Part shown: positions 1 through 64,000 of the stretch, in pieces
How the letters are laid out: each line of letters begins with the position of its first letter
Position numbering within the stretch: position 1 is the stretch's first letter
Source of the DNA: Xanthomonas sp.
GTDB taxonomy: Bacteria; Pseudomonadota; Gammaproteobacteria; Xanthomonadales; Xanthomonadaceae
NCBI GenBank assembly: GCA_018262705.1
Contig: JADFDQ010000008.1
Location: forward strand, 1 to 64,000
Direction of reading: 5' to 3'
DNA length: 64,000 nt
The notes under the pieces: model-generated
Told to the model about the DNA's origin: nothing
What the model saw: only the letters and a program-made list of their open reading frames with translations
Databases searched by the model: none
Program-made: the position numbers and the translations under genes

Positions 1-77
1 TTCTTGATCATCTGTCTCACCTCGGGTTGCGATATTGAATCGCTTAACCGGGTGTCCGTGAAACAGGGGCAAGATCA
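1..77 (-). mobile_element. Putative insertion-sequence end (IS3-like), cut by window edge
   Basis: Read on the minus strand, the sequence changes character at position 77. It starts TGATCTTGCCCC, with the 5'-TG and pyrimidine-rich tip usual for IS3-family termini, and shows a Shine-Dalgarno-like GAGGTGAG just before an ATG at 11-9 whose first codons (Met-Ile-Lys) run off the window. The neighbouring GNAT toxin gene loses its family resemblance at this point. I infer an IS inserted in the toxin gene with its transposase reading leftward. The second end, target duplication and transposase lie outside the window, so the family is a guess from the tip sequence. Confidence 0.42.
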
Positions 78-442
78 GTCTGGCGCAAGGCGCTGGCGCA
101 ATTGGCCGCATGGCCCACCAGCAGGCGGCCATATCCATGCCCTTGTGCATAGGCTGCAACGGCCAGCCTGGCAATGCGCACGGCAGGCACTGGATAGGCG
201 GGCAGGCGCTTGCGGTCGGACGGTTGCAGTTCGTCCAGATTCAACTGCGCGGCGGCCAGGCTGCAATAGCCAAGGATCCGTGCCGGGTCGCTGCCATCGG
301 CCAGGACATGGGTGGTAGCAATGCCGTCGCGCTGATACTGCCCGGCCTGCTGGAGCAGGTAGTGGTTGAGCGCGGGCTCGCCGCAGGCAAAGTCGGCGCG
401 GTCGTGCAGGCGCCCGTTGAGCGGGGTGATATGCAGTGCCAC
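44..442 (-). pseudogene. GNAT-family toxin (TacT-like), C-terminally truncated
   Basis: The first ~120 residues match acetyltransferase toxins of DUF1778/GNAT modules: CGEPALNHYL near residue 20, an LGYCSLAAA strand, RLPAYPVPAVRIARLAV, and an acetyl-CoA loop with Q-G-H-G-Y-G. Intact members, which acetylate aminoacyl-tRNA, are about 160-175 residues and end with a beta-bulge plus a Y-x-x-x-GF segment. This frame stops at 132 aa, and the last ten residues (after ALRQT) look foreign and fall inside the putative insertion-sequence end. The start is a GTG nine bases after the antitoxin stop. Lacking the C-terminal strands it is probably inactive. An alternative is a sequencing or assembly join at this point. 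Confidence 0.7.
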
Positions 443-451
443 GCGGCGAAG

Positions 452-727
452 TCAGCGTGCTTTGGCCAAACCGGCGGCCTCGGCCATCGCCTTCTTCAGC
501 TTGGCATTCGGCTTGAATGGCTTATCCAGCGCATCCAAGAAGCGCCGCGATTCTTCCACCGACAAGGTGACGGTCAATTCAGCCGCCATCACGTTGTCAG
601 CCTCGCGCAACACTGCATCGCGCACGAATGCGGACAGCGGCACGCCACGCAGATCGGCGGCGCGAGAAATGCGCGCTTTATCGGAAGCGTTCAAACGCAG
701 GTCGAGACGGGCAGCGGTAGCGGTCAT
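452..727 (-). CDS. DUF1778 antitoxin (TacA-like ribbon-helix-helix)
   Basis: This 91-residue protein is the antitoxin partner of the GNAT toxin immediately downstream. The N-terminus (RLDLRLNASDKARISRAADLRG) is the ribbon-helix-helix DNA-binding part of the DUF1778 family, and the C-terminal half (SVEESRRFLDALDKPF) is the toxin-wrapping tail that neutralises the acetyltransferase. The ATG at 727 follows AGAGAAC. A perfect inverted repeat 11 bases upstream (738-762) is the likely autoregulatory operator. The antitoxin appears intact although its toxin is truncated, so it would survive only as a repressor or as an orphan antidote. Confidence 0.85.
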   Translation of the reverse strand: MTATAARLDLRLNASDKARISRAADLRGVPLSAFVRDAVLREADNVMAAELTVTLSVEESRRFLDALDKPFKPNAKLKKAMAEAAGLAKAR

Positions 728-737
728 GGCGGTTCTC

Positions 738-762
738 TTTGTACGGAATCATACCGTACAAA
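738..762 (-). promoter_or_regulatory. Palindromic operator upstream of the antitoxin gene
   Basis: TTTGTACGG and CCGTACAAA form a perfect 9-bp inverted repeat around a 7-base centre, 11 bases before the antitoxin start codon and in the core-promoter zone. Ribbon-helix-helix antitoxins of this class bind such repeats to repress their own operon. The function is inferred from position and symmetry. Confidence 0.65.
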
Positions 763-830
763 AAGACATGCGGCAGGCACGCACGGATTTGGCAATCGGC
801 GGCAGGTGACGGTTTGGCGCTGCTGAAATG

Positions 831-857
831 AAAAACGCCACCCGAAGGATGGCGCTA
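831..857 (-). terminator. Rho-independent terminator of tRNA-Asn
   Basis: On the minus strand CGCCATCC-TTCG-GGTGGCG forms a hairpin with a UUCG tetraloop and is followed directly by TTTTTC. It lies 16 bases past the CCA end of the tRNA-Asn gene. Confidence 0.75.
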
Positions 858-872
858 AGTCATTGAAAAATA

Positions 873-949
873 TGGCGCCCGAAGTTGGACTCGAACCAAC
901 GACCCCCTGATTAACAGTCAAGTGCTCTAACCGGCTGAGCTATTCGGGC
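873..949 (-). tRNA. tRNA-Asn (GTT)
   Basis: The 77-base gene folds as a standard cloverleaf. The acceptor GCCCGAA pairs with TTCGGGC, the discriminator is G, and CCA is encoded. The D arm contains GCTCAGCCGGTTAGAGC, the anticodon loop CTGTTAA gives anticodon GTT, and the T arm is GGTTCGAGTCC. It is followed by a terminator and then by the toxin-antitoxin locus in the same orientation. tRNA-Asn genes are frequent integration sites, but no duplicated 3' end is visible here. Confidence 0.97.
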
Positions 950-1033
950 GGGGACGCGCATTGTAGTCGGGCGATCTGCTGCTGGGCAAGCGGGCTGCGG
1001 GACTGATTGGGCGATCGACCGGATCTGCCCCGT

Positions 1034-1564
1034 TCAGGCCGGGCAGGGGGTCGGCGTCTTGGGCCGCTGGCTACGCGGGCGGCCGATGTTGTTGACGATG
1101 ACCTGACCCAGAAGGTCGCCGCCGTTGTTGCAGATCGAGAGCGTCAGGTTGGTGCCGGCGCTGGAGCCGTCCGTGTGGTAGACCAGCCGTTTGCGACCGT
1201 TGCTGCTGGCAATGCGCAGAGGCCGGCCGCCTTCGCGCACGTCCATGCGCAAAACTTCCTCGTTTGGGTCGCGCAGACGGTTGCGGTTCTCGTCCACGAA
1301 CAGCATCCAGCCGCTGCTCCAGTCGCTGCTGTTGGCGCAGCCGACAGCGTCGGACGTCGGGCACAGGACGGTCGCACGGTTGCGCGAAATGGCCGCCGTT
1401 CGCGCCAGCGCCATGTGCGTTTGCAGCGATTCGATGGTGCTGGATGCGCGCTGGTGCTCGACCAGTCGCTGCATCGGAACCAACGCAACGCTGGACAGAA
1501 TGCCCAGCACGGCGGTGGTCACGGACAGTTCGATGAGGGTGAATCCGGCGTGACGAAGGCGCAT
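1034..1564 (-). CDS. fimT: FimT/GspH-family minor pseudopilin
   Basis: A 176-residue type IV pilin-like protein. The leader peptide ends in G-F-T-L-I-E-L at residues 7-13, the prepilin peptidase site with Gly(-1), Phe(+1) and Glu(+5), followed by a hydrophobic helix to about residue 30. The C-terminal globular part ([26 protein letters not shown] and a late N-N-G-G-D-L-L-G-Q strand) is the GspH/FimT domain. FimT-type minor pilins prime type IV pilus assembly and in Legionella and Xanthomonas bind DNA during transformation. The usual partners pilV, pilW, pilX and pilY1 are absent nearby, so this copy is solitary. The two late Cys residues fit a DNA-binding FimT, but I cannot separate that from a generic GspH. 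Confidence 0.85.
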
Positions 1565-1737
1565 GGCGTGGCTCCCGATGGCGTGTGAACAGGTTAGGGA
1601 GCGACGCTTGCGTTGCCGATCGGCGGATACCGCATCCGATCATCGGAATTCATGCCGCAGGCGACTCGGACGTTGCCGCGGCGGCGTCGGGTTGGAGCGA
1701 CGCGCTAAACTGCGCTGTTGCGTACAGACACACGAAA

Positions 1738-3786
<2,049 letters not shown>

Positions 3787-3814
3787 GGAAGGTCTGAACA
3801 ATCCCGCTTGTACT

Positions 3815-3898
3815 CGTCATTCCCGCGAAGGCGGGAATCCAGCTTTTTGTAATTCAATGACTTGAAGAGCTGGATCCCCGCCTTCGCGGGGATGACGG
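3815..3898. repeat. dRS3/REP-like palindromic doublet, copy 1
   Basis: Two hairpins face each other: CGTCATTCCCGCGAAGGCGG with GAATCCAG, a 27-base spacer, then its near inverse CTGGATCCCCGCCTTCGCGG with GGATGACG. It lies between two converging genes (uvrB and the GNAT-aminotransferase gene), where it may also act as a bidirectional terminator. Related copies are at 10010-10082, 34905-34933 (single hairpin), 61967-62043 and, more diverged, 23454-23497. The ATTCCC...GGGAAT core resembles the neisserial dRS3 repeat. Confidence 0.85.
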
Positions 3899-3986
3899 CA
3901 GTTATTCAGAGCATCCTTAGCAGGCATTGCTCCGGTTGGGAAAAATTGCAAGAGCGAGCGGGTTCGCGCCCGTTGCCGCAGGCCGG

Positions 3987-5690
3987 CTACGTCTGTGCCA
4001 GCGCCTCGGCGAGGATTCCGACCATCCTGTGGTTGGTGTCCGGATCCTTGACCGCGATACGGAACGTGTAGGGATCGATCCGGCTGCCGAAATTTTCGAG
4101 GCTGCGCAGGAACAGTTTTTTGCTTCGGCAATCGTCGATCAGGTGGCGTGCGGTGACCGCCCCGTCGCGCAGCGAGCACAGCAGGAAATTCGCCTGTGAA
4201 CCGAGGGTCGTGATGCCGATGTCGTCCAGCATGACGGACAGTTGTTCGCGCAGCAGGCGGGTTCTGGCCCACTGCTTCTCGTAGTAGCGCGGATTGTTCA
4301 GAGCGCTGATGACGGCGATCTGGGTCGGCAGTCCCAGCACCCACGGCGGTGTCACCTTCCGCACCTGCGCCATCGCGGATTCGGAGCCGCACAGATAAGC
4401 CGCGCGCAGTCCGGACAGGGCGTAGCACTTCGACAGCGATTTGCAGACCACGACGCGTTCATGCGCGGCAGCCTGCGGTTCCAACGTCGCCTTGGAATCG
4501 ACATAGTCGATGTAGGTTTCGTCCAGCCACAGGCGGGTCCTGGGATGCATGGCGTCGAGCAGGGAGACCAGCTGCGCATGGGTCAGAACCGAACCCGTCG
4601 GGCTGTTCGGATTGACCAGGAAGATCCAGTCGTAGCCCTTGGCGAAGGCGGCGTGCAGCGCGTCGACGTCGATGGCGTATCCGGTCTCCTTGGTAAGTGC
4701 GAATCGGTCCGGCGTGCAGCCGATGACGTTTTCGAGGATGTGCGCGTATTCGCCGTAGGTGGGGTCGAGCAGCAGCACGCGGCTGTGCGGCGTCACCCAA
4801 AGACGGATTGCCCGGAACATCAAATCCGACGAGCCGGCGCCGAGCACGAAATGCGTTTCCGGCAGGCCGCGACATTCGGACAGGGTGGACAAGACGCCCT
4901 CGGCGTGGGTCGGGGGCGAGGTCTTGCAGCTCCATTCGATGTGCCGGGCGATGGTGTCGGTCACTTCCGGCGCCGGATCGAACCAGGCATCGAGAACGTC
5001 GGCGCTGATGACCGCGTCTTTGTCATCGAGCGCATCGAAGCGTGGACCGATGGCCTCGAAAAACGCGCCGCCGTGGTAGGCGATCGCATGGGATTCGGCA
5101 TCGTCGAGCGCTGATTTCGCGTCCGACGACTCCGTGGCGGAGGAAGCGGCGCGCAGGAATTTCGCGCCATGCCGGCGGAAACCGTCCTCGTCGATCCGCA
5201 TCAGCTCATAGCTCACGCGCCCGGAGCGGGTGGTCAGGCCGAGTCGTTTGAAGCCGATGCTCTCGTACATCCTGAGGATGTCGCTGCGGCCAATCGCGAT
5301 CGCCTCGGTCGCGCCGCGAGCGTGCAGGTAGCCGAAGGTGGCACGAACCAGCAGCGGCAGGACGGCCGAATGCCGGTACTCGGGCAGCACGGTCAACAGC
5401 CGCAGTTCGTACAGGGCGTCGTGAAACTGAACCTGGAGATCCGCCCGAGGAAAATACTTGTCGATCGAGAATCTGCTGGCGGCTGGCGGTGTGATCGCGA
5501 TGAAGGCGGCCACCTTGTCGTGCTCCAGCACCACCAGATAGTCGTTTTCGGCGTCCAGCGGATCGCGCAACGCGCCTTCGGCGTTGCTTGCATGCTGGCC
5601 CAGTTCATCCGCATAGACGGCGTGGCGGATCCGGTAGATCTGCTCCCGGTCCGGCGAGGTGGCAAGGCGAGTATTGAATCGTGGTCCCAT
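3987..5690 (-). CDS. GNAT-like domain fused to a HisC-type PLP aminotransferase
   Basis: A 567-residue two-domain protein. Residues 1-175 are a GNAT-fold acyltransferase of the N-acyl amino acid synthase / autoinducer-synthase type: YRIRHAVYADEL at 19-30, ELRLLTVLPEYRHSAV at 95-110 and MYESIGF at 141-147. Residues 205-560 are a fold-type I aminotransferase close to histidinol-phosphate aminotransferase: GAGSSD at 285-290, DPTYGEY at 309-315, VNPNSPTG at 359-366, PLP-contacting D390, and the Schiff-base lysine K421 in CKSLSKCYALSG. A linker rich in Ser/Ala/Asp joins them. It stands alone, convergent with uvrB and 240 bp from tRNA-Val, with no his genes nearby. A single chain that could both acylate and transaminate suggests a specialised amino-acid-derived product, but substrate and role are unknown. 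Confidence 0.8.
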   Translation of the reverse strand: MGPRFNTRLATSPDREQIYRIRHAVYADELGQHASNAEGALRDPLDAENDYLVVLEHDKVAAFIAITPPAASRFSIDKYFPRADLQVQFHDALYELRLLTVLPEYRHSAVLPLLVRATFGYLHARGATEAIAIGRSDILRMYESIGFKRLGLTTRSGRVSYELMRIDEDGFRRHGAKFLRAASSATESSDAKSALDDAESHAIAYHGGAFFEAIGPRFDALDDKDAVISADVLDAWFDPAPEVTDTIARHIEWSCKTSPPTHAEGVLSTLSECRGLPETHFVLGAGSSDLMFRAIRLWVTPHSRVLLLDPTYGEYAHILENVIGCTPDRFALTKETGYAIDVDALHAAFAKGYDWIFLVNPNSPTGSVLTHAQLVSLLDAMHPRTRLWLDETYIDYVDSKATLEPQAAAHERVVVCKSLSKCYALSGLRAAYLCGSESAMAQVRKVTPPWVLGLPTQIAVISALNNPRYYEKQWARTRLLREQLSVMLDDIGITTLGSQANFLLCSLRDGAVTARHLIDDCRSKKLFLRSLENFGSRIDPYTFRIAVKDPDTNHRMVGILAEALAQT

Positions 5691-5878
5691 GGGCGTTGCC
5701 TTTCAACTGGGCGGATTGCCGATGACGCAACAGCAGGCGGCTTGATCGACGGGTCATCGTATAACGGCGGCCGAATATGGCGCGTCGCAGGTGCCAAAGC
5801 TGTTCACGCGCCGCCCGCCGGCTGTTTCTCCGCGAGGGCGGCGTCGAAGGGCCAGCCGAGGGAGCGGTGGGCTGCCGG

Positions 5879-5908
5879 TTGTCCGGATCCGCGCCGGCAG
5901 GCTACAAT
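5879..5908 (+). promoter_or_regulatory. Sigma-70 promoter of tRNA-Val
   Basis: TTGTCC at 5879-5884 and TACAAT at 5903-5908 are 18 bp apart. Transcription would start about 15 bases before the tRNA-Val 5' end. A GC-rich discriminator (GCGACCCG) follows the -10 box, as at stringently controlled stable-RNA promoters. Confidence 0.7.
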
Positions 5909-5930
5909 TCGCGACCCGATGCAGGAAAGC

Positions 5931-6005
5931 GGGCGGTTAGCTCAGCGGTAGAGCACTACCTTGACATGGTAGGGGTCACAGGTTCGAACCCTGTACCGCC
6001 CACCA
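5931..6005 (+). tRNA. tRNA-Val (GAC)
   Basis: The 75-base gene forms a cloverleaf. The acceptor GGGCGGT pairs with ACCGCCC, the discriminator is A, and CCA is encoded. The anticodon stem CTACC/GGTAG encloses TTGACAT with anticodon GAC. The T arm GGTTCGAACCC is canonical. It is a single tRNA transcription unit with its own promoter and a terminator at 6154. Confidence 0.97.
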
Positions 6006-6153
6006 CGCCAGCTCTCAAACAAGAGCATTGGCGTGGCAACGAACGAGACAAGGTGGCCCGCAGCAACGCCGGCCGAGCGTGCGACATGGACACTACCCAC
6101 CGCCACGATTGATACCTGCCGACGCATTCGCGCCCGTTGACTGCGGGCACTCG

Positions 6154-6181
6154 AAAAGCGCTTCGGCGCTTTTTTGTTTTT
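6154..6181 (+). terminator. Rho-independent terminator after tRNA-Val
   Basis: AAAAGCGC-TTCG-GCGCTTTT is a perfect 8-bp stem with a UUCG loop, followed by a long T-rich tail (TTGTTTTT). It lies about 150 bases after the tRNA. The stretch 6006-6153 carries no convincing gene. Confidence 0.85.
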
Positions 6182-6238
6182 ATTCAACTGAAAACGCAAA
6201 ACAGCTTGCTCTATCGCAAGTCTTTCAAATCACAATCT

Positions 6239-6310
6239 CCCCGGTCCCCGGTCCCCGGTCCCCGGTCCCCGGTCCCCGGTCCCCGGTCCCCGGTCCCCGG
6301 TCCCCGGTCC
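6239..6310. repeat. Heptanucleotide tandem array (CCCCGGT x10) before thrS
   Basis: Ten perfect tandem copies of the 7-mer CCCCGGT occupy 6239-6308, with a decayed tail (CCCTGTACCCTG) up to the thrS start codon at 6328. The array therefore forms the 5' untranslated region of thrS, and no clear Shine-Dalgarno lies between it and the ATG. Other arrays of the same family are at 11124, 32061, 55651, 60636 and 60738. Perfect identity of ten copies implies recent expansion and likely length variation between strains. Confidence 0.95.
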
Positions 6311-6327
6311 CTGTACCCTGAATCATC

Positions 6328-8229
6328 ATGATCAACATCACTCTCCCCGACGGCTCCGTTCGCCAATACGACCATCCCCAGACCGTGGCCGACGTGGCCG
6401 CTTCGATCGGCGCCGGCCTCGCCAAGGCCGCGCTGGCGGGCAAGGTCGATGGCCAACTGGTCGATGCCAGTTTCCGCATCGACCACGATGCCTCGCTTGC
6501 CATCGTTACCGACAAATCGCCGGAAGCGCTCGACATCCTGCGCCATTCCACCGCACACCTGCTGGCGCAGGCCGTGCAGCGCCTGTTTCCCGGCGCGCAG
6601 GTGACGATCGGTCCGGTGATCGACAACGGCTTCTACTACGACTTCGCCTACCAGCGCCCGTTTACGCCGGAAGACCTGCCGGCGATCGAGGCGGAGATGC
6701 ACAAGATCGTCAAGGAAGCGCTGCCGCTGAGCCGCAGCGTGAAGTCGCGCGACGACGCCATCACTTTCTTCAAGGGCATCGGCGAGAACTACAAGGCCGA
6801 AATCATCGAAGGCATCCCGGCCGACCAGACCCTGTCGCTGTATACGCAGGGCGAATTCACCGACCTCTGCCGCGGCCCGCACGTGCCCAGCACCGACAAG
6901 CTGCGCGCGTTCAAATTGATGAAGGTGGCCGGCGCCTACTGGCGCGGCGACCACCACAACGCGATGCTCAGCCGCATCTACGGCACCGCCTGGATCAACG
7001 ACAAGGACCTCAAGGCCTACGTCCACATGCTGGAAGAGGCCGAAAAGCGCGACCACCGCCGGATCGGCAAGCAGCAGGATCTGTTCCACCTGCAGGAAGA
7101 AGCGCCGGGTCTGGTGTTCTGGCACCCCAAGGGCTGGAGCGTGTGGCAGGCGGTCGAGCAATACATGCGCAAGGTCTACCGCGACACCGGCTACGGCGAG
7201 GTGCGCTGCCCGCAGATTCTCGATGTCGAGCTGTGGAAGAAGTCCGGGCACTGGGACAACTACAAGGAGAACATGTTCTTCACCGAGTCCGAGAAGCGCA
7301 CCTACGCGGTCAAGCCGATGAACTGCCCGGGCCATGTGCAGGTGTTCAAGCAGGGCCTGCGCAGCTACCGCGAGCTGCCGATCCGCTACGGCGAATTCGG
7401 CAGCTGCCACCGCAACGAGCCCTCCGGCGCGCTGCACGGCATCCTGCGCGTGCGCGGCTTCACCCAGGACGACGGCCACATCTTCTGCACCGAAAGCCAG
7501 ATCGAATCGGAAGTGACCGCTTTCCACGCGCAGGCGATGCAGGTGTATGCCGATTTCGGCTTTTCCGACGTGCAAATCAAGCTGGCGCTGCGTCCGGAGC
7601 CGCGGCTGGGCGACGATGCGGTCTGGGACAAGGCCGAGGAATCCCTGCGCGGCGCGCTGCGCGCGGCCGGCGTGGAGTGGGAGGAGCTGCCGGGCGAGGG
7701 CGCGTTCTACGGCCCGAAGATCGAATACCACCTGAAGGACGCGATCGGCCGCACCTGGCAGCTGGGCACCATGCAGGTCGATTTCATGATGCCGGGCCGG
7801 CTCGGCGCCGAATACGTCGACGAACACAGCCAGAAACGCCATCCGGTGATGCTGCACCGGGCCATCGTCGGTTCGATGGAGCGTTTCATCGGGATTCTGA
7901 TCGAACACCACGCCGGCCTGCTGCCGGCGTGGCTGGCGCCGGTGCAGGCGGTGGCGATGAATATCACCGATGCCCAGGCCGATACCGCCGAATCCGTCCG
8001 GAAAATCCTTTCTGATCAAGGATTCCGCGTTGTTTCCGATTTGCGGAACGAAAAGATCGGCTATAAAATCCGCGAGCACACGCTGCAGCGCGTTCCGTAC
8101 CTGCTGGTGATCGGGGATCGCGAGAAGGAAAACGGCACGCTGTCGGTGCGCACGCGGGGTGGGGAAGACCTCGGCAGCCTGTCAGTCGATGCCTTCGTCG
8201 CGCGTTTGCGTGAAGAGAGCGTCGGTTAA
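6328..8229 (+). CDS. thrS: Threonine--tRNA ligase
   Basis: This 633-residue class II synthetase charges tRNA-Thr and edits Ser-tRNA-Thr. Domain order is standard: a TGS domain (residues 1-60), the editing domain starting at [11 protein letters not shown] (~72) with the Cys of TDLCRGPH, the catalytic core with [10 protein letters not shown] (zinc Cys), [17 protein letters not shown] (motif 2 and zinc His) and [14 protein letters not shown] (motif 3), and the C-terminal anticodon-binding domain from about residue 535. It heads the translation cluster with infC, rpmI and rplT. The 5' leader is unusual: it consists of a heptanucleotide array directly abutting the start. Confidence 0.99.
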
Positions 8230-8312
8230 GCCGCGCAGGAAGAACACCGGCCGTCGATTCCGGAATCGGCGGCCAATTTGCCCGCAAGGGCCCACGTTTG
8301 GAGACAGCCACA

Positions 8313-8837
8313 ATCAGTACCACCGACTCGAAGCAAAATCGCCGCAACCAGGAAATCCGTGTCCCGCGCGTGCGGGTGATCGGCAGTGACGGCGAGATGA
8401 TCGGCGTACTTACGCGAGACGAAGCCCTGCGCATGGCGGAGGAAGAGGCGTTGGATCTGGTCGAAATCCAGCCCAACGCCGACCCGCCGGTGTGCAAGAT
8501 CATGGACTTCGGCAAGTTCAAGTTCGAGATGCAGAAGAAGGCCAACGAGGCCAAGAAGAAGACCCGGCAGGTCGAGATCAAGGAAGTCAAGTTCCGTCCG
8601 GTGACGGATATCGGCGACTACCAGATCAAGATGCGCAAGATGCGCGAATTCCTCGCCGAGGGCGACAAGATCAAGGTCAACATCCGCTTCCGCGGCCGCG
8701 AGATGAGCCATCAGGAGCTCGGTCGCGAAATGGCCGCGCGCATCGAGGCAGACCTTGGCGAGGAGATCGTCATCGAGTCCCGGCCGCGCCTGGAAGGCCG
8801 GCAGATGGTGATGATGCTCGCCCCGAAGAAGAAATAA
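8313..8837 (+). CDS. infC: Translation initiation factor IF-3 (ATC start)
   Basis: IF-3 (174 aa from this start) binds the 30S subunit and rejects non-canonical start codons. The N-domain begins RNQEIRVPRVRVIG, the linker is KFEMQKKANEAKKKTRQ, and the C-domain runs from EVKFRPVTDIGDYQIKMR to RPRLEGRQMVMMLAPKKK. No ATG or supported GTG exists at the expected place. GGAG at 8300-8303 stands nine bases before ATC at 8313, giving Ile-Ser-Thr-Thr-Asp. AUU/AUC/AUA starts on infC are the known basis of its autoregulation. A TTG at 8298 is in frame but has no ribosome binding site. It is 83 bases after thrS, likely co-transcribed. Confidence 0.93.
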   Translation: MSTTDSKQNRRNQEIRVPRVRVIGSDGEMIGVLTRDEALRMAEEEALDLVEIQPNADPPVCKIMDFGKFKFEMQKKANEAKKKTRQVEIKEVKFRPVTDIGDYQIKMRKMREFLAEGDKIKVNIRFRGREMSHQELGREMAARIEADLGEEIVIESRPRLEGRQMVMMLAPKKK

Positions 8838-9130
8838 TCGCGGACGCAGCCGGCGGTGCCGACCGTTCGCCTCGCCCCGCAACGCGCGGGGGAGAGCGGG
8901 GCTTTCGAGCGGCGTCGCAGCGAGCCCGAGAACGTCAGCAGGCAGGCCGGCTGGCCGGAATGGGCAAAGGGAGAGGGGGCTTTGCTGTTGGCATTTGCCC
9001 ATCGTCCGCGCTGCGACACGTTGACTCGCCACATCCAAGTGGCTCGCCTACGGCGACTCCGTCGTCCCAATCGGCAATCCTTGCCGATTGGTCTCCCCGC
9101 AAGGCAGGGGGAAGGAAAACCGCCGCAGTT
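8838..9130. repeat. Palindrome-rich spacer between infC and rpmI
   Basis: No gene is visible in this stretch. It holds at least three imperfect or perfect hairpins: ATGGGCAAA/TTTGCCCAT (8960-9002), CCAATCGGCAA/TTGCCGATTGG with a 3-base loop (9067-9091), and CCCCGC/GCAGGGG just after. Such stacked palindromes are typical of mobile intergenic repeats in Xanthomonadaceae. It splits infC from rpmI-rplT, which then have their own promoter. Confidence 0.6.
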
Positions 9131-9160
9131 TGCAAGGTTCCACCGATTCAGCGCATAATG
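9131..9160 (+). promoter_or_regulatory. Promoter of rpmI-rplT
   Basis: TTGCAA (9131-9136) and CATAAT (9155-9160) are spaced 18 bp, giving a start near 9167 and a leader of about 148 nt before rpmI. In E. coli ribosomal protein L20 represses its operon by binding structured RNA upstream of rpmI. The long leader here leaves room for that, but I cannot identify the L20 site. Confidence 0.6.
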
Positions 9161-9314
9161 CTCAGCCCGGTTCGCTGGGGAGTGTCACCTTGAACCCGCC
9201 TTGATCCCACCGGATCAAAGGCTTATCGCCGGTCGGGCAGGATGGAAAGCGTGGCGCGCCGCAAGGCCAACGTCGCCGCCTCGACCAGTTCAGTAGATTT
9301 CGCAAGGATTCCCA

Positions 9315-9512
9315 ATGCCCAAGATCAAGACCAATCGGGCGGCGGCCAAGCGCTTCCGGAAGACCGCTTCCGGCAAGTACAAGTGCGGCCACGCCAACAA
9401 GAGCCACATCCTCACCAAGAAAGCGACCAAACGGAAGCGCAACCTGCGGCAGACGAACCACGTTCGTGCCGAAGACGCAGGCCGTCTGGACCGCATGCTT
9501 CCGTATTTGTGA
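9315..9512 (+). CDS. rpmI: 50S ribosomal protein bL35
   Basis: This 65-residue basic protein of the large subunit has the family signature [19 protein letters not shown] at its N-terminus and [12 protein letters not shown] in the middle, ending [14 protein letters not shown] precedes the ATG. rplT follows 11 bases later, the usual bL35-bL20 pairing. The length matches the family exactly. Confidence 0.99.
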
Positions 9513-9523
9513 GGAGATAAGAC

Positions 9524-9883
9524 ATGGCACGAGTCAAACGTGGTGTGACGGCACGCGCCCGTCACAAGAAAATCCTGAAGCAGGCCAAGGGCTATTACAA
9601 CGCCCGCCGCAAGGTCTTCCGCGCCGCCAAGCAGGCGGTGACGAAGGCCCTACAGTACGCCTACATCGGTCGCAAGCAGAAGAAGCGTCAGTTCCGCTCG
9701 CTGTGGATCGCGCGCATCAATGCTGCGTCGCGCGCCAATGGTCTGAGCTACAGCCGTTTCATGAACGGTCTGCTGAAGGCCGGCATTACCTTGGATCGCA
9801 AAGTGCTGGCGGACATCGCCGTGCACGATGCGGCGGGCTTTACCGCCCTGACCGAAAAGGCCAAGGGCGCTCTGGCGGCGTAA
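9524..9883 (+). CDS. rplT: 50S ribosomal protein bL20
   Basis: This 119-residue protein binds 23S rRNA early in assembly and in other gammaproteobacteria represses its own operon. N-terminal [20 protein letters not shown] and [20 protein letters not shown] are diagnostic. It has a GAGGAG ribosome binding site and follows rpmI, and the pair is closed by a strong terminator at 9936. Confidence 0.99.
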
Positions 9884-9935
9884 GCCGTCACTCCACAGTA
9901 AAGTTATAGCGGCGGCGTTAAGTCGCCACCACGTG

Positions 9936-9969
9936 GGGAAGGGCGCAAGTCCTTCCCCATTTGTTTTTG
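9936..9969 (+). terminator. Rho-independent terminator after rplT
   Basis: GGGGAAGG (9936-9943) pairs perfectly with CCTTCCCC (9952-9959) across an 8-base loop, followed by ATTTGTTTTT. It separates the rpmI-rplT message from pheST. Confidence 0.85.
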
Positions 9970-10006
9970 GAGCTTGATGCCGTCATACACAGCCATACGG
10001 CTGTGA

Positions 10007-11119
<1,113 letters not shown>

Positions 11120-11123
11120 TGAC

Positions 11124-11154
11124 GGGGGCCGGGAACCGGGGGCCGGGGACCGGG
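11124..11154. repeat. Heptanucleotide array between pheS and pheT
   Basis: GGGGGCC GGGAACC GGGGGCC GGGGACC GGG: 4.4 degenerate copies of the same 7-mer family found before thrS (there in the opposite orientation). It begins five bases after the pheS stop. Degeneracy between units suggests an older array than the one at 6239. Confidence 0.85.
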
Positions 11155-11223
11155 TGAAGCAACAGCGGGAACCCACTGGCTCAGACGGACTCCCGATCAC
11201 GAATCACTCATATTGGCTCGAAC

Positions 11224-13608
11224 ATGAAATTTTCCGAAAACTGGCTGCGCCAGCACGTCAAGACTTCCGCCGGCCGCGAAGCGCTTGCGGCCACCTTGAC
11301 CGCGATTGGCCTGGAAGTGGAAGCGCTCACGCCGCTTGGTGAGCAGCTCGATGGCGTGGTGGTGGGCAAAATTTTATCGGCCGAAAAACACCCCGAGGCC
11401 GACAAGTTGCAGGTCTGCCAAGTGGACGTGGGCGGCGCGGCACCGTTGCAAATCGTCTGCGGCGCGCCCAATGCGCGCGCCGGTTTGCTGGCGCCACTGG
11501 CCACCATCGGCACGCAAGTGGGCAGTTTGACCATCAAGGCCGCCAAACTGCGCGGTGTCGAGTCCAACGGAATGCTGTGCTCAGCCAAAGAGTTGGGTAT
11601 CGACGCCGATGCCTCGGGCTTGTTAGAACTGCCAGGCGATGCACCGGTCGGCAAGCCGCTGGCCGACTACTTGGGCCTGCCCGATGCCAGCATTGAATTG
11701 AAACTCACGCCCAATCGCGCCGACTGCTTCGGCGTGCGCGGGATTGCCTTCGACGTTGCCGCCGCGACCGGCTGCGAGGTGGAACCGCTTGACGCCGAAG
11801 CGGTGCCGGCCGTCGTCGATAACACGCTGTCGGTGGAGTTGAACGCCGGCAGCGATGCGCCGCGCTTCGTCGGGCGTGTCATCGAAGGCGTGGACGCCAA
11901 AGCAAAGACGCCGCTGTGGATGGCGCAGCGCCTGATTCGCAGTGGCGTGCGCCCGGTCAGCTTCCTGGTCGACGTCACCCAGTATCTGATGCTGGAACTC
12001 GGTCAGCCGATGCATGCGTATGACCGCGATTTGCTCAAAGGCCCGCTGGGTGTGCGCCATGCGCGCGCTGGCGAAACCCTGAAATTGCTCAATGGCGACA
12101 CTGCTGAATTGGACGCGCAATTTCTGGTCATCACCGACGCCGACCGCGTGGTGGGATTGGCCGGGGTCATGGGTGGCGATGACACCAAAGTGGGTGATGG
12201 CACCCGCAACGTGTTCCTCGAAGCCGCGCATTTTGCGCCGGCAGCGATCATCGGCCGCAGCCGCAAACTGGGACTGCACACCGACGCCGCGCACCGCTTC
12301 GAGCGCGGCGTGGATCCGGAGCTTCCGCAAATTGCGATCGAGCGTGCGACCCGGCTCGTTCTCGACATCGCCGGCGGCCGTCCCGGCCCGTTACGGATCA
12401 CCGAATTGCGCGAACACCTGCCGCAGCCGCAGGCAATCGTCTTGCGCCGCTCGCGGCTGGCGCGCGTGCTTGGCACGCAAGTCGACGATGCCGAAGTGGA
12501 TCGCATCCTCACCGCGCTGGGGCTGGGCGTTGCGTCCACCGCTGACGGCTGGCGGGTGACGCCGCCGGCGCGCCGCTTCGATCTGGCCATCGAAGAAGAC
12601 CTCATCGAGGAAATCGCGCGCATCCACGGCTACGACGCGATCCCGATCATGCTGCCGGGCGGATCGACCCGCCTGGTGGCGCCCGGCGAAACCCGCGTGA
12701 GCGAGTACGACTTGCGCCGACAGCTGGTGGCGTGCGACTACGTCGAGGCGATCAACTTTGCCTTTGTCGACGCCGCAATGCTGCAAGCGTGGGGTCTGGA
12801 GGCAGGCGGCGTAACGCTGGCCAACCCGCTCAGCGCGGAGCTTGGGGTGATGCGCACCCGCCTGCTGCCGGGGTTGGCATCGGCGCTGGCGCGCAACAGC
12901 GCACGCCAGCAGACCCGCGTGCGCCTGTTCGAGATCGGCCGCACCTTTGCCGCCGCGACCGGGGCGCCGGTCGAAACCGGCCGCATTGCCGCGGTGGCCT
13001 GTGGCGATGCCGCCAGCGAACAATGGGGCGTGGCCGCGCGCAAACTCGACTTCCACGATCTCAAGGGCGATCTGGACAGCCTTGCGGCATTGGCGGGTGC
13101 GACGCTGGAGTACCGCGCGTCCAGCCAGCCGTACGCGCACCCGGGTCGCAGCGCCGATGTGTATCGACTGAATGAAGCGGGGGAAGGGGTGTGCATCGGT
13201 TGGATCGGCCAGTTGCACCCGCGCCTGCAGCAGGCGATGGACATCGGTACCGAGGTCTACGGCTTCGAACTCGAACTCGATGCCCTTGTCGCGCGCGCGT
13301 TGCCGCGTGCGGCTTCGCTGTCGCGTTTCCCCTCGGTGCGCCGCGATTTGGCGTTCGTGGTGTCGGAGGCGGTGACTTGGGCGCAGCTGCGCGCCACCGC
13401 CGTTGCCGCCGGCGGCGACCTGCTGCGTGAGGTCGGGCTGTTCGACCGTTATGTCGGAAAAGGCATGGAAGCAGATCACAAAAGTCTCGCCATGCGCTTG
13501 ATTTTGCAGGACGAATCGCGCACTCTCACCGATCAGGATGCGGACGCCGTGGTGGCGCGCGTCACGGCGGCACTGGGTGAGTGCCACGGCGCGGTCATTC
13601 GCGGCTGA
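11224..13608 (+). CDS. pheT: Phenylalanine--tRNA ligase beta subunit
   Basis: This 794-residue subunit is the usual length. It has an N-terminal tRNA-binding OB-fold (VVVGKILSAEKHPEADKLQVCQVDVG near residue 40), the B3/B4 editing region (LTPNRADCFGVRGIAFDVAA and FLEAAHFAPAAI), a B5 domain (VTPPARRFDLAIEEDLIEEIARIHGYD), the catalytic-like domain, and a C-terminal ferredoxin-fold anticodon-binding domain (RFPSVRRDLAFVV ... LTDQDADAVVARV). It pairs with PheS in the cytoplasm. ihfA follows 12 bases downstream, as in other gammaproteobacteria. Confidence 0.98.
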   Translation: MKFSENWLRQHVKTSAGREALAATLTAIGLEVEALTPLGEQLDGVVVGKILSAEKHPEADKLQVCQVDVGGAAPLQIVCGAPNARAGLLAPLATIGTQVGSLTIKAAKLRGVESNGMLCSAKELGIDADASGLLELPGDAPVGKPLADYLGLPDASIELKLTPNRADCFGVRGIAFDVAAATGCEVEPLDAEAVPAVVDNTLSVELNAGSDAPRFVGRVIEGVDAKAKTPLWMAQRLIRSGVRPVSFLVDVTQYLMLELGQPMHAYDRDLLKGPLGVRHARAGETLKLLNGDTAELDAQFLVITDADRVVGLAGVMGGDDTKVGDGTRNVFLEAAHFAPAAIIGRSRKLGLHTDAAHRFERGVDPELPQIAIERATRLVLDIAGGRPGPLRITELREHLPQPQAIVLRRSRLARVLGTQVDDAEVDRILTALGLGVASTADGWRVTPPARRFDLAIEEDLIEEIARIHGYDAIPIMLPGGSTRLVAPGETRVSEYDLRRQLVACDYVEAINFAFVDAAMLQAWGLEAGGVTLANPLSAELGVMRTRLLPGLASALARNSARQQTRVRLFEIGRTFAAATGAPVETGRIAAVACGDAASEQWGVAARKLDFHDLKGDLDSLAALAGATLEYRASSQPYAHPGRSADVYRLNEAGEGVCIGWIGQLHPRLQQAMDIGTEVYGFELELDALVARALPRAASLSRFPSVRRDLAFVVSEAVTWAQLRATAVAAGGDLLREVGLFDRYVGKGMEADHKSLAMRLILQDESRTLTDQDADAVVARVTAALGECHGAVIRG

Positions 13609-13620
13609 CAGGGGAGAGGC

Positions 13621-13923
13621 ATGGCGTTGACCAAGGCAGAGATGGCCGACCGGCTGTATGAAGAAGTCGGCTTGAACAAACGCGAGGCGAAAGAATTCGT
13701 CGACGCGTTTTTCGATGGACTGCGCGGAGCGCTGGAGCAGGGCAATCAGGTCAAGCTGTCCGGTTTCGGCAATTTCGAACTGCGTCGCAAGAACCAGCGT
13801 CCGGGGCGCAATCCCAAGACCGGGCAGGAAATCCCGATCACCGCGCGCACGGTGGTCACCTTCCGCTCCGGACAAAAATTGAAGGGCCAGGTCGAGGCGT
13901 TCGCCGGAGTCGAACATGCTTGA
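13621..13923 (+). CDS. ihfA: Integration host factor subunit alpha
   Basis: This 100-residue DNA-bending protein acts with IhfB in recombination, replication and sigma-54 promoter activation. Signature features are [42 protein letters not shown] and the DNA-intercalating beta-arm [23 protein letters not shown] precedes the ATG. It overlaps the merR-family gene by eight bases, so the two are translationally coupled. The pheT-ihfA-merR order is characteristic of gammaproteobacteria. Confidence 0.98.
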
Positions 13924-14272
13924 TCCGGGCAGCAATCGCGAACTGCCGCCGATCCCCGCCAAGCGTTACTTCACCATCGGCGAGGTCAGCGAGCTGTGCG
14001 ACGTCAAGCCGCACGTGCTGCGCTACTGGGAAACCGAGTTCCCGAGTCTGGAGCCGTCCAAGCGTCGCGGCAACCGCCGCTACTATCAGCGCCACGACGT
14101 GCTGATGGTGCGCCAGATCCGCAGCCTGTTGTACGAACAGGGCTACACCATCAGCGGCGCGCGGCTGCGGCTGGAGGGCAACGACGCCAGGCAGGAGTCG
14201 GCGATGAGCGCGCAGATCGTGCGCCAGGTGCGCGGCGAACTGGAAGAAGTGCTGCAGATCCTGCGCCGCTGA
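13916..14272 (+). CDS. MerR-family transcriptional regulator linked to ihfA
   Basis: A 118-residue protein with the MerR winged helix-turn-helix at residues 17-75 ([25 protein letters not shown], then [14 protein letters not shown]) and a short coiled dimerisation helix. No metal-binding cysteines are present: the only Cys is in the DNA-binding domain. The effector is unknown and may be absent. It overlaps the end of ihfA, an arrangement conserved in Xanthomonas and Pseudomonas, where it is usually annotated only as a MerR regulator. tRNA-Pro follows. Confidence 0.92.
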
Positions 14273-14338
14273 GCGGACGCGAATCATTCGTCACCGAGCC
14301 GGAAAGCCAGCGCGCATCGGCTATAATTGCTTTGATAT

Positions 14339-14415
14339 CGGGGTATAGCGCAGCCTGGTAGCGCACTTGTCTGGGGGACAAGTGGTCGTCGGTTCAAATC
14401 CGGCTACCCCGACCA
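14339..14415 (+). tRNA. tRNA-Pro (GGG)
   Basis: The 77-base gene has acceptor CGGGGTA/TACCCCG, discriminator A and encoded CCA. The anticodon stem CTTGT/ACAAG closes the loop CTGGGGG with anticodon GGG. A good -10 box (TATAAT, 14322-14327) lies 11 bases upstream; the -35 is weak (CCGGAA). A terminator follows at 14434. Confidence 0.96.
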
Positions 14416-14433
14416 TTTCGACGGTTGATCGAG

Positions 14434-14466
14434 CGGCCCAAGCCTGATGGTTCGGGCCGTTTTTGT
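14434..14466 (+). terminator. Terminator of tRNA-Pro
   Basis: CGGCCCAAGCC and GGTTCGGGCCG pair (one G-U and one mismatch) around TGAT and are followed by TTTTTGTT. The neighbouring minus-strand gene ends six bases later, so it may serve both directions. Confidence 0.75.
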
Positions 14467-14471
14467 TGCCG

Positions 14472-15293
14472 TCACGCCTGCGCTTCAAACCGCCAGTGCC
14501 ACGGCTCGTAGACGATGCCGTGCGGGTTGTCGCGCGGGTAGCTCATCGCAAAGCCGTGTTCGCCGGCGTGTGCTTGCAGCCAGGTGAGCGCGGACGTGTT
14601 CTCGAAGCTTTCTTCGGCCGGCGGTTCGCCTGGCGTGCCGATGTCCAGCGCCAGCCCGCTGTGGTGTTCGGAAAATCCCGGCGCGGCGTTGACTTCGAGA
14701 ATCTGCGCAACGGTTTGGCTGCGCGCCAGCTTGCGTTCGAAAATGCCGAGCTGATAGTCGTGGCTGCGGTAGCCGGAGATGCCTTCCAGCACGACACCGC
14801 CCGTGAGCGCAGCGTCGCGCATGTTCAGCCAGGCGCGGGCGGCGTCGAGGCCCATCCACAACGCGCGCTGCCAGCGATCGAAGCCGGCGAAGGCCAAGCG
14901 CGCCGGTTCCGGCACCAGGGTCAGCCCGGTGCGCACCGCGTAGCCGGCGGCATCCAGGCCAAGCGCCTCCAGGCGATCCTGCAGGCGGTGCAGCGGCAGC
15001 GTGCCGGGGCGGTCGATGCCGGTGCGGCGCGGCGCGTGGAAAGCTTCCAGCGCGCGTTGCGCGGCGGCAAGCCCCGGCTGGCGCGCAAGGTTCGGCACCA
15101 GCGGCTGCAGGCCGTCATCACCGACGGCTGCGGCGAGGTATCGGCCGTCGCGTTTGCGCCGCAGCACGCAGCGTGCGCGTGCGAGCAGGCGCGCGTGGGC
15201 GTTGCTGCGCGCCTGCAACGTGCCGCCCGGCCACAGTTCGATGTCCGGCGTGTTGATCAAGAAGGATTTCAGGGGGACGAGGCCGGCGCGCAT
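14472..15293 (-). CDS. VanY-type D-alanyl-D-alanine carboxypeptidase (M15B)
   Basis: A 273-residue zinc peptidase predicted to trim peptidoglycan stem peptides. The C-terminal catalytic domain carries ISGYRSHDYQLGIF, the zinc-binding SEHHSGLALDIG (His and Asp ligands) and EPWHWRF (third His). The N-terminal ~100 residues (LARARCVLRRKRDGRYLAAAVG, QPLVPNLARQPG) are a separate part I do not recognise. No signal peptide is obvious from the chosen ATG (15293); an upstream ATG at 15374 would overlap the next gene. Last gene of the minus-strand cluster that starts with the SPFH gene. Confidence 0.85.
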   Translation of the reverse strand: MRAGLVPLKSFLINTPDIELWPGGTLQARSNAHARLLARARCVLRRKRDGRYLAAAVGDDGLQPLVPNLARQPGLAAAQRALEAFHAPRRTGIDRPGTLPLHRLQDRLEALGLDAAGYAVRTGLTLVPEPARLAFAGFDRWQRALWMGLDAARAWLNMRDAALTGGVVLEGISGYRSHDYQLGIFERKLARSQTVAQILEVNAAPGFSEHHSGLALDIGTPGEPPAEESFENTSALTWLQAHAGEHGFAMSYPRDNPHGIVYEPWHWRFEAQA

Positions 15294-15324
15294 CGGGCAA
15301 GGATAGAACGTCGGCAGCGCCGCG

Positions 15325-15864
15325 TCAGGCGGCCTGCGCGCGCAGCGCGTCGAGCAGCGCCTGCGGCCGTTCAAGGCTGAGCAGCACGCTGCTGTCGTCG
15401 CGCAGCGGAAGTATCAGCGTGCGCTCATGCTGGGTGAGCAGACAGAACGCCTTGCTCTTGTTGCGCAGTCGAAAGTGGCCGGCTTGAAAGCCTGGCAGGG
15501 CGTAGCCGTTGGTCTTGATCCACGGCCGATAGTCGGTGTGCTCGTCGAGGCTGGCGATCCGCGCGCGGTCAAGATCGAGCATGGCCGCCGGCACTTTCTT
15601 GGTATAGATCGTGGCGGCGACCACCAGCACGCCGTCGCGCAGTTCGATCCGGCGGCGCTTGAAAGACAGCAACGAGCCGCCGCAGACAACGATGACCAGC
15701 GCAGGGGCAACCAGCATCGGAGCCCCCGGCATGGGATGCGACTGCGGAACCACAAGCAGGGCCATCACGAAGACGACCGGAAGCACGCCGAGGAACAGTG
15801 CCGCCATCCAGACGGAGATCGTCCGTAGCGGTGCGAGTTCGAACCTGCGTGCTTCGGTTGCCAT
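15325..15864 (-). CDS. Membrane protein with bacterial PH-like domain
   Basis: A 179-residue protein with two adjacent membrane helices (about residues 16-36 and 46-65, ISVWMAALFLGVLPVVFVMALL and MLVAPALVIVVCGGSLLSF) followed by a cytoplasmic beta-rich domain (RRIELRDGVLVVAATIYTKKVPAAMLDLDRARIASL). This layout is that of bacterial PH-domain (DUF304-like) membrane proteins, whose role is mostly unknown. The ATG at 15864 lies 14 bases after the hydrolase stop, so the two are probably co-transcribed. Family assignment is moderate. Confidence 0.65.
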   Translation of the reverse strand: MATEARRFELAPLRTISVWMAALFLGVLPVVFVMALLVVPQSHPMPGAPMLVAPALVIVVCGGSLLSFKRRRIELRDGVLVVAATIYTKKVPAAMLDLDRARIASLDEHTDYRPWIKTNGYALPGFQAGHFRLRNKSKAFCLLTQHERTLILPLRDDSSVLLSLERPQALLDALRAQAA

Positions 15865-15878
15865 GGCCGTTTTGCCCC

Positions 15879-17198
15879 TCAGTGCGCCTTGACCCACTGG
15901 GCCACGTCGTCGATCAACTTCGGATCGACGTGACCGGCGACCTGATAGTCCTGGAGCGTGCCCTCGCCCTGGATGCCCAGATGGTTCAGTCCGTCGTACA
16001 GCTTGAACGTCGCCTTGGGATTGTCGTGGAAGGCCTCGCGCCAGTTTTGCCAGTCGGCGTCCACCACCTGGATGTCGTTGGTGCCCTGCAGCAGCAACAT
16101 CGACAGCTTGACGTTTTCGGCCTCGGTCACGGCATTGACCGCATCGACGCTGCGCCAGTAGCCGGCGGGTTGGCCCATGACGGTGGCCGTGGTCGCCGGC
16201 GTCAGCGGGTCGCGGGTGGCGCGCACCTGCTCGGTCAGCGCGTTGATGGCCGCACGCTCGGTGTCGTCGATCTTGCCGTCGTTCAACGCGGCCAGCCGGC
16301 GGTTCTGTTCGATCAGGATATCGAGCAATGAGCGCGACGGCGCCGCCATCAGGATCAGCCCGTCGACGTGGCCGGACACGGCGGCGATGCGCGGTGCCAT
16401 CATTCCGCCTTGGCTGTGGCCGAGGACGAAGATGCGGGCCGGGTCGATGCCGTCGGTCTTGCGCAGGGCGTCCACCGCCAGCACCGCATCGTTGGTGGTT
16501 TCGTCATCCACCGTGAATTCTCCGCTGGCGAAATCCTGCGGGCGCGCCTTGGTTCGCTTCTCATAACGCAGAACGGCAATGCCCTGCGCGGCCAGCCCGC
16601 GGGCGATGTCGAGGAACGGACGGTTGGCGCCGATGGTTTCGTTGCGGTCTTGCGGGCCGGAACCGTGTACCAGCACCATGGCAGGGAAAGGGCCGTCGCC
16701 CTTGGGCATGGCCAGGGTGCCGGGCAGAGCGCGCTCGCCTTCGCCGACGCTGAAATCCTGTTCCGTGTAGGGGGCATCGGCGGCGACTTCGGGGATGGGT
16801 TCGGCCGTGGGCGCGGGTTGGACCAGGAAGCCGACGATCTTGCCTTCGCCGTCGAAGGCGAATTTGGCGAGCATTTCGCCTTTTTCGAAATGCAGCGGGA
16901 TCATGACCAAAGTGGCGCCATTTTGCTCGGTCGTCTGCGCCTCGCCGCGACCGGTGGCTGCGCCCACCATTCCGGGCAGCGATTCCCACACCGATTTCAG
17001 CTTGTCCTCGGGCACCGCCGCGGCCATCTGCGCGCCGAACAACTGCTCGACCTGCGCGTACTGGCCGGCGTCGAGGTGATCCAGCGCCTGGGATGCGAGC
17101 GCGGACGGGGACGCCGGAGCGTTGGCATCCTGCGCCCATGCACCGGAAGTCGCGGCGAGGCAGGCGGTCAGGATGATGGAAAGCAGGGTGCGGCGCAT
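15879..17198 (-). CDS. Secreted alpha/beta hydrolase with N-terminal DUF3887 domain
   Basis: A 439-residue protein with a signal peptide cut after AWAQ (~23). Residues ~30-125 form a DUF3887-like domain (ALDHLDAGQYAQVEQLFGAQMAA). The hydrolase part has the oxyanion segment VLVHGSGPQDRNETIG, nucleophile elbow GHSQGG, an acid in GTNDIQVVDADW and a catalytic His in DGLNHLG. Such proteins are periplasmic or secreted serine esterases or peptidases with unknown substrate. The start codon is one base away from the end of the DUF4177 gene, indicating tight operon packing. Confidence 0.88.
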   Translation of the reverse strand: MRRTLLSIILTACLAATSGAWAQDANAPASPSALASQALDHLDAGQYAQVEQLFGAQMAAAVPEDKLKSVWESLPGMVGAATGRGEAQTTEQNGATLVMIPLHFEKGEMLAKFAFDGEGKIVGFLVQPAPTAEPIPEVAADAPYTEQDFSVGEGERALPGTLAMPKGDGPFPAMVLVHGSGPQDRNETIGANRPFLDIARGLAAQGIAVLRYEKRTKARPQDFASGEFTVDDETTNDAVLAVDALRKTDGIDPARIFVLGHSQGGMMAPRIAAVSGHVDGLILMAAPSRSLLDILIEQNRRLAALNDGKIDDTERAAINALTEQVRATRDPLTPATTATVMGQPAGYWRSVDAVNAVTEAENVKLSMLLLQGTNDIQVVDADWQNWREAFHDNPKATFKLYDGLNHLGIQGEGTLQDYQVAGHVDPKLIDDVAQWVKAH

Positions 17199-17199
17199 G

Positions 17200-17370
17200 T
17201 CAGGCTTCCTTTTTCAGATATAGGGTGATGGATGCACCGAGCTGCACCACCGAGACCAACTCCCAGCCTTGTTGGCCAAGAGATACCAGCGTAGTTTCGA
17301 TAACTTCAGGCTTTAACCCAAGGAATTGCGGTTTTACCTGCACCACTTTGTACAGCCAGCGCTGGCTCAT
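17200..17370 (-). CDS. DUF4177-family small protein
   Basis: A 56-residue protein: [14 protein letters not shown] starts it, [20 protein letters not shown] makes a helix and GWELVSVV is the family hallmark, followed by a second strand (SITLYLKKE). DUF4177 proteins are compact alpha/beta domains of unknown function found across bacteria. The ATG overlaps the stop of the upstream ribbon-helix-helix gene (ATGA), and the hydrolase gene starts directly after it. Because it is very short it is easily missed. Confidence 0.85.
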
Positions 17371-17546
17371 GCTTTATTCTCCGGCTCTGTTTTCGGCGCA
17401 GGCAGCCGCCCGGCCTTGCGCAGCGCGTCGCGCAACACGTATTCGATCTGGGCGTTGAGGCTGCGCAGTTCGTCGTCCGCCCAGCGCTGTACCGCTGCCA
17501 AGACATCGGCATTGATGCGCAGCGGATAGGCTTTCTTCTCGGCCAT
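17367..17546 (-). CDS. Arc-family ribbon-helix-helix DNA-binding protein
   Basis: A 59-residue protein: [20 protein letters not shown] gives the beta-strand and first helix, and [20 protein letters not shown] the second helix, the Arc/MetJ fold that binds DNA as a dimer. A proline- and lysine-rich tail follows. The start is four bases after the SPFH gene's stop and the stop overlaps the DUF4177 start. A plausible target is the pair of direct repeats just upstream of the SPFH gene (18469-18487), which would make the operon self-regulated. That link is inference. Confidence 0.87.
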
Positions 17547-17549
17547 GGC

Positions 17550-18437
17550 TCAGTAGATCGTGCCGGCATTGACGATCGGCTGGGTCGCGCGCTCGCCGCA
17601 CAGCACCACCAGCAGGTTGCTGACCATCTGCGCCTTGCGCTCTTCGTCGAGATCCACCACGCCGTTCTTCTTGAGTTCGTTGAGCGCCATTTCGACCATC
17701 CCCACCGCGCCGGCTACGATCCGCGTGCGCGCGGCGATGATGGCGTCGGCCTGTTGGCGCTGGAGCATGGCCTGGGCGATTTCCGGCGCATAGGCGAGGT
17801 GGCTGATGCGCGCGTCCAGCACTTCCACGCCGGCATCGGTGAGGCGCTCCTGCAGCTCCTCCTTCAGATGCTGGCTGATCTCGGCGGCATGGCTGCGCAG
17901 CGAGAGCTGGCCATCCTCGTGCTGGTCGTAGGGATAGCTGGTGGCCATTGCGCGCAGCGCCGATTCCGACTGGATGGTCACGAAGCTTTCGTAGTCGTCC
18001 ACGTTGTAGACCGCCTCGGCGCTGTCCATGACCTGCCAGACGATCACCGAAGCGATTTCGATCGGGCTGCCGCCCAGTTCGTTGACCTTGAGCTTGCCGG
18101 ACTCGAAGTTGCGCACTCGCTGCGAGACTTTTCTCTTGCTGAAAAACGGATTGTTCCAACGCAGGCCGTTGGCCTTGACCGTGCCGACGTATTTCCCGAA
18201 CAGGCTCAGCACCGCGGCCTGGTTCGGTTCGACCTTGTACAGCCCGATTAGGCTGAGGAAGGCGATCAACAGCACCAACAGACCGCCGAGGATCATGCCA
18301 CCCGAGGCCGGCCCGTTGGGGCCGTCCACGTCGGGACCAATGCCGGCAATGAACATCCAGCCGCCAAGGACGGCGATCAGGAACACCGCGATCAGGAACG
18401 GGATGCCGGGCAGGGATTGGACGGAATTTTCTTTCAT
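17550..18437 (-). CDS. SPFH/Band 7 membrane protein
   Basis: A 295-residue stomatin/prohibitin-like scaffold. Two N-terminal membrane helices (about residues 12-32 and 46-66) precede the SPFH domain ([19 protein letters not shown] to [24 protein letters not shown]), and a helical tail ends [26 protein letters not shown] proteins form ring-like oligomers in the inner membrane and organise lipids or proteases. It is the first gene of a packed run with an Arc-like repressor and a DUF4177 protein. Its partner protease (NfeD) is absent, so this is not a YqfA/NfeD-type locus. Confidence 0.93.
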
Positions 18438-18468
18438 GGCGAGGTCTCACGGGTTGGATGGCATATAG

Positions 18469-18487
18469 ATATCAAATTAATATCAAA
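18469..18487. promoter_or_regulatory. Direct repeats upstream of the SPFH operon
   Basis: ATATCAAA occurs twice (18469-18476 and 18480-18487), offset by 11 bp, one helical turn, within a short AT-rich island 32-50 bases before the SPFH start codon. In the minus orientation the repeats read TTTGATAT and overlap the core promoter. Tandem half-sites in this phase are what paired ribbon-helix-helix dimers recognise. Confidence 0.5.
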
Positions 18488-18526
18488 CAAGCAAGAATTT
18501 CCCGACGGACGGTCAGCGCGCACCGC

Positions 18527-19438
18527 TCACTGCTGGGGAACGAGGTAGAAGATCGGCGCCGGGCTGAACTCGCCGGTGGCGTACAGGCCGGCGCCTCCGG
18601 CACTCCAAGACAGCGCTTCCGCCTGCGGAATGGGCGGCACGTCGTGCGCTTCGGGGAGCTGGGCGACGGCGTCCGCCCAGTCCTGGCCTTCGCTGCGGCG
18701 GTAGAACAGCACGCTGCCGTAGGTCAGCACCGCCAGCGTGCTGCGATCCGGAGAAAGGTCGGCAGCGGTCACCTGGGAATACAGCGTGGCTAGCTTCGGG
18801 TCTTTGGCCTGAAGATCGGAACTGGCCTGCGGTACGCCGGCAAGTCGACCGACGCGGCGCGCTTCGAGCACGGCGCCGTGCGGATCGTCCAGCGGCAGGG
18901 TGAACAGTTCCGGCGGTACGCGCTTTTTCGAGATCAGCAGGATCTGGCCTGACGTGGCATCGACGGCCACCGCCTCGCAGTCGCGCGGACCGTCGGGCCA
19001 GCGTGCGTGGATGCTCCAGGCCGGGCGCAGCGTGCCGTCTTCCAGCGTCGCCGGTTCTTCGAACACGTACAGCACGAAATCGCGGCGGTGACCGCCGTTG
19101 TCGCCGGTGTCGGCCAGCAGCAGATAGTGGCGGCCGTTGCGCTCGAAGCTGGCGATGTCTTCCCAATCGACGTTTTTCGCGCCGATGACCTTGAAACTCG
19201 CGAGCAACCGTCCGCGCCGGCTGATGGCATACAGTCGCGCCGGGTTGCCGCTGTCGTTGTGGGCCCAGAGCACGCCGTCGTGGGCGTGGGAGGCCGCAAG
19301 GCCGCTGATTTCCGTGAGTTGCCGGTTGGTGACCAACCCCGCCAGCCGTGCGAACGGCAGGCTGGGCGCGGAGCAGGAGGCGCAGACCAGCGTCAGCAGG
19401 GTCAACAAGACGAATGGCAGGAAAAGTTGCCTTGGCAT
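18527..19438 (-). CDS. Exported beta-propeller-like lipoprotein
   Basis: A 303-residue protein with a lipoprotein-like signal (LLTLLTLVCASCSAP; probable lipidated Cys at 22). The body has repeated strand motifs typical of propellers: LTEISGLAASHAHDGVLWAHNDSGNPARLYAI, VDWEDIASFERNGRHYLLLADTGDN and DCEAVAVDATSGQILLISK. The acidic D-W-E-D and D-C-E-A motifs recall esterase-like phytase-type propellers that bind calcium. Function unknown. It stands alone, divergent from the gene at 19574. Confidence 0.7.
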   Translation of the reverse strand: MPRQLFLPFVLLTLLTLVCASCSAPSLPFARLAGLVTNRQLTEISGLAASHAHDGVLWAHNDSGNPARLYAISRRGRLLASFKVIGAKNVDWEDIASFERNGRHYLLLADTGDNGGHRRDFVLYVFEEPATLEDGTLRPAWSIHARWPDGPRDCEAVAVDATSGQILLISKKRVPPELFTLPLDDPHGAVLEARRVGRLAGVPQASSDLQAKDPKLATLYSQVTAADLSPDRSTLAVLTYGSVLFYRRSEGQDWADAVAQLPEAHDVPPIPQAEALSWSAGGAGLYATGEFSPAPIFYLVPQQ

Positions 19439-19573
19439 GGTGCCAAGGATCGCACGCGGTGCCGGGTTGGCGAAGCGTTGTTCGCGTGTTCGTGCGCCGA
19501 GGATCGGGCTGCAGGTGCGGCTTTGGCCTGCGCCGCGCTGGCGACGTAGACGTGCGGTGTGCGAGGATGGCTC

Positions 19574-19930
19574 ATGGCCGAATCATCCGGGTACGCCGTG
19601 TTCCTGTTCCCGCCTGCGCTCGAAGCGCTGGGCGACGCCGTCAAGCCCTACCTGCAGATGGGGCCGGCTGGGCCATTCGTTCCCTGCAGGGAAGTGGATA
19701 CCGGCGGCACCTTTGTCGAAATGACGCTGGAAGGGCGCTCGCCCGACGGTCGCACCATCGAACTGGAATTGATGGTGCCTGGCAATATGGTGCGGATGGT
19801 CGTTTCGGCGCGCGCCGACGCCGAGTTCGGTTTCTATGATCGCAAGCGGCAGCAGGCCGCGTTGGCGAATGAAGCGGCTGCGCCGCAAACCGCCGCGGAC
19901 GATGTGGCTGGCGGAAAAGCCCCGGCGTAG
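19574..19930 (+). CDS. Conserved hypothetical protein
   Basis: A 118-residue protein with no signal or membrane segment: YAVFLFPPALEALGDAVKPYLQMGPAGPFVPCREVDTGG then an alternating strand region (IELELMVPGNMVRMVVSARADAEFGF) and an Ala-rich tail. It reads like small Xanthomonadaceae-specific proteins of unknown role. The start at 19574 is preferred over a more upstream ATG at 19559 because MAESSGYAVF begins the compact domain. It precedes the WecA-like gene but the gap of 103 bases makes co-transcription uncertain. Confidence 0.6.
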   Translation: MAESSGYAVFLFPPALEALGDAVKPYLQMGPAGPFVPCREVDTGGTFVEMTLEGRSPDGRTIELELMVPGNMVRMVVSARADAEFGFYDRKRQQAALANEAAAPQTAADDVAGGKAPA

Positions 19931-20033
19931 AACTGCGGCAGGCCCGCGCCAGGGCTGGGCAGACTCCCCGCCCCTGGACTAGACTTGTTGCATTGCGGGA
20001 TAGGACAGGGCCAATCGGCATTCGGGGGAGTGC

Positions 20034-21161
20034 GTGTTTCGAGGATTCGATCTCACTGCTGCCGTCGCGGCATTCCTCATCACGGCGCTGGCGCTATGGC
20101 TGCTGCAGCCCGTGGCGACTCGAATCGGACTGCTGGATCATCCGGCCGGGCGCAAGGACCACGACGCGCCGACGCCGGTCACCGGCGGCGTGGCCATCTT
20201 GATCGGCTGTTTGACGGCATTTTTCGTTATCCAGTCCGAAAGCCCCGGCATGCTGGCGTTTTGCACGGCGGCGGTGATGGTGGTGGCGGTGGGCCTGTAC
20301 GACGACCTGTTCGACCTGCGCTGGTACTGGCGGATCTTCGTGCAGATGGCGGCTGCCGTGGTGATCGTGCGCTGGGGCGGGGTGCAGATTCAACATCTTG
20401 GCTCGGCGTTCGGCATGCCGTCGATGTCGCTGGGCTGGTTCGCGTTGCCGCTGACGGTGTTCATCACCGTTGGCGTCATCAACGCGATGAACATGATCGA
20501 CGGGATCGACGGGCTGGCCGGTCTGCTCGGGCTGGCGGCGTTGATGATGCTGGCGGTGGCCGCGGTCTATGCCGGCAACGGGTTGCTCGCTGCCCGCACC
20601 GCGGTGCTGAGCGGCGCCTTGGCCGGTTTCCTGTTCTGGAACGTCCGCCTGCCGTGGCGGCCGCGGGCGAAAGTTTTCCTTGGCGATGCCGGCAGCGGCC
20701 TGTTGGGGTTGGTGATCGTCTGGGTGTGTCTGCGCCTGACCCAAAATCCGCAACATCCGGTCGACCCGGTGCTGGCGCTGTGGGTGCTGCCGGTGCCGGT
20801 CATGGACTGCCTGGCGCTGATCGTGCGCCGGTTGCAGGCGAGGAAATCGCCGTTCGCGGCGGGGCGCGAGCACATCCATCATTTGATGTGCGATGCCGGC
20901 TTCGGTCCGACCCGCGCGGCGCTGTATTTGATGATGTTCAGCTTTGCACTCGGACTGACGGCCGCCGTCGCCCTGCGGTTCAAGGTTCCGCCGCCGCTGT
21001 TGTTGACCGCGTACTTGCTGCTATGCGTGGGTTGGTATCTGCTCAGCCTACGCTCGGAGCGCGCCATTGCCTTCTTCCGGAGCATCCGTGGCAAGGTGGC
21101 CTCACCTGCTTTGAGCGGCGCTGACGCGTCCGCGTCCGATTCCTCCGATCGCCGGCGATGA
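20034..21161 (+). CDS. WecA/MraY-family undecaprenyl-phosphate sugar-1-phosphate transferase
   Basis: A 375-residue polytopic membrane enzyme that transfers a HexNAc-1-phosphate from UDP-sugar to undecaprenyl phosphate, starting O-antigen or another surface glycan. Diagnostic motifs are GLLDHPAGRKDHDAPTPVTGG near the N-terminus, the aspartates in GLYDDLFDL, NAMNMIDGIDGLAG, VFLGDAGSGLLG, and the cytoplasmic His motif AGREHIHH. The start is GTG at 20034 after GGGGGAG. No glycan genes flank it, so the acceptor pathway cannot be named. WecA-like is more likely than MraY given the HIHH motif. Confidence 0.92.
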   Translation: MFRGFDLTAAVAAFLITALALWLLQPVATRIGLLDHPAGRKDHDAPTPVTGGVAILIGCLTAFFVIQSESPGMLAFCTAAVMVVAVGLYDDLFDLRWYWRIFVQMAAAVVIVRWGGVQIQHLGSAFGMPSMSLGWFALPLTVFITVGVINAMNMIDGIDGLAGLLGLAALMMLAVAAVYAGNGLLAARTAVLSGALAGFLFWNVRLPWRPRAKVFLGDAGSGLLGLVIVWVCLRLTQNPQHPVDPVLALWVLPVPVMDCLALIVRRLQARKSPFAAGREHIHHLMCDAGFGPTRAALYLMMFSFALGLTAAVALRFKVPPPLLLTAYLLLCVGWYLLSLRSERAIAFFRSIRGKVASPALSGADASASDSSDRRR

Positions 21162-21248
21162 GGCGGTTCGCGACTGCCCGGTGGGCAGAACACGTGCGGG
21201 GCGGCTTCAGGGTGTGTTCGTGAAGCGCCAATCCACGGGATTGAAAGC

Positions 21249-21401
21249 GTGAGCTGGGTTGCGATCGTCCTGTTCGTGATTGGCGTGTGGCTGGCGATCA
21301 AGGTCGTCGACGCCCTGCTCAAGCTGGCGTTCTGGGGCGTGGCGCTGGTGGCCGGCTATTGGTTCTTTGCTCCGCTGATGGACTGGCCGTGGCCGTTTTG
21401 A
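21249..21401 (+). CDS. Small hydrophobic membrane protein
   Basis: A 50-residue frame from GTG at 21249: SWVAIVLFVIGVWLAIKVVD and ALLKLAFWGVALVAGYWFF form two hydrophobic stretches separated by a short polar turn. A weak GAAAG precedes the start. It lies 87 bases after the WecA-like gene and converges with deaD, whose stop is 47 bases away. Similar tiny double-pass proteins are found in this position-independent form in Xanthomonadaceae; function is unknown. No homology search could be done. Confidence 0.5.
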   Translation: MSWVAIVLFVIGVWLAIKVVDALLKLAFWGVALVAGYWFFAPLMDWPWPF

Positions 21402-21447
21402 GCCATTGGCCGACGCCGAATGCGGCGACGGACACTGCGCTCCGGGG

Positions 21448-23325
21448 CTAGCCTCGGCGCGGCTTGCGCGGAGGGGATGGGGCCGGGTGCCGTTTGCCCT
21501 TCGGGGCGACGCGATCCTCATCGCTGGCGAGCCGAATGCGCAGCGGCTGCCCGACCACGCGCACTTTTTTCAGATAGGTGAGCAGTTCCGGCGGCATGCC
21601 TTCGGGCAGATCGACCAAGGTGTGGTCGTCGCGAATGTCGATCCGACCGATGTGGCGGCTGTCCAGTTCGGCCTCGTTGGCGATCGCGCCGACGATGTTG
21701 CCGGGCTGGACGCCGTGGTCGTGGCCGATCTCGATGCGGTAGGTCCGCATCGGAAATTCCGGGGTGGGGCGGTCGCGCGGTGGGCGCGGCGGCGCCCCGC
21801 GCTCGTCGTGTCCGCGCGGATGGGCGCCGGCAGGCGTGTCCGCAGAGGCTGTCCTTGGGCTCACGCCATCCTGGGAACGACGGCGGGGATACGTTTCGGA
21901 TGCAGCTTCGCGGGATCGGCGGTGCGGGCGTGTTTCCGCCGCGTCATCGCGGGAACGACGGTGAATGTCGGACTCGAACGCCCGTTCCGGCTTGGCAGGC
22001 TGCGCCAGCAGCAGCGGCGTCTTGCCCTGCACCAGCTTGGCCAGCGCCGCGGCGATCTCGACCATCGGCACGTTTTTCTCGCGTTCGAAACGTTCCACCA
22101 GATCGCGGAACACCGCCAGGTTTTCGCTTTCAAGCGCCGCATCGATCTTGTCGATGAACTTGGCGACCCGGCGCTCGTTGACCGCATCGACGCTGGGCAA
22201 GGACATCGGTTCGATGGTCTGGCGGGTGGCGCGTTCGATCGCATGCAGCATGCCGCGTTCGCGTGGTGCCACGAACAGGATCGCATCGCCGCTGCGGCCG
22301 GCGCGTCCGGTGCGGCCGATGCGGTGGACGTAGCTTTCGGTGTCGTAGGGGATGTCGTAGTTCAGCACGTGGCTGATGCGCTCCACGTCCAGCCCGCGTG
22401 CGGCCACGTCGGTAGCGACCAGCACGTCGATGCTGCCGTCCTTGAGCTTGCCGATGGTGCGTTCGCGGATTTTCTGTTCGACGTCGCCGTTGATCGCCGC
22501 TGCCGCAAAACCGCGTGCGGCCAGTTTCTCGGCCAGTTCCTCGGTCGCCAACTTGGTGCGGGCGAACACGATCATCGCCTCGAACGGCTCGGCCTCCATG
22601 ATCCGGGTCAGCGCGTCGAGCTTGTTGATGCCGCTGACCATCCAGTAGCGCTGGCGGATGCTGGCTGCGGTCGTGGTCTGCGACTTGATCGCCACTTCCA
22701 CCGGTTCGCGCAGGTGGGATTTGGCGATGCGCCGGATCGGCGGCGGCATGGTGGCCGAGAACAGCGCGATTTGACGGGTTTCCGGCGTACTTTTCAGCAC
22801 CGTCTCGACATCGTCGATGAAGCCCATGCGCAGCATCTCATCGGCTTCGTCGAGCACCAGTATCTTCAGCTGCGACAGATCCAGCGTGCCGCGCTGCAGG
22901 TGGTCGATGACGCGGCCCGGCGTGCCGACCACGACGTGGACGCCACGACGCAGCGCGTGCAGCTGCGGGCCGTAGCCCTGGCCGCCGTAGATCGGCAGGA
23001 TCTGGAAGCCGGGGATGTGCCGGGCGTAGGTCTGGAACGCCTCGGCGACCTGGATGGCGAGCTCGCGGGTGGGCGCCAGCACCAGCACCTGCGGTTTGCC
23101 CGGCGTCGGATCGAGGTGCGCCAGCGCGGGCAGGGCGAACGCCGCGGTCTTGCCGGTGCCGGTCTGGGCCTGACCGATCACGTCATGGCCGGCCATCAGC
23201 GGCGGGATGGTGGCGGCCTGGATCGGGCTGGGCGACTCATAGCCGACGTCGCGTAGCGCGGCCAGCAGTGACTCGGGCAGGCCGAAGGCGGTGAACGGGG
23301 GAAGCGGGTCGTGATCGGCGCTCAT
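21448..23325 (-). CDS. deaD: DEAD-box ATP-dependent RNA helicase (DeaD/CsdA)
   Basis: A 625-residue helicase for ribosome assembly and mRNA unwinding in the cold. It has Q-motif FGLPESLLAALRDVGYESPSPIQ, motif I AQTGTGKT, motif II DEAD in VLDEADEMLRMGF, SAT in ALFSATMP, and motif VI HRIGRTGRAGR. After the core comes an Arg-rich linker (RRRSQDGVSPRTASAD and DERGAPPRPPRDRP) and a DbpA-type RNA-binding domain (YRIEIGHDHGVQPGNIVGAIANEAELD). The start at 23325 gives the standard N-terminus; the frame is open further upstream through repeat sequence. Confidence 0.97.
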   Translation of the reverse strand: MSADHDPLPPFTAFGLPESLLAALRDVGYESPSPIQAATIPPLMAGHDVIGQAQTGTGKTAAFALPALAHLDPTPGKPQVLVLAPTRELAIQVAEAFQTYARHIPGFQILPIYGGQGYGPQLHALRRGVHVVVGTPGRVIDHLQRGTLDLSQLKILVLDEADEMLRMGFIDDVETVLKSTPETRQIALFSATMPPPIRRIAKSHLREPVEVAIKSQTTTAASIRQRYWMVSGINKLDALTRIMEAEPFEAMIVFARTKLATEELAEKLAARGFAAAAINGDVEQKIRERTIGKLKDGSIDVLVATDVAARGLDVERISHVLNYDIPYDTESYVHRIGRTGRAGRSGDAILFVAPRERGMLHAIERATRQTIEPMSLPSVDAVNERRVAKFIDKIDAALESENLAVFRDLVERFEREKNVPMVEIAAALAKLVQGKTPLLLAQPAKPERAFESDIHRRSRDDAAETRPHRRSREAASETYPRRRSQDGVSPRTASADTPAGAHPRGHDERGAPPRPPRDRPTPEFPMRTYRIEIGHDHGVQPGNIVGAIANEAELDSRHIGRIDIRDDHTLVDLPEGMPPELLTYLKKVRVVGQPLRIRLASDEDRVAPKGKRHPAPSPPRKPRRG

Positions 23326-23453
23326 GGTGCCTTGGGGCGAAGTCGCCGAAGTCAAACGTGGGCGCATTCTACGCGGGTTGCGGTGGACGGTTCGTGACCT
23401 GGCGTCAGGAAGAGCATTTTGATGCGTATGAGTTGATCGCTCGGTTGCAGCGT

Positions 23454-23497
23454 CGTCATGCCGGCTCAAGCCGGCACAAGCCGGCATCCATTGCCAT
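23454..23497. repeat. Diverged dRS3-like palindrome
   Basis: CGTCATGCCGGCTCAAGCCG with GCACAAGCCGGCATCC is a hairpin related to the dispersed palindromic family at 3815, with an internal duplication of CAAGCCGGCA. It lies in the 574-base spacer between deaD and the M20 peptidase gene, which carries no convincing gene. Confidence 0.65.
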
Positions 23498-23662
23498 GAG
23501 TCATTGCTGATTTCGAGGCCTGCCGCGACCAGCGGGCCTTCGGGGCAAATGTCCCCCGGCATCCGCCTTCGGCGAATGCCTCCGCCTTTACTTTGCCTCG
23601 AAGGTCCACTGGCCGCGGCAGTCGACACTGGCCGAAGACAGACGGTGCTGCGCAATCCGGAA

Positions 23663-23760
23663 GGCAGGTGCGGACGCCCTTGGTCGCGAATGTGCTCCGG
23701 CGTCGGCCCGCGACCGACGCCTCCCCCCTGATTTCGCGCCCAAGGGCGTCCGAACCTGCC
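23663..23760. repeat. 98-bp nested palindromic element
   Basis: The arms GGCAGGTGCGGACGCCCTTGG with TCGC (23663-23687) and GCGCCCAAGGGCGTCCGAACC with TGCC (23736-23760) are inverted with two mismatches over 25 bp. Between them a second inverted repeat, GGCGTCGG/CCGACGCC, forms an inner hairpin. No reading frame on either strand is convincing, although both strands show a frame containing Q-V-R-T-P-L because of the symmetry. It looks like a small non-autonomous mobile repeat. Confidence 0.7.
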
Positions 23761-23899
23761 CAGGCAACAAAATCCCGATGTCCACTTCGGGGCTGTCAGT
23801 CCATGTAGGGCTTCAACGGCGGCGGTCAATCCGCGAATTCCGCCTCCATCCGCGTCCAAGCATCCAGAAGCGGAGACGTGCAGGGGCGTGCTCGGCCGA

Positions 23900-25345
23900 T
23901 CAGCCCTGCTTGCCGGCCACCGCGTGCTCGGCGATCACCCGCGCCACGCAGCCGGTCACCGCCTTGCCCATCGGAATGTGCAGGAACTCGTTCGGACCGT
24001 GGGCGTTCGAATGCGGGCCGAGTACGCCGGTGATCATGAACTGCGCGGCCGGATATTTCTCGCCGAGCATGCCCATGAACGGGATCGTGCCGCCTTCGCC
24101 CATGTACATCGCCGACTTGCCGAAGAAATCCACGCTCGATTGTTCGATCGCGCTTTCCAGCCACGGCGTCATGCTCGGCGCATTCCAGCCGGTGCTGGCT
24201 TTTTCCAGATGCAGGGTGATTTTTGCGCCGTAGGGTGGATCCTTGAGTAGCGCCTCCTGCAACAAATCGCCGCCGCGTTTGCCGTCGAGCGTCGGCGGCA
24301 GGCGCAGGCTGAGCTTGAGCGATGTGGCGGGGCGCAGCACGTTGCCGGCCGAGGCCAGCGGCGGCAGGCCGTCGGCACCGGTGATCGACAGGGCCGGGCG
24401 CCAGGTGCGGTTGAGCACCAGTTCGGTGCGATCGGTTCCCATCGGCCGCATGCCGGGCAGAAACGGGAATTTGCTGAAGACCTCGTCGCCCAGCGCATCG
24501 ACCATGCGCTTGGCCTGTTCCAGACGATCGGCGGGAATCTCGACGTGCATGCCATCGATCAGGATCTTGCCCGAGCCGGCATCTTCGATGCGCGACAGCA
24601 GCTCGCGCAGGATCCGGAAGCTGGATGGCACGATCCCGGAGGCATCCCCGGAGTGGACGCCTTCCGACAACACCTCGACGGTGAGATTGCCGCCGGCCAT
24701 GCCGCGCAAGGACGTCGTGCACCACAACTGATCGTAGTTGCCGCAGCCGGAATCGAGGCAGACCACCAGCGAGGTCGCGCCGATGCGGTCGGAGAGATGT
24801 TCGACGTAGGCCGGCAAGTCGTAGCTGCCGGACTCCTCGCAGGCTTCGATCAGCGCCACGCAGCGCGCGTGCGGCGTGCCCTGCGCCTGCAGCGCCATGA
24901 TCGCGGTCAGCGCGCCAAAGATCGCATAGCCGTCGTCGGCACCGCCGCGCCCATAGAGCCGGTCGCCTTCCAGCACGGGGATCCACGGACCCTTGCCCGC
25001 ATCCCAGCCGGTCATTTCCGGCTGTTTGTCGAGATGGCCGTACAACAGCACGCATTCGTCCGCCGAGCCGCCGTTGAACGCCGGCACTTCGATGCAAATC
25101 AACGGCGTGCGCCCTTCCATGCGCACCACTTCGATCTGCATGCCGGCGACCTGCTGGGATTTTGCCCAACCGAAAAGCAGTTCGACCGCGCGCTCCATGT
25201 GGCCGTTCTTGACCCAATCGACGTCGAACAGCGGCGATTTGTTGGGAATGCGAATGTAGTCGACCAGCATCGGGACGATTTCCTTGTCCCACTTCGATGC
25301 GATGAATTCCTTGGCCTTGATGGCGTCGAATCGGCTGCTGTGCAT
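23900..25345 (-). CDS. M20-family metallodipeptidase
   Basis: A 481-residue M20 peptidase of the carnosinase/PepV-like subgroup. Zinc-binding motifs are VLLYGHLDKQPE, GRGGADDGYAIF (bridging Asp) and ALIEACEESGSYDLPAY (catalytic Glu pair); the lid domain includes HSGDASGIVPSSFRILRELL; a late His is in LGPHSNAHGPNE. Members hydrolyse dipeptides in the cytoplasm. The ATG at 25345 follows GAAGGAA; the frame is open upstream without family resemblance. It is a single-gene unit divergent from the comEA-like gene. Confidence 0.93.
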   Translation of the reverse strand: MHSSRFDAIKAKEFIASKWDKEIVPMLVDYIRIPNKSPLFDVDWVKNGHMERAVELLFGWAKSQQVAGMQIEVVRMEGRTPLICIEVPAFNGGSADECVLLYGHLDKQPEMTGWDAGKGPWIPVLEGDRLYGRGGADDGYAIFGALTAIMALQAQGTPHARCVALIEACEESGSYDLPAYVEHLSDRIGATSLVVCLDSGCGNYDQLWCTTSLRGMAGGNLTVEVLSEGVHSGDASGIVPSSFRILRELLSRIEDAGSGKILIDGMHVEIPADRLEQAKRMVDALGDEVFSKFPFLPGMRPMGTDRTELVLNRTWRPALSITGADGLPPLASAGNVLRPATSLKLSLRLPPTLDGKRGGDLLQEALLKDPPYGAKITLHLEKASTGWNAPSMTPWLESAIEQSSVDFFGKSAMYMGEGGTIPFMGMLGEKYPAAQFMITGVLGPHSNAHGPNEFLHIPMGKAVTGCVARVIAEHAVAGKQG

Positions 25346-25566
25346 GGCATTCCTTCGTTTGGTTGCTGCAACTGCGCATTGTAGCGCGTGCTGAATACAA
25401 GCCCGTAGCGCCGAATGGCGACAGATCAGATTTTTCCTACCCAAGATCGGGACAAACTCCGATGCAAGCATGGGAGCAACCCGATAGCCTGCGTTTGTCA
25501 CGGACGGCAATCTGCACACACCGGATCGCACGAGGCGATCCGGATCAACCACGCAAGGAGCCCGTC

Positions 25567-25908
25567 ATGAAATCCATTTCCACATTCCTGTCTTCGCTGG
25601 TGCTGATGTTCGCCCTGTTTGGCAGCGCCGTTGCCGGTGAAACCGTCAATATCAACACCGCCGATGCAGCAACCCTGGATCGCGTACTGGTCAATGTCGG
25701 CCCCGCCAAGGCCCAGGCCATCGTCGAATATCGCCGCGCCAACGGCGCGTTCCGCAGCCCGGAACAGTTGGCCATGGTCAAGGGCATTGGCCTGAAGACG
25801 GTCGAGCGCAATCGCGACCGGATTGTCATCGGCACGCCGCGTCCGGCCGTGCAGCCGGCAGCGCAGACGGCTCCGGCGCGGGCTCCGCAAGCGGTCGCAC
25901 GGCGATGA
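25567..25908 (+). CDS. ComEA-like helix-hairpin-helix DNA-binding protein
   Basis: A 113-residue exported protein: a signal peptide (KSISTFLSSLVLMFALFGSAVAG) followed by one helix-hairpin-helix domain, VNINTADAATLDRVLVNVGPAKAQAIVEYR and LAMVKGIGLKTVERNRDRI, and an Ala/Pro-rich tail. ComEA proteins bind DNA in the periplasm and ratchet it in during transformation. AAGGAG lies seven bases before the ATG. The stop overlaps the next gene's ATG (ATGA). A perfect 9-bp hairpin (CCGGATCGC/GCGATCCGG, 25521-25543) sits in the leader. Confidence 0.88.
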   Translation: MKSISTFLSSLVLMFALFGSAVAGETVNINTADAATLDRVLVNVGPAKAQAIVEYRRANGAFRSPEQLAMVKGIGLKTVERNRDRIVIGTPRPAVQPAAQTAPARAPQAVARR

Positions 25909-26594
25909 ACGCGCTGGCGGCCGACGCTGTGGGCGCGGGGAGCAGGCCGTTTGCCGGCGCCGGGGAAGGCGCTGCGCTGCAGGCGTCCCGGATCGTTCGT
26001 GCCGACGCGTACCGCCGGATGCCGTGGAAAAACGGCGCCGGCCAGACCTCGGAAATCCACTGCGAACCGACCGCCGACGACTGGCGCTGGCGGCTATCGA
26101 TCGCACAGATCGAAGTCGCCGCGCCGTTTTCCAGCTACCCCGGCATCGAACGCGAGCTGGTACTGCTGACCGGAAATGGCCTGCGCCTGCACTTCGACGA
26201 CGGGCAGGTGAGCGAATTGCATCCCCCTTGCGGGGGGTTGCGTTTTCCTGGCGAGCGTCGGGTCGTGGGTGAGCCGATCGAGGGGCCAAGCTGCGATTTC
26301 AACCTGATGTGGAAGCGCGGCGAGGTCAACGCCTGCCTGTGGCGTCGGCCGCTGGCCGGAACCATGGTGCTGTTCGTGGCGCCCGGTGAGACCTGGGTGG
26401 TGCACCTGCTGACCGGGAAAGGGCGCTTTGCCGACGATTCTGGGCTCGGCCAACTGGAGATGGGAGACACCGCGCTCCTGTGCGCCAATGGGAATGAGCG
26501 TGGGCGCTATGCGCTGGCTGCCAGCGGCGAAGCGCTGATGGTGCACCTGCAGGACACGCAGAGCATTCAGGGAACCCGATCCGCCACCGGCTGA
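25905..26594 (+). CDS. HutD/Ves-family cupin-like protein
   Basis: A 229-residue protein with the HutD/Ves signature: RMPWKNGAGQTSEI at ~38-51, WRLSIAQIEVAAPFSSYPGIERELVLLTGNGLRL, CDFNLMWKRGEV, and the strand GTMVLFVAPGETWVVHLL. The first ~25 residues are a low-complexity extension. HutD proteins occur with histidine-utilisation genes and are thought to be regulatory or binding proteins, but no hut genes are present here. The start overlaps the ComEA-like stop, so translation is coupled. The 217 bases after it hold no gene I can support. Confidence 0.88.
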   Translation: MNALAADAVGAGSRPFAGAGEGAALQASRIVRADAYRRMPWKNGAGQTSEIHCEPTADDWRWRLSIAQIEVAAPFSSYPGIERELVLLTGNGLRLHFDDGQVSELHPPCGGLRFPGERRVVGEPIEGPSCDFNLMWKRGEVNACLWRRPLAGTMVLFVAPGETWVVHLLTGKGRFADDSGLGQLEMGDTALLCANGNERGRYALAASGEALMVHLQDTQSIQGTRSATG

Positions 26595-26811
26595 TCGGGC
26601 TCCGGAGTCAACGCGGCGTCGAAGGAACCGACGCTGCGGCGGCACAGGGACGTGCCGCACCCGTTGCTGACGTGGATCGGCCGGAACGGAATCCGGTCGG
26701 CCTGGGGCGTTTCGCGACGTCACGTCGAGGAGCTTGGTCTGCTTGCGCACGGACTTGGCCGCGTGGTCGGCGAGGGTGCGTGCGCGGCGCGATCAGCGTG
26801 CTGGCTTCGAA

Positions 26812-29028
26812 TCAGTATTTGTAGTTGACTGATACCCACGCACTGCGCGGTGCGCCCGGGCTGATGTTGTTGTTGCTGTTGGCGCTGGCGAAGTAGCGCA
26901 CGTTGCCGAGGTTTTCCACGTTGAGCTGGATTTCCATCTCCGGCGTCACGCTCCAGAACAGCGCGGCATCGAGGCGGGTGAAGGCGGGTAGGGTCACGAG
27001 GTTGTCGACGTTTGCGAACAGCGCGCCGCGGTGGACGATGCCCAGGCCGACGCCAAAGTGTTGGGAGAAGTCGTAGCGGTTCCACAGCGAGGCGGTCAGG
27101 CGCGGCAATTGCGCCAGCCGGTTGCCTTTCACGATCGTCGCCGACTGGGTTTCCGTGATTTCTCCGGTCTGCCAAGCCAGCCCGCCCATCACTTGCCAGG
27201 CGTCGGTGATGCGCCCGGCCAGGCCCAGTTCGACGCCGCGCGTGTACTGGCCGTCGACCAGCAGCATGCGCGTGACGTCATCGGGGTCGACGATCGCCAC
27301 GTTGCCGCGATCCAGCCGATACACCGCGATGCTGGCCTGCAGGTCGCGGCGGATGTCCCACTTGGCGCCGATTTCGCGATTGCGGAAGCTCTCCGGCTTC
27401 AGCGCCGCATTGCTCGCGGTCAGCGATGCGAGCTGGTCGCCCGAGCGCGGCTGGAAGGCGCGGCTGTAGCTGGCGTAGATCGACACGTTGTCGGCCGGCT
27501 TGAAGATCAACCCGGCGCGCGGCGAGAGCATGTGGTCGGCGCTGCTGAAACTTTGACCGTTGCGGTTATTCCGCAGGTCGACCCGGAAGTCGTCGTAGCG
27601 CAGCCCGACGATGGCCTGCCACTGCGGTGAGAACTCGATCTGATCCTGCAGATAGACGGCGGCGATCCGCGCCGTAGTGCGATTGTCGGCATCGGTCGCG
27701 CTCTGGCGGAAATCGACGGCCACATCGACATTGGGCGATGCCAGCGGGACCACATCGGTTCCGGGCGCGAAATAGCCGGTCATGCGGAAATTGTCGTTTG
27801 CCTGGTGTCCGAACTCACCGCCAAGAAGCACGGTATGGCGCAGCCCTGCGCCCGAGGTTTCCCACACCAGATCGGTCTGATTGAAGAAATTGGTTCTCCG
27901 GGTCGCATCGTTGTAGGCCGACAGGGTCACCAGGGTGCCGGAGGCGTCCACCGCGCGAGGAAAGACGTTCTGGTAGAACTTGTCGTAATCGGCCCAGCGC
28001 AGGTGGTTGCGCAGGCTGAGGTTTTCGGTGAAGGCGTGCTCGAGGGTGGCGTCGAAGGCGTTGACGTCAGCCGCGGCGAAGCTGGCGTCGGGATCGCCGA
28101 AGAAGGTCGACGGATCGGTGGCGACCGGACGGCCATGGAACGATGGCACGCCGCGGTCGGCGGTGCGGTTGTCGTGGAAGCGTTCGTAGGACAGCAGCAG
28201 CGCGGTCGAGGCACTAAAATCGAGGCTGAAGGTCGGGTTGATGCCGTAGCGCCGGAGCCGGGTGTCGTCGCGGAAGCTGTCGGAGTTTTCGTACATCGCA
28301 TTGACGCGGAAACCCGCGGAATCACCGATGCCGGTGCCGTAATCGAGCGTTCCGCGCCGTCGCATGCCCGATCCGAATTGCGCGGTGCCGCTGTGGTGCT
28401 CCATGCCGTCGGCCATGCGGGTGATGCGGTTGATGACGCCGCCGCTGCCGCCGCGTCCGAAGGTCAGCGCGTTCGGCCCTTTGAGCGCCTCGACCCGGTC
28501 GAGGTTGTACATGTCGCGGAAGTACTGGACGTCGTCGCGGATGCCGTCGACGAAGAAGTCGCCGGTGCTGCTGATGCCGCGCAGGACCGGCGTGTCGCGG
28601 TTGCCTTCGCCCTGCGCCGTGCCGATGCCGGGCATGTAGCGGAAGGCGTCGCCGAAACTGGTGATGGCCTGATCGGCGACCAGCTTGTCGGTGATCACGG
28701 TGGCGGCCTGCGGCACGTTGAGCAAAGCGGTATTGGTGCGGGTGGCGCTGCGCGTCGTGCGCACGCTGTAGTCGGGCAGGTAGCGCTGGCCGATCACGGT
28801 GACGCCGTTGAGCTGTGTGGGCGTGTCGTCCTGCGTTGCAGCTGCCGTCGGCTGCGCGCTGTCGGTTGCCGGCGCCGTGCGGTCTTTATCCGGGAGCGTG
28901 GCTGTCGTGTTGCTGTTCGAGTGTGCAGCGACGGCGGCGAAGGCGGGCGCACTCAGGGCAAGTCCGATGGCAAGGGCAAGGCTGGCGCTGGCCATCGTCG
29001 GCAGGCGCTGGATTGAATGGGACGGCAT
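26812..29028 (-). CDS. TonB-dependent siderophore receptor (Fiu-like)
   Basis: A 738-residue outer-membrane receptor. A signal peptide ends at APAFAA (~33), followed by a Thr/Ala-rich stretch, a TonB-box-like region (LNGVTVIGQ), a plug domain (VPQAATVITDKLVADQ, VLRGISSTGDFFVDGIRDD, VEALKGPNALTFGRGGSGGVINRI) and a 22-strand barrel ending in the aromatic VSVNYKY. The plug resembles catecholate receptors of the Fiu type. A Fur-box-like sequence lies 50 bases upstream, so iron repression is likely. No TonB, ABC transporter or siderophore biosynthesis gene is nearby. Confidence 0.95.
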   Translation of the reverse strand: MPSHSIQRLPTMASASLALAIGLALSAPAFAAVAAHSNSNTTATLPDKDRTAPATDSAQPTAAATQDDTPTQLNGVTVIGQRYLPDYSVRTTRSATRTNTALLNVPQAATVITDKLVADQAITSFGDAFRYMPGIGTAQGEGNRDTPVLRGISSTGDFFVDGIRDDVQYFRDMYNLDRVEALKGPNALTFGRGGSGGVINRITRMADGMEHHSGTAQFGSGMRRRGTLDYGTGIGDSAGFRVNAMYENSDSFRDDTRLRRYGINPTFSLDFSASTALLLSYERFHDNRTADRGVPSFHGRPVATDPSTFFGDPDASFAAADVNAFDATLEHAFTENLSLRNHLRWADYDKFYQNVFPRAVDASGTLVTLSAYNDATRRTNFFNQTDLVWETSGAGLRHTVLLGGEFGHQANDNFRMTGYFAPGTDVVPLASPNVDVAVDFRQSATDADNRTTARIAAVYLQDQIEFSPQWQAIVGLRYDDFRVDLRNNRNGQSFSSADHMLSPRAGLIFKPADNVSIYASYSRAFQPRSGDQLASLTASNAALKPESFRNREIGAKWDIRRDLQASIAVYRLDRGNVAIVDPDDVTRMLLVDGQYTRGVELGLAGRITDAWQVMGGLAWQTGEITETQSATIVKGNRLAQLPRLTASLWNRYDFSQHFGVGLGIVHRGALFANVDNLVTLPAFTRLDAALFWSVTPEMEIQLNVENLGNVRYFASANSNNNISPGAPRSAWVSVNYKY

Positions 29029-29078
29029 GGGTTTCCTCGGAAATTGGAGTCGGGCGGTGGATCGCCGCTGGCGCGTAC

Positions 29079-29099
29079 ATGATAATGAGACTGATTCGC
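29079..29099 (-). promoter_or_regulatory. Fur-box-like operator of the siderophore receptor gene
   Basis: TGATAATGAGACTGATTCGCA matches the overlapping 7-1-7 Fur pattern (GATAATGATAATCATTATC) with the left half well conserved and the right half weaker. It is 50-71 bases before the receptor's start codon, in the promoter region. Confidence 0.6.
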
Positions 29100-29287
29100 A
29101 TGTGCAATAAATGGCTACACGCTCGCCGCCGACGGCGGCAATGCGGGATGCAGCAAAATGGGAAGAACAGATCGCGGCGCGTGTGAATCGGCCGGCGTCC
29201 GCTCGGAAGATCGACGTGAGGGGTTGCTCCGGATCCGCGGGCGCGCCATCCGCGGTGCGCGGCAACGCTGATTTAATCAGCGCTGCG

Positions 29288-30007
29288 TCAGGCGTCGTTC
29301 GCGTCCGCTCCGCCCACGGGTGAACGGAGATTGCCGACTTCCACGCTCACCACGCCTTCGATCCTGCGCAGTGCATCGGCTTTTGCGAGCAATTCGGCGC
29401 GCGGCTTGGGGGGATCGCATTCCAGTTCGACCACGTCCAGACCTTCGCCGTCGCGGCGCAGGGTGACGGTGGCCATTTCCAGTCCGACTTCGGCCACGGC
29501 CGCTTCGACCTGGGCCAGCGAGGTTCCGCCAACCAGACGCATGTGCACATGGTTGTTGCGGAAATTGCGGCGCAGGTAGCGGCGTTCGAACGGTTTGATG
29601 ACGGCAAGGATGATCCACATCAGCGTGGTGGCCATGGCGGCAGCGAGGTACATGCCCGCGCCCGCGCCCAACCCCACGGCGGCCACGGCCCATAGCCCGG
29701 CGGCGGTGGTCAGGCCGCGGATCACCTGCTCGCGCTGCAGGAACAAAATGGTGCCGGCGCCGAGGAATCCGATGCCGCTGATCACCTGCGCGGCGATGCG
29801 CGAAGGATCCAGTACGACTGCGGGACGGCCAAGCACGTCGGAGAAACCGAATGTCGAAACCAGAATGGCCATCGCCGAGCCGACGCAGACCAGCATATGG
29901 GTGCGCAGTCCCGCCGCCCATTCGTGGTGCTCGCGGTTGATGCCGATGATCCCGCCAAGCAGCGCCGCCAGCAGCAGACGCAGGCCCATTTCCCACCATG
30001 CAATCAT
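29288..30007 (-). CDS. MgtC/SapB-family membrane protein
   Basis: A 239-residue protein: membrane helices in the first 140 residues with the family motifs LGGIIGINREHHEWAAGLRTHMLVCVGSA, VISGIGFLGAGTILF and VRGLTTAAGLWAVAAVGLGAG, then a cytoplasmic ACT-like C-domain (VHMRLVGGTSLAQVEAAVAEVGLEMATVTL). MgtC proteins support growth in low magnesium and survival in hosts. No magnesium transporter gene is adjacent. The Rieske ferredoxin gene ends 16 bases upstream, so co-transcription is possible. Confidence 0.93.
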   Translation of the reverse strand: MIAWWEMGLRLLLAALLGGIIGINREHHEWAAGLRTHMLVCVGSAMAILVSTFGFSDVLGRPAVVLDPSRIAAQVISGIGFLGAGTILFLQREQVIRGLTTAAGLWAVAAVGLGAGAGMYLAAAMATTLMWIILAVIKPFERRYLRRNFRNNHVHMRLVGGTSLAQVEAAVAEVGLEMATVTLRRDGEGLDVVELECDPPKPRAELLAKADALRRIEGVVSVEVGNLRSPVGGADANDA

Positions 30008-30022
30008 CGCCGTCGCTCCTGT

Positions 30023-30358
30023 TCAGCCGTCGCGGTCGTCGCGCACGTACACCTTGCCGTCTTCAATCCTGACCGGAAACTTGACGACCGGCTCGTGGGC
30101 CGGGGCGCACAGGGCGCGGCCGTCGTGCACGTCGAAACGGGCGCCGTGCAGGACGCATTCGATTTCTCCGCTGGCGGGGTCGAAATGCCCCGCCGACAGT
30201 TCGAAATCCTCGTGCGAGCAGCGGTCTTCCAACGCGTACAGGTCGCCGTCGAAGTTGAACACGGCGATCGGCACGCTGGTCGCCTCGTCGAAGGCCACCT
30301 GCATCTCGCCGGGCAGCAGTTCGGCGGTGGTGCACACATAGGTCCAAAATTCGCTCAC
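30023..30358 (-). CDS. Rieske-type non-heme iron oxygenase ferredoxin
   Basis: A 111-residue [2Fe-2S] protein with Rieske boxes C-S-H (CSHEDFELSAG, residues 47-49) and C-V-L-H (68-71, CVLHGARFD), the biphenyl-dioxygenase ferredoxin class. Start is GTG at 30358, overlapping the TGA of the GNAT gene. In Xanthomonadaceae such ferredoxins usually accompany SUF iron-sulfur genes or oxygenases; here neither is adjacent, so the electron acceptor is unknown. Confidence 0.9.
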   Translation of the reverse strand: MSEFWTYVCTTAELLPGEMQVAFDEATSVPIAVFNFDGDLYALEDRCSHEDFELSAGHFDPASGEIECVLHGARFDVHDGRALCAPAHEPVVKFPVRIEDGKVYVRDDRDG

Positions 30359-30918
30359 GCGGCGGTCTCCGGGAGCAGGGACTTTTCCAACACGGCAAAG
30401 CGCAGGTCGTCGCGCTTGGGCAGGCCGAAGCGCGGATCGCCATAGGGGAAAGGCTGGAATTCGCCGGTGGCGCGGTAGCCGCGGCGCTGGTACCAGGCGA
30501 TGAGTTCGATGCGCTGTTCGATCACCGTCATTCGCAGCGCGGGCAAGCGCCATTCCCCTGCGACGATGCGCTCGCATTTTTCGAGAATGAGCGAGCCAAG
30601 TCCGCTTCCCTGCAGGTTCGGGTCGACCGCAAACATGCCGAAATAGCCGGCATGCCCCTCGCGGCAGATGTGCGCGCAGGCCAGCGGGCGGCCGTCGATT
30701 TCAGCCACCAGAACGCGGCTGAGAGGGCGTTCGATGTCGGCGCGCAGGACTTCGGGATCGATCCGCTCGCCGTCGAGCAGGTCGGCTTCGGTGGTCCAGC
30801 CGACGCGACTGGTCTCGCCGCGGTAGCAGCGCGTCACCAGCGCGACCAGAGCGGGAATGTCTGCGAGCGTTGCGATGCGCAGCGCCTGCGCCGCCGTGGG
30901 GAATGTCATGGACGCCAT
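30355..30918 (-). CDS. GNAT-family N-acetyltransferase
   Basis: A 187-residue acetyltransferase: LRIATLADIPALVALVTRCYRGE at the start, VLVAEIDGRPLACAHI, the acetyl-CoA motif FAVDPNLQGSGLGSLILEKCE, and the C-terminal LIAWYQRRGYRATGEFQPFPYGD. Substrate unknown. ATG at 30918 (Met-Ala-Ser-Met) or 30909 are both possible; neither has a good ribosome binding site. Its stop overlaps the Rieske ferredoxin start. The upstream barstar gene ends two bases before the chosen start. Confidence 0.9.
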   Translation of the reverse strand: MASMTFPTAAQALRIATLADIPALVALVTRCYRGETSRVGWTTEADLLDGERIDPEVLRADIERPLSRVLVAEIDGRPLACAHICREGHAGYFGMFAVDPNLQGSGLGSLILEKCERIVAGEWRLPALRMTVIEQRIELIAWYQRRGYRATGEFQPFPYGDPRFGLPKRDDLRFAVLEKSLLPETAA

Positions 30919-30919
30919 G

Positions 30920-31369
30920 CTAACGCGGCTTGAGTGAATTGCCCTGCAGCGCAGGCTGTGCGGCCATCGGCGCAATCAGCGACCGCAATGGAGGTTCTTG
31001 CTCCTGCCAGTAGTGGCTGGCGACGGCGAGTATTTCCAGCAGGATGGCGAAGTCGGCGGGGGCGTTTCGGGCAAATCCGTCGGCGTGGGCGAACAGCAGC
31101 AGCCGGCCGCGCGTTTGTGGCAGCCAGCCCAGATCGCGCAGCTGGTCGGCCAGTGCGTCCCAGTTGCGTCCCAGCTCGGCGGGCGTATCCAGCGCACGGG
31201 CGATGCGCCGCAGGAGTTCGGATTTGTCGCAGCATCCGCGCAGATCGATGCGCGCGACCTGCAGGCCGTTCGCTGTTGATTCACGTTCGGCAACGGCAAG
31301 CGCCGCGCCGGTGGAAAACGCCACGCCGCTGCACGAAGCGGTCTCGAATGTGCGCGCAGCGTCGGTCAT
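30920..31369 (-). CDS. Barstar-like ribonuclease inhibitor
   Basis: A 149-residue protein with the barstar fold from about residue 35: VARIDLRGCCDKSELLRRIARALDTP followed by GRNWDALADQLRDLGW, where the Asp pair in W-D-A-L-A-D corresponds to barstar residues 35 and 39 that plug the nuclease active site, and RLLLFAHADGF. A ~30-residue N-terminal extension is unusual (Bacillus barstar is 90 aa). The ATG overlaps the TGA of the ribonuclease gene (ATGA), so inhibitor and nuclease are co-translated. It is the cytoplasmic antidote of the secreted nuclease. Confidence 0.9.
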   Translation of the reverse strand: MTDAARTFETASCSGVAFSTGAALAVAERESTANGLQVARIDLRGCCDKSELLRRIARALDTPAELGRNWDALADQLRDLGWLPQTRGRLLLFAHADGFARNAPADFAILLEILAVASHYWQEQEPPLRSLIAPMAAQPALQGNSLKPR

Positions 31370-31887
31370 GGCGTCGATCCTGAAACGTCGAAGCGTCTGA
31401 AGCTCCGGTAATGGTCGGCGCTGTAGAACCAGTCCCGCGGCGGCTGCCCGCCGGTGACGATGCGGCGCGTGCCGCGATGCGAAAGGCCGGGCGTGGGGAC
31501 GGTGTATTCGCGGTACCAGCCGCGCGGCTGGCGCGGCAGGTGGCCTTCGAAGTTGCCGAACGTGCTGCCGTCCTGCGGATGAGGAAAAGGACCGCCGCGC
31601 TGGATGCGGCCGATGACGACGCCGGCTTCGGGGGGCAAAAAGGCAGGCAGTGCGGTTTGCCTGGCACCGGCGGCGGGCGCGGCTTCCGGTGCGATTTCTG
31701 GTTCTAGCGACGTTGGCTCGACCGATGTCGGCTCTGCGGGCGCGGCTTCGGACGCTGCGGTCGTCGGGAGTTCGGCGGTGTGTGCCGCAGGCGCAGACGC
31801 CGGATTCGCCGCCGGGTGCAACTGCCGCCAGCCCAGAAACAGGGCCACGAAAATGACGAACCAGAGCAGGGCAGAAGATTGGCGCAT
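31366..31887 (-). CDS. Barnase-type guanyl-specific ribonuclease, membrane-anchored or secreted
   Basis: A 173-residue protein: an N-terminal hydrophobic helix (residues 6-19), a Pro/Ala/Glu-rich linker (~22-82), then a microbial RNase of the N1/T1-barnase type. LPPEAGVVIGRIQRGGPFPHPQDGSTF and NFEGHLPRQPRGWYREYTVPTPG are family hallmarks. Catalytic residues are Glu127 (Y-R-E-Y-T), Arg141/142 (T-R-R-I-V-T-G) and His159 (A-D-H-Y). It hydrolyses RNA after G. An upstream ATG would add 23 residues. Immediately followed by a barstar-like inhibitor, it forms a nuclease/immunity pair, possibly used against competitors or for RNA scavenging. Confidence 0.92.
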   Translation of the reverse strand: MRQSSALLWFVIFVALFLGWRQLHPAANPASAPAAHTAELPTTAASEAAPAEPTSVEPTSLEPEIAPEAAPAAGARQTALPAFLPPEAGVVIGRIQRGGPFPHPQDGSTFGNFEGHLPRQPRGWYREYTVPTPGLSHRGTRRIVTGGQPPRDWFYSADHYRSFRRFDVSGSTP

Positions 31888-32060
31888 CGGGGTGGCGGTT
31901 CCACGCGTGGCGGGTTTGGCAAGGATAGCCTTGCCAAGCTTGTTCTTGCAGCGCATCACTTGCCGTGCGTGGTTCGAAGGACACACTGCGAGCGGAACAA
32001 ACAGCCTGCCTGCACATGCACTTGCACTTGCTCTTGCTCTTGACTCTTGCAATTGCCTTT

Positions 32061-32135
32061 CCCCGGCCCCCGGCCCCCGGCCCCCGGCCCCTGTCCCCTG
32101 CCCCCGGCCCCCGGCCCCCGGCCCCTGTCCCCCGT
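32061..32135. repeat. Heptanucleotide array (CCCCNNN x11) upstream of GST gene
   Basis: Eleven 7-base units of the form CCCC followed by GGC, TGT, TGC or CGT run through 32061-32135. They lie between the divergent barnase gene and the GST gene, 40 bases before the GST start. A higher-order order (GGC GGC GGC GGC TGT TGC GGC GGC GGC TGT) suggests that a block of units duplicated. On the minus strand the array inflates a false Gly/Pro-rich frame. Confidence 0.93.
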
Positions 32136-32174
32136 CCATGCGAACATGTTCGCAACCTTTTCAGCGAAACCACC

Positions 32175-32810
32175 ATGCGCACCGTGCTGTATTACGCCCC
32201 AGGTTCGGCCAGCTTCCTCGTGCACTGGCTGCTGATCGAGTTCGACATGGACTACGAGCTGCGGCGGGTGGATTTCGACAGCAATGCGCAGAAGTCGCCG
32301 GAGTATTTGGCGCTCAATCCCAACGGCGTGGTGCCGACCCTGGTGGTGGACGGCAAGCCGCTGCACGAGGCGCCGGCGCTGGCGCTGTGGCTGGCGGAGA
32401 GCCGCCCGGAATTCGAGTTTGCGCCGGGTTCCGACGACCCGCGCCGGTTCCAACTGCTGCAGTGGATGTTCGATCTGGCCAACGAGGTGCAGCCGCTGGT
32501 GCGGCAGTGGTGGTTTCCTGACGCTGTGGCCGGAGCCGAACAGCGCGAAGCGGTGAAGACACACAGCGGCAAGCGCATGGCGGCGCACTGGGCGCGGATT
32601 GATGCGCATCTGGCGGAGCATGGGCCGTTTCTTTTAGGCGCGGAGCCGACGCTGCCGGATTTCTTTCTGGTGTTGCTGATGCGGATTGGTCGCAAGATGG
32701 AATCGTCGGCGCTGCAGTTTCCGCATCTGGCCGAACTGGCGCAGCGGATGACGCAGCGGCCAAGCTTCAAGATCCTGTATGCGCGCGAGGGCTTGAGCGA
32801 ATGGCCGTGA
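32175..32810 (+). CDS. Glutathione S-transferase family protein
   Basis: A 211-residue GST. The thioredoxin-like N-domain contains VLYYAPGSASFLVHWLLIEFDMDYELRRVDF, LNPNGVVPTLVVDG (cis-Pro) and the glutathione-binding HEAPALALWLAE; the all-helical C-domain ends in ERM-like LAELAQRMTQRPSFK. The catalytic residue appears to be Ser (GSASF), as in beta/nu-type bacterial enzymes. It has a heptanucleotide array in its upstream region. A rhomboid gene follows 27 bases later. Confidence 0.92.
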   Translation: MRTVLYYAPGSASFLVHWLLIEFDMDYELRRVDFDSNAQKSPEYLALNPNGVVPTLVVDGKPLHEAPALALWLAESRPEFEFAPGSDDPRRFQLLQWMFDLANEVQPLVRQWWFPDAVAGAEQREAVKTHSGKRMAAHWARIDAHLAEHGPFLLGAEPTLPDFFLVLLMRIGRKMESSALQFPHLAELAQRMTQRPSFKILYAREGLSEWP

Positions 32811-32837
32811 TTTGGACGCAGGCGCCGGAGGGCTGAC

Positions 32838-33446
32838 GTGCCGGTATCGGTCACGATCATCTTCGTGCTGGTCACCTCGCTGGTGTCGTGGCGTGCGTTT
32901 CATGACCGCGCGCTGCTGGAGCGGTTGCTGCTGTGGCCGCCGGCGATCCAGCGCAAGCGCCAGTACGACCGCCTGTTGACCTATGGCTTCGTCCATGCCG
33001 ACTGGAGCCATCTGCTGTTCAACATGATCACGCTGTGGTCGTTCGGAAGTGCGGTGGAGCGGGTGTTTTCGGCGTGGATTACGCCGCTGGGGTATGCGCT
33101 GTTCTATCTGTCGGCGATTGTCGTTTCGATCCTGCCGACATTCATCATGCAGCGCAACAATCCGCGCTACCGCAGTCTCGGCGCCTCCGGCGGCGTGTCG
33201 GCAGTGCTGTTTACCTTCATTTTGTTCGATCCGTGGTCGAAGCTGATCATCTTCCCGCTGCCGATCTCGATCCCGGCGATCATGTTTGCGGTCTTATACG
33301 TCGGCTACAGCGTCTGGATGGATCGCCGCGGCGGCGACAACGTCAACCACAGCGCCCACCTGTGGGGCGCAGCCTACGGGGTGTTGTTCACCCTTGCGCT
33401 GCAGCCGCAGGTTTTGGGGCTGTTTCTGCAGCGCCTGACCGGCTGA
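32838..33446 (+). CDS. Rhomboid-family intramembrane serine protease
   Basis: A 202-residue polytopic protein. The catalytic Ser is in GASGGVSAVLF (transmembrane helix 4) and the catalytic His in NHSAHLWGAAYGVLF (helix 6); HADWSHLLFNMITLWSFG is the conserved L1/helix 2 region with the oxyanion His and Asn. Six membrane segments are visible. It cleaves transmembrane substrates. The start is GTG at 32838. Probably co-transcribed with the GST gene; substrates unknown. Confidence 0.9.
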   Translation: MPVSVTIIFVLVTSLVSWRAFHDRALLERLLLWPPAIQRKRQYDRLLTYGFVHADWSHLLFNMITLWSFGSAVERVFSAWITPLGYALFYLSAIVVSILPTFIMQRNNPRYRSLGASGGVSAVLFTFILFDPWSKLIIFPLPISIPAIMFAVLYVGYSVWMDRRGGDNVNHSAHLWGAAYGVLFTLALQPQVLGLFLQRLTG

Positions 33447-33694
33447 AGGACGCTCGCCTCGGGTGTTTGAACCATGGGCGTCCGGATCGAAAAAATGAGG
33501 CGCGTGAGTGCACACTTCCGCCCGAAAACAGGTTAATGTTCGCGCACTGTTTCAAGCGGGATCACGGTACATCGTGACCCGATTCGGTAGATCGGGTGCG
33601 ATCCGCTACATCGTGTGCGTTACCCCTTGCTCGACAGTCGCGGTTCGAAATTCCGGGCCGTGTTTTCATTGACCACTGTTTCAGGAGCAGCACC
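33447..33694 (+). promoter_or_regulatory. Structured leader of the cold-shock gene
   Basis: The 248 bases before cspA contain no gene but a run of small hairpins: ATCACGGTACATCGTGA, CGATTCGGTAGATCGG and GATCCGCTACATCG. Cold-shock mRNAs typically carry long 5' untranslated regions that refold with temperature to expose the start site. The transcription start cannot be set by eye. Confidence 0.45.
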
Positions 33695-33904
33695 ATGTCA
33701 GATCGTCAGTCCGGAACCGTCAAATGGTTCAACGATGCCAAGGGCTTCGGTTTCATCACCCCGGAGTCCGGCCCGGACGTTTTCGTCCACTTCCGCTCGA
33801 TCGTCGGCAACGGCTTCCGTTCGCTGCAAGAAGGCCAGAAGGTGACCTTCAAGGTCGTGCAGGGCCAGAAGGGCCTGCAGGCCGATGAAGTGCAGGCGGC
33901 GTAA
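33695..33904 (+). CDS. cspA: Cold-shock protein (CspA family)
   Basis: A 69-residue single-stranded nucleic-acid-binding protein. RNP1 is KGFGFIT and RNP2 is VFVHF, preceded by [18 protein letters not shown] gives a good ribosome binding site before ATG 33695. It is monocistronic, with a structured leader and a strong terminator at 33926. In this family the protein melts mRNA structure at low temperature, although not every Csp is cold-induced. Confidence 0.97.
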
Positions 33905-33925
33905 GCTTCCGCAGCGCGTGACCTC

Positions 33926-33957
33926 GAAGCCCGGCTCCGGCCGGGCTTCTTCTTTCT
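33926..33957 (+). terminator. Terminator of cspA
   Basis: GAAGCCCGG and CCGGGCTTC form a perfect 9-bp stem around a short CTCCGG-centred loop, followed by the T-rich TTCTTTCT. It begins 21 bases after the cspA stop. Confidence 0.88.
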
Positions 33958-34016
33958 GGTCGGCGTGCGAAAATACCGCGGCAGGTTCCCGGTTTTCACC
34001 CTTCTGGAGTTGCGTC

Positions 34017-34865
34017 GTGTCCGTCGTATCCGTTCGTTCCCGCTCGTGGGCAAGCGCGTTGCCGCTGGCGCTGGCGCTGCTGGTCGGGTGCAATCGCGAT
34101 GGCTCGAACGCCCCGCCCGCGCCTGTCGCCACAGATGCCGCAGCCACGGGCAGCGCCGCTCAGGCGCCGGTGGAACCGGTGACGCTGAAGGACAGCATCG
34201 AAACCACGTCGGCCTACATCATCGGCATCAGTTATCCGCAGGCGGCTTCGAAATATCAGCCGCTGGCGCGAGCCTTGCGCGATTATGCGGAAGCCTCGCG
34301 TATGCGCTTGATGCAGGCCGTCGATGGCCTGCACGGCGCCAAGCCGGAGGCGCCGTTCGATCTGAGCCTGCCGTTTGCCACGCTGGTGGATACGCCGCGG
34401 GTGGTGGCGGTGGGCGTTGACGGCAGCAGCTACACCGGCGGTGCGCACGGCACGCCGCTGGTCGAGCGCTTCGTCTGGTTGCCGCAGATGCAGCAGATGC
34501 TGGCCGCCGAGCAGTTGGTTCCCGATGCTGCCAACTGGAAGCCGATTTCCGATGCTGCGCGCGAGCAGCTGATGACCCAGCTGTCGCAGCGGTTGGACGA
34601 GGACGAGGTGCCGCCGGACGCACGGGCGCAGAAAATGCGGCGTGCCAGCGCTTTGATCAGCGCCGGAACCCGGCCCGAGGTCCGGAACTTTTCGCGCTTC
34701 GAGCCGGTGATGAATGCCGATGGCAGCGTTCGCGCCCTGCGCTTCGTATTCCCGCCGGAGCAGGTCGCGCCCTATGACGATGGCGCGCAGAGCGTCGAGG
34801 TGCCGGCCAGCCTGCTGCGGCCATTGGTGGCGGAGGCGTACCGACCGCTGTTTCGCGCCGAGTGA
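34017..34865 (+). CDS. DUF3298/PdaC-like lipoprotein
   Basis: A 282-residue exported protein; GGAG ten bases before GTG 34017 fixes the start. The signal ends in a lipobox (LALALLVGC). After a Pro/Ala linker the body matches DUF3298 proteins (RsiV/PdaC type): ISYPQAASKYQPLARALRDYAEASRM, GVDGSSYTGGAHGTPLVERFVWLP and the C-terminal FVFPPEQVAPYDDGAQSVEVPASLL, which in relatives binds lysozyme or acts beside a deacetylase. The enzyme part of PdaC is absent. It lies between cspA and dcp with no clear operon. Confidence 0.85.
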   Translation: MSVVSVRSRSWASALPLALALLVGCNRDGSNAPPAPVATDAAATGSAAQAPVEPVTLKDSIETTSAYIIGISYPQAASKYQPLARALRDYAEASRMRLMQAVDGLHGAKPEAPFDLSLPFATLVDTPRVVAVGVDGSSYTGGAHGTPLVERFVWLPQMQQMLAAEQLVPDAANWKPISDAAREQLMTQLSQRLDEDEVPPDARAQKMRRASALISAGTRPEVRNFSRFEPVMNADGSVRALRFVFPPEQVAPYDDGAQSVEVPASLLRPLVAEAYRPLFRAE

Positions 34866-34904
34866 GGCGTCGCGACTTGGGTGTCAGGGCGATTGTGAAC
34901 CAGT

Positions 34905-34933
34905 CGTCATCCCGGCTTTCGCCGGGATGACGG
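34905..34933. repeat. dRS3/REP-like single hairpin
   Basis: CGTCATCCCGGCTTTCGCCG with GGATGACGG is one arm of the doublet seen at 3815. It lies between the ends of the converging DUF3298 and dcp genes and could terminate both. Confidence 0.8.
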
Positions 34934-34955
34934 ATCAAAGGTCTGCGCGCCGCTC

Positions 34956-37127
34956 TCAGTTCGCATCCAGCCCGCGCCGTTCCAGCAGCGGTCCGATCGT
35001 GGCTTCGTGGCCGGCCAGGTTCGGGAACAGCTTGGCCGGATCGATTTCGCCGCCCGGAGCCAGCACCTTGGCGCGCAGTTGGTCGCCGTTCTCCCGGGTC
35101 AGCCCACCATTGTCCTTGATCCACTGGGTGGTGTTGGCTGCCAGCACTTCCGACCAGATGTAGGCGTAGTAGCCGGCCGCGTAGCCGCCCATGATGTGGC
35201 TGAAGTAGGGCGTGCGATAGCGCGGCGGCACCGGCGCGTAGTCGAAGCCGTCGGCCTTGAGCGCCTGCGCTTCGAACGCCATCACGCCGGCGGCGTCGGG
35301 GATCTGTTCCAGCGGCAGCTGGTGCCAGTTCTGGTCGAGCATCGCCGCTTCCAGGTACTCGGTGGTGGCAAACCCCTGATTGAACTTGGAGGCGGCGATC
35401 ACCTTGTCCAGCAGTGCCTTGGGCATCGCAGCACCGGTCTGGTAGTGGTGGGCGTAGTGCGCCAGCACGGACGGCCAGTCGGCCCACATTTCATTGAATT
35501 GCGAGGGGTATTCGACGAAGTCGCGCGGCACGTTCATTGAGTAGTACGGATAGCGCACGTCCTGGAAGAAGCCGTGCAGGGCGTGGCCGAATTCGTGGAA
35601 CGCGGTGGTCACCTCGTCCCAGGTCAGCAGGGTCGGCTTGCCGGCCTCGGGCTTGGGGATGTTGAGGTTGTTGGTGACGACCGGTTTTTCGCCGGTCAGC
35701 GCCGACTGCGCGACGTAGGTATCCATCCACGCGCCGCCCTGCTTGGTGGAGCGTGCGTAGGGATCGAAGATGAACAACGCCAGCGGACTGCCGTCCTTGT
35801 CGTAGACCTCGTAGATCCAGCTGTCCGGATGGTATTTCGGCAGGTCGGTGCGTTCCTTGAAAGTGATTCCGTAGAGCTGGGTGGCCGCGTAGAACACGCC
35901 GTTTTCCAGCACGCTTTTCATCTCGAAGTAAGGCTTGAGCTGGCTTTCGTCGAAGTTGTAGCGCGCTTGCCGCACTTTTTCGCTGTAGTAGGCCCAATCC
36001 CAGGGCTGCAACAGGAAGCCGGGCTGGCCGGCGCGCTGCTGGTCGGCAGCGATCATCGCCTGCAGGTCGGCGCCCTCGCGGCGGGCGTTGGCCAGCGCCT
36101 TGGGCGCGAGCTGGCCGAGCATGCGGTTGACGTTGTCCTGGTTGCCCGCGGTTTCATCGGCGAGGATGAAGTTGGCGTAGCTGTCGTAGCCCAGCAGCCG
36201 GGCGCGTTCGGCGCGCAGCTTGAGGATGCGCGAAACCACGCCGGTGTTGTCCCACGCATTGCCGCGGCTGCCGCGGGCGATCGAAGCGGCGTGGATGCGC
36301 TCGCGCAGGGCACGGTCGCGCAGCTGGGCCCCGGCCGGCTGGCCGGTGGTGTTGACCAGTGCGATCAGGTATTTGCCTGGCAGGTTGCGTGCGCGGGCGG
36401 TTTCGGCCGCTGCCGCAATCTGTTCGTCGCTCATCCCGGCGAGCTGGTCGCGGCTGTCGACCACAACCGCGGAGTCATTGACTTCGTCGAGCACGTTCTG
36501 GTCGAAGCTGGTGCCCAGCTGCGACAGTTCGGTGTTGATCTCGCGGATGCGCGCCTGTTGCGCCGGTTCCAGCGCGGCGCCTGCGCGCACGAAATCCTGA
36601 TAGCGCTTTTCCAGCAGACGCAGATCGATGGCGTCGAGGCCAAGGCCGGCACGGGCTTCGTAGAGCGCCTTGATCCGTGCGAACAGCTTGGGATAGAGCG
36701 TGATCGCGTCGCGATGGGCGGCGAACTTCGGCGCATATTCGACTTCGAGCGCCGCGCGCGCCGGCGTCTTGTCGGTTTCGACCAGATTGGTGAACACGTT
36801 GTTGGCACGGTTGAGGAGCCGCCCGCTGCGTTCCATCGCGACGATGGTGTTCTGGAAGGTCGGCGTCTCCGGATTGTTTGCGATCGCTTCGATCTCGCGC
36901 AGCTGCAAAGCCATGCCGGCGTCGAAGGCGGGCGCGAAGTCGCTGTCCTTGATGCGGTCGAACTGCGGGTAGTTCAGGTCGAGCGGACTGGGTGCGGCGA
37001 ACGGACCGACGTAGGCCGGAACGCTCTCAATTGTGGCATGGTGCGTCTGTGCGTTGCTGGTCATCGGGGTGCTGCCCAGCGCAACGGCCAGCGCGCAGGC
37101 GAGAAGTCCTAGGAAGTGAAGATTCAT
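34956..37127 (-). CDS. dcp: Peptidyl-dipeptidase Dcp (M3 metallopeptidase)
   Basis: A 723-residue zinc peptidase removing C-terminal dipeptides. An N-terminal signal peptide (LLACALAVALGSTPMTSNAQ) points to the periplasm. The catalytic motif is FHEFGHALHG (HExxH), with the third ligand in a downstream E in VEYPSQFNEMWADW. The substrate-binding tail includes SHIMGGYAAGYYAYIWSEVLA, and the LTWDEVTTAFHE context is typical for Dcp rather than OpdA. Single gene; divergent from gpx. Confidence 0.96.
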   Translation of the reverse strand: MNLHFLGLLACALAVALGSTPMTSNAQTHHATIESVPAYVGPFAAPSPLDLNYPQFDRIKDSDFAPAFDAGMALQLREIEAIANNPETPTFQNTIVAMERSGRLLNRANNVFTNLVETDKTPARAALEVEYAPKFAAHRDAITLYPKLFARIKALYEARAGLGLDAIDLRLLEKRYQDFVRAGAALEPAQQARIREINTELSQLGTSFDQNVLDEVNDSAVVVDSRDQLAGMSDEQIAAAAETARARNLPGKYLIALVNTTGQPAGAQLRDRALRERIHAASIARGSRGNAWDNTGVVSRILKLRAERARLLGYDSYANFILADETAGNQDNVNRMLGQLAPKALANARREGADLQAMIAADQQRAGQPGFLLQPWDWAYYSEKVRQARYNFDESQLKPYFEMKSVLENGVFYAATQLYGITFKERTDLPKYHPDSWIYEVYDKDGSPLALFIFDPYARSTKQGGAWMDTYVAQSALTGEKPVVTNNLNIPKPEAGKPTLLTWDEVTTAFHEFGHALHGFFQDVRYPYYSMNVPRDFVEYPSQFNEMWADWPSVLAHYAHHYQTGAAMPKALLDKVIAASKFNQGFATTEYLEAAMLDQNWHQLPLEQIPDAAGVMAFEAQALKADGFDYAPVPPRYRTPYFSHIMGGYAAGYYAYIWSEVLAANTTQWIKDNGGLTRENGDQLRAKVLAPGGEIDPAKLFPNLAGHEATIGPLLERRGLDAN

Positions 37128-37261
37128 GGAAGCGTGGAATGGTTGCAGCGAAGCGTCTAGGGTAGCGCATCGCGGTTTTTTTCGCGGTCAAGTCCGGATT
37201 TGCGCGCTTGTTGCGTAAAACAGGACGCAGGCTGCGAATTTTCGTCCGGGGAGGGACTGAA

Positions 37262-37747
37262 GTGGCAACAACGGCATACGACTTCACCGCGCAGTCCCTC
37301 GACGGAAAGCCGCGAGCGCTGAGCCATTGGCGCGGCAAGCCGCTGCTGGTCGTCAACGTGGCCAGTCGCTGCGGGTTCACCCCGCAATACGCGGGGCTGG
37401 AAGCACTGTGGCGCGATTACGGCAAGCGCGGGCTGGTGGTTCTTGGATTCCCCTGCGACCAGTTCGGCCACCAGGAGCCGGGGGACGCCGACGAAATCCG
37501 CAATTTCTGTTCGCTGACCTACGACGTGAGCTTCCCGATGTTCGCCAAGGTCGAGGTCAACGGCACCGACGCGCATCCGCTGTGGAAGTGGTTGAAGGCG
37601 CAAAAAGGCGGGCTGCTTGGGATCGCTGCGATCAAGTGGAATTTCACCAAGTTCCTGATCGGTCGCGACGGCTTGGCGGTTGAACGCTACGCCCCGGCCA
37701 CCGCACCTGACGCCCTGCGCAAGGACATTGAGGCGGTGCTGGCGTGA
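37262..37747 (+). CDS. Glutathione peroxidase family protein (Cys type)
   Basis: A 161-residue thiol peroxidase: LLVVNVASRCGFTPQYAGLEALW with the peroxidatic Cys in place of selenocysteine, LGFPCDQFGHQEPG with the resolving Cys region, and KWNFTKFLIGRDG. It reduces hydroperoxides, probably with thioredoxin. GTG at 37262 follows GGGGAGGG; the frame is open upstream. Its TGA overlaps the GTG of the next gene. Confidence 0.95.
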   Translation: MATTAYDFTAQSLDGKPRALSHWRGKPLLVVNVASRCGFTPQYAGLEALWRDYGKRGLVVLGFPCDQFGHQEPGDADEIRNFCSLTYDVSFPMFAKVEVNGTDAHPLWKWLKAQKGGLLGIAAIKWNFTKFLIGRDGLAVERYAPATAPDALRKDIEAVLA

Positions 37748-38151
37748 ACCCAGTGGCGGCTTCGGATGCCGGCGTGCAGCTGGAATTCGCATACGCGGCT
37801 CCGCGGCTGACGGTGCGGCTGCTCGGCAATGTGAAGGCCAGCCTTGCGGCCAGCAGCGCGTGCTGGCTGGACATTGCCGACGAGGCGCGCAAACGTGGCG
37901 CCAGCCAGTTGCTGGTGCTCGACGAACTGCCCTGCGATGTTCTTGGCGACGAGGATTTGCCGAAACTGTTCGAGGCGATCCGCGGCACGGGGCTGCTCGA
38001 CCTGCAGATCGCCTACGTTGAAGGACGCGCCGACCAGATGCCGCGGATCGAAGCGGTGGAGCAGATGGGGCGCGAGCGTGGCTATCGGGTGCGGGTGTTC
38101 AGCGATGCGCCGGAAGCGCAACTGTGGTTGCGCTACGGTGAAGACGGCTGA
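37744..38151 (+). CDS. STAS/SpoIIAA-like small protein
   Basis: A 135-residue soluble protein, GTG start overlapping the gpx stop. The alternation QLEFAYAAPRLTVRLLGNVKASLAASSACWLDIADEARKRGASQLLVLDELPCDVLGDEDLPKLFEAI resembles STAS-like domains of the SpoIIAA group, where a strand-helix core binds nucleotides or lipids. The function is unknown; translation coupling suggests a role tied to the peroxidase. Assignment is tentative. Confidence 0.55.
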   Translation: MNPVAASDAGVQLEFAYAAPRLTVRLLGNVKASLAASSACWLDIADEARKRGASQLLVLDELPCDVLGDEDLPKLFEAIRGTGLLDLQIAYVEGRADQMPRIEAVEQMGRERGYRVRVFSDAPEAQLWLRYGEDG

Positions 38152-38154
38152 CGC

Positions 38155-38949
38155 TCATTTCTCGACGAACGCCCGCTCGAATACGTATTCGCCGGCGGAA
38201 CCGATCTTCGCCGAGGCGTTGAAGCCGCGTCCGTCGAGGATGCGGCGAAAATCGCCCAGCATCTGCGGGCTGCCGCAGACCATCGCGCGGTCGTGGGCGG
38301 CATCGAGGGCGTCGAGTCCGAGCGATTCCGCGATCCGGCCCCGTTCTAGGTGGTCGGTGATCCGACCGCGGTGGTCGTGACCGTTGTATCCGAAGTCCTC
38401 GCGCGAGACGGCGGGGTAATACAGCAGACGGTCGCGAATGAGATCGCCCAGCAATTCGTGGCGCGGCAGTTCGCGTTCGATGTAGTCGCGGTAGGCCAGG
38501 TCATTGGCTTCGCGCACGCCGTGGCAGAGGATCACGCGCTCGAAGCGCTCGTAGGTGGCCGGATCCTTGATGATCGCCAGCCACGGCGCCAGCCCGGTTC
38601 CGGTGCCGAGCAGGTACAGGTTGCGGCCCGGATGCACGTCCGAGATCAGCAGCGTGCCGGTGGGCTTGCGTCCGATCAACAGGGTGTCGCCCGGCTGGAT
38701 GTGCTGCAAGCGCGAGGTCAGCGGCCCGTTTTGCACCTTGATGCTGAAGAACTCCAGCTCCTCTTCCCAGTTGGCGCTGGCGATGGAGTAGGCGCGCATC
38801 AGCGGCTTGCCGTCCACTTCCAGCCCGATCATCACGAACTGCCCGTTGTCGAAACGGAAGCCGTCGTCGCGACTGAGGGTGAAGCTGAAGTAGGAGTCGG
38901 TCCAATGACGGACGTCGAGCACCGTCTCGGTACTGAATGGGGCGGCCAT
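38155..38949 (-). CDS. fpr: Ferredoxin--NADP reductase
   Basis: A 264-residue flavoprotein transferring electrons between NADPH and ferredoxin/flavodoxin. FAD site: RAYSIASANWEEELEFFSIKVQ and the preceding NGQFVMIGL. The NADP part contains LLGTGTGLAPWLAII and VILCHGVREANDLAYRDY; the tail ends in the aromatic-containing YVFERAFVEK as in bacterial Fpr. ATG 38949 gives the expected N-terminus. It is divergent from the DUF488 gene; oxidative-stress control is common in the family but no operator was identified. Confidence 0.95.
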   Translation of the reverse strand: MAAPFSTETVLDVRHWTDSYFSFTLSRDDGFRFDNGQFVMIGLEVDGKPLMRAYSIASANWEEELEFFSIKVQNGPLTSRLQHIQPGDTLLIGRKPTGTLLISDVHPGRNLYLLGTGTGLAPWLAIIKDPATYERFERVILCHGVREANDLAYRDYIERELPRHELLGDLIRDRLLYYPAVSREDFGYNGHDHRGRITDHLERGRIAESLGLDALDAAHDRAMVCGSPQMLGDFRRILDGRGFNASAKIGSAGEYVFERAFVEK

Positions 38950-39074
38950 GCGATGGGGGCGTTGGAGGGTCTTCAACAGCCATTTTACGTCGCAGCGCAG
39001 CATGAATATTGACCGAGGGCAAATTCGTTGCGGCGTGAGGCCATGGTCGACGGTCTCCGGCGCATGCTGTCGGC

Positions 39075-39620
39075 ATGGACGGTTCCGTGCCAACGCTGTG
39101 GACGATCGGACACTCGACCCGTACGCTCGAAGGTTTCGTCACGCTGCTGCGAGGCGCGGAAATCGAACTGCTGGTCGACGTGCGCCGGTTTGCCGGCTCG
39201 CGCCGCAATCCGCAGTACGGACATGACGTGCTGCCGCAGGCGCTCGCGGCTGTCGGCATCACCTACCGTGCGTTGCCGGGATTGGGTGGAAGGCGCAAAG
39301 CCACGCCGGGACCGCGCAATGCCGGGTGGCGGGTCGCAGCCTTTCGCGCCTACGCCGACCATCTGGCCAGCGCCGAGTATCGGGAGGCGCGGGCGCAGCT
39401 GATGGCATTGGCGCAACGGCAGCGCACCTGCATGATGTGCGCCGAGGCGGTGTGGTGGCGCTGTCACCGCCGCATCATCGCCGATGACTTCACTGCCCGC
39501 GGCTGGACGGTCGTGCACCTGCTGGCACCGGGCAAAAGCACGCGCCACGCCCTGCAATCGGGCGCGGTGCTGGATGGCGATGTCCTGTGCTATCCCGGCG
39601 TCGGGCCGGTCAGCGCTTGA
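39075..39620 (+). CDS. DUF488 domain protein
   Basis: A 181-residue protein with the DUF488 signature: LWTIGHSTRTLEGFVTLLRGAEIELLVDVRRFAGSRRNPQYG near the start, and the CMMCAEAVWWRCHRRIIAD block with Cys and His residues. The family is widespread and of unknown enzymology. It converges with the TerB-like gene: the two overlap by 11 bases tail to tail. Confidence 0.93.
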   Translation: MDGSVPTLWTIGHSTRTLEGFVTLLRGAEIELLVDVRRFAGSRRNPQYGHDVLPQALAAVGITYRALPGLGGRRKATPGPRNAGWRVAAFRAYADHLASAEYREARAQLMALAQRQRTCMMCAEAVWWRCHRRIIADDFTARGWTVVHLLAPGKSTRHALQSGAVLDGDVLCYPGVGPVSA

Positions 39621-40110
39621 TGGTGTACAGCGCCAGCTTGTTGTCGACCGCCGTGACCGGCAGTCCGAGGCTCCTGGCGATGCTCTTGAGCGCTTCGAAT
39701 TCGCGCTCGTGCAGGCGCCCGTCGGCGGCCGCCAACCGTACCAGAATGTCGAACAGGCGGTCGATCTGCTCGGCGCCTGGCTTGTAGGTGTCGGTGAAAC
39801 GCAGCAATTCCGCGTTGGAATTGATGTTCCGACTCATGCCGCGGTCAAATGCCATCGAGGCGATTTCACGCTCCGCCAGCGACAGGTCGATTTCGTCCAT
39901 CACGGCGTTGGCGACGTTCGACTCGTGGCTGCTGACCAAACGGTCGGTCTTGGCGACGTAGCCCATCATTCCGAAGAAAACTTCGATCGTCATTTTTCGC
40001 TCGGCATCGGGTTTCCCCAGGCCCAGCATGTCGCTCAGCAGCAGGCGGATGTCGCCGAGGACGCCGCGAAAGCCCGAGTGCTTGTCGGAAGACTTGTCGT
40101 TCTCACCCAT
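39610..40110 (-). CDS. TerB-like tellurite-resistance family protein
   Basis: A 166-residue, mostly helical protein similar to the TerB/DjlA N-terminal fold: MTIEVFFGMMGYVAKTDRLVSSHESNVANAVMDEIDLSLAER, then ILVRLAAADGRLHEREFEALKSIARSLGL with the acidic D-G-x-x-H/D-x-x-E metal-site pattern repeated twice. A Gly/Arg-rich start precedes it. It lies downstream of the mscS gene. A DnaJ domain is absent, so it is not DjlA itself. Confidence 0.82.
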   Translation of the reverse strand: MGENDKSSDKHSGFRGVLGDIRLLLSDMLGLGKPDAERKMTIEVFFGMMGYVAKTDRLVSSHESNVANAVMDEIDLSLAEREIASMAFDRGMSRNINSNAELLRFTDTYKPGAEQIDRLFDILVRLAAADGRLHEREFEALKSIARSLGLPVTAVDNKLALYTIKR

Positions 40111-40201
40111 GATCCCCGTTCCCGTATTGGCCTGATGCCATCCTGCTCTAAATGCGCGTCCATGAGAAGGGGGGCAGGCAGGATCGTCGATCCGGGGCCG
40201 G

Positions 40202-41209
40202 TCAGGGCAGGGGCGACGCGGTTGGATCGAGCAGGTTGCCGCCGTCCTCGTTTTGCCGGGCGCGCCCGACCTGAGCGTCCAGGGAACGGTCGACCGAAGT
40301 GTCGCGGATCCGGCCGGATTCGACGGGAAGTTCGCTCGGGGCGTCGCTGCGCACCAGCACCACCCGACTGCGCGCTTCCGAGGTGGGGATTCCGGCATAC
40401 CGCAGCGCCCGCCGCACGCGACGCATTGCCTCGCTGCGGGTGCGCGTCGGATCGTTGCGGGCTTGGTCGATCCATCCGGTGAAGTGCAAGCGGATGCCGT
40501 CGTTGTCGAGTGAAAGGACGCACCCGTTCGGCAATGGGTCGGGGAGCACGCCAGCGATATCGGCAATGGCGGCGATCCCGGAATCCAGCGCGACGTGCAG
40601 CGCAGCTCCGTGTCCGACCGTGAGCTCGAAATCGAACCGGCGCAGCGGATTGCGCGAATAATTGAGCAGCACCGAATTGAACACGAGCGCGTTGGGCAGC
40701 TGCAGATGGCTGCCCTCGGCGGTCATCAGCACGGTGGCGCGCGAATTGAGCGCGATGACCTTGCCCTCGTAGACGTCGATGCGCACGCTGTCGCCGGGGG
40801 AAAACGGCCGGCGGATGCTGAGCAGCACGCCGGCCACGTAGTTCTCGGCGATGTTCTTGAAGGCGAAGCCGAGAACCAGACCGACCACGCCGGCCGAACC
40901 GAGCACCGCGCCCAGCAGCGACGTCGCGCCGAGCAGATCCAGCGCGACCAGCACGCCAGCCAGCCCGATCAGAATCTGCACCGTGTTGCGCAGCAGCCCT
41001 TCCATGTAGGGATTGCTCCGGCTGATGCGCCGGACCACGCGCATGTGCCGGCCAAGCCGTCCGCCGAGCCAGATCGAGGCGAACACGATCAGGATCGCCA
41101 CCAGCAGCAGCGGCGCATTGGCCAGCAGATGCAGCAGCTTGTCCTGCATCTGGTCGAAGGCGCCCTGAAAGCGTTCGGAGAGCGGGGCGTGGGCGGCGGT
41201 GGGCGTCAT
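40202..41209 (-). CDS. MscS-family mechanosensitive channel
   Basis: A 335-residue inner-membrane channel that releases solutes on osmotic downshock. Three membrane helices in the first 130 residues; the pore helix contains LLGAVLGSAGVVGLVLGFAFKNIAENYVAG, then IRRPFSPGDSVRIDVYEGKVIALNSRATVL and the beta-domain LPNALVFNSVLLNYSRNP. The C-terminal ~80 residues are longer than in E. coli MscS and Arg/Asp-rich. ATG 41209 is chosen; the DUF456 gene is directly upstream. Confidence 0.93.
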   Translation of the reverse strand: MTPTAAHAPLSERFQGAFDQMQDKLLHLLANAPLLLVAILIVFASIWLGGRLGRHMRVVRRISRSNPYMEGLLRNTVQILIGLAGVLVALDLLGATSLLGAVLGSAGVVGLVLGFAFKNIAENYVAGVLLSIRRPFSPGDSVRIDVYEGKVIALNSRATVLMTAEGSHLQLPNALVFNSVLLNYSRNPLRRFDFELTVGHGAALHVALDSGIAAIADIAGVLPDPLPNGCVLSLDNDGIRLHFTGWIDQARNDPTRTRSEAMRRVRRALRYAGIPTSEARSRVVLVRSDAPSELPVESGRIRDTSVDRSLDAQVGRARQNEDGGNLLDPTASPLP

Positions 41210-41271
41210 GGCATGAATGAATGGTGGGTGCGGCGCTTGGCGGATCCGGGAGGCTGTGCAGGCGGACTGGA

Positions 41272-41772
41272 CTACAGCCACCAGGCGAGAGCGAACAGGC
41301 CGAGCATGGCGAAGGCCAGCGCAAATTTGAGGGCGATGCCGAGCAGGATACCGAACCAGGTGCCGAAGCCGACCTTGGTGGCGTGGCCGAGCGCTTGGGT
41401 GCGCAGGTCGCGCAAGTGCACAAGCTCACCGATCAGTGCGCCGATGAACGGCCCCAGCGCAAGGCCGGGCAGGCCGAAGAACAGCCCGACGAGGGTTCCG
41501 ATTGCGGCCCCCAGCATCGCCAGTCGGCTGGCGCCCACGCGCCCGGCACCGTGTGCGGTGGCCCAGAAGTCTAGCGCCAGCGACACCAGCGTCAGCGTGC
41601 CCAGCACGATCAGCGTGCCTGCGCCCACCCGCTCGAAGTCGTCGACCCAGGCCGCCAGCAGCATCCCGACGAAAATCAGCGGAACGCCGGGCAGCGCCGG
41701 CAGCAGGGTGCCGGCGAGCCCAATCAGGATCAGCAGCGCGGCCAGCGCATAGAGCAGCAAGTGCCAGTCCAC
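41272..41772 (-). CDS. DUF456 membrane protein
   Basis: A 166-residue polytopic protein: LIGLAGTLLPALPGVPLIFVGMLLAAW, ALDFWATAHGAGRVGASRLAMLGAAIG and GLPGLALGPFIGALIGEL are the family motifs, with five to six hydrophobic segments. Function unknown. It precedes the mscS gene by 62 bases in the same direction, and follows the cytochrome gene by 33 bases, so all three may be one unit. Confidence 0.9.
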   Translation of the reverse strand: MDWHLLLYALAALLILIGLAGTLLPALPGVPLIFVGMLLAAWVDDFERVGAGTLIVLGTLTLVSLALDFWATAHGAGRVGASRLAMLGAAIGTLVGLFFGLPGLALGPFIGALIGELVHLRDLRTQALGHATKVGFGTWFGILLGIALKFALAFAMLGLFALAWWL

Positions 41773-41805
41773 GCGATCAGCCCTCGGAATGTCTGGACAG
41801 CGCGC

Positions 41806-42261
41806 TCAGTCGCGGAAGTCCCGATGGCAGCCGCGGCAGGTGTCGTTCACCGATTTGAGGGTCGCCGCCAGCGCCGGACAGCTCAGCGGCGGCGCGGCGA
41901 TGGCCTTGTCGGCGGCGGCGCGCAACGCGGCCGCGGCATCGCTGAAGCGGGTGTCGTCGCGCAGGCCGGGGAAGGCGTCTTCGAGATTGTTGGCGGTCAT
42001 CCGCAGCGCCTGCAGATGCGGCAGGGCGTCGGTGGCGGCGCAATGGTTGCCTTTCAGCTCGGCGTCGAGCTGCGCCATATGCCAACCCTGCACGTGCATC
42101 AGCGCGTCGGGAAAGGGATCTTGGCGCGCCTGCAGTGCGCGCATGCCCATCACCGCGGCGATGGCGCCGACCACGAAGCCGAGGATCAGGAGGAACAGAT
42201 AGCGGTTGGCCATCGGTCGGCGCGGTGCGGTTTCCTGGGGATTGGTTTCGGGATTGGCCAT
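41806..42261 (-). CDS. Membrane-anchored cytochrome c'-like protein
   Basis: A 151-residue protein: an N-terminal membrane anchor (YLFLLILGFVVGAIAAVMGM, residues 21-40), a helical region with HMAQLDAELKGNHC, and a single haem motif C-R-G-C-H near the C-terminus (VNDTCRGCHRDF). A C-terminal CxxCH on a four-helix bundle is the cytochrome c' type. The first 17 residues are Pro-rich. A periplasmic electron-transfer or NO-binding role is possible; not determined. Confidence 0.8.
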   Translation of the reverse strand: MANPETNPQETAPRRPMANRYLFLLILGFVVGAIAAVMGMRALQARQDPFPDALMHVQGWHMAQLDAELKGNHCAATDALPHLQALRMTANNLEDAFPGLRDDTRFSDAAAALRAAADKAIAAPPLSCPALAATLKSVNDTCRGCHRDFRD

Positions 42262-42336
42262 GGGGGCTCCGAGGGCGGCGATGAAAAGCAGCGCCGGTTG
42301 CAGGCGCTGCCGGTGCGTGATGTTGCGGCCGCTACC

Positions 42337-43077
42337 TTACCAGCCCATGTGGTGGCCGCCGTTGATGTCGAGGTTGGAGCCGGTGATCCAGCCCGCGCGC
42401 TCGTCGGCGAGAAAGCCGACGCCGTAGGCGATTTCCTGGGGCGTTCCCAGACGGCCGGTCGGAATGTCGGCGATGATCTTGGCGCGCACTTCTTCCGGCA
42501 CCGCCATCACCATGTCGGTGGCGATATAGCCCGGCGAGATCGTGTTCACGGTGACCCCGTTGCGCGCGTTTTCGCGTGCCAGCGAGATGGTGAAGCCGTG
42601 CATGCCGGCTTTGGCCGCGGCGTAGTTGGCCTGGCCGTACTGGCCCTTGAGGCCGTTGATCGAGCTGATCTGGATGATGCGGCCCCACTTGCGTTCGCGC
42701 ATGCTCTCGATGACCGGGCGGGTGACGTTGAAGCAGGAATTGAGGTTGGTGTTGATGACGTCCGTCCACTGGTCGGCCTTCATCCGGTGGAAGGTGCCGT
42801 CGCGGGTAATGCCGGCGTTGTTGACCAGAATCTCGACCGGGCCGAGCTGTTCTTCGATCTCGCGCACCATGTGCTGTGCGTCTTCCGGCGTGCTGACATC
42901 GCCGCGGGCGATCACGACCTCGTAGCCTTCCGCACGCAGCTTTTCCTGCCAGTCCCTGGCTTTGGCCTCGTTGCGGTAGTTGGTGGCGACGCGGTGGCCT
43001 TTGCTGGCCAGCTCCTTGACGATCGCGGTGCCGATGCCGCCGGTTCCGCCGGTGACCAGTGCGACTCTGGATGTCAT
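42337..43077 (-). CDS. phbB: Acetoacetyl-CoA reductase
   Basis: A 246-residue NADPH-dependent short-chain dehydrogenase: TGGTGGIGTAIV (cofactor loop, residues 9-20), NNAGITRDGTFHRM, catalytic Ser in QISSINGLKGQYGQANYAAAKAG with Tyr and Lys of YxxxK, and the C-terminal WITGSNLDINGGHHMGW. The sequence is close to PhbB, which makes 3-hydroxybutyryl-CoA for polyhydroxyalkanoate, but no phaC or phaA is adjacent, so a fatty-acid FabG-like role is not excluded. Confidence 0.9.
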   Translation of the reverse strand: MTSRVALVTGGTGGIGTAIVKELASKGHRVATNYRNEAKARDWQEKLRAEGYEVVIARGDVSTPEDAQHMVREIEEQLGPVEILVNNAGITRDGTFHRMKADQWTDVINTNLNSCFNVTRPVIESMRERKWGRIIQISSINGLKGQYGQANYAAAKAGMHGFTISLARENARNGVTVNTISPGYIATDMVMAVPEEVRAKIIADIPTGRLGTPQEIAYGVGFLADERAGWITGSNLDINGGHHMGW

Positions 43078-43122
43078 GTCTTGCTCCTTGCTGCGGGTGC
43101 GATACGGATATGGGCTGGGATT

Positions 43123-44028
43123 CTAGGCGCGAGTCGCTGAATCGGCGTTGTGCGCTGCGGCGTGAAACGGAGGCAGCGACTTCGGCACCCGCTCCAGCCG
43201 GAACGCCGGCAGCGCCCGCGCGAGGAATTCGGCGACGGTCGCCGTTGCTTCGATCGGCGGTTGGCCGAGCAGCGCCCACAGACGCCGCAGCGTGTCCGGC
43301 GGATGCGCGGCATCCACCGGCAGCGCCGCGTCGGATTTCGACAGCTTGCGTCCCAGCGCATCGCACAGCAACGGCAGATGGGCATACGTCGGCGTCGAAA
43401 ATCCCAGCGCGCGTTGCAGCAGGATCTGACGCGGCGTGGAATCGAGCAGATCGGCGCCGCGCACGATTTCGGTGATGCCATGCTCGGCGTCGTCAACCAC
43501 CACCGCCAGCTGGTAGGCCCACAGGCCGTCGGCCCGGCGCAGCACGAAGTCACCGACGTCAAGATCCACGCGCTGGGCAACGTCCCCCTGAATGGCATCG
43601 TCGAAGCCAATGCGGCAGTCATCCGGAACGCGCAGCCGGATCGCCGGATCCGGGCGGCGCTTGCGCGCCACGCAGCGGCGGTGGATGCCCCCGGACGCGG
43701 CCAGGTCGCTGCGGCTGCAGCGGCATTCAAAGGCCTGTCCGGTGGCCAGCAGGCGATCCAGCGCGGCCTGATACAGGTCGCCGCGTCGGCTCTGGCATTC
43801 GATGGGAGCGTCGGAATGCAGGCCGAACGCCGCGAGCGTGCGCAACTGGCCTGCGGCCGCGCCGCGCCGTTCGCGCGGTGGATCGATGTCTTCGATCCGG
43901 ATCAGCCACTGCCCGCCGCGTTGGCGTGCGATCAGCCAGCTGCCCAGCGCCGCCAGCATGGAACCCGCGTGCAACGGGCCGGTGGGCGAGGGGGCAAAGC
44001 GTCCGCGCGGCAGGGATCGGGCTGGCAT
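43123..44028 (-). CDS. gluQ: Glutamyl-Q tRNA(Asp) synthetase
   Basis: A 301-residue paralogue of the glutamyl-tRNA synthetase catalytic core that glutamylates queuosine at position 34 of tRNA-Asp. The HIGH-like motif is [11 protein letters not shown] (residues 12-22); zinc-binding Cys are in [10 protein letters not shown] and HRRCVARK; the KMSKS counterpart is RKLSKSDAA. The anticodon-binding domain of GltX is absent, as in the family. In other gammaproteobacteria gluQ sits beside dksA; here dksA-like is 11 kb away. Confidence 0.95.
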
Positions 44029-44059
44029 GGGCGCGGTTCGCTGCCGAACGAGCGCGCGA

Positions 44060-46159
44060 TCAGCTCTCGAAGTCGTAATTCATCTCGAGCCCGGACCGCG
44101 CGAGGAAGTCGCCTTCCACGTAGTCGATGCCGCTGGAGAACAGCGCAGTCATGCTGCCGGCATCCTGCACGCCTTCGGCAATGCCGAGGATGCCCAGTTC
44201 GTGCGCTTTCTGCACCAGATCGTGCGCCTTGTTCTGGTTCTGCGTGTTTTTCGCCAGATCTTCCATGAGGCTGGGGTCGAGCTTGACCAGTCCGGGCTTG
44301 AAATGGGTCAGCAGCTGGAACGAATCGAGGCCGGCGCCGAAGTGCTCGAGCACGATCTGGCAGCCGTGTTTGCCGATTGCGGTCGCCAGGGCCTGCGCGT
44401 CGGCCAGACTGGTGAACACGGTCGACTCGGGAATCTGCAGCAGCAGGCAGGAGCCGTTCACGCCATGCTGCGAGAGCAGCCCTTCAACGAACCCCGGCAG
44501 GCTCTCGTCGGTCAGCGAGGCTTGGGTGATCCCGACCAGCAGCCGCACCGGCTTGGGGCCCTTGGCGCGGCTGGCCGCGATCTCGATGGCACGTTCGATC
44601 GACCAGCGATCGATCTCGCCCATCAGGCCGTGCTCTTCGGCGATCTGCAGGAAGCTCATGTCGGCGACGCTTTCGCCGCCTTCGCCTTCCAGCCGCAGGA
44701 ACGTTTCGTAGATGCCGCCGGGCGCGCCGAGCAGCGGAATCACCGGCTGGTAATGGAACAGGAAGCGGTCGTTTTCCAGCGCATCGCGCAGGCGGTTGAC
44801 CCAGGCCTGGATGCGCTCGGCCTCGGCGCGGTCCACCGCGCCCGGATCGAAGAGTTCGATACGGTTGCCGCCGGTGCTGGCCGAAGACTGCATGCCGTGG
44901 CTGGCGCGGCTGAGCACCTGGCTGACGCTGGCGGTTTTTTCGCTGATCTGGACGCCGCCGATGCTGACCGAGAATGTGCTGGAGCCGTCGCCGACGGTGA
45001 ACACCCGCGCCGGGAAGGCGGCGAGGATGCGCTCGGCCAGTGCCTGGGTCTGGGCATGGTCGCCGGGGGCCAGCACTGCGAAACCGTGGTCGGAGAAGCG
45101 GCCGATGCGGATCTTGCTGTCTTCCCCGGGATTGCCAAGGGTATCGCGCAGACAGTCGGCCATTGCCTTGAGCAGCTGGTCGGCGCTGTCCAGCCCCACG
45201 CCCTGCAGGGTGCGCTGCCAGCTGTCCGGTTCCAGCAGCAGGAAGCCGTATTGCGCCTGATTCTGGCCGGCGTCGACTACGGCGTCTTCGAGGTGCTTGA
45301 GGAAGGTCTGGCGATTGAGCAGGCCGGTGGCCTGGTCGCGTTCGCGCAGCTGCGCCAGCTCGCGTTCGAGCTCGGGATCGGTTTCGATCGCCTGATGCCG
45401 GAAGATGACCTGCAAACAGGCCTCGCCCTGATACTCGGCGGCGGAAAATTCCATCACCGCGGGGAAGTCCTCGCCTTCGCTGTTGATGGCGGTCAGCTCG
45501 TAGCGTTCCGGCGGCGATTCGCCCTTGGACAGGCTCTTGAGCAGGGTGCGGAAGCCGGCCACGTCGCCGGAGGCGACCAGATCCAGCAGCGACATGCCTT
45601 CGATGTCCTCGAAGGACTCGAAGCCGAACATTTCCAGATACGCCTGATTGGCGCGGATGTGCATGCCTTCGTGGATGTAGGCGATCGGCTCGCGCGAGGT
45701 GTCGATCAGCATGTCGCAGCGGCGCTGGGTTTCGCGCATCTGCGCTTCCAGCCGGCGCTGCGAACGCCGTGATTCCAGATCGTTCCACTCGGTCTGGACG
45801 CTTTTCAGGAACTGCCCCTGACGCTCGCGCAGTGCGACCGCCTGCGCGCCCAGCGACTGCACGTGTTCGAGAACGTCGTCGGTGACCCCGTCGAGAACGG
45901 CCAGCAGCGGGATGTCCTTGCCGCAGCCCATGACCGACTTGGCGACCGGTTCGAACGGCATCGACTCGGATTTGTAATCGGCCAACACCATGTCGACCGG
46001 CTGCTGGGACAACATTTGCGCCAGTTCGTCCAGAGACTCGGGCCGCAGCGGGCGAACCGCGATCCCGGAATTGCGCAATCGACTGACCATGGCCTCGGCT
46101 TCATTGACCAGATCGGTCACGAGGATGAGTCGAAAAGCGATGTCCTTGGCTGTAGCCAT
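44060..46159 (-). CDS. fimX: FimX-like degenerate GGDEF/EAL protein
   Basis: A 699-residue, four-domain protein: receiver-like domain (1-125) with Asp61 but poorly conserved, PAS (~145-265), GGDEF (~290-445) in which the active motif is replaced by S-D-H-G-F (356-360), and EAL (~455-699) in which EAL is replaced by E-T-F (485-487) while QPV at 471 is kept. Loss of both catalytic motifs with an intact fold is the FimX/Filp type, which binds c-di-GMP, PilZ and PilB to control type IV pilus extension and twitching. A FimT-like pilin is also in this window. Single gene. Confidence 0.9.
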
Positions 46160-46197
46160 GCGTCGGGGGCCGTGGCAGTTGACGGGTAAAGGCTACA

Positions 46198-47244
46198 TCA
46201 TACGGCGCGATGAAGGACGGCGGCGGCCTGTGCCAGCGGCGTCTTGCCGGGCTCCCCCGGGATTTCGCGCACCAGACGCGGCACCAGATAGCCCGACAGC
46301 CGCGCCGCCAGCTGCGCCTGCAGTTCCAGCGCGCGCGCATCGTCGACCTCGAAATGGGCGGTGCCGGCGACGCGGTCGAGCTGGTGCAGGTAGTAGGGCA
46401 GCACGCCGGCGGCGAGCCCGCGCTCGCACAGCGCGGCCAGCGCGTCGACCGAATCGTTGACCCCGCGCAGCAGCACGGCCTGATTGAGCAGAGTGACGCC
46501 GATGCCGCGCAGTTTCGCCAGAGCGGCATCGACGCTGGCGTCGAACTCGTTGGCGTGGTTGGCGTGCACCACCAGCACCTTCGGCCACGGCAGCGGGGCG
46601 AGCCAGTCGAGGAAGCCGTCGTCGATGCGTTCTGGCAGCACGATAGGCAGCCGGCTGTGGATGCGCAGGCGGCGGAGGTGCGGAACCTCGCGCAGGGCGT
46701 CGGTCAGCTCGGCCAGCTTGTGGTCGGCCAACGCCAGCGGGTCGCCGCCGGACAGGATCACTTCGTGGATCGAGCTGTCCTCGCGCAGCGTCGCAACGGC
46801 CGCGCGCCAGCCGGCCGCCGCCGCGGTGTGCTGCGCGTAGGGGTAGTGGCGGCGAAAGCAGTAGCGGCAGTTGACCGCGCAGCTACCGGTGGCGATCAGC
46901 AGCGCGCGTCCGGCGTATTTCTGGATCACGCCGCCGCCGCGCCGCGCCGCGCCGTCGCCCACGGCATCGAATTCGAAGCCGGGCACCGCGCGCTCCTCGT
47001 CGAGCACCGGCAGCACCTGCCGCAGCAGCGGGTCGTCCGGATCGCCGCGGCGCATGCGCTGGATGAAACCGCGCGGAACGCGCAGCGGGAACTGCCGGGC
47101 CGCCGCTTCGGAAATGCGCTGTGCCTGGGCGTCCAGCCCGAGCAGAACCAGCAGCTCGCGCGGATCCCGCACCGCCTCCCGCCACGCCGCCTGCCAGCGC
47201 CGGGGGCGCGCGTGCTGCACTGGGGTTGGGCCTGCAGGTATCAT
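46198..47244 (-). CDS. epmB: EF-P (R)-beta-lysine modification protein / lysine 2,3-aminomutase
   Basis: A 348-residue radical SAM enzyme converting lysine to (R)-beta-lysine for EF-P modification. The cluster motif is [30 protein letters not shown] and [12 protein letters not shown] are family signatures, and [16 protein letters not shown] follows. The ATG at 47244 is chosen because upstream Met residues run into the efp promoter region. It is divergent from efp. EpmA, needed to ligate beta-lysine, is not in the window. Confidence 0.95.
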
Positions 47245-47336
47245 GTACGACCGTTTCGGCGCGCGCCGTCGAAGCAGCGCACGCATGCAAACCCCTATTC
47301 TATCGCTGTCCTGACGGACGGCCCCAAGGAGCACCC

Positions 47337-47903
47337 ATGGCCAGCCTGGGCATGAACGACGTCAAGACCGGACAGAAGATTCTGGTCAACAACGAGCCTT
47401 CCGTGATCACCGAAACCGATTACGTCAAACCCGGCAAGGGGCAGGCGTTCACCCGCGTGCGCTACCGCCAGATCCGTACCGGCCGGGTGCAGGAAGTCAC
47501 CATGAAGTCCACCGATTCGGTCGAAGCGGCCGATGTCGTGGATCTGGACATGCAGTACCTGTACGCCGACGGCGAATACTGGCATTTCATGAACCCCGAA
47601 TCCTTCGAGCAGGTGCAGGCCGACAAGGCCGGCGTCGGCGATGCCGCCAAGTGGCTCAAGGGCGAGGAAATCTGCGTCGTCACCCTGTACAACGGCAGTC
47701 CGATCCAGGTGACGCCGCCGAACTTCGTCGAACTCAGGATCACCGAGACCGATCCCGGCGTGAAAGGCGACACCGCCGGCACCGGCGGCAAGCCGGCCAC
47801 GCTGGAAACCGGCGCGGTGGTGCGGGTGCCGCTGTTCGTCGGCCAGGACGAGATCATCAAGGTCGATACCCGCAGCGGCGAATACGTCTCGCGCGTGAAG
47901 TGA
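47337..47903 (+). CDS. efp: Elongation factor P
   Basis: A 188-residue three-domain protein that rescues ribosomes stalled on polyproline. [19 protein letters not shown] carries the conserved Lys (K in P-G-K-G) that EpmB/EpmA modify, so this is the lysine-modified class, consistent with the adjacent epmB. The C-terminal domain ends with [27 protein letters not shown] precedes ATG 47337; the frame open upstream is only coincidental. The mtaD gene starts nine bases after the stop. Confidence 0.97.
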
Positions 47904-47912
47904 CGCCAGACC

Positions 47913-49256
47913 ATGCTTGAGAACGCCCAACCCGAGTCCTGCGATCTGCTGATCGAAGCCGGCTGGGTCGTGCCGGTCGTGCCCGAAGGCGTGGTGCTGG
48001 AAAATCACGCCGTGGCGGTTTCCGGCGGCAACATCATTGCCGTGCTGCCGGTGGCCGAAGCGCGGGCGCGCTTCGCGGCAGCCGAGGTCGTGCAGCGGCC
48101 GCAGGCCGCGCTGATCCCGGGGCTGGTCAACGCCCACGCCCACAATCCGATGACCCTGCTGCGCGGCGTGGCCGACGACCTGCCGCTGAAGGTGTGGCTG
48201 CAGCAGCATATCTGGCCGATCGAAGGCGCCGTCATCAGTCCGACGTTCGTCGCCGACGGCGTCACCCTGTCCATCGTCGAAATGCTGCGCGGCGGCACCA
48301 CCTGCTGCAACGAAAACTACTTCTTCCCCGATGTGCAGGCGGCGACCTATGCCAAGCACGGGTTCCGCGCCCTGGTCGGGCTGCCGGTGATCGATTTTCC
48401 GACCGCGTGGGCGACCGGCGACGACGAATATTTCGAGCGCGCCGGACAGGTCCACGACGATTGGCGCGGGCATGGGCTGGTGTCCACCGCGTTCGCGCCA
48501 CATGCGCCGTACACGGTCAGCGATGCCAACTTCGAGCGGATCCGGATGCTGTCCGACCAGCTCGACATTCCGGTCCATCTGCATCTGCACGAAACCGCGC
48601 AGGAAGTGCAGCAGTCGATCGAAAAACACGGCCAGCGGCCGATCGCCAGGATCGATCGGCTGGGATTGTTCAACGACCGCCTGATCGCGGTGCATATGAC
48701 CCAGCTCACGCCAGCCGAGATCGCGCAGTGCGCGCAGCGCGGCGTGAGCGTGGTGCACTGTCCGGAATCCAACCTCAAGCTGGCCTCCGGCTTCTGCCCG
48801 GTGTGCGCGCTGCTCAGCGCCGGGGTGAATCTGGCCATCGGCACCGACGGCTGCGCCTCCAACAACGATCTGGACATGTTCGGGGAAACCCGCACCGCGG
48901 CGCTGCTGGCCAAAGCGGTGGCCGAGGATGCCGCCGGATTCACCGCCCACGAGGCGCTGCGTGCGGCGACCTTGGGCGGTGCGCGTGCGCTCGGCCTGGG
49001 CGAGCGCGCCGGCAGCATCGAATCAGGCAAGGCCGCCGATCTGGTTTGCGTCGATCTGTCGGCGCCGGAAACCCAGCCGCTGCATCACGTCGTGTCGCAG
49101 CTGGTGTATGCGGCCGGACGCCAGCAGGTCAGCGATGTGTGGATCGATGGCGTGCGCAAGCTCGATGGCGGGGCGGTCGTCGCGATCGATCTCGACGCGG
49201 TGCTCGCCAACGCGCGCCAGTGGCGCGAGCGGATTGCGCAGGTGCAGCTGGCGTGA
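47913..49256 (+). CDS. mtaD: 5-methylthioadenosine/S-adenosylhomocysteine deaminase
   Basis: A 447-residue amidohydrolase. Metal and substrate motifs are NAHAHNPMTLLRG, HLHLHETAQE, VHMTQLTPAEI and GTDGCASNNDLDMF. MtaD deaminates MTA or SAH, opening the methionine salvage route used in pseudomonads. Alternative substrates of the TRZ/ATZ group are possible. It follows efp closely and overlaps the gph-like gene by four bases. In many relatives ubiG lies between the two; it is missing here. Confidence 0.9.
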   Translation: MLENAQPESCDLLIEAGWVVPVVPEGVVLENHAVAVSGGNIIAVLPVAEARARFAAAEVVQRPQAALIPGLVNAHAHNPMTLLRGVADDLPLKVWLQQHIWPIEGAVISPTFVADGVTLSIVEMLRGGTTCCNENYFFPDVQAATYAKHGFRALVGLPVIDFPTAWATGDDEYFERAGQVHDDWRGHGLVSTAFAPHAPYTVSDANFERIRMLSDQLDIPVHLHLHETAQEVQQSIEKHGQRPIARIDRLGLFNDRLIAVHMTQLTPAEIAQCAQRGVSVVHCPESNLKLASGFCPVCALLSAGVNLAIGTDGCASNNDLDMFGETRTAALLAKAVAEDAAGFTAHEALRAATLGGARALGLGERAGSIESGKAADLVCVDLSAPETQPLHHVVSQLVYAAGRQQVSDVWIDGVRKLDGGAVVAIDLDAVLANARQWRERIAQVQLA

Positions 49257-49933
49257 GCGCAGCGCGCCGTTTTCCGGAGTTGGCGCTGTTCGATCTCGAC
49301 GGCACCTTGCTCGACAGCGCGCCGGACATGCTGGCCACCGTCAACCGGATGCGCGGCTTGCGCGCTGTCGAGCCGATGACGCTGGCGCAGCTGCGCCCGC
49401 ATGTCTCCAAAGGCTCGCGGGCGATGAGCGCGACAGCCTTTCCGGAGCTGGGCGGCGAGCTGCCGGAAGCGCTGATTCGCGAATTTCTCGACACCTACCA
49501 GCAGGAACTGGGGCGGCACGGCGAACCGTTCCCCGGCGTAGCTGAACTGCTGGAAGCCATCGAAACGTCCGCCGGTCGCTGGGGCATCGTCACCAACAAA
49601 CCGGAATACCTGGCGCGTCAAGTCGTGCGCGATCTGGGCTGGGACACGCGCTGCGCGATCCTGATCGGCGGCGACAGTTTGGCCAAGCGCAAGCCCGATC
49701 CGCTGCCGCTGCTGCACGCGGCGCAAAGCCTCGGGGTTGCGATCGAACACTGCGCCTACGTCGGTGACGACGAGCGCGACATCCAGGCCGCGCGCGCCGC
49801 CAACATGCGCGGGATCGTGGCGCTGTGGGGCTACCGCCTTGACGGCGACGATCCGCAGGCGTGGGGCGGTGACGCGCTGGTTGCACGCGTCGAAGACCTG
49901 CTGACTCCCGCGCCCTGGGGACTGCTGGCGTGA
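49253..49933 (+). CDS. gph: HAD phosphatase, Gph/MupP-like
   Basis: A 226-residue haloacid-dehalogenase phosphatase: nucleophile motif FDLDGTLLDSAPD (residues 13-25), GIVTNKPEYLAR (motif 2), KRKPDPLPLL (motif 3 Lys) and YVGDDERDIQAARAA (motif 4). Next to mtaD, the Pseudomonas counterpart is MupP, which dephosphorylates N-acetylmuramic acid 6-phosphate in cell-wall recycling; sequence alone does not separate it from phosphoglycolate phosphatase. Start GTG 49253 overlaps the mtaD stop. Confidence 0.88.
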   Translation: MSAARRFPELALFDLDGTLLDSAPDMLATVNRMRGLRAVEPMTLAQLRPHVSKGSRAMSATAFPELGGELPEALIREFLDTYQQELGRHGEPFPGVAELLEAIETSAGRWGIVTNKPEYLARQVVRDLGWDTRCAILIGGDSLAKRKPDPLPLLHAAQSLGVAIEHCAYVGDDERDIQAARAANMRGIVALWGYRLDGDDPQAWGGDALVARVEDLLTPAPWGLLA

Positions 49934-50598
49934 GCGATCCCGAGGAGCTTCGTCACTTTTTCGACAAGTGGCGCGCGCGCTGGCCGGAATGGCCGGTCGC
50001 CGAGGCCTTCATTCCGCAGGAACAGCGCGAACTGGCGATGGCGTGGTTGGCGCTGCGCAGCGAACTTGCCGACGCAGCCTGGAGCGGCAGCGATCCGACC
50101 CCGGGCGCGGCCAAGCTGGGCTGGTGGACGGAAGAACTGTTCGGCTGGGCGCAGGGCGCGCGCCGGCATCCGCTGGGAATAGCGCTGCAAAAACACCCCG
50201 TGCACTGGGACGCGCTGGCGTCCGGGATTCCTGCGCTGCGTTCCAGCCGGACGCTGGTCGGCGAGGTGGCGCCGGCGGTGAAATGCCTGGAACCGTTCGC
50301 GACAGGGCTGGCGCAGGTCTCGGCAGGATTGTTCGGGGCAGCGGCCGAAGCCTCGGTGTGGACGACCACAATCGTTCTGCTCGGCGAACGCGCGCTGCGC
50401 CAGCCGCCCAGCGGAACGTCCGGCGAAGTCAGCGCGCGCGGCCTGCTGCTGCAGCCGCGCTTCGACGGCCGCAGCCGCCCCGAGCGCATCCACGCAGCGC
50501 TGGTGCGCGGCCGATTGCAGCGCACGGTTGCGGGCAAGCCGCCGGCGCTGACGCGCTGGAGCGCACTGCTGACCGCGTGGCGTGCCGCGCGCGGCTGA
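49930..50598 (+). CDS. Degenerate squalene/phytoene synthase-like protein
   Basis: A 222-residue helical protein with a GTG-type start overlapping gph (GTGA). AAKLGWWTEELFGWAQGARRHPLGIAL recalls the middle motif of squalene/phytoene synthases (lost Asp-rich motif), and similar proteins in Xanthomonas follow gph. The catalytic D-x-x-x-D motifs of a true synthase are not recognisable, so enzyme activity is doubtful. It may form a unit with mtaD and gph. Confidence 0.55.
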   Translation: MSDPEELRHFFDKWRARWPEWPVAEAFIPQEQRELAMAWLALRSELADAAWSGSDPTPGAAKLGWWTEELFGWAQGARRHPLGIALQKHPVHWDALASGIPALRSSRTLVGEVAPAVKCLEPFATGLAQVSAGLFGAAAEASVWTTTIVLLGERALRQPPSGTSGEVSARGLLLQPRFDGRSRPERIHAALVRGRLQRTVAGKPPALTRWSALLTAWRAARG

Positions 50599-50662
50599 AT
50601 CCGGGGCAGGGCGTTCCGGTGGCCGTCACCTTCGCTGTGGGCGCAGCCGCTACAATGCCGTG

Positions 50663-51586
50663 ATGCACAACGCTGACACCGACCTGGGTTTGCCGGATGT
50701 CGCCTTCGATGCGGTCGCGCTGGCGCGGCCGCTGGATTGGGTCGGCATGGACGGCATGGCGCTTCCGATCCGGGTCGGCGGCAGCGAGGGAACCCCGATG
50801 CTGGTTCCGGCTACGGTCGACGTGGCGGTCAACCTGCGCGACCCGTCGGCGCGCGGCATCCACATGTCGCGGCTGTACCTGCGCTTGCAGCAGACGCTGG
50901 CCACGGAAACGCTGGGCGCGCCGTCGCTGCGGCGCCTGCTCGATGAGTGCGTTGTCTCGCAGAACGGACTGGCCGATCGCGCGCGGCTGCGGCTGTCCTT
51001 CGACCGGCTGCTGCTGCGCAAGGCGCTGCGCAGCGACAACGCCGGCTGGAAGCGCTACCCGGTCGAGATCGAGGCCGAACTGGCCGACGCCCATCTGCGC
51101 CTGAAGCTGGGTTTTTTGATCGACTATTCCAGCACCTGTCCAGCGTCTGCGGCGCTTTCGCGGCAGGCCAACGCGCAGCATTTCGCCGAGACCTTTCCGG
51201 AGGGGCAGGCGCTGGATGCCGAAACCGTGCGCGACTGGCTGCAAAGCGAAGCCGGCGTGGTGGCGACACCGCACGCACAGCGCAGCCGCGCGCAGGTGCA
51301 CGTGGAGCTGCGCCCGACCTTCGACGAACTGCCGCTGGAAGCGCTGATCGACGCCGTGGAAGCTGCGCTAGGCACGCCGGTGCAGACCGCGGTCAAGCGC
51401 GAGGACGAACAGGCGTTCGCGCTGGCCAACGGCGCCAATCTGATGTTCTGCGAGGACGCAGCGCGGCGAATTGCCTCGGTGCTGGCGCAGCATCCGGGAA
51501 TTGCCAAATGGAGCGTGCGCGCCGCGCATCTGGAAAGCCTGCACCCGCACGATGCGGTGGCCTCGGTGAGTGGGCGCAGCCCTTAG
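50663..51586 (+). CDS. folE2: GTP cyclohydrolase FolE2
   Basis: A 307-residue GCYH-IB that makes dihydroneopterin triphosphate for folate, alternative to zinc-dependent FolE. Likely catalytic Cys is in S-S-T-C-P-A, with THAQRS-type PHAQRSRAQVHVEL, Glu in NLMFCEDAARR and the paired His of HLESLHPHDAVAS. A -10 box (TACAAT, 50651-50656) lies only seven bases before the ATG, so the message may be leaderless. The stop codon is formed by the end of a palindromic repeat. Confidence 0.93.
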   Translation: MHNADTDLGLPDVAFDAVALARPLDWVGMDGMALPIRVGGSEGTPMLVPATVDVAVNLRDPSARGIHMSRLYLRLQQTLATETLGAPSLRRLLDECVVSQNGLADRARLRLSFDRLLLRKALRSDNAGWKRYPVEIEAELADAHLRLKLGFLIDYSSTCPASAALSRQANAQHFAETFPEGQALDAETVRDWLQSEAGVVATPHAQRSRAQVHVELRPTFDELPLEALIDAVEAALGTPVQTAVKREDEQAFALANGANLMFCEDAARRIASVLAQHPGIAKWSVRAAHLESLHPHDAVASVSGRSP

Positions 51587-51706
51587 GAGCGCACCGTAGG
51601 GGCGCGACGGATCCTGCGTGAGATTCTGTAGGAGCGCACCAAAGGGGCGCGACGGACGTCGCGGGATCGATCGCGCCTTTCGGCCTGCGGCCTCGATGCG
51701 CTCCTA
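51584..51706. repeat. TAGGAGCGCA palindromic repeat cluster (two direct units and one inverse)
   Basis: Units TAGGAGCGCACCGTAGGGGC (from 51584) and TAGGAGCGCACCAAAGGGGC (from 51629) are direct copies, followed by the inverse ending TGCGCTCCTA at 51706. The element fills exactly the space between the stop codons of folE2 (TAG 51584-51586) and of the M23 gene (TAG 51706-51704). A related perfect hairpin is at 57372-57440. It resembles REP/BIME elements moved by RAYT proteins. Confidence 0.85.
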
Positions 51707-52588
51707 CAAGCGGCGCTCCAGCACCAGCTGCGGGTCGAGCCGCACGTCGAACCAGTTCATGCCCCAATGCAGGTGCGGGCCGGTGGCGCGGCCGGTGCTG
51801 CCAACGGCGGCCATGACGTCGCCCTGGTTCACCGTATCGCCCACCTTCACATCGATCCGCGACAGGTGCAGGAAGGTGCTGCTGATGCCGTGGCCGTGGT
51901 CGATGACCAGGGTGCCGCCGGTCAAGTACAAATCCGGTGCCGCGAAGATCACGATTCCCGAAGCCGGCGCCTTGACCGGCGTCCCGCTGGCTGCGGCGAT
52001 GTCCATCCCCGAATGCGGCGCGCCGGGCTGGCCGTTGTAGCTGCGGGCGCGGCCGAAGCGCCCGCTGATGCGGCCTTCGACTGGACGGATGAACGTCTGC
52101 GCAAACCCGAGTTCCTGGCCGTCGCGGCTGCGCGTGGCGGCCACCGCCGCCTGTTCGCGCGCGATCCGCTCGGCGATGGCCTTGGGCGGATTCACGGTGG
52201 CCGGTGGTACGCCGTTGACGGCTTCGATCGGCCAGTCGCGCGGGATGATCTGGATTCGGCGCTCGATCCAGCCGGTGGCCGGCTGCTTGATCCGTACCAC
52301 CACTTCGCCGCTGGCATCGCGTCCGACGCCGAACACGAAGCTGCCGTAGGGCGTGACCCGCAGCGTGCGCCCGGCATATTCCACGATGGCGGCCGGATCG
52401 GTGTTGCCGAGCACCATGCTGCCCTGTGGAACGGATTTGGGCAGGCGCGTGGTTCGCATCGGAATCGCATCGCCACCGCCGATGACAGAATCGGTTCGCT
52501 GTGGCGTCGACGGTGTTGCGGGTACAGTCTGCTGCGCGCCGGCGCAGGCCGCCGCCAGCAGGCACCCCAGCAGCCAACGGCCCCTCAT
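51704..52588 (-). CDS. Secreted M23-family metallopeptidase
   Basis: A 294-residue lysostaphin-like endopeptidase. A signal peptide (LLGCLLAAACAGAQ) and ~120 residues of beta-rich N-domain precede the M23 domain (HSGMDIAAASGTPVKAPASGIV, zinc ligands His and Asp, and the late HLHWGMNWF). Members cut peptidoglycan cross-links in the periplasm. Its ATG overlaps the stop of the dihydroorotase gene (ATGA), and its TAG is part of the repeat at 51584. Confidence 0.92.
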   Translation of the reverse strand: MRGRWLLGCLLAAACAGAQQTVPATPSTPQRTDSVIGGGDAIPMRTTRLPKSVPQGSMVLGNTDPAAIVEYAGRTLRVTPYGSFVFGVGRDASGEVVVRIKQPATGWIERRIQIIPRDWPIEAVNGVPPATVNPPKAIAERIAREQAAVAATRSRDGQELGFAQTFIRPVEGRISGRFGRARSYNGQPGAPHSGMDIAAASGTPVKAPASGIVIFAAPDLYLTGGTLVIDHGHGISSTFLHLSRIDVKVGDTVNQGDVMAAVGSTGRATGPHLHWGMNWFDVRLDPQLVLERRL

Positions 52589-53946
52589 CGGTCGAACCGC
52601 AGGCGCTGGCCCTGCGGGCCGTTGATCAGCTGCCTGCCGTCCCAGACCTGAATTCCATTCACCCAGGTCGAGGCGATCCGCGAGCGGAAGGTCTTGCCCT
52701 CGAACGGCGACCAGCCGCATTTGCTCAGCACGTCCTCGCGGCGCACGGTGAGCGGCGCGTCTTCGATCAGAACAAGGTCCGCGGCGTAGCCTTCGCGCAG
52801 GAAACCGCGCCCGGCGACGTCGAACAGCTGCGCCGGCGCGTGGGCACAGTTTTGAACCACCTGCGCCGTGGTCAATTTGCCGTCGTGCACCATTTCCAGC
52901 GCCAGCAGCAGCGCGTGTTGCACCAGCGGCAGGCCGCTCGGCGCTTCGGCGTAGGGCTTGGATTTTTCTTCCAGCGTGTGCGGCGCATGGTCGGTGGCCA
53001 GCACGTCGAGGCGGCCTTCGGCCAGCCCGCGGATGATGGCAGCGCGGTCGGATTCCTCCTTGATCGCTGGGTTGCACTTGATGAAATTGCCAAGGAGCGC
53101 GTAGTCGGGGCGCGCATACAGCAGGTAATGCACGCAGGTTTCGCTGGTGATTTGCTTGCGGCTGCCGTCCGCGCGCAGCAGCGGGCCCGGTTCGAACATC
53201 GCCACTTCGTCGGCGGTGCTGATGTGCAGGATGTGCAGGCGGGTGCCGTGCCTGCGCGCCAGCGACATCGCCAGTCGGCTCGATTTGACGCAGGCCTCGC
53301 GCGAGCGGATGTCGGGATGGCATTGCACCGGAATGTTCTCGCCGTACTTCGCCTTGAACGCGGCGAGATTGGCGTCGATCATCGGGGTGTCTTCGCAGTG
53401 GGTGATGATCGGCGTCGGCGCCTCGCGGAAGATGGCGTCGAGGGTGTCCGGATCGTTCACCAGCATGTTGCCGGTCGACGAGCCCATGAACACCTTGATC
53501 CCCGGCGCGGATTTCGGGTCGAGCGTGCGGATCGCGTCGAGATTGTCGTTGCTGGCGCCCAGATAGAAGCCGTAATTGCCCCAGGCGCGGCCAGCGGCGC
53601 GCCGGTACTTGTCCGCCAGCGCTGCGGCATCCAGCGTCGGCGGACGGGTGTTGGGCATGTCCATGAAGCTGGTCAGCCCGCCGGCCACCGCGGCTGCGGA
53701 TTCGGTGGCGATGTCGGCCTTGTATTCCATGCCCGGTTCGCGGAAATGCACCTGATCGTCGATCATGCCGGGCAGCAGGCGCCGGCCGCCGGCATCGATC
53801 ACGGTTTCGCCCGGTTTGGCGGCAAGTCCGCTGCCGATGGCCTCAATACGGCCGTCGGCACCGTTCTCGTTCGAGAACCGCAGGTCGCCGTCGAATTCGA
53901 GGCCTTCGTTGACGAGGCGGGCGTTGACGATCAGGGTGGAAGCCAT
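52585..53946 (-). CDS. pyrC: Dihydroorotase
   Basis: A 453-residue amidohydrolase of pyrimidine synthesis. The metal motif reads D-D-Q-V-H-F-R-E-P-G, the variant in which the first His of D-x-H-x-H is Gln, known in Xanthomonas and Bacteroidetes type enzymes. The carbamylated Lys is in GIKVFMGSSTGNM; further ligands are THCED, HILHIST and LATDHAPH. The sequence is of the multifunctional-type class, not E. coli PyrC. Co-transcribed with the downstream M23 peptidase. Confidence 0.93.
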   Translation of the reverse strand: MASTLIVNARLVNEGLEFDGDLRFSNENGADGRIEAIGSGLAAKPGETVIDAGGRRLLPGMIDDQVHFREPGMEYKADIATESAAAVAGGLTSFMDMPNTRPPTLDAAALADKYRRAAGRAWGNYGFYLGASNDNLDAIRTLDPKSAPGIKVFMGSSTGNMLVNDPDTLDAIFREAPTPIITHCEDTPMIDANLAAFKAKYGENIPVQCHPDIRSREACVKSSRLAMSLARRHGTRLHILHISTADEVAMFEPGPLLRADGSRKQITSETCVHYLLYARPDYALLGNFIKCNPAIKEESDRAAIIRGLAEGRLDVLATDHAPHTLEEKSKPYAEAPSGLPLVQHALLLALEMVHDGKLTTAQVVQNCAHAPAQLFDVAGRGFLREGYAADLVLIEDAPLTVRREDVLSKCGWSPFEGKTFRSRIASTWVNGIQVWDGRQLINGPQGQRLRFDR

Positions 53947-54012
53947 GGGGAATCCTTGCGGTGAGGGCCGCCGCGGAGGATTCCGGGCAGCGGGATGCGG
54001 AGGGCGGGTCGG

Positions 54013-54243
54013 TCAGGCCGGTGGCACCGGATCATGGCCGCCCGGATGCAGCGGATGGCAGCGCAGAATGCGGCGCAGTGCCAGCCAGCCGCCCTTGATC
54101 GCGCCGAACCGGGCAACGGCTTCCATGGCGTATTCGGAGCAGGTCGGCACGAACCGGCAGCGCGGTCCCAGCAGCGGGCTGATCCAGCGCTTGTAGCCGC
54201 GCAACACGACGATGAGGAGCTTTGCGATCACTGACCCGGTCAT
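54013..54243 (-). CDS. yidD: Membrane protein insertion efficiency factor YidD
   Basis: A 76-residue protein with the family core [35 protein letters not shown] and [24 protein letters not shown]. YidD aids YidC-dependent insertion and is normally between rnpA and yidC. Here it stands separately, next to pyrC and an H1-tailed DksA, so it has been moved from the rpmH locus. Confidence 0.95.
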
Positions 54244-54333
54244 TCAGGCGGCGTGCGCGGTTGCCGCCCCGTGCTGGGCAGGTTATAACAGCGCGCCGTA
54301 TTGGCTCAAGGGAAACCCGAGGAATACTCCGAC

Positions 54334-55476
54334 GTGGCTGCGAAGAAACCTGCGAAAAAAACCGGCGCCAAGAGCGTCCCCGCCAAACCGGCCAAGAAAC
54401 CGGCGGCACCCAAGAAAGCTGCCCCTGCCGCTAAGGGATCCGCTCCGAAGAAGGCCGTGACCAAGGCCGCTTCGGCGGTCAAGAAGGCCGTGGCTGCGGT
54501 GAAGAGGCTGGCTGCGGGCAAGAAGCCGGCTGTTGCGAAGAAGCCGGTCGCCGCGAAAAAGCCCGTTGCAGCGAAAAAACCGGTGGCTGCCAAAAAGCCC
54601 GTTGCGGCGAAGAAACCGGTGCCTGCCAAAAAGCCGGTGGCTGCCAGGAAGCCCGCTGCGGCCAAAAAGGCCGCGGCCGTCAAGAAGCCGGCCGCGCTCA
54701 AAAAGCCGCTAGCGGCCAAGAAGCCCGCCGCCGCAAAGACGCCGGCAGCGGCCAAAAAGCCGGTTGCCACGAAGAAGTCTGCGCCGCTGAAAAAGCCGGT
54801 CGTCGCCAAGACCGCCGCGGCGACAAGAAAGCCGAGCGCTGCCAAGCAGGTCGTTCCAGCGAAGACGGTCGCGCCGGCAAAGAAGGCCGCAGACCGGAAA
54901 GCGCCAGCCGCAGCGCCGCTGCCCGCTACCGTCATCAAGCGTCCCGTGCCGCCGCCCCGTGCCATAGGCAAAGTCGCGGTCGCCGTGCTCAAGCCTGCGG
55001 AGTCGCGGCCCGCGCCAAAGATGAAATTCAAAGTCGTCGCCTATCGAACCGATGAAAACACCGGCCGCCCGATCCTGCCTGCAGGCTACAAGCCCGCGGC
55101 GGATGAGGAGTACATGAGTCCGCTGCAGCTCGAATACTTCCGCCAGCGCCTGCTCGGATGGCGCGCGAACCTGGTGGAAGAATCCAAGCAGACGATCGAA
55201 AACCTCAAGGAAGAAGTGCGCGATGTCGGCGACGAGGCCGAGCGCGCGACCCGCGAAACCGAAAATTCGCTGGAGCTGCGCACCCGCGACCGCTACCGCA
55301 AGCTGATCGGCAAAATCGACAGCACGCTCAAGCGGTTGGACAACGGCGAGTACGGGTTCTGCGTCGATACCGGCGAAGAAATCGGCCTTGAGCGCCTCGA
55401 AGCGCGGCTGACGGCAGAGCGGACGCTGGATGCGCAGGAGCGCTGGGAGCACCTGCAAAAGCAGATGGGCGATTAA
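54334..55476 (+). CDS. DksA-like protein with histone H1-like Lys/Ala/Pro repeat tail
   Basis: A 380-residue protein, GTG start at 54334 after GAGGAA. The first ~195 residues are a tandem Lys-Lys-Pro-Val-Ala-Ala array (about five near-perfect units inside a longer degenerate tract), AlgP/H1-like and probably DNA-binding. Residues ~200-240 are a Pro-rich joint. The last ~135 are a DksA/TraR coiled-coil domain (SPLQLEYFRQRLLGWRANL to YRKLIGKIDSTLKRLDNGEYGFC). The zinc finger keeps one Cys only (FCVDTGEE, then ARLTAERTLDAQE), as in Cys-poor DksA types. Such fusions are seen in Xanthomonadaceae; it may couple nucleoid binding and stringent response. Confidence 0.88.
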   Translation: MAAKKPAKKTGAKSVPAKPAKKPAAPKKAAPAAKGSAPKKAVTKAASAVKKAVAAVKRLAAGKKPAVAKKPVAAKKPVAAKKPVAAKKPVAAKKPVPAKKPVAARKPAAAKKAAAVKKPAALKKPLAAKKPAAAKTPAAAKKPVATKKSAPLKKPVVAKTAAATRKPSAAKQVVPAKTVAPAKKAADRKAPAAAPLPATVIKRPVPPPRAIGKVAVAVLKPAESRPAPKMKFKVVAYRTDENTGRPILPAGYKPAADEEYMSPLQLEYFRQRLLGWRANLVEESKQTIENLKEEVRDVGDEAERATRETENSLELRTRDRYRKLIGKIDSTLKRLDNGEYGFCVDTGEEIGLERLEARLTAERTLDAQERWEHLQKQMGD

Positions 55477-55650
55477 GCCGGCTGCGCGTCGCCGTGGCGG
55501 GCGCGTGCGGTGCTCGGAATGCTCATGTACGCGTGAGTACACTCCGCTTCCTGCGCGCCGCGCGCACCCGCCACAGCTTAGCTCGCTCGGCTTAATGCCT
55601 TGTATGGCTGTGCGTCGCTTGGTGCGTGGTCGAACGTGTTTTATCGCGAT

Positions 55651-55675
55651 CCCGGTTCCCGGTCCCCGGTACCGG
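55651..55675. repeat. Heptanucleotide array after the MFS gene
   Basis: CCCGGTT CCCGGTC CCCGGTA CCGG: 3.5 units of the dispersed 7-mer family, in the ~200-base spacer between the DksA-like gene and the end of the MFS gene. The spacer has no gene. Confidence 0.8.
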
Positions 55676-55678
55676 CTC

Positions 55679-56908
55679 CTACTGCAGCTCGCGCAGATCC
55701 AGCCGGCGCAGGCGTGGAGCGAGTTTTGCCGTGGCAGCCACCACGCCGAAGGTGACGATTCCGCCGACGATCATGGCGGGCACGAGGCCGAGCAGGTGCG
55801 CCATCACGCCGTCGTAAAACGCGCCCAGTTCATTCGACGAGCTGACGAAGATACCGTTGATCGACGAGACCCGACCGCGCATGTCGTCCGGCGTGACCAG
55901 CTGCATGATGGTCGAGCGCAACACCACCGACACCCCGTCGCACATGCCGTAGAACACCAGCAGCGCGCCCGACAGCCAGAGATTGCGCGACAGGGCAAAA
56001 GCAATCGTGCACAGGCCGAAACCGGTGACCGCCCACATCAGTACCGGCCCGGCGTGGCGTTCCAGCGGTTTGCGGGTCAGCCAGAGCGCGACCGCGATCG
56101 AGCCGATCCCGGGCATGGCGCGCAGCACGCCGAAGGCCTCGGGCCCGGCGTGCAGGATGTCCTTGATGAAGGCCGGCAGCATCGACATCGCGCCGCCAAG
56201 CAGCACAGAAAACATGTCCAGCGCCATCGCCCCGAGCATGATCTGGTTGCCGGCGACGAAGCGCGCGCCCTCCGCAATGCTGGCGAACACCGGCCCGCGC
56301 TGCATGCGCAACGCCGGTTCCGTCACCGGCGTCACCAGCAGGGTGATTGCGGCGACGACAGCGACGACGGTTGCAGCCGCATAGGAAAATGATTTTCCAA
56401 GCATTCCGACCAGCAACCCGCCCAGCGCCGGCCCAAGCACCAGCCCGAGTTGGAACACCACGCTGCCCATGCTGGCGCCGGTCGGAAACTGTTCGCGGCG
56501 CAGGACGCGGGCGAACAGCGCGTTGTAGACCGGGCCGAGGAAGGAACGGCCGATCCCGCCCACGGCCACGGCAAGGTAGATAGGCCAGGTGCCGTGGGTG
56601 TGCAGAACAATGTTCGCGGCCACCAGCGTCAGCGCGCCGGCGTTGATCGCAAGCAGGGTGCAGGCGGCGGCGCCGAGCTTGCGCCGCGGCAGATGGTCGA
56701 CGAGGTAGCCGGAAAACGGCGCTACGCAGAAATACGGAATCACTTCCGCCAGCCCGATCAGGCCCAGTGCCAGCGTGCTGTGGGTGAGCTCGTAGATGTG
56801 CCATCCCACGGTCACCGAGACGATCTGGTAGGACAACAGGGTGCAGATGCGATACAGCATCAGCCAGCGGAAGCCGACGCTGTGCAGCGGCGAGGCCGGC
56901 CGGCTCAT
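55679..56908 (-). CDS. MFS transporter (EntS/DHA3-like)
   Basis: A 409-residue carrier with twelve membrane helices. FRWLMLYRICTLLSYQIVSVTVGWHIYELTHSTLALGLIGLAEVIPYF and the loop SGYLVDHLPRRKLG (motif A-like) begin the N-half; the domain is of the EntS/enterobactin-exporter and MFS_3 type. Direction and substrate unknown. Its ATG overlaps the TGA of sufE. Ten bases after its end a heptanucleotide array begins. Confidence 0.88.
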   Translation of the reverse strand: MSRPASPLHSVGFRWLMLYRICTLLSYQIVSVTVGWHIYELTHSTLALGLIGLAEVIPYFCVAPFSGYLVDHLPRRKLGAAACTLLAINAGALTLVAANIVLHTHGTWPIYLAVAVGGIGRSFLGPVYNALFARVLRREQFPTGASMGSVVFQLGLVLGPALGGLLVGMLGKSFSYAAATVVAVVAAITLLVTPVTEPALRMQRGPVFASIAEGARFVAGNQIMLGAMALDMFSVLLGGAMSMLPAFIKDILHAGPEAFGVLRAMPGIGSIAVALWLTRKPLERHAGPVLMWAVTGFGLCTIAFALSRNLWLSGALLVFYGMCDGVSVVLRSTIMQLVTPDDMRGRVSSINGIFVSSSNELGAFYDGVMAHLLGLVPAMIVGGIVTFGVVAATAKLAPRLRRLDLRELQ

Positions 56909-57348
56909 TCGTTGATGGCGGCCTGCGCGCGTTCGCGGATGAAGGCCAGCAGCGCGGCCATGCCGTTGCTGCGGGTGGGCGACAGGTGCTTGGACAGGCC
57001 GATCGCGGAAATATAGTCGGGCGCGGTGGCGAGGATCTCCTGCGCGCTGCGGCCGGAATACACGCGCAGTGCCAGATAGATCAGGCCGGAGACGATCACC
57101 GAGTCGCTGATCGAATGGAAGGTCAGTGCGTCAGCATCGCCTTCGCCAACGATCCACACCAGCGAGGTGCAGCCGTGCAGACGGTGCTCGTCGGTTTTCC
57201 AGTCTTCCGGAAACACCGGCAGCTTGTGGCCGAGGTCGATCAGATACTGGTAGCGCTCCGACCAGTCGCCGAAGAAACCGAATTCATCGGCAATCGCGGC
57301 CTGGGCGTCGGCGGCGGTGGGTTCGAGGGGGAAGGGGGTAGCGGTCAT
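56905..57348 (-). CDS. SufE-family sulfur acceptor
   Basis: A 147-residue protein with the SufE core: ADEFGFFGDWSERYQYLIDLG, the active Cys in RLHGCTSLVWIVGE and VSGLIYLALRVYSGRSAQEIL. SufE accepts sulfur from SufS for iron-sulfur assembly; CsdE-like proteins are similar. No suf genes are adjacent. ATG at 57348 fits the family. It lies downstream of cysS with a palindromic repeat between. Confidence 0.93.
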   Translation of the reverse strand: MTATPFPLEPTAADAQAAIADEFGFFGDWSERYQYLIDLGHKLPVFPEDWKTDEHRLHGCTSLVWIVGEGDADALTFHSISDSVIVSGLIYLALRVYSGRSAQEILATAPDYISAIGLSKHLSPTRSNGMAALLAFIRERAQAAINE

Positions 57349-57371
57349 GTCAGGCGGCTGTAAAGAGTTTT

Positions 57372-57440
57372 GTAGGAGCGCACCGCAGGGGCGCGAATGC
57401 GTTTTGCGGGAGCGCTCGCGCCCCTGCGGTGCGCTCCTAC
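57372..57440. repeat. TAGGAGCGCA palindromic repeat, perfect hairpin copy
   Basis: GTAGGAGCGCACCGCAGGGG with CGCGA (57372-57396) pairs perfectly over 25 bp with its inverse (57416-57440) around a 19-base loop. It lies between the end of cysS and the start of sufE, both on the minus strand, and would form a very stable RNA hairpin in any read-through transcript. Confidence 0.9.
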
Positions 57441-57449
57441 GGTCGATGG

Positions 57450-58832
57450 TCAAACGCGTTTTCTTACCCAGCGCACGCCCTGCGGCGTGTCCTCCAGCAA
57501 AATGCCTTCATCGGCCAATTGCTGACGCAGGGCATCGGCGCGGGCGAAATCGCGGGCTTGCTTGGCGGCGGCGCGTTCGTCCACCAACGCCTGGATACGC
57601 GCATCGTCATCAGCCGACACGCCGCGCGCGAACCATTCGGCAGGCGCTTGCTGCAACAAGCCCAGCACCTTGCCGGCGCCCAGCAATTGCGCTTTCAGCG
57701 TGGCTTTGTCTTCGGACGATGTCGCTTTGCGTGCCTCCCCGGCAATCCGCGCGATCTCCGCCAGCGCGGTCGGCGTGTTGAGGTCATCGTCCAAAGCGGC
57801 GTCAATGCTGGCGGGGATCACCGCATCGGCCTGCACATCGACCAGATCGCGCAGGGTGCCGTACAGGCGGTCCAGTGTGCGCACGCATTGTTCGATCAAC
57901 CCATCCGACCACTCCAGCGGTTGCCGGTAGTGCGCCGACAGCAGCGCATAGCGCAGCGCTTCCGGCGGGTGCTGCCGCACCAGATCATGCACGCGTTGGA
58001 TATTGCCCACCGACTTGGCCATTTTGGCGCCGCCGAAATTGAGCATGCCGTTGTGCAGCCACCAGCGCGCGAACGGTGCGCCGCCGTGCGCGCACTCGCT
58101 TTGCGCCACTTCGTTTTCGTGGTGCGGGAACTGCAGGTCGATGCCTCCGGCGTGGATGTCGATGGTCGGGCCAAGATGCGCTTCGGCCATCGCCGAACAT
58201 TCGATGTGCCAACCGGGGCGGCCGCGTCCCCAGGGCGACTCCCAACCCGGCAGATCGTCGCTGGAAGGCTTCCACAGCACGAAATCGCCGGGGTCGCGCT
58301 TGTAGGGCGCCACTTCGACCCGTGCGCCGGCCAGCAGGTCGTCGGTGTCGCGGCGCGACAGCTTGCCGTAGCCGTCGAAACTGCCCACTGCAAACAACAC
58401 ATGGTTTTCGGCGGCGTAGGCGTGGCCGTTTGCGATCAGGCGCTCGATCATCGCGATGATCTGGGCGATATGCTGCGTTGCTTCCGGTTCGATGTCCGGC
58501 GCGAACTCGCCGGTGACGCCCAGTGCGGCCATGTCGTCACGGTACGCGGCGGCGAATTTGTCGGTGATGGCGGTGATCGGCGTGCCCGACTCTTTGGCGG
58601 CCGCGTTGATCTTGTCGTCCACGTCGGTGATGTTGCGGGCATAGCGCAATCCGCCGAAGCGCCGGCGCAGCAGCGCCGCCAGCACGCCAAACGCCACCGG
58701 ACCGCGGGCGTTGCCGATGTGGACGTAGTTGTAGACGGTCGGCCCGCACACGTACATCGTCGGGCAGGCCGGGCTCAGCGGAACGAAGGGTTCGACGCGG
58801 CGGGTCAGGGTGTTGTAGAGGGACAGGCGCAT
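57450..58832 (-). CDS. cysS: Cysteine--tRNA ligase
   Basis: A 460-residue class I synthetase. Zinc and HIGH region: [37 protein letters not shown]; zinc ligands in [14 protein letters not shown] and [14 protein letters not shown]; the KMSKS loop reads [11 protein letters not shown], a Ser-to-Ala variant common in the family. The DALR-type C-domain is complete. ATG 58832 is fixed by [11 protein letters not shown]. Single gene. Confidence 0.98.
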
Positions 58833-58937
58833 GGCGGCATCGGCGTGAGATGCGACATTGTAGCGATGCGAGCTTCGGCTTCTCCGCCGACAGCGCGGGT
58901 TCAGCCGCAAATGTGCGGGCGTCGCTAGACTCGCGAC

Positions 58938-59384
58938 ATGTCGAAGCGACGTCCGATTTCCGTTTTTGCCGCGATGGCGATGCTGCTGCCCGGCGCGGCC
59001 GCGTTTGCGCAGGCGGCGCCGCAGCGCGAGGTTGTTTTGCCGATCGAGAACGTGCGCTTCGATTATGCGCAGGTTCTGGCCGTGCGTCCGATCAGTCAAG
59101 TGCTGCGCACGACCAACATGGAGCGCGTTTGTCGCGACCCCGCGCACCCGGAACGGATGATTCCGGATGCGCCAGCGAATTCGTCGGCTGGCCGTTCTGG
59201 ACGTCAGCCGCAGTCGGGGATGCGCAACTGCAAAATGGCGCCGGTGGTGCGTGAGTTCCGGCGCACGATTTCCTACGAGGTCGATTACATCTACCGCGGC
59301 GCCCGCTTCCGGACCCGGATGGACCGCGATCCCGGCAACCGCCTGCGCATCCGTATATCGATCATGCCGGCGCCGCTGGATTGA
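58938..59384 (+). CDS. Exported hypothetical protein, glycine-zipper relative lacking the zipper
   Basis: A 148-residue protein with a signal peptide ([17 protein letters not shown]). [27 protein letters not shown] and the C-terminal [38 protein letters not shown] resemble the ends of the Rickettsia 17-kDa-type surface antigens, but the glycine zipper normally between them is missing. Two Cys remain. Probably periplasmic; no known function. Confidence 0.65.
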
Positions 59385-59414
59385 GGCTTGCGCGTTGCCG
59401 CCGCTCGTGAGAGC

Positions 59415-59528
59415 ATGCCCGCCGCAATGAACGCCCACTTCGCCACCCGCCACGCCGACGCCGCCCGGATCGCTTCCGGCATGACCTCGCGTGCGCGCCG
59501 ACCGGAAACGCCATTTCCAGCTGGGTAA
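59415..59528 (+). CDS. Arginine-rich leader peptide of the arg operon (putative)
   Basis: A 37-residue frame (ATG 59415, or 33 aa from ATG 59427) with five Arg codons: two early, then T-S-R-A-R-R-P at 59484-59504, in which the Arg residues are CGT, CGC, CGA. The stop TAA is at 59526. It ends 31 bases before a terminator hairpin and 104 bases before argF'. Codon spacing and position are those of a ribosome-stalling leader peptide. No homologous peptide is known to me; GC-rich DNA alone favours Arg codons, so this is a prediction. Confidence 0.5.
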
Positions 59529-59559
59529 TCCGGATCGCGTTCATGCGTCACTTTTCCGA

Positions 59560-59588
59560 AAACCCAGCCCAGCGGCTGGGTTTTTTGC
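59560..59588 (+). terminator. Attenuator-type terminator before argF'
   Basis: AACCCAGCC and GGCTGGGTT (9 bp) surround a CAGC loop, followed by TTTTTTG. It lies between the leader peptide and argF'. GCTGGGT at 59520-59526, which overlaps the leader's last sense codons and stop, can pair with ACCCAGC of the left arm as an antiterminator. The switch is inferred; the hairpin itself is clear. Confidence 0.7.
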
Positions 59589-59632
59589 GTTTCAGCCTCC
59601 CACTTTCCTTCCGTCCACATCGAACATTACTC

Positions 59633-60631
59633 ATGAAGCACTTTCTCAATACCCAGGACTGGAGCCGCGCCGACCTCGACGCATTGTTGATGCAGGCCGC
59701 CGAGTTCAAGCGCAGCAAGTTGGGCGATGCGCTGAAAGGCAAGTCCATCGCGCTGGTGTTTTTCAACCCGTCGATGCGCACCCGCACCAGTTTCGAGTTG
59801 GGCGCATTCCAACTGGGCGGCCATGCCATCGTGCTGCAACCGGGCAAGGATGCGTGGCCGATCGAATTCAACCTGGGCACGGTGATGGATGGCGACACCG
59901 AGGAGCACATCGCCGAAGTGGCGCGGGTCTTGGCGCGCTATGTGGATTTGATCGGCGTGCGCGCGTTTCCGAAGTTTGTGGATTGGCAGTACGACCGCCA
60001 GGACAGCGTGCTCAAGAGTTTCGCCAAATACGCCACGGTGCCGGTGATCAATATGGAAACGATTACCCACCCCTGCCAGGAATTGGCGCATGCGCTGGCG
60101 TTGCAAGAGCACTTTGGCAGCAGTGATTTGCGCGGCAAAAAATATGTGCTGACCTGGACCTACCACCCCAAACCGCTGAACACCGCGGTGGCCAATTCGG
60201 CGCTGACCATTGCCACGCGCATGGGGATGGATGTGACGTTGCTATGCCCCACCGAACAATATGTATTGGATGAGCGCTACATGGGCTGGGCGCGCGACAA
60301 CGTGGCCGAAAGCGGCGGCTCGCTTACCGTGAGTCACGATATTCAAAGTGCGTATGCCGATGCGGATGTGGTGTATGCCAAGAGCTGGGGCGCGCTGCCG
60401 TACTTTGGCAACTGGGCACCGGAAAAACCGATCCGCGATCAATACCGGCACTTCATCGTGGATGAAGCCAAGATGGCGCTGACCAACGATGGCGTGTTCT
60501 CGCACTGCCTGCCGCTGCGCCGCAATGTCAAAGCCACCGATGCGGTGATGGATTCGCCGCGCTGCATTGCCATCAACGAAGCCGAAAATCGCCTGCATGT
60601 GCAGAAAGCGGTGATGGCGGCGTTGGTCTAG
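59633..60631 (+). CDS. argF': N-acetylornithine carbamoyltransferase
   Basis: A 332-residue carbamoyltransferase specific for N-acetyl-L-ornithine, the enzyme that replaces OTCase in Xanthomonas. Carbamoyl-phosphate site [14 protein letters not shown]; the distinctive [26 protein letters not shown] loop contributing acetylornithine specificity; [18 protein letters not shown]; and [15 protein letters not shown]. It makes acetylcitrulline, passed on to argG only after deacetylation by the product of the gene at 62060. First gene of the arg operon, with an attenuator-like leader. ATG 59633. Confidence 0.97.
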
Positions 60632-60635
60632 CGGC

Positions 60636-60660
60636 GGGGACCGGGAACCGGGAACCGGAA
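60636..60660. repeat. Heptanucleotide array between argF' and argG
   Basis: GGGGACC GGGAACC GGGAACC GGAAC: 3.5 units starting five bases after the argF' stop. It is inverted relative to the array at 60738, with which it could pair in the transcript. Confidence 0.9.
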
Positions 60661-60716
60661 CGAGCGGATTGATTCCGCGAGATACGCATTTTTTCGCTTT
60701 GCCAGGAGTCTCCAAA

Positions 60717-61958
60717 ATGTCCCAATCCGACGCCTCTCCCGGTTCCCGGTTCCCGGTACCCGGTTCCCGCTCCAAAGACATCATCCTCGCCTTCAGCGGC
60801 GGCCTCGACACCAGTTTTTGCGTGCCCTATCTGAAAGAGCAGGGTTGGCAGGTGCACACCGTGTTTGCCGATACCGGCGGCGTCAGCGCCGAGGAGCGCG
60901 CCACCATCGAAGCGCGTGCGGCCGAACTGGACGTGGCTTCGCATCTCACCGTGGACGGCGGCCCGGCGCTTTGGCGCGACTTCGTGCGGCCCTTCTTGTG
61001 GGCCGGCGAGGGCTATCAGGGCCAGTACCCCCTGCTGGTGTCGGATCGCTATTTAATCGTGGATGCCGCGCTGGCGCGGGCGAAGGAATTGGGCACCAAT
61101 GCGATTGCACATGGCTGCACCGGCATGGGCAACGATCAGGTGCGCTTCGACCTTGCGGTCAAGTCCAGCGGCGACTATCGCATCGTGGCGCCGATCCGCG
61201 AGATCCAGAAGCAGCACACCCAGACCCGCGCCTATGAACTGGCCTATCTGCAGGAGCTTGGCTTCACCGTGCGTGCCAAGCAGATGGCCTACACCATCAA
61301 CGAAAACCTGCTGGGCGTGACCATGTCCGGAGGCGAAATCGACGCCTGGGACGCGCCGGGCGAGGGCGCCCGCGGCTGGTGTGCGCGCCGCGAACAGTGG
61401 CCGTCGGAGCCGATGGAAGTCGCCCTGCGCTTCGAGAATGGCGAGGCGGTGGCGCTGGACGGCAATGAACTTCCGGGCGATAGGATTCTTGCCAAGCTCA
61501 ATGTGATGTTCGCCCAGTACGGCGTCGGCCGCGGCATGTACACCGGCGACACCACGATTGGGCTGAAAGGCCGCATCGTGTTTGAGGCGCCGGGTTTAAT
61601 CGCACTGCTCACCGCACATCGCGCACTGGAAGAAGCGGTGCTGTCCAAACAGCAAAACCGCTTCAAGCCGGAGGTGGCGCGCAAGTGGGTGGAGTTGGTC
61701 TATGAGGGCTTCTTCCACGACCCGCTAAAAGCCGATTTGGAAGCGTTTCTGAAGTCGTCGCAAGCCACGGTCAGTGGCGAAGTCGTGCTGCGCACCAACG
61801 GCGGCCGCGTGGACGCCATCGCGGTGCGATCAAAGCACATCCTGCAATCCGGCGGCGCGACCTATGCGCAGTCGGCCGATTGGGGCGTGGAGGAAGCCGA
61901 GGGCTTCATCAAGTTGTTCGGAATGAGCAGCACGCTGTGGGCGCAGGTGAATCGCTAA
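60717..61958 (+). CDS. argG: Argininosuccinate synthase with repeat-derived N-terminal extension
   Basis: A 413-residue ATP-dependent ligase of citrulline and aspartate. PPi-loop AFSGGLDTS is at ~25-33; [33 protein letters not shown] and the C-terminal AVRSKHILQ follow. The start at ATG 60717 has AGGAG ten bases upstream. Between Met1 and Lys20 it carries about 16 residues ([12 protein letters not shown]) encoded by a heptanucleotide array that Xanthomonas relatives lack, so the repeat has entered the coding sequence. Second gene of the arg operon. Confidence 0.95.
60738..60772. repeat. Heptanucleotide array inside the start of argG
   Basis: CCCGGTT CCCGGTT CCCGGTA CCCGGTT CCCGCTC: four units plus a decayed fifth, 19 bases after the argG start codon and in frame with it. 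Because seven is not a multiple of three, change of one unit would shift the frame; only multiples of three units keep it. Confidence 0.92.
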
Positions 61959-61966
61959 CCGGCATT

Positions 61967-62043
61967 GTCTTCCCGGCGCAAGCCGGGATCCAGCCCTTCA
62001 AATGTCATTAAAAACTGGATCCCGGTTTGCGCCGGGATGACAA
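61967..62043. repeat. dRS3/REP-like palindromic doublet, copy in the arg operon
   Basis: TGTCTTCCCGGCGCAAGCCG with GGATCCAG and CTGGATCCCGGTTTGCGCCG with GGATGACA flank a 22-base spacer. It lies between argG and the deacetylase gene, ending 17 bases before its start, so it is transcribed in the operon and could modulate expression or mRNA decay of the later genes. Confidence 0.87.
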
Positions 62044-62059
62044 GCAAAAGGTAATCATC

Positions 62060-63145
62060 ATGCTTGATACCGTTCTCAACCACCTCAAAGCCCTGGTGTT
62101 GTTCGACACCCGCAACCCGCCGCGCCTGATTGGCACCGGCGGAATCTTCGACTACATCCGCGCGCAGCTTCCCGGATTCCGGATCAAGGTCGAAGACCAC
62201 GGCGACGGCGCGGTGTCGCTGCTGGCAATCCGCGGCGCGCCGCAGTGCGTGTTCAACGTGCATTTGGACACGGTGCCTTCGTCAGGCGCGTGGACGGCCG
62301 ATCCGATGAAACTGCGGGTCAGGAAAGATCGCGCGATCGGCTTGGGAGTCTGCGACATCAAGGGCGCGGCGGCCGGTCTGCTGGCCGCGGCGCAGGCGAC
62401 AAAAGGCGCTGCGGCTTTCCTGTTCAGCAGCGACGAGGAAGCCAACGATCCGCGCTGTATTTCCGCATTCCTGGGGCGTGACCACGGTTTCCATGAGGCG
62501 ATCGTCGCCGAGCCCACGCGCTGCGAAGCGGTGTTGGCGCATCGCGGGATCAGCTCGGTGCTGCTGAAATTCAAGGGCGAGGCGGGGCATGCCTCGGCCG
62601 CCAACGCGCTGCAGTCCAATGCCCTGCATCAGGCGATGCGCTGGGGCGCCAATGCGCTGGAGCTGGTCGAAGCAGAGGCGGCCAGCCGCTTTGGCGAGCT
62701 GAGCGGACTGCGTTTCAACATCGGCAAGGTCGAAGGCGGGATCAAGGCGAACGTGATCGCGCCCAGCGCCGAGGTGCGCTTCGGGTTCCGACCGCTGCCG
62801 TCGCAGGATATCGACACACTCCACAAGCGCTTTGGCGCCTGTGCGCAGACCGGCGTTCTGGATCGCTATGAAGAATCTTTCCGCGGCCCGTCGCTGCCGG
62901 CCGGCGATCCCGCCCACGCGCAGCAGCGTGCACAGGAGGCGCGCGCACTGGCGCAGTCGCTGCAGCTGCCGGTCGGTGTGGCGGTCGATTTCTGGACCGA
63001 AGCGGCGCTGTTTTCGCAGGCCGGCCTGACCACCTTCGTCTACGGGCCGGGCGATATCGCCCAGGCCCATGCCGCCGACGAATGGGTGGCGCTCGACCAG
63101 CTGCAGCGCTACACCAAATCCATTGCCCGCATCCTCGGAAACTGA
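62060..63145 (+). CDS. argE: Acetylcitrulline deacetylase (ArgE-like, M20)
   Basis: A 361-residue M20 metallohydrolase. Metal motifs: VFNVHLDTVPSSG, GLGVCDIKGAAAGLL and FLFSSDEEANDPRC; lid domain GHASAANALQSNALHQAMRW. Xanthomonadaceae use this enzyme to deacetylate N-acetylcitrulline from argF' so that argG can act, and it sits between argG and the kinase gene as in X. campestris. Bare sequence would equally fit acetylornithine deacetylase; operon context decides. Confidence 0.93.
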   Translation: MLDTVLNHLKALVLFDTRNPPRLIGTGGIFDYIRAQLPGFRIKVEDHGDGAVSLLAIRGAPQCVFNVHLDTVPSSGAWTADPMKLRVRKDRAIGLGVCDIKGAAAGLLAAAQATKGAAAFLFSSDEEANDPRCISAFLGRDHGFHEAIVAEPTRCEAVLAHRGISSVLLKFKGEAGHASAANALQSNALHQAMRWGANALELVEAEAASRFGELSGLRFNIGKVEGGIKANVIAPSAEVRFGFRPLPSQDIDTLHKRFGACAQTGVLDRYEESFRGPSLPAGDPAHAQQRAQEARALAQSLQLPVGVAVDFWTEAALFSQAGLTTFVYGPGDIAQAHAADEWVALDQLQRYTKSIARILGN

Positions 63146-63148
63146 GCC

Positions 63149-64000
63149 GTGACCCCCGTCCTCGATCCTTGCGCCGTGCACGATCCCCAGACCCGCCAGA
63201 CCATCGTGCGGTTGCTGTCCAGCATGGGCAGCGCCAAGGAAATTTCGCAGTACTTGAAGCGCTTCTCGCAGCTCGATGCCGCGCGCTTTGCCGTGGTCAA
63301 GGTCGGCGGCGCGGTGCTGCGTGATGACCTCGACGCGCTGGTGTCCTCGCTGGCCTTCCTGCAGGACGTGGGCCTGACCCCGATCGTGTTGCACGGTGCC
63401 GGTCCGCAGCTCGATGCCGAACTGTCCGCGGCCGGCATCGTCAAGCAGACCGTCGATGGGCTGCGCGCTACCTCGCCGCAGGCGCTTGCCATCGTGCGCA
63501 AGGTGTTCCATGCCCAGAACCTGAAGCTGGTGCGCGCGCTGCAGGCCGCCGACGCGCGCGCCACCTCGATCGTGTCCGGGGTCTTCGAGGCCGATTATCT
63601 GGACCGCGAGCGCTACGGTCTGGTCGGCGGCATCGAGCAGGTGCACACCGCGCCGATCATCGACAGCTTGCAGGCCGGTTCGATTCCGGTGATCGCCTCG
63701 CTCGGCGAAACCGAGGGCGGGCAGATTCTCAACGTCAACGCCGATTTTGCCGCCAACGCGCTGGTGCAGGCGCTGCAGCCCTACAAAATCGTCTTCCTCA
63801 CCGGCACCGGCGGCCTGCTCGATGCGCGCGGTCGGATCATCGACTCGATCAACCTGACCACCGAATACGAGCACCTGATGCAGCAGCCGTGGATCGACGG
63901 CGGAATGCGGGTCAAGATCGAACAGATCAAGGCGCTGCTGGACGGACTGCCGCGGGCTTCGTCGGTGTCGATCACGCGGCCGTCCGAGCTGGCCAAGGAG
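63149..64000 (+). CDS. argB: Bifunctional N-acetylglutamate kinase/synthase, 3'-truncated by window
   Basis: GTG at 63149, overlooked because it stays open to the window end (284 codons here; relatives are ~450). The amino-acid kinase domain is present: [77 protein letters not shown] and [18 protein letters not shown]. It is the Xanthomonas-type fusion in which a GNAT synthase domain follows; that part lies beyond 64000. It starts the acetylated arginine route and is the usual target of feedback inhibition. The start overlaps no upstream gene; it follows the deacetylase by three bases. Confidence 0.93.

Follow-up and report, generated by a model that had tools for sequence, protein, structure and literature searches.

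A candidate arginine attenuator with an apparently leaderless leader peptide precedes argF' in Xanthomonas and its relatives and coincides with the Rfam small RNA Xoo5

The classical his, leu, thr, and trp attenuators share a leader open reading frame (ORF) with codons for the end product, three competing hairpins, and a terminator placed before the first biosynthetic gene, and their control codons are positioned so that a stalled ribosome frees the arm of an antiterminator. The choice of fold is assumed to be made while the polymerase moves. To our knowledge, the amino acids classically listed as controlled by attenuation do not include arginine, and arginine operons are textbook targets of ArgR. 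The leader described here, upstream of the arginine operon of a Xanthomonas sp., shows the same predicted layout and the same placement of control codons as the classical systems but differs from them in the amino acid, in an ORF apparently located at the very 5′ end of the RNA with no space for a Shine-Dalgarno sequence, in arginine codons that are nearly limited to those of one isoacceptor, and in its occurrence in genomes where no ArgR was found.

The closest described leaders, as presented in the available excerpts of the respective reports, each resemble this locus in part. The orf34-speF leader of Salmonella likewise carries consecutive arginine codons in a 34-codon leader and senses arginine through ribosome pausing, but it controls an ornithine decarboxylase by way of Rho, RNase G, and translation, with no intrinsic terminator of an arginine biosynthetic operon (PMC6386406). 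In Pseudomonas aeruginosa, a leader peptide is found upstream of carA, a gene serving arginine synthesis, and attenuation has been proposed; in that system, however, pyrimidines are what attenuation is linked to, and the effect of arginine is transcriptional (PMC4997734). The uORFC-8-2 cysS motif was also identified by computation and likewise joins a leader ORF bearing tandem control codons to a terminator, but it concerns cysteine, a tRNA synthetase gene, and the Rhodobacterales (PMC8632094). Finally, the trpL leader ORF of Sinorhizobium meliloti likewise has its ATG at the 5′ end of the RNA, and the attenuated RNA has been seen as a small RNA (sRNA); it differs in responding to tryptophan, in belonging to another class, and in having an RNA and a peptide that act in trans (PMC7298713).

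The window, that is, the whole stretch of DNA analyzed, spans 64,000 nucleotides of contig JADFDQ010000008.1 from Xanthomonas sp., and all features below lie on its plus strand unless stated otherwise. The leader interval under study (59415 to 59632) immediately precedes argF', the first gene of the arg operon (59633 to 60631), encoding N-acetylornithine carbamoyltransferase (NCBIfam NF003384, 633.2 bits against a cut-off of 288). It is followed by argG for argininosuccinate synthase (60669 to 61958, ORF as listed, profile match from residue 35), argE' for acetylornithine deacetylase (62027 to 63145, ORF as listed, profile match from residue 11), and argB for acetylglutamate kinase (63149 to 64000, assigned by its NCBIfam profile), which runs off the window. 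These gene assignments are in keeping with the clustered arginine operon of X. campestris, as described in the excerpt available of PMC1865377. An in-frame ATG at 59543 lengthens argF' by 30 codons, across the terminator (ORF 59543 to 60631), and a gene caller may pick this start, leaving the leader region hidden. Directly upstream on the same strand, a 148-residue frame with a signal-peptide-like start (58938 to 59384) stops just before the leader promoter; by eye, frames with similar C-terminal ends also precede argF' elsewhere, in loci of other families (L172, L168). Within the operon, short repeats are suggested by frames listed on both strands in the argF'-argG gap (60632 to 60800, stretches of 12 and 11 residues), and the listed argG frame opens with a repeat-like tail ahead of its profile match. 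In the argG-argE' gap (61960 to 62160), the two strands carry coding of the PAQAGIQ and PAQTGIQ types, like that of repeat elements of Xanthomonas's order, and the element is probably a mobile intergenic repeat.

The original prediction had described an arginine-rich frame, a pairing arm, and a strong terminator in the interval, and all of these features are present in the sequence. Of the 33 to 37 residues it allowed for the frame, the shorter version stands: the ORF runs from the ATG at 59427 to a TAA stop at 59526 to 59528 (33 residues plus stop, 59427 to 59528), as supported by the ORF list, the starts of relatives, and synonymous variation. The 37-residue version starting at the ATG at 59415 is not supported, as relatives keep an ATG 51 to 60 nt before the core motif, which corresponds to 59427 here. 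The S-R-A-R-R cluster was found with the anticipated control codons CGT (59490 to 59492), CGC (59496 to 59498), and CGA (59499 to 59501). Downstream, GCTGGGT (59520 to 59526) overlaps the stop codon and is complementary to ACCCAGC (59562 to 59568), which forms part of the left arm of the terminator. The latter (59558 to 59586) consists of a 12-bp stem (59558 to 59569 paired with 59574 to 59585), a 4-nt loop, and a T run. We propose that this leader is, with high probability, a ribosome-mediated transcription attenuator of argF'-argG-argE'-argB that reads the supply of charged arginine tRNA; the basis is its anatomy, its conservation, coding selection, arginine specificity established by comparison, and covarying arms.

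For the comparison, 208 of 240 genomes of the order carried argF', and 117 of these were chosen to cover the families widely. Upstream DNA was too short in two of the 117, and G361 and G422 were left out of the counts for this reason. The near relatives (families f1, f12, f2, and f3) are referred to as group A and the distant families (f4 to f10) as group B. A short same-strand ORF with the S-R-A-R-R cluster lies in front of argF', and hence upstream of the biosynthetic operon, in all 73 group-A genomes selected by argF', a count that is independent of the leader. The original prediction had cautioned that arginine codons are common in GC-rich DNA; the motif exceeds chance, with 74 occurrences in 311,744 bases (both strands) for a leader present in 73 of 73 genomes. 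Once leader-selected genomes are added, S-R-A-R-R is found in 158 of 158; this number and the counts over 108 leaders include genomes found through RF02242 and loci found through the core motif (L092 to L099 and L189 to L193) and are not independent of the feature. The search fixed the first two bases of each codon, over a reach of 460 nt that was set after the leader of G022 was seen 419 nt upstream, and the constancy of these bases follows because no group-A genome lacks the motif (0 of 158).

The longer core M-T-S-R-A-R-R occurs in 90 of 91 first loci (some genomes appear twice), each with an argF' match, and the exception reads M-A-S-R-A-R-R (L017 in genome G175). The exact core pattern was detected in 112 of 398 genomes of the order, and 369 genomes drawn from the class gave four matches, all from Xanthomonas's own family; outside the order, it was found in none of 364 genomes of the class. 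In a named genome collection, at least 120 stretches carry the core, and 74 of the 80 examined sit 132 to 305 nt upstream of argF'; among the other six, three carry the peptide at the end of the available DNA and three are unrelated. Named members with the leader include Xanthomonas, Stenotrophomonas, Lysobacter, Luteimonas, Dyella, and Rhodanobacter. Codon usage in 108 thinned leaders varies for Thr (ACC 67, ACG 24, ACT 15, ACA 2), for the first Arg (CGT 55, CGC 52, CGA 1), for Ala (GCG 86, GCC 14, GCT 7, GCA 1), and for the second Arg (CGC 83, CGT 25), and in 70 nonredundant f1 leaders the start shifts by whole codons (51, 54, 57, or 60 nt before the core). Such selection at the amino acid level together with synonymous drift implies, on comparative grounds, that the leader ORF is probably translated. 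In group A the peptide is conserved even outside its Arg codons, to a degree that stalling on codons would not require; this counts against a simple attenuator and leaves room for an arrest function or for trans activity of the released RNA or peptide. We rejected the plain Arg count in near relatives as decisive evidence, with at least four Arg in eight codons in 0.29 of leaders against 0.233 of shuffles; across 92 group-A leaders, the z score of Arg (8.1) is exceeded by those of Met (21.5) and Ala (8.5), because the whole peptide is conserved. The argument is instead carried by the codon pattern, the position, and the divergent leaders.

The original prediction had missed that the interval corresponds to the Rfam family RF02242 (Xoo5), whose match (59425 to 59551) scores 61.8 bits against a curated gathering score of 50. 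According to the portion available of PMC3039613, Xoo5 was cloned from Xanthomonas oryzae as a 124-nt RNA defined by 5′ RACE and a cloned 3′ end; this is the same RNA as the leader, described there as a non-coding sRNA. Northern blots showed sizes of about 130 and 100 nt with a growth-phase change, and Xoo5 was among five sRNAs reported as likely Hfq-independent (PMC3039613, same portion). The words argF, arginine, and leader do not occur in the main text of that paper. RF02242 was detected in 227 of 296 genomes of Xanthomonadaceae (E ≤ 0.001), 141 of them over the cut-off, and gave no match at the gathering threshold in the 20 loci scanned of 43 with distant, group-B leaders. The terminated RNA is predicted at about 156 to 159 nt plus the U run in all 15 Xanthomonas genomes measured (one more is without the exact core). 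The cloned 3′ end of Xoo5 lies just before the terminator, giving an RNA (124 nt) shorter than the predicted terminated one, which speaks against the attenuator; the cloned sRNA probably derives from the short terminated transcript. The discrete, growth-phase-dependent bands and the trans activity of the terminated S. meliloti trpL leader (PMC7298713, available excerpt) would both suit the view of Rfam and Liang 2011, in which Xoo5 is a trans-acting sRNA and the neighbouring operon is incidental. We consider this very improbable given the reported likely independence from Hfq (PMC3039613), the position directly upstream of argF' in every argF'-selected group-A genome, and a conserved part that is an open frame under amino-acid-level selection, with a terminator arm that covaries with the stop-overlapping arm.

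A putative promoter precedes the leader, with a −35-like TTGCGC (59388 to 59393) and, 17 nt farther, a −10-like GAGCAT (59411 to 59416) that matches the consensus weakly. In f1, a TTG[CTA] that starts 32 to 41 nt before the leader ATG is found in 69 of 70 nonredundant leaders, compared to 5.2 expected from shuffles, and the best −10-like hexamer ends 7 to 10 nt before the ATG in 60 of 70, a count made without a control. Three f1 leaders with no ATG at the usual distance (G028, G123, and G261) were left out of the promoter counts, and in f12 the leader ATG looks, by eye, farther from the promoter. Shine-Dalgarno-like words precede 16 of the 70 f1 leaders versus 38 at argF'. When position 1 of RF02242 is taken as the X. 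oryzae RACE end (both are 124 long), the 5′ end falls 2 nt before the ATG (CTATG in L003). Since the start codon sits at the expected transcription start, the leader ORF appears to be leaderless.

Of the 42 group-B genomes whose upstream DNA was long enough, 38 have a terminator ahead of argF', itself preceded by a short, reworded Arg-cluster frame; terminator and leader were not detected in the other four (one f5 and three f9). Examples of the reworded leaders are ...VVARRLRRRIHTPGCEVL (from the AT-rich f8), ...IFPGRRARRTRRPLLAG, ...LVRRERRARRSTGAGCLFA, and ...IRRVRRTHREQRAG. All 36 nonredundant leaders with a terminator (f4 and f6 to f10) contain at least three Arg in eight codons. The mean maximum of Arg per eight codons in these 36 divergent leaders is 4.44 against 1.91 in dinucleotide shuffles with the terminator held fixed (z = 13.6; the next residue, Thr, reaches 6.2), and at least four Arg occur in 0.81 of leaders versus 0.096 of shuffles, such that codons for the end product are enriched beyond chance.

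The choice among arginine codons is also restricted. The first and second control positions encode Arg in 108 of 108 nonredundant leaders, and the third is CGA in 103 of 108, a codon that accounts for only 33 of 2,133 Arg codons in group-A argF'. Together, CGT, CGC, and CGA make up 323 of 324 Arg-cluster codons in group A against 1,823 of 2,133 in argF', the leaders being thinned by shared 8-mers and the argF' background unthinned, and 154 of 160 in group B against 81 of 120 in the available part of argF'. These three codons are assigned to tRNA-Arg(ICG) in most bacteria, according to the available excerpt of PMC3711424. Of the 108 group-A leaders, 98 have a proline next to the Arg pair, on its C-terminal side, R-R-P is present in 19 of 36 nonredundant distant leaders, and Pro after Arg may deepen a stall.

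The same proline, along with the M and T that precede S-R-A-R-R in 108 of 108 group-A leaders, would also suit a nascent-chain arrest peptide, for which the fungal arginine attenuator peptide and SpeFL are models. The ribosome would then be stopped by the peptide together with arginine or ornithine as a ligand, and the stalled ribosome would set the RNA fold. We regard this as unlikely, as group B keeps no peptide context of comparable length and it is the Arg clusters that recur, as CGG is avoided and CGA favored in the clusters, a preference among codons for which a sensor of the peptide would have no need, and as even in group A the leader of G175 has A in place of T. Reading of arginine codons by the ribosome, the preferred explanation, further calls for RNA arms that respond to the position of the ribosome.

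An intrinsic terminator was called in the window and in 186 of the 200 genomes that had sufficient upstream sequence, and the remaining 14 (10 in group A and 4 in group B) were left out. Within the stretch that follows the Arg codons, the longest complement of the terminator left arm in f1 and in f12 begins at a median of 21 nt past the first base of the last Arg codon, and in most cases its final base is also the first base of the stop codon. The f1 arms read GCTGGGT/ACCCAGC in 71 of 105 and GCTGGGT/GCCCAGC in 15, and those of f12 read GCCGGGT/ACCCGGC in 26 of 31, with the stop-overlapping arm and the terminator arm covarying between families. The arms of f4 to f10 (38 genomes) include GGCTGGGTT/AACCCAGCC (5) and GCCAGGTT/AACCTGGT (2), with a looser spacing after the last Arg codon (median 18 nt, 10th to 90th percentile 10 to 21 nt), and the f2/f3 arm has a median length of only 5 bp (9 genomes). 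At the third arm position, 98 nonredundant S-R-A-R-R leaders show T-A in 49, C-G in 27, G-C in 16, T-G in 4, and mismatches in 2; the G-C cases may be slips, because 16 of the 98 have fewer than six of seven pairs in the fixed register. Complementarity exceeds that of shuffles (P ≤ 0.05) in 142 of the 183 genomes but not in the rest, with P values that treat genomes as independent. In one locus (L184), the Arg cluster and the next arm occur twice in tandem upstream of argF' with N in between, which reflects either a partial leader duplication or an assembly artefact. The original prediction had looked to relatives for a conserved frame and arms, and both were recovered there, with codons that change synonymously, arms that covary, and reworded Arg-rich leaders in the distant families. 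Several families of the order have kept the reading frame with its Arg codons, the place of the stop, and the complementary arms, which, at the level of sequence comparison, supports its attenuator interpretation.

Fold predictions were made for defined ribosome positions. In the window, with CGA, CGC, or CGT in the A site and the left arm emerged, the free RNA is predicted to fold as an antiterminator in which 59520 to 59526 (region 2) pairs with 59562 to 59568 (region 3), extended by CGGA (59531 to 59534) with TCCG (59555 to 59558). With the ribosome at the stop, the free RNA is predicted to fold into the terminator, and without a ribosome part of region 2 would pair with region 1, a protector arm (59496 to 59513) whose predicted local partners lie within 59522 to 59539. 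Across families, when the ribosome occupies the Arg codons, upstream pairing of the left arm (at least 5 bp) is predicted in 54 of 54 f1, 25 of 25 f12, 6 of 7 f2/f3, and 31 of 34 f4 to f10 leaders, compared to shuffled rates of 0.51, 0.52, 0.65, and 0.42, respectively. The terminator is predicted with the ribosome at the stop in all 120 nonredundant leaders, and region 2 is predicted to be paired without a ribosome in 120 of 120, the latter a count without a shuffled control. On average, the folding energy improves clearly on that of shuffles in f1, f12, and f4 to f10 but hardly in f2/f3 (−14.7 versus −13.8). Sequence and predicted folds thus describe a mutually exclusive antiterminator that is freed at the control codons and covered at the stop, weakly so in f2/f3.

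One point against the attenuator is that, for the whole stalled RNA, the predicted optimum is the terminator (−26.0) and not the antiterminator (−19.3, on the shorter nascent RNA). Since the complete stalled RNA prefers the terminator, the switch must be kinetic and would be decided while the polymerase moves. The folding energy of the interval is unremarkable, with a z score of only −1.50 (11 of 200 shuffles are as stable), and overall fold stability alone therefore proves nothing. A long helix between the 5′ end of the RNA and the stretch after the stop (ATGAACGC/GCGTTCAT), predicted for the window, was considered as a family feature and rejected, with a median shuffle P of 0.34 over 63 nonredundant f1 leaders and 8 of the 63 (0.13) at or below 0.05.

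From these elements we infer how stalling, the choice of fold in the cell, and the response to arginine would be connected. RNA polymerase would start at or about 2 nt before the leader AUG, and a ribosome would load on this leaderless 5′ end. Whenever arginyl-tRNA runs short, it would stall at CGU-GCG-CGC-CGA and cover region 1, leaving region 2 (GCUGGGU) free to pair with region 3 (ACCCAGC) as it emerges; no terminator would then form, and argF'-argG-argE'-argB would be transcribed. When arginyl-tRNA is plentiful, the ribosome would reach the stop and cover region 2, allowing the terminator to form. Without a ribosome, region 1 would hold region 2, and the terminator would form too.

The RNA structure predicted at the site could also belong to a metabolite riboswitch or a protein-bound terminator, with no need for translation. 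We give this explanation the least credence of those considered: none of the 20 distant leaders scanned has an Rfam family, yet their Arg clusters persist, and a fold of RNA alone cannot explain synonymous drift with fixed amino acids. As for a protein, ArgR was found only in f11, leaving other proteins as candidates. More precisely, ArgR (TIGR01529) was detected in 8 of the 101 order genomes searched, every one from f11 and none over the curated cut-off, with no match in this Xanthomonas genome and none found in the other sampled families of the order; the same search was positive in 9 of 14 control genomes, including E. coli and B. subtilis. An ArgR regulon would therefore lack its repressor in this genome, and the remark in the original prediction that arginine operons are classically under ArgR seems inapplicable here. 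The f11 family has only distant argF' matches (E of about 2e-61 to 4e-73).

Translation-dependent attenuation is in itself a classical, known mechanism; what is new, within the literature searched, is its specificity for arginine, together with an apparently leaderless start, a bias toward the codons of one isoacceptor, and a genomic setting in which ArgR was not found. That search covered openly licensed PMC papers, and among the titles and abstract openings listed, none described an arginine attenuator of argF' or a function for Xoo5; subscription journals, in which comparative attenuator surveys have appeared too, were outside its scope. The word argF does not occur in the main text of PMC7694677 or PMC2965389. 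Taken further, and as a tentative idea that we would not favor at present, most of the order may have replaced ArgR with a leaderless sensor of a single isoacceptor that reads the charging of tRNA-Arg(ICG), and perhaps its inosine modification, with CGA as the most sensitive codon and with a second job in trans for the Xoo5 RNA or the peptide.

Overall, translation of a leader appears to govern the arginine operon in a group whose named members are Xanthomonas, Stenotrophomonas, Lysobacter, Luteimonas, Dyella, and Rhodanobacter. This offers a function for an Rfam family filed as a non-coding sRNA and serves as a warning that other short RNAs may be terminated, peptide-encoding leaders. The locus would also provide a natural system for studying the tuning of attenuation by the choice among synonymous codons and the coupling of leaderless mRNAs to transcription.
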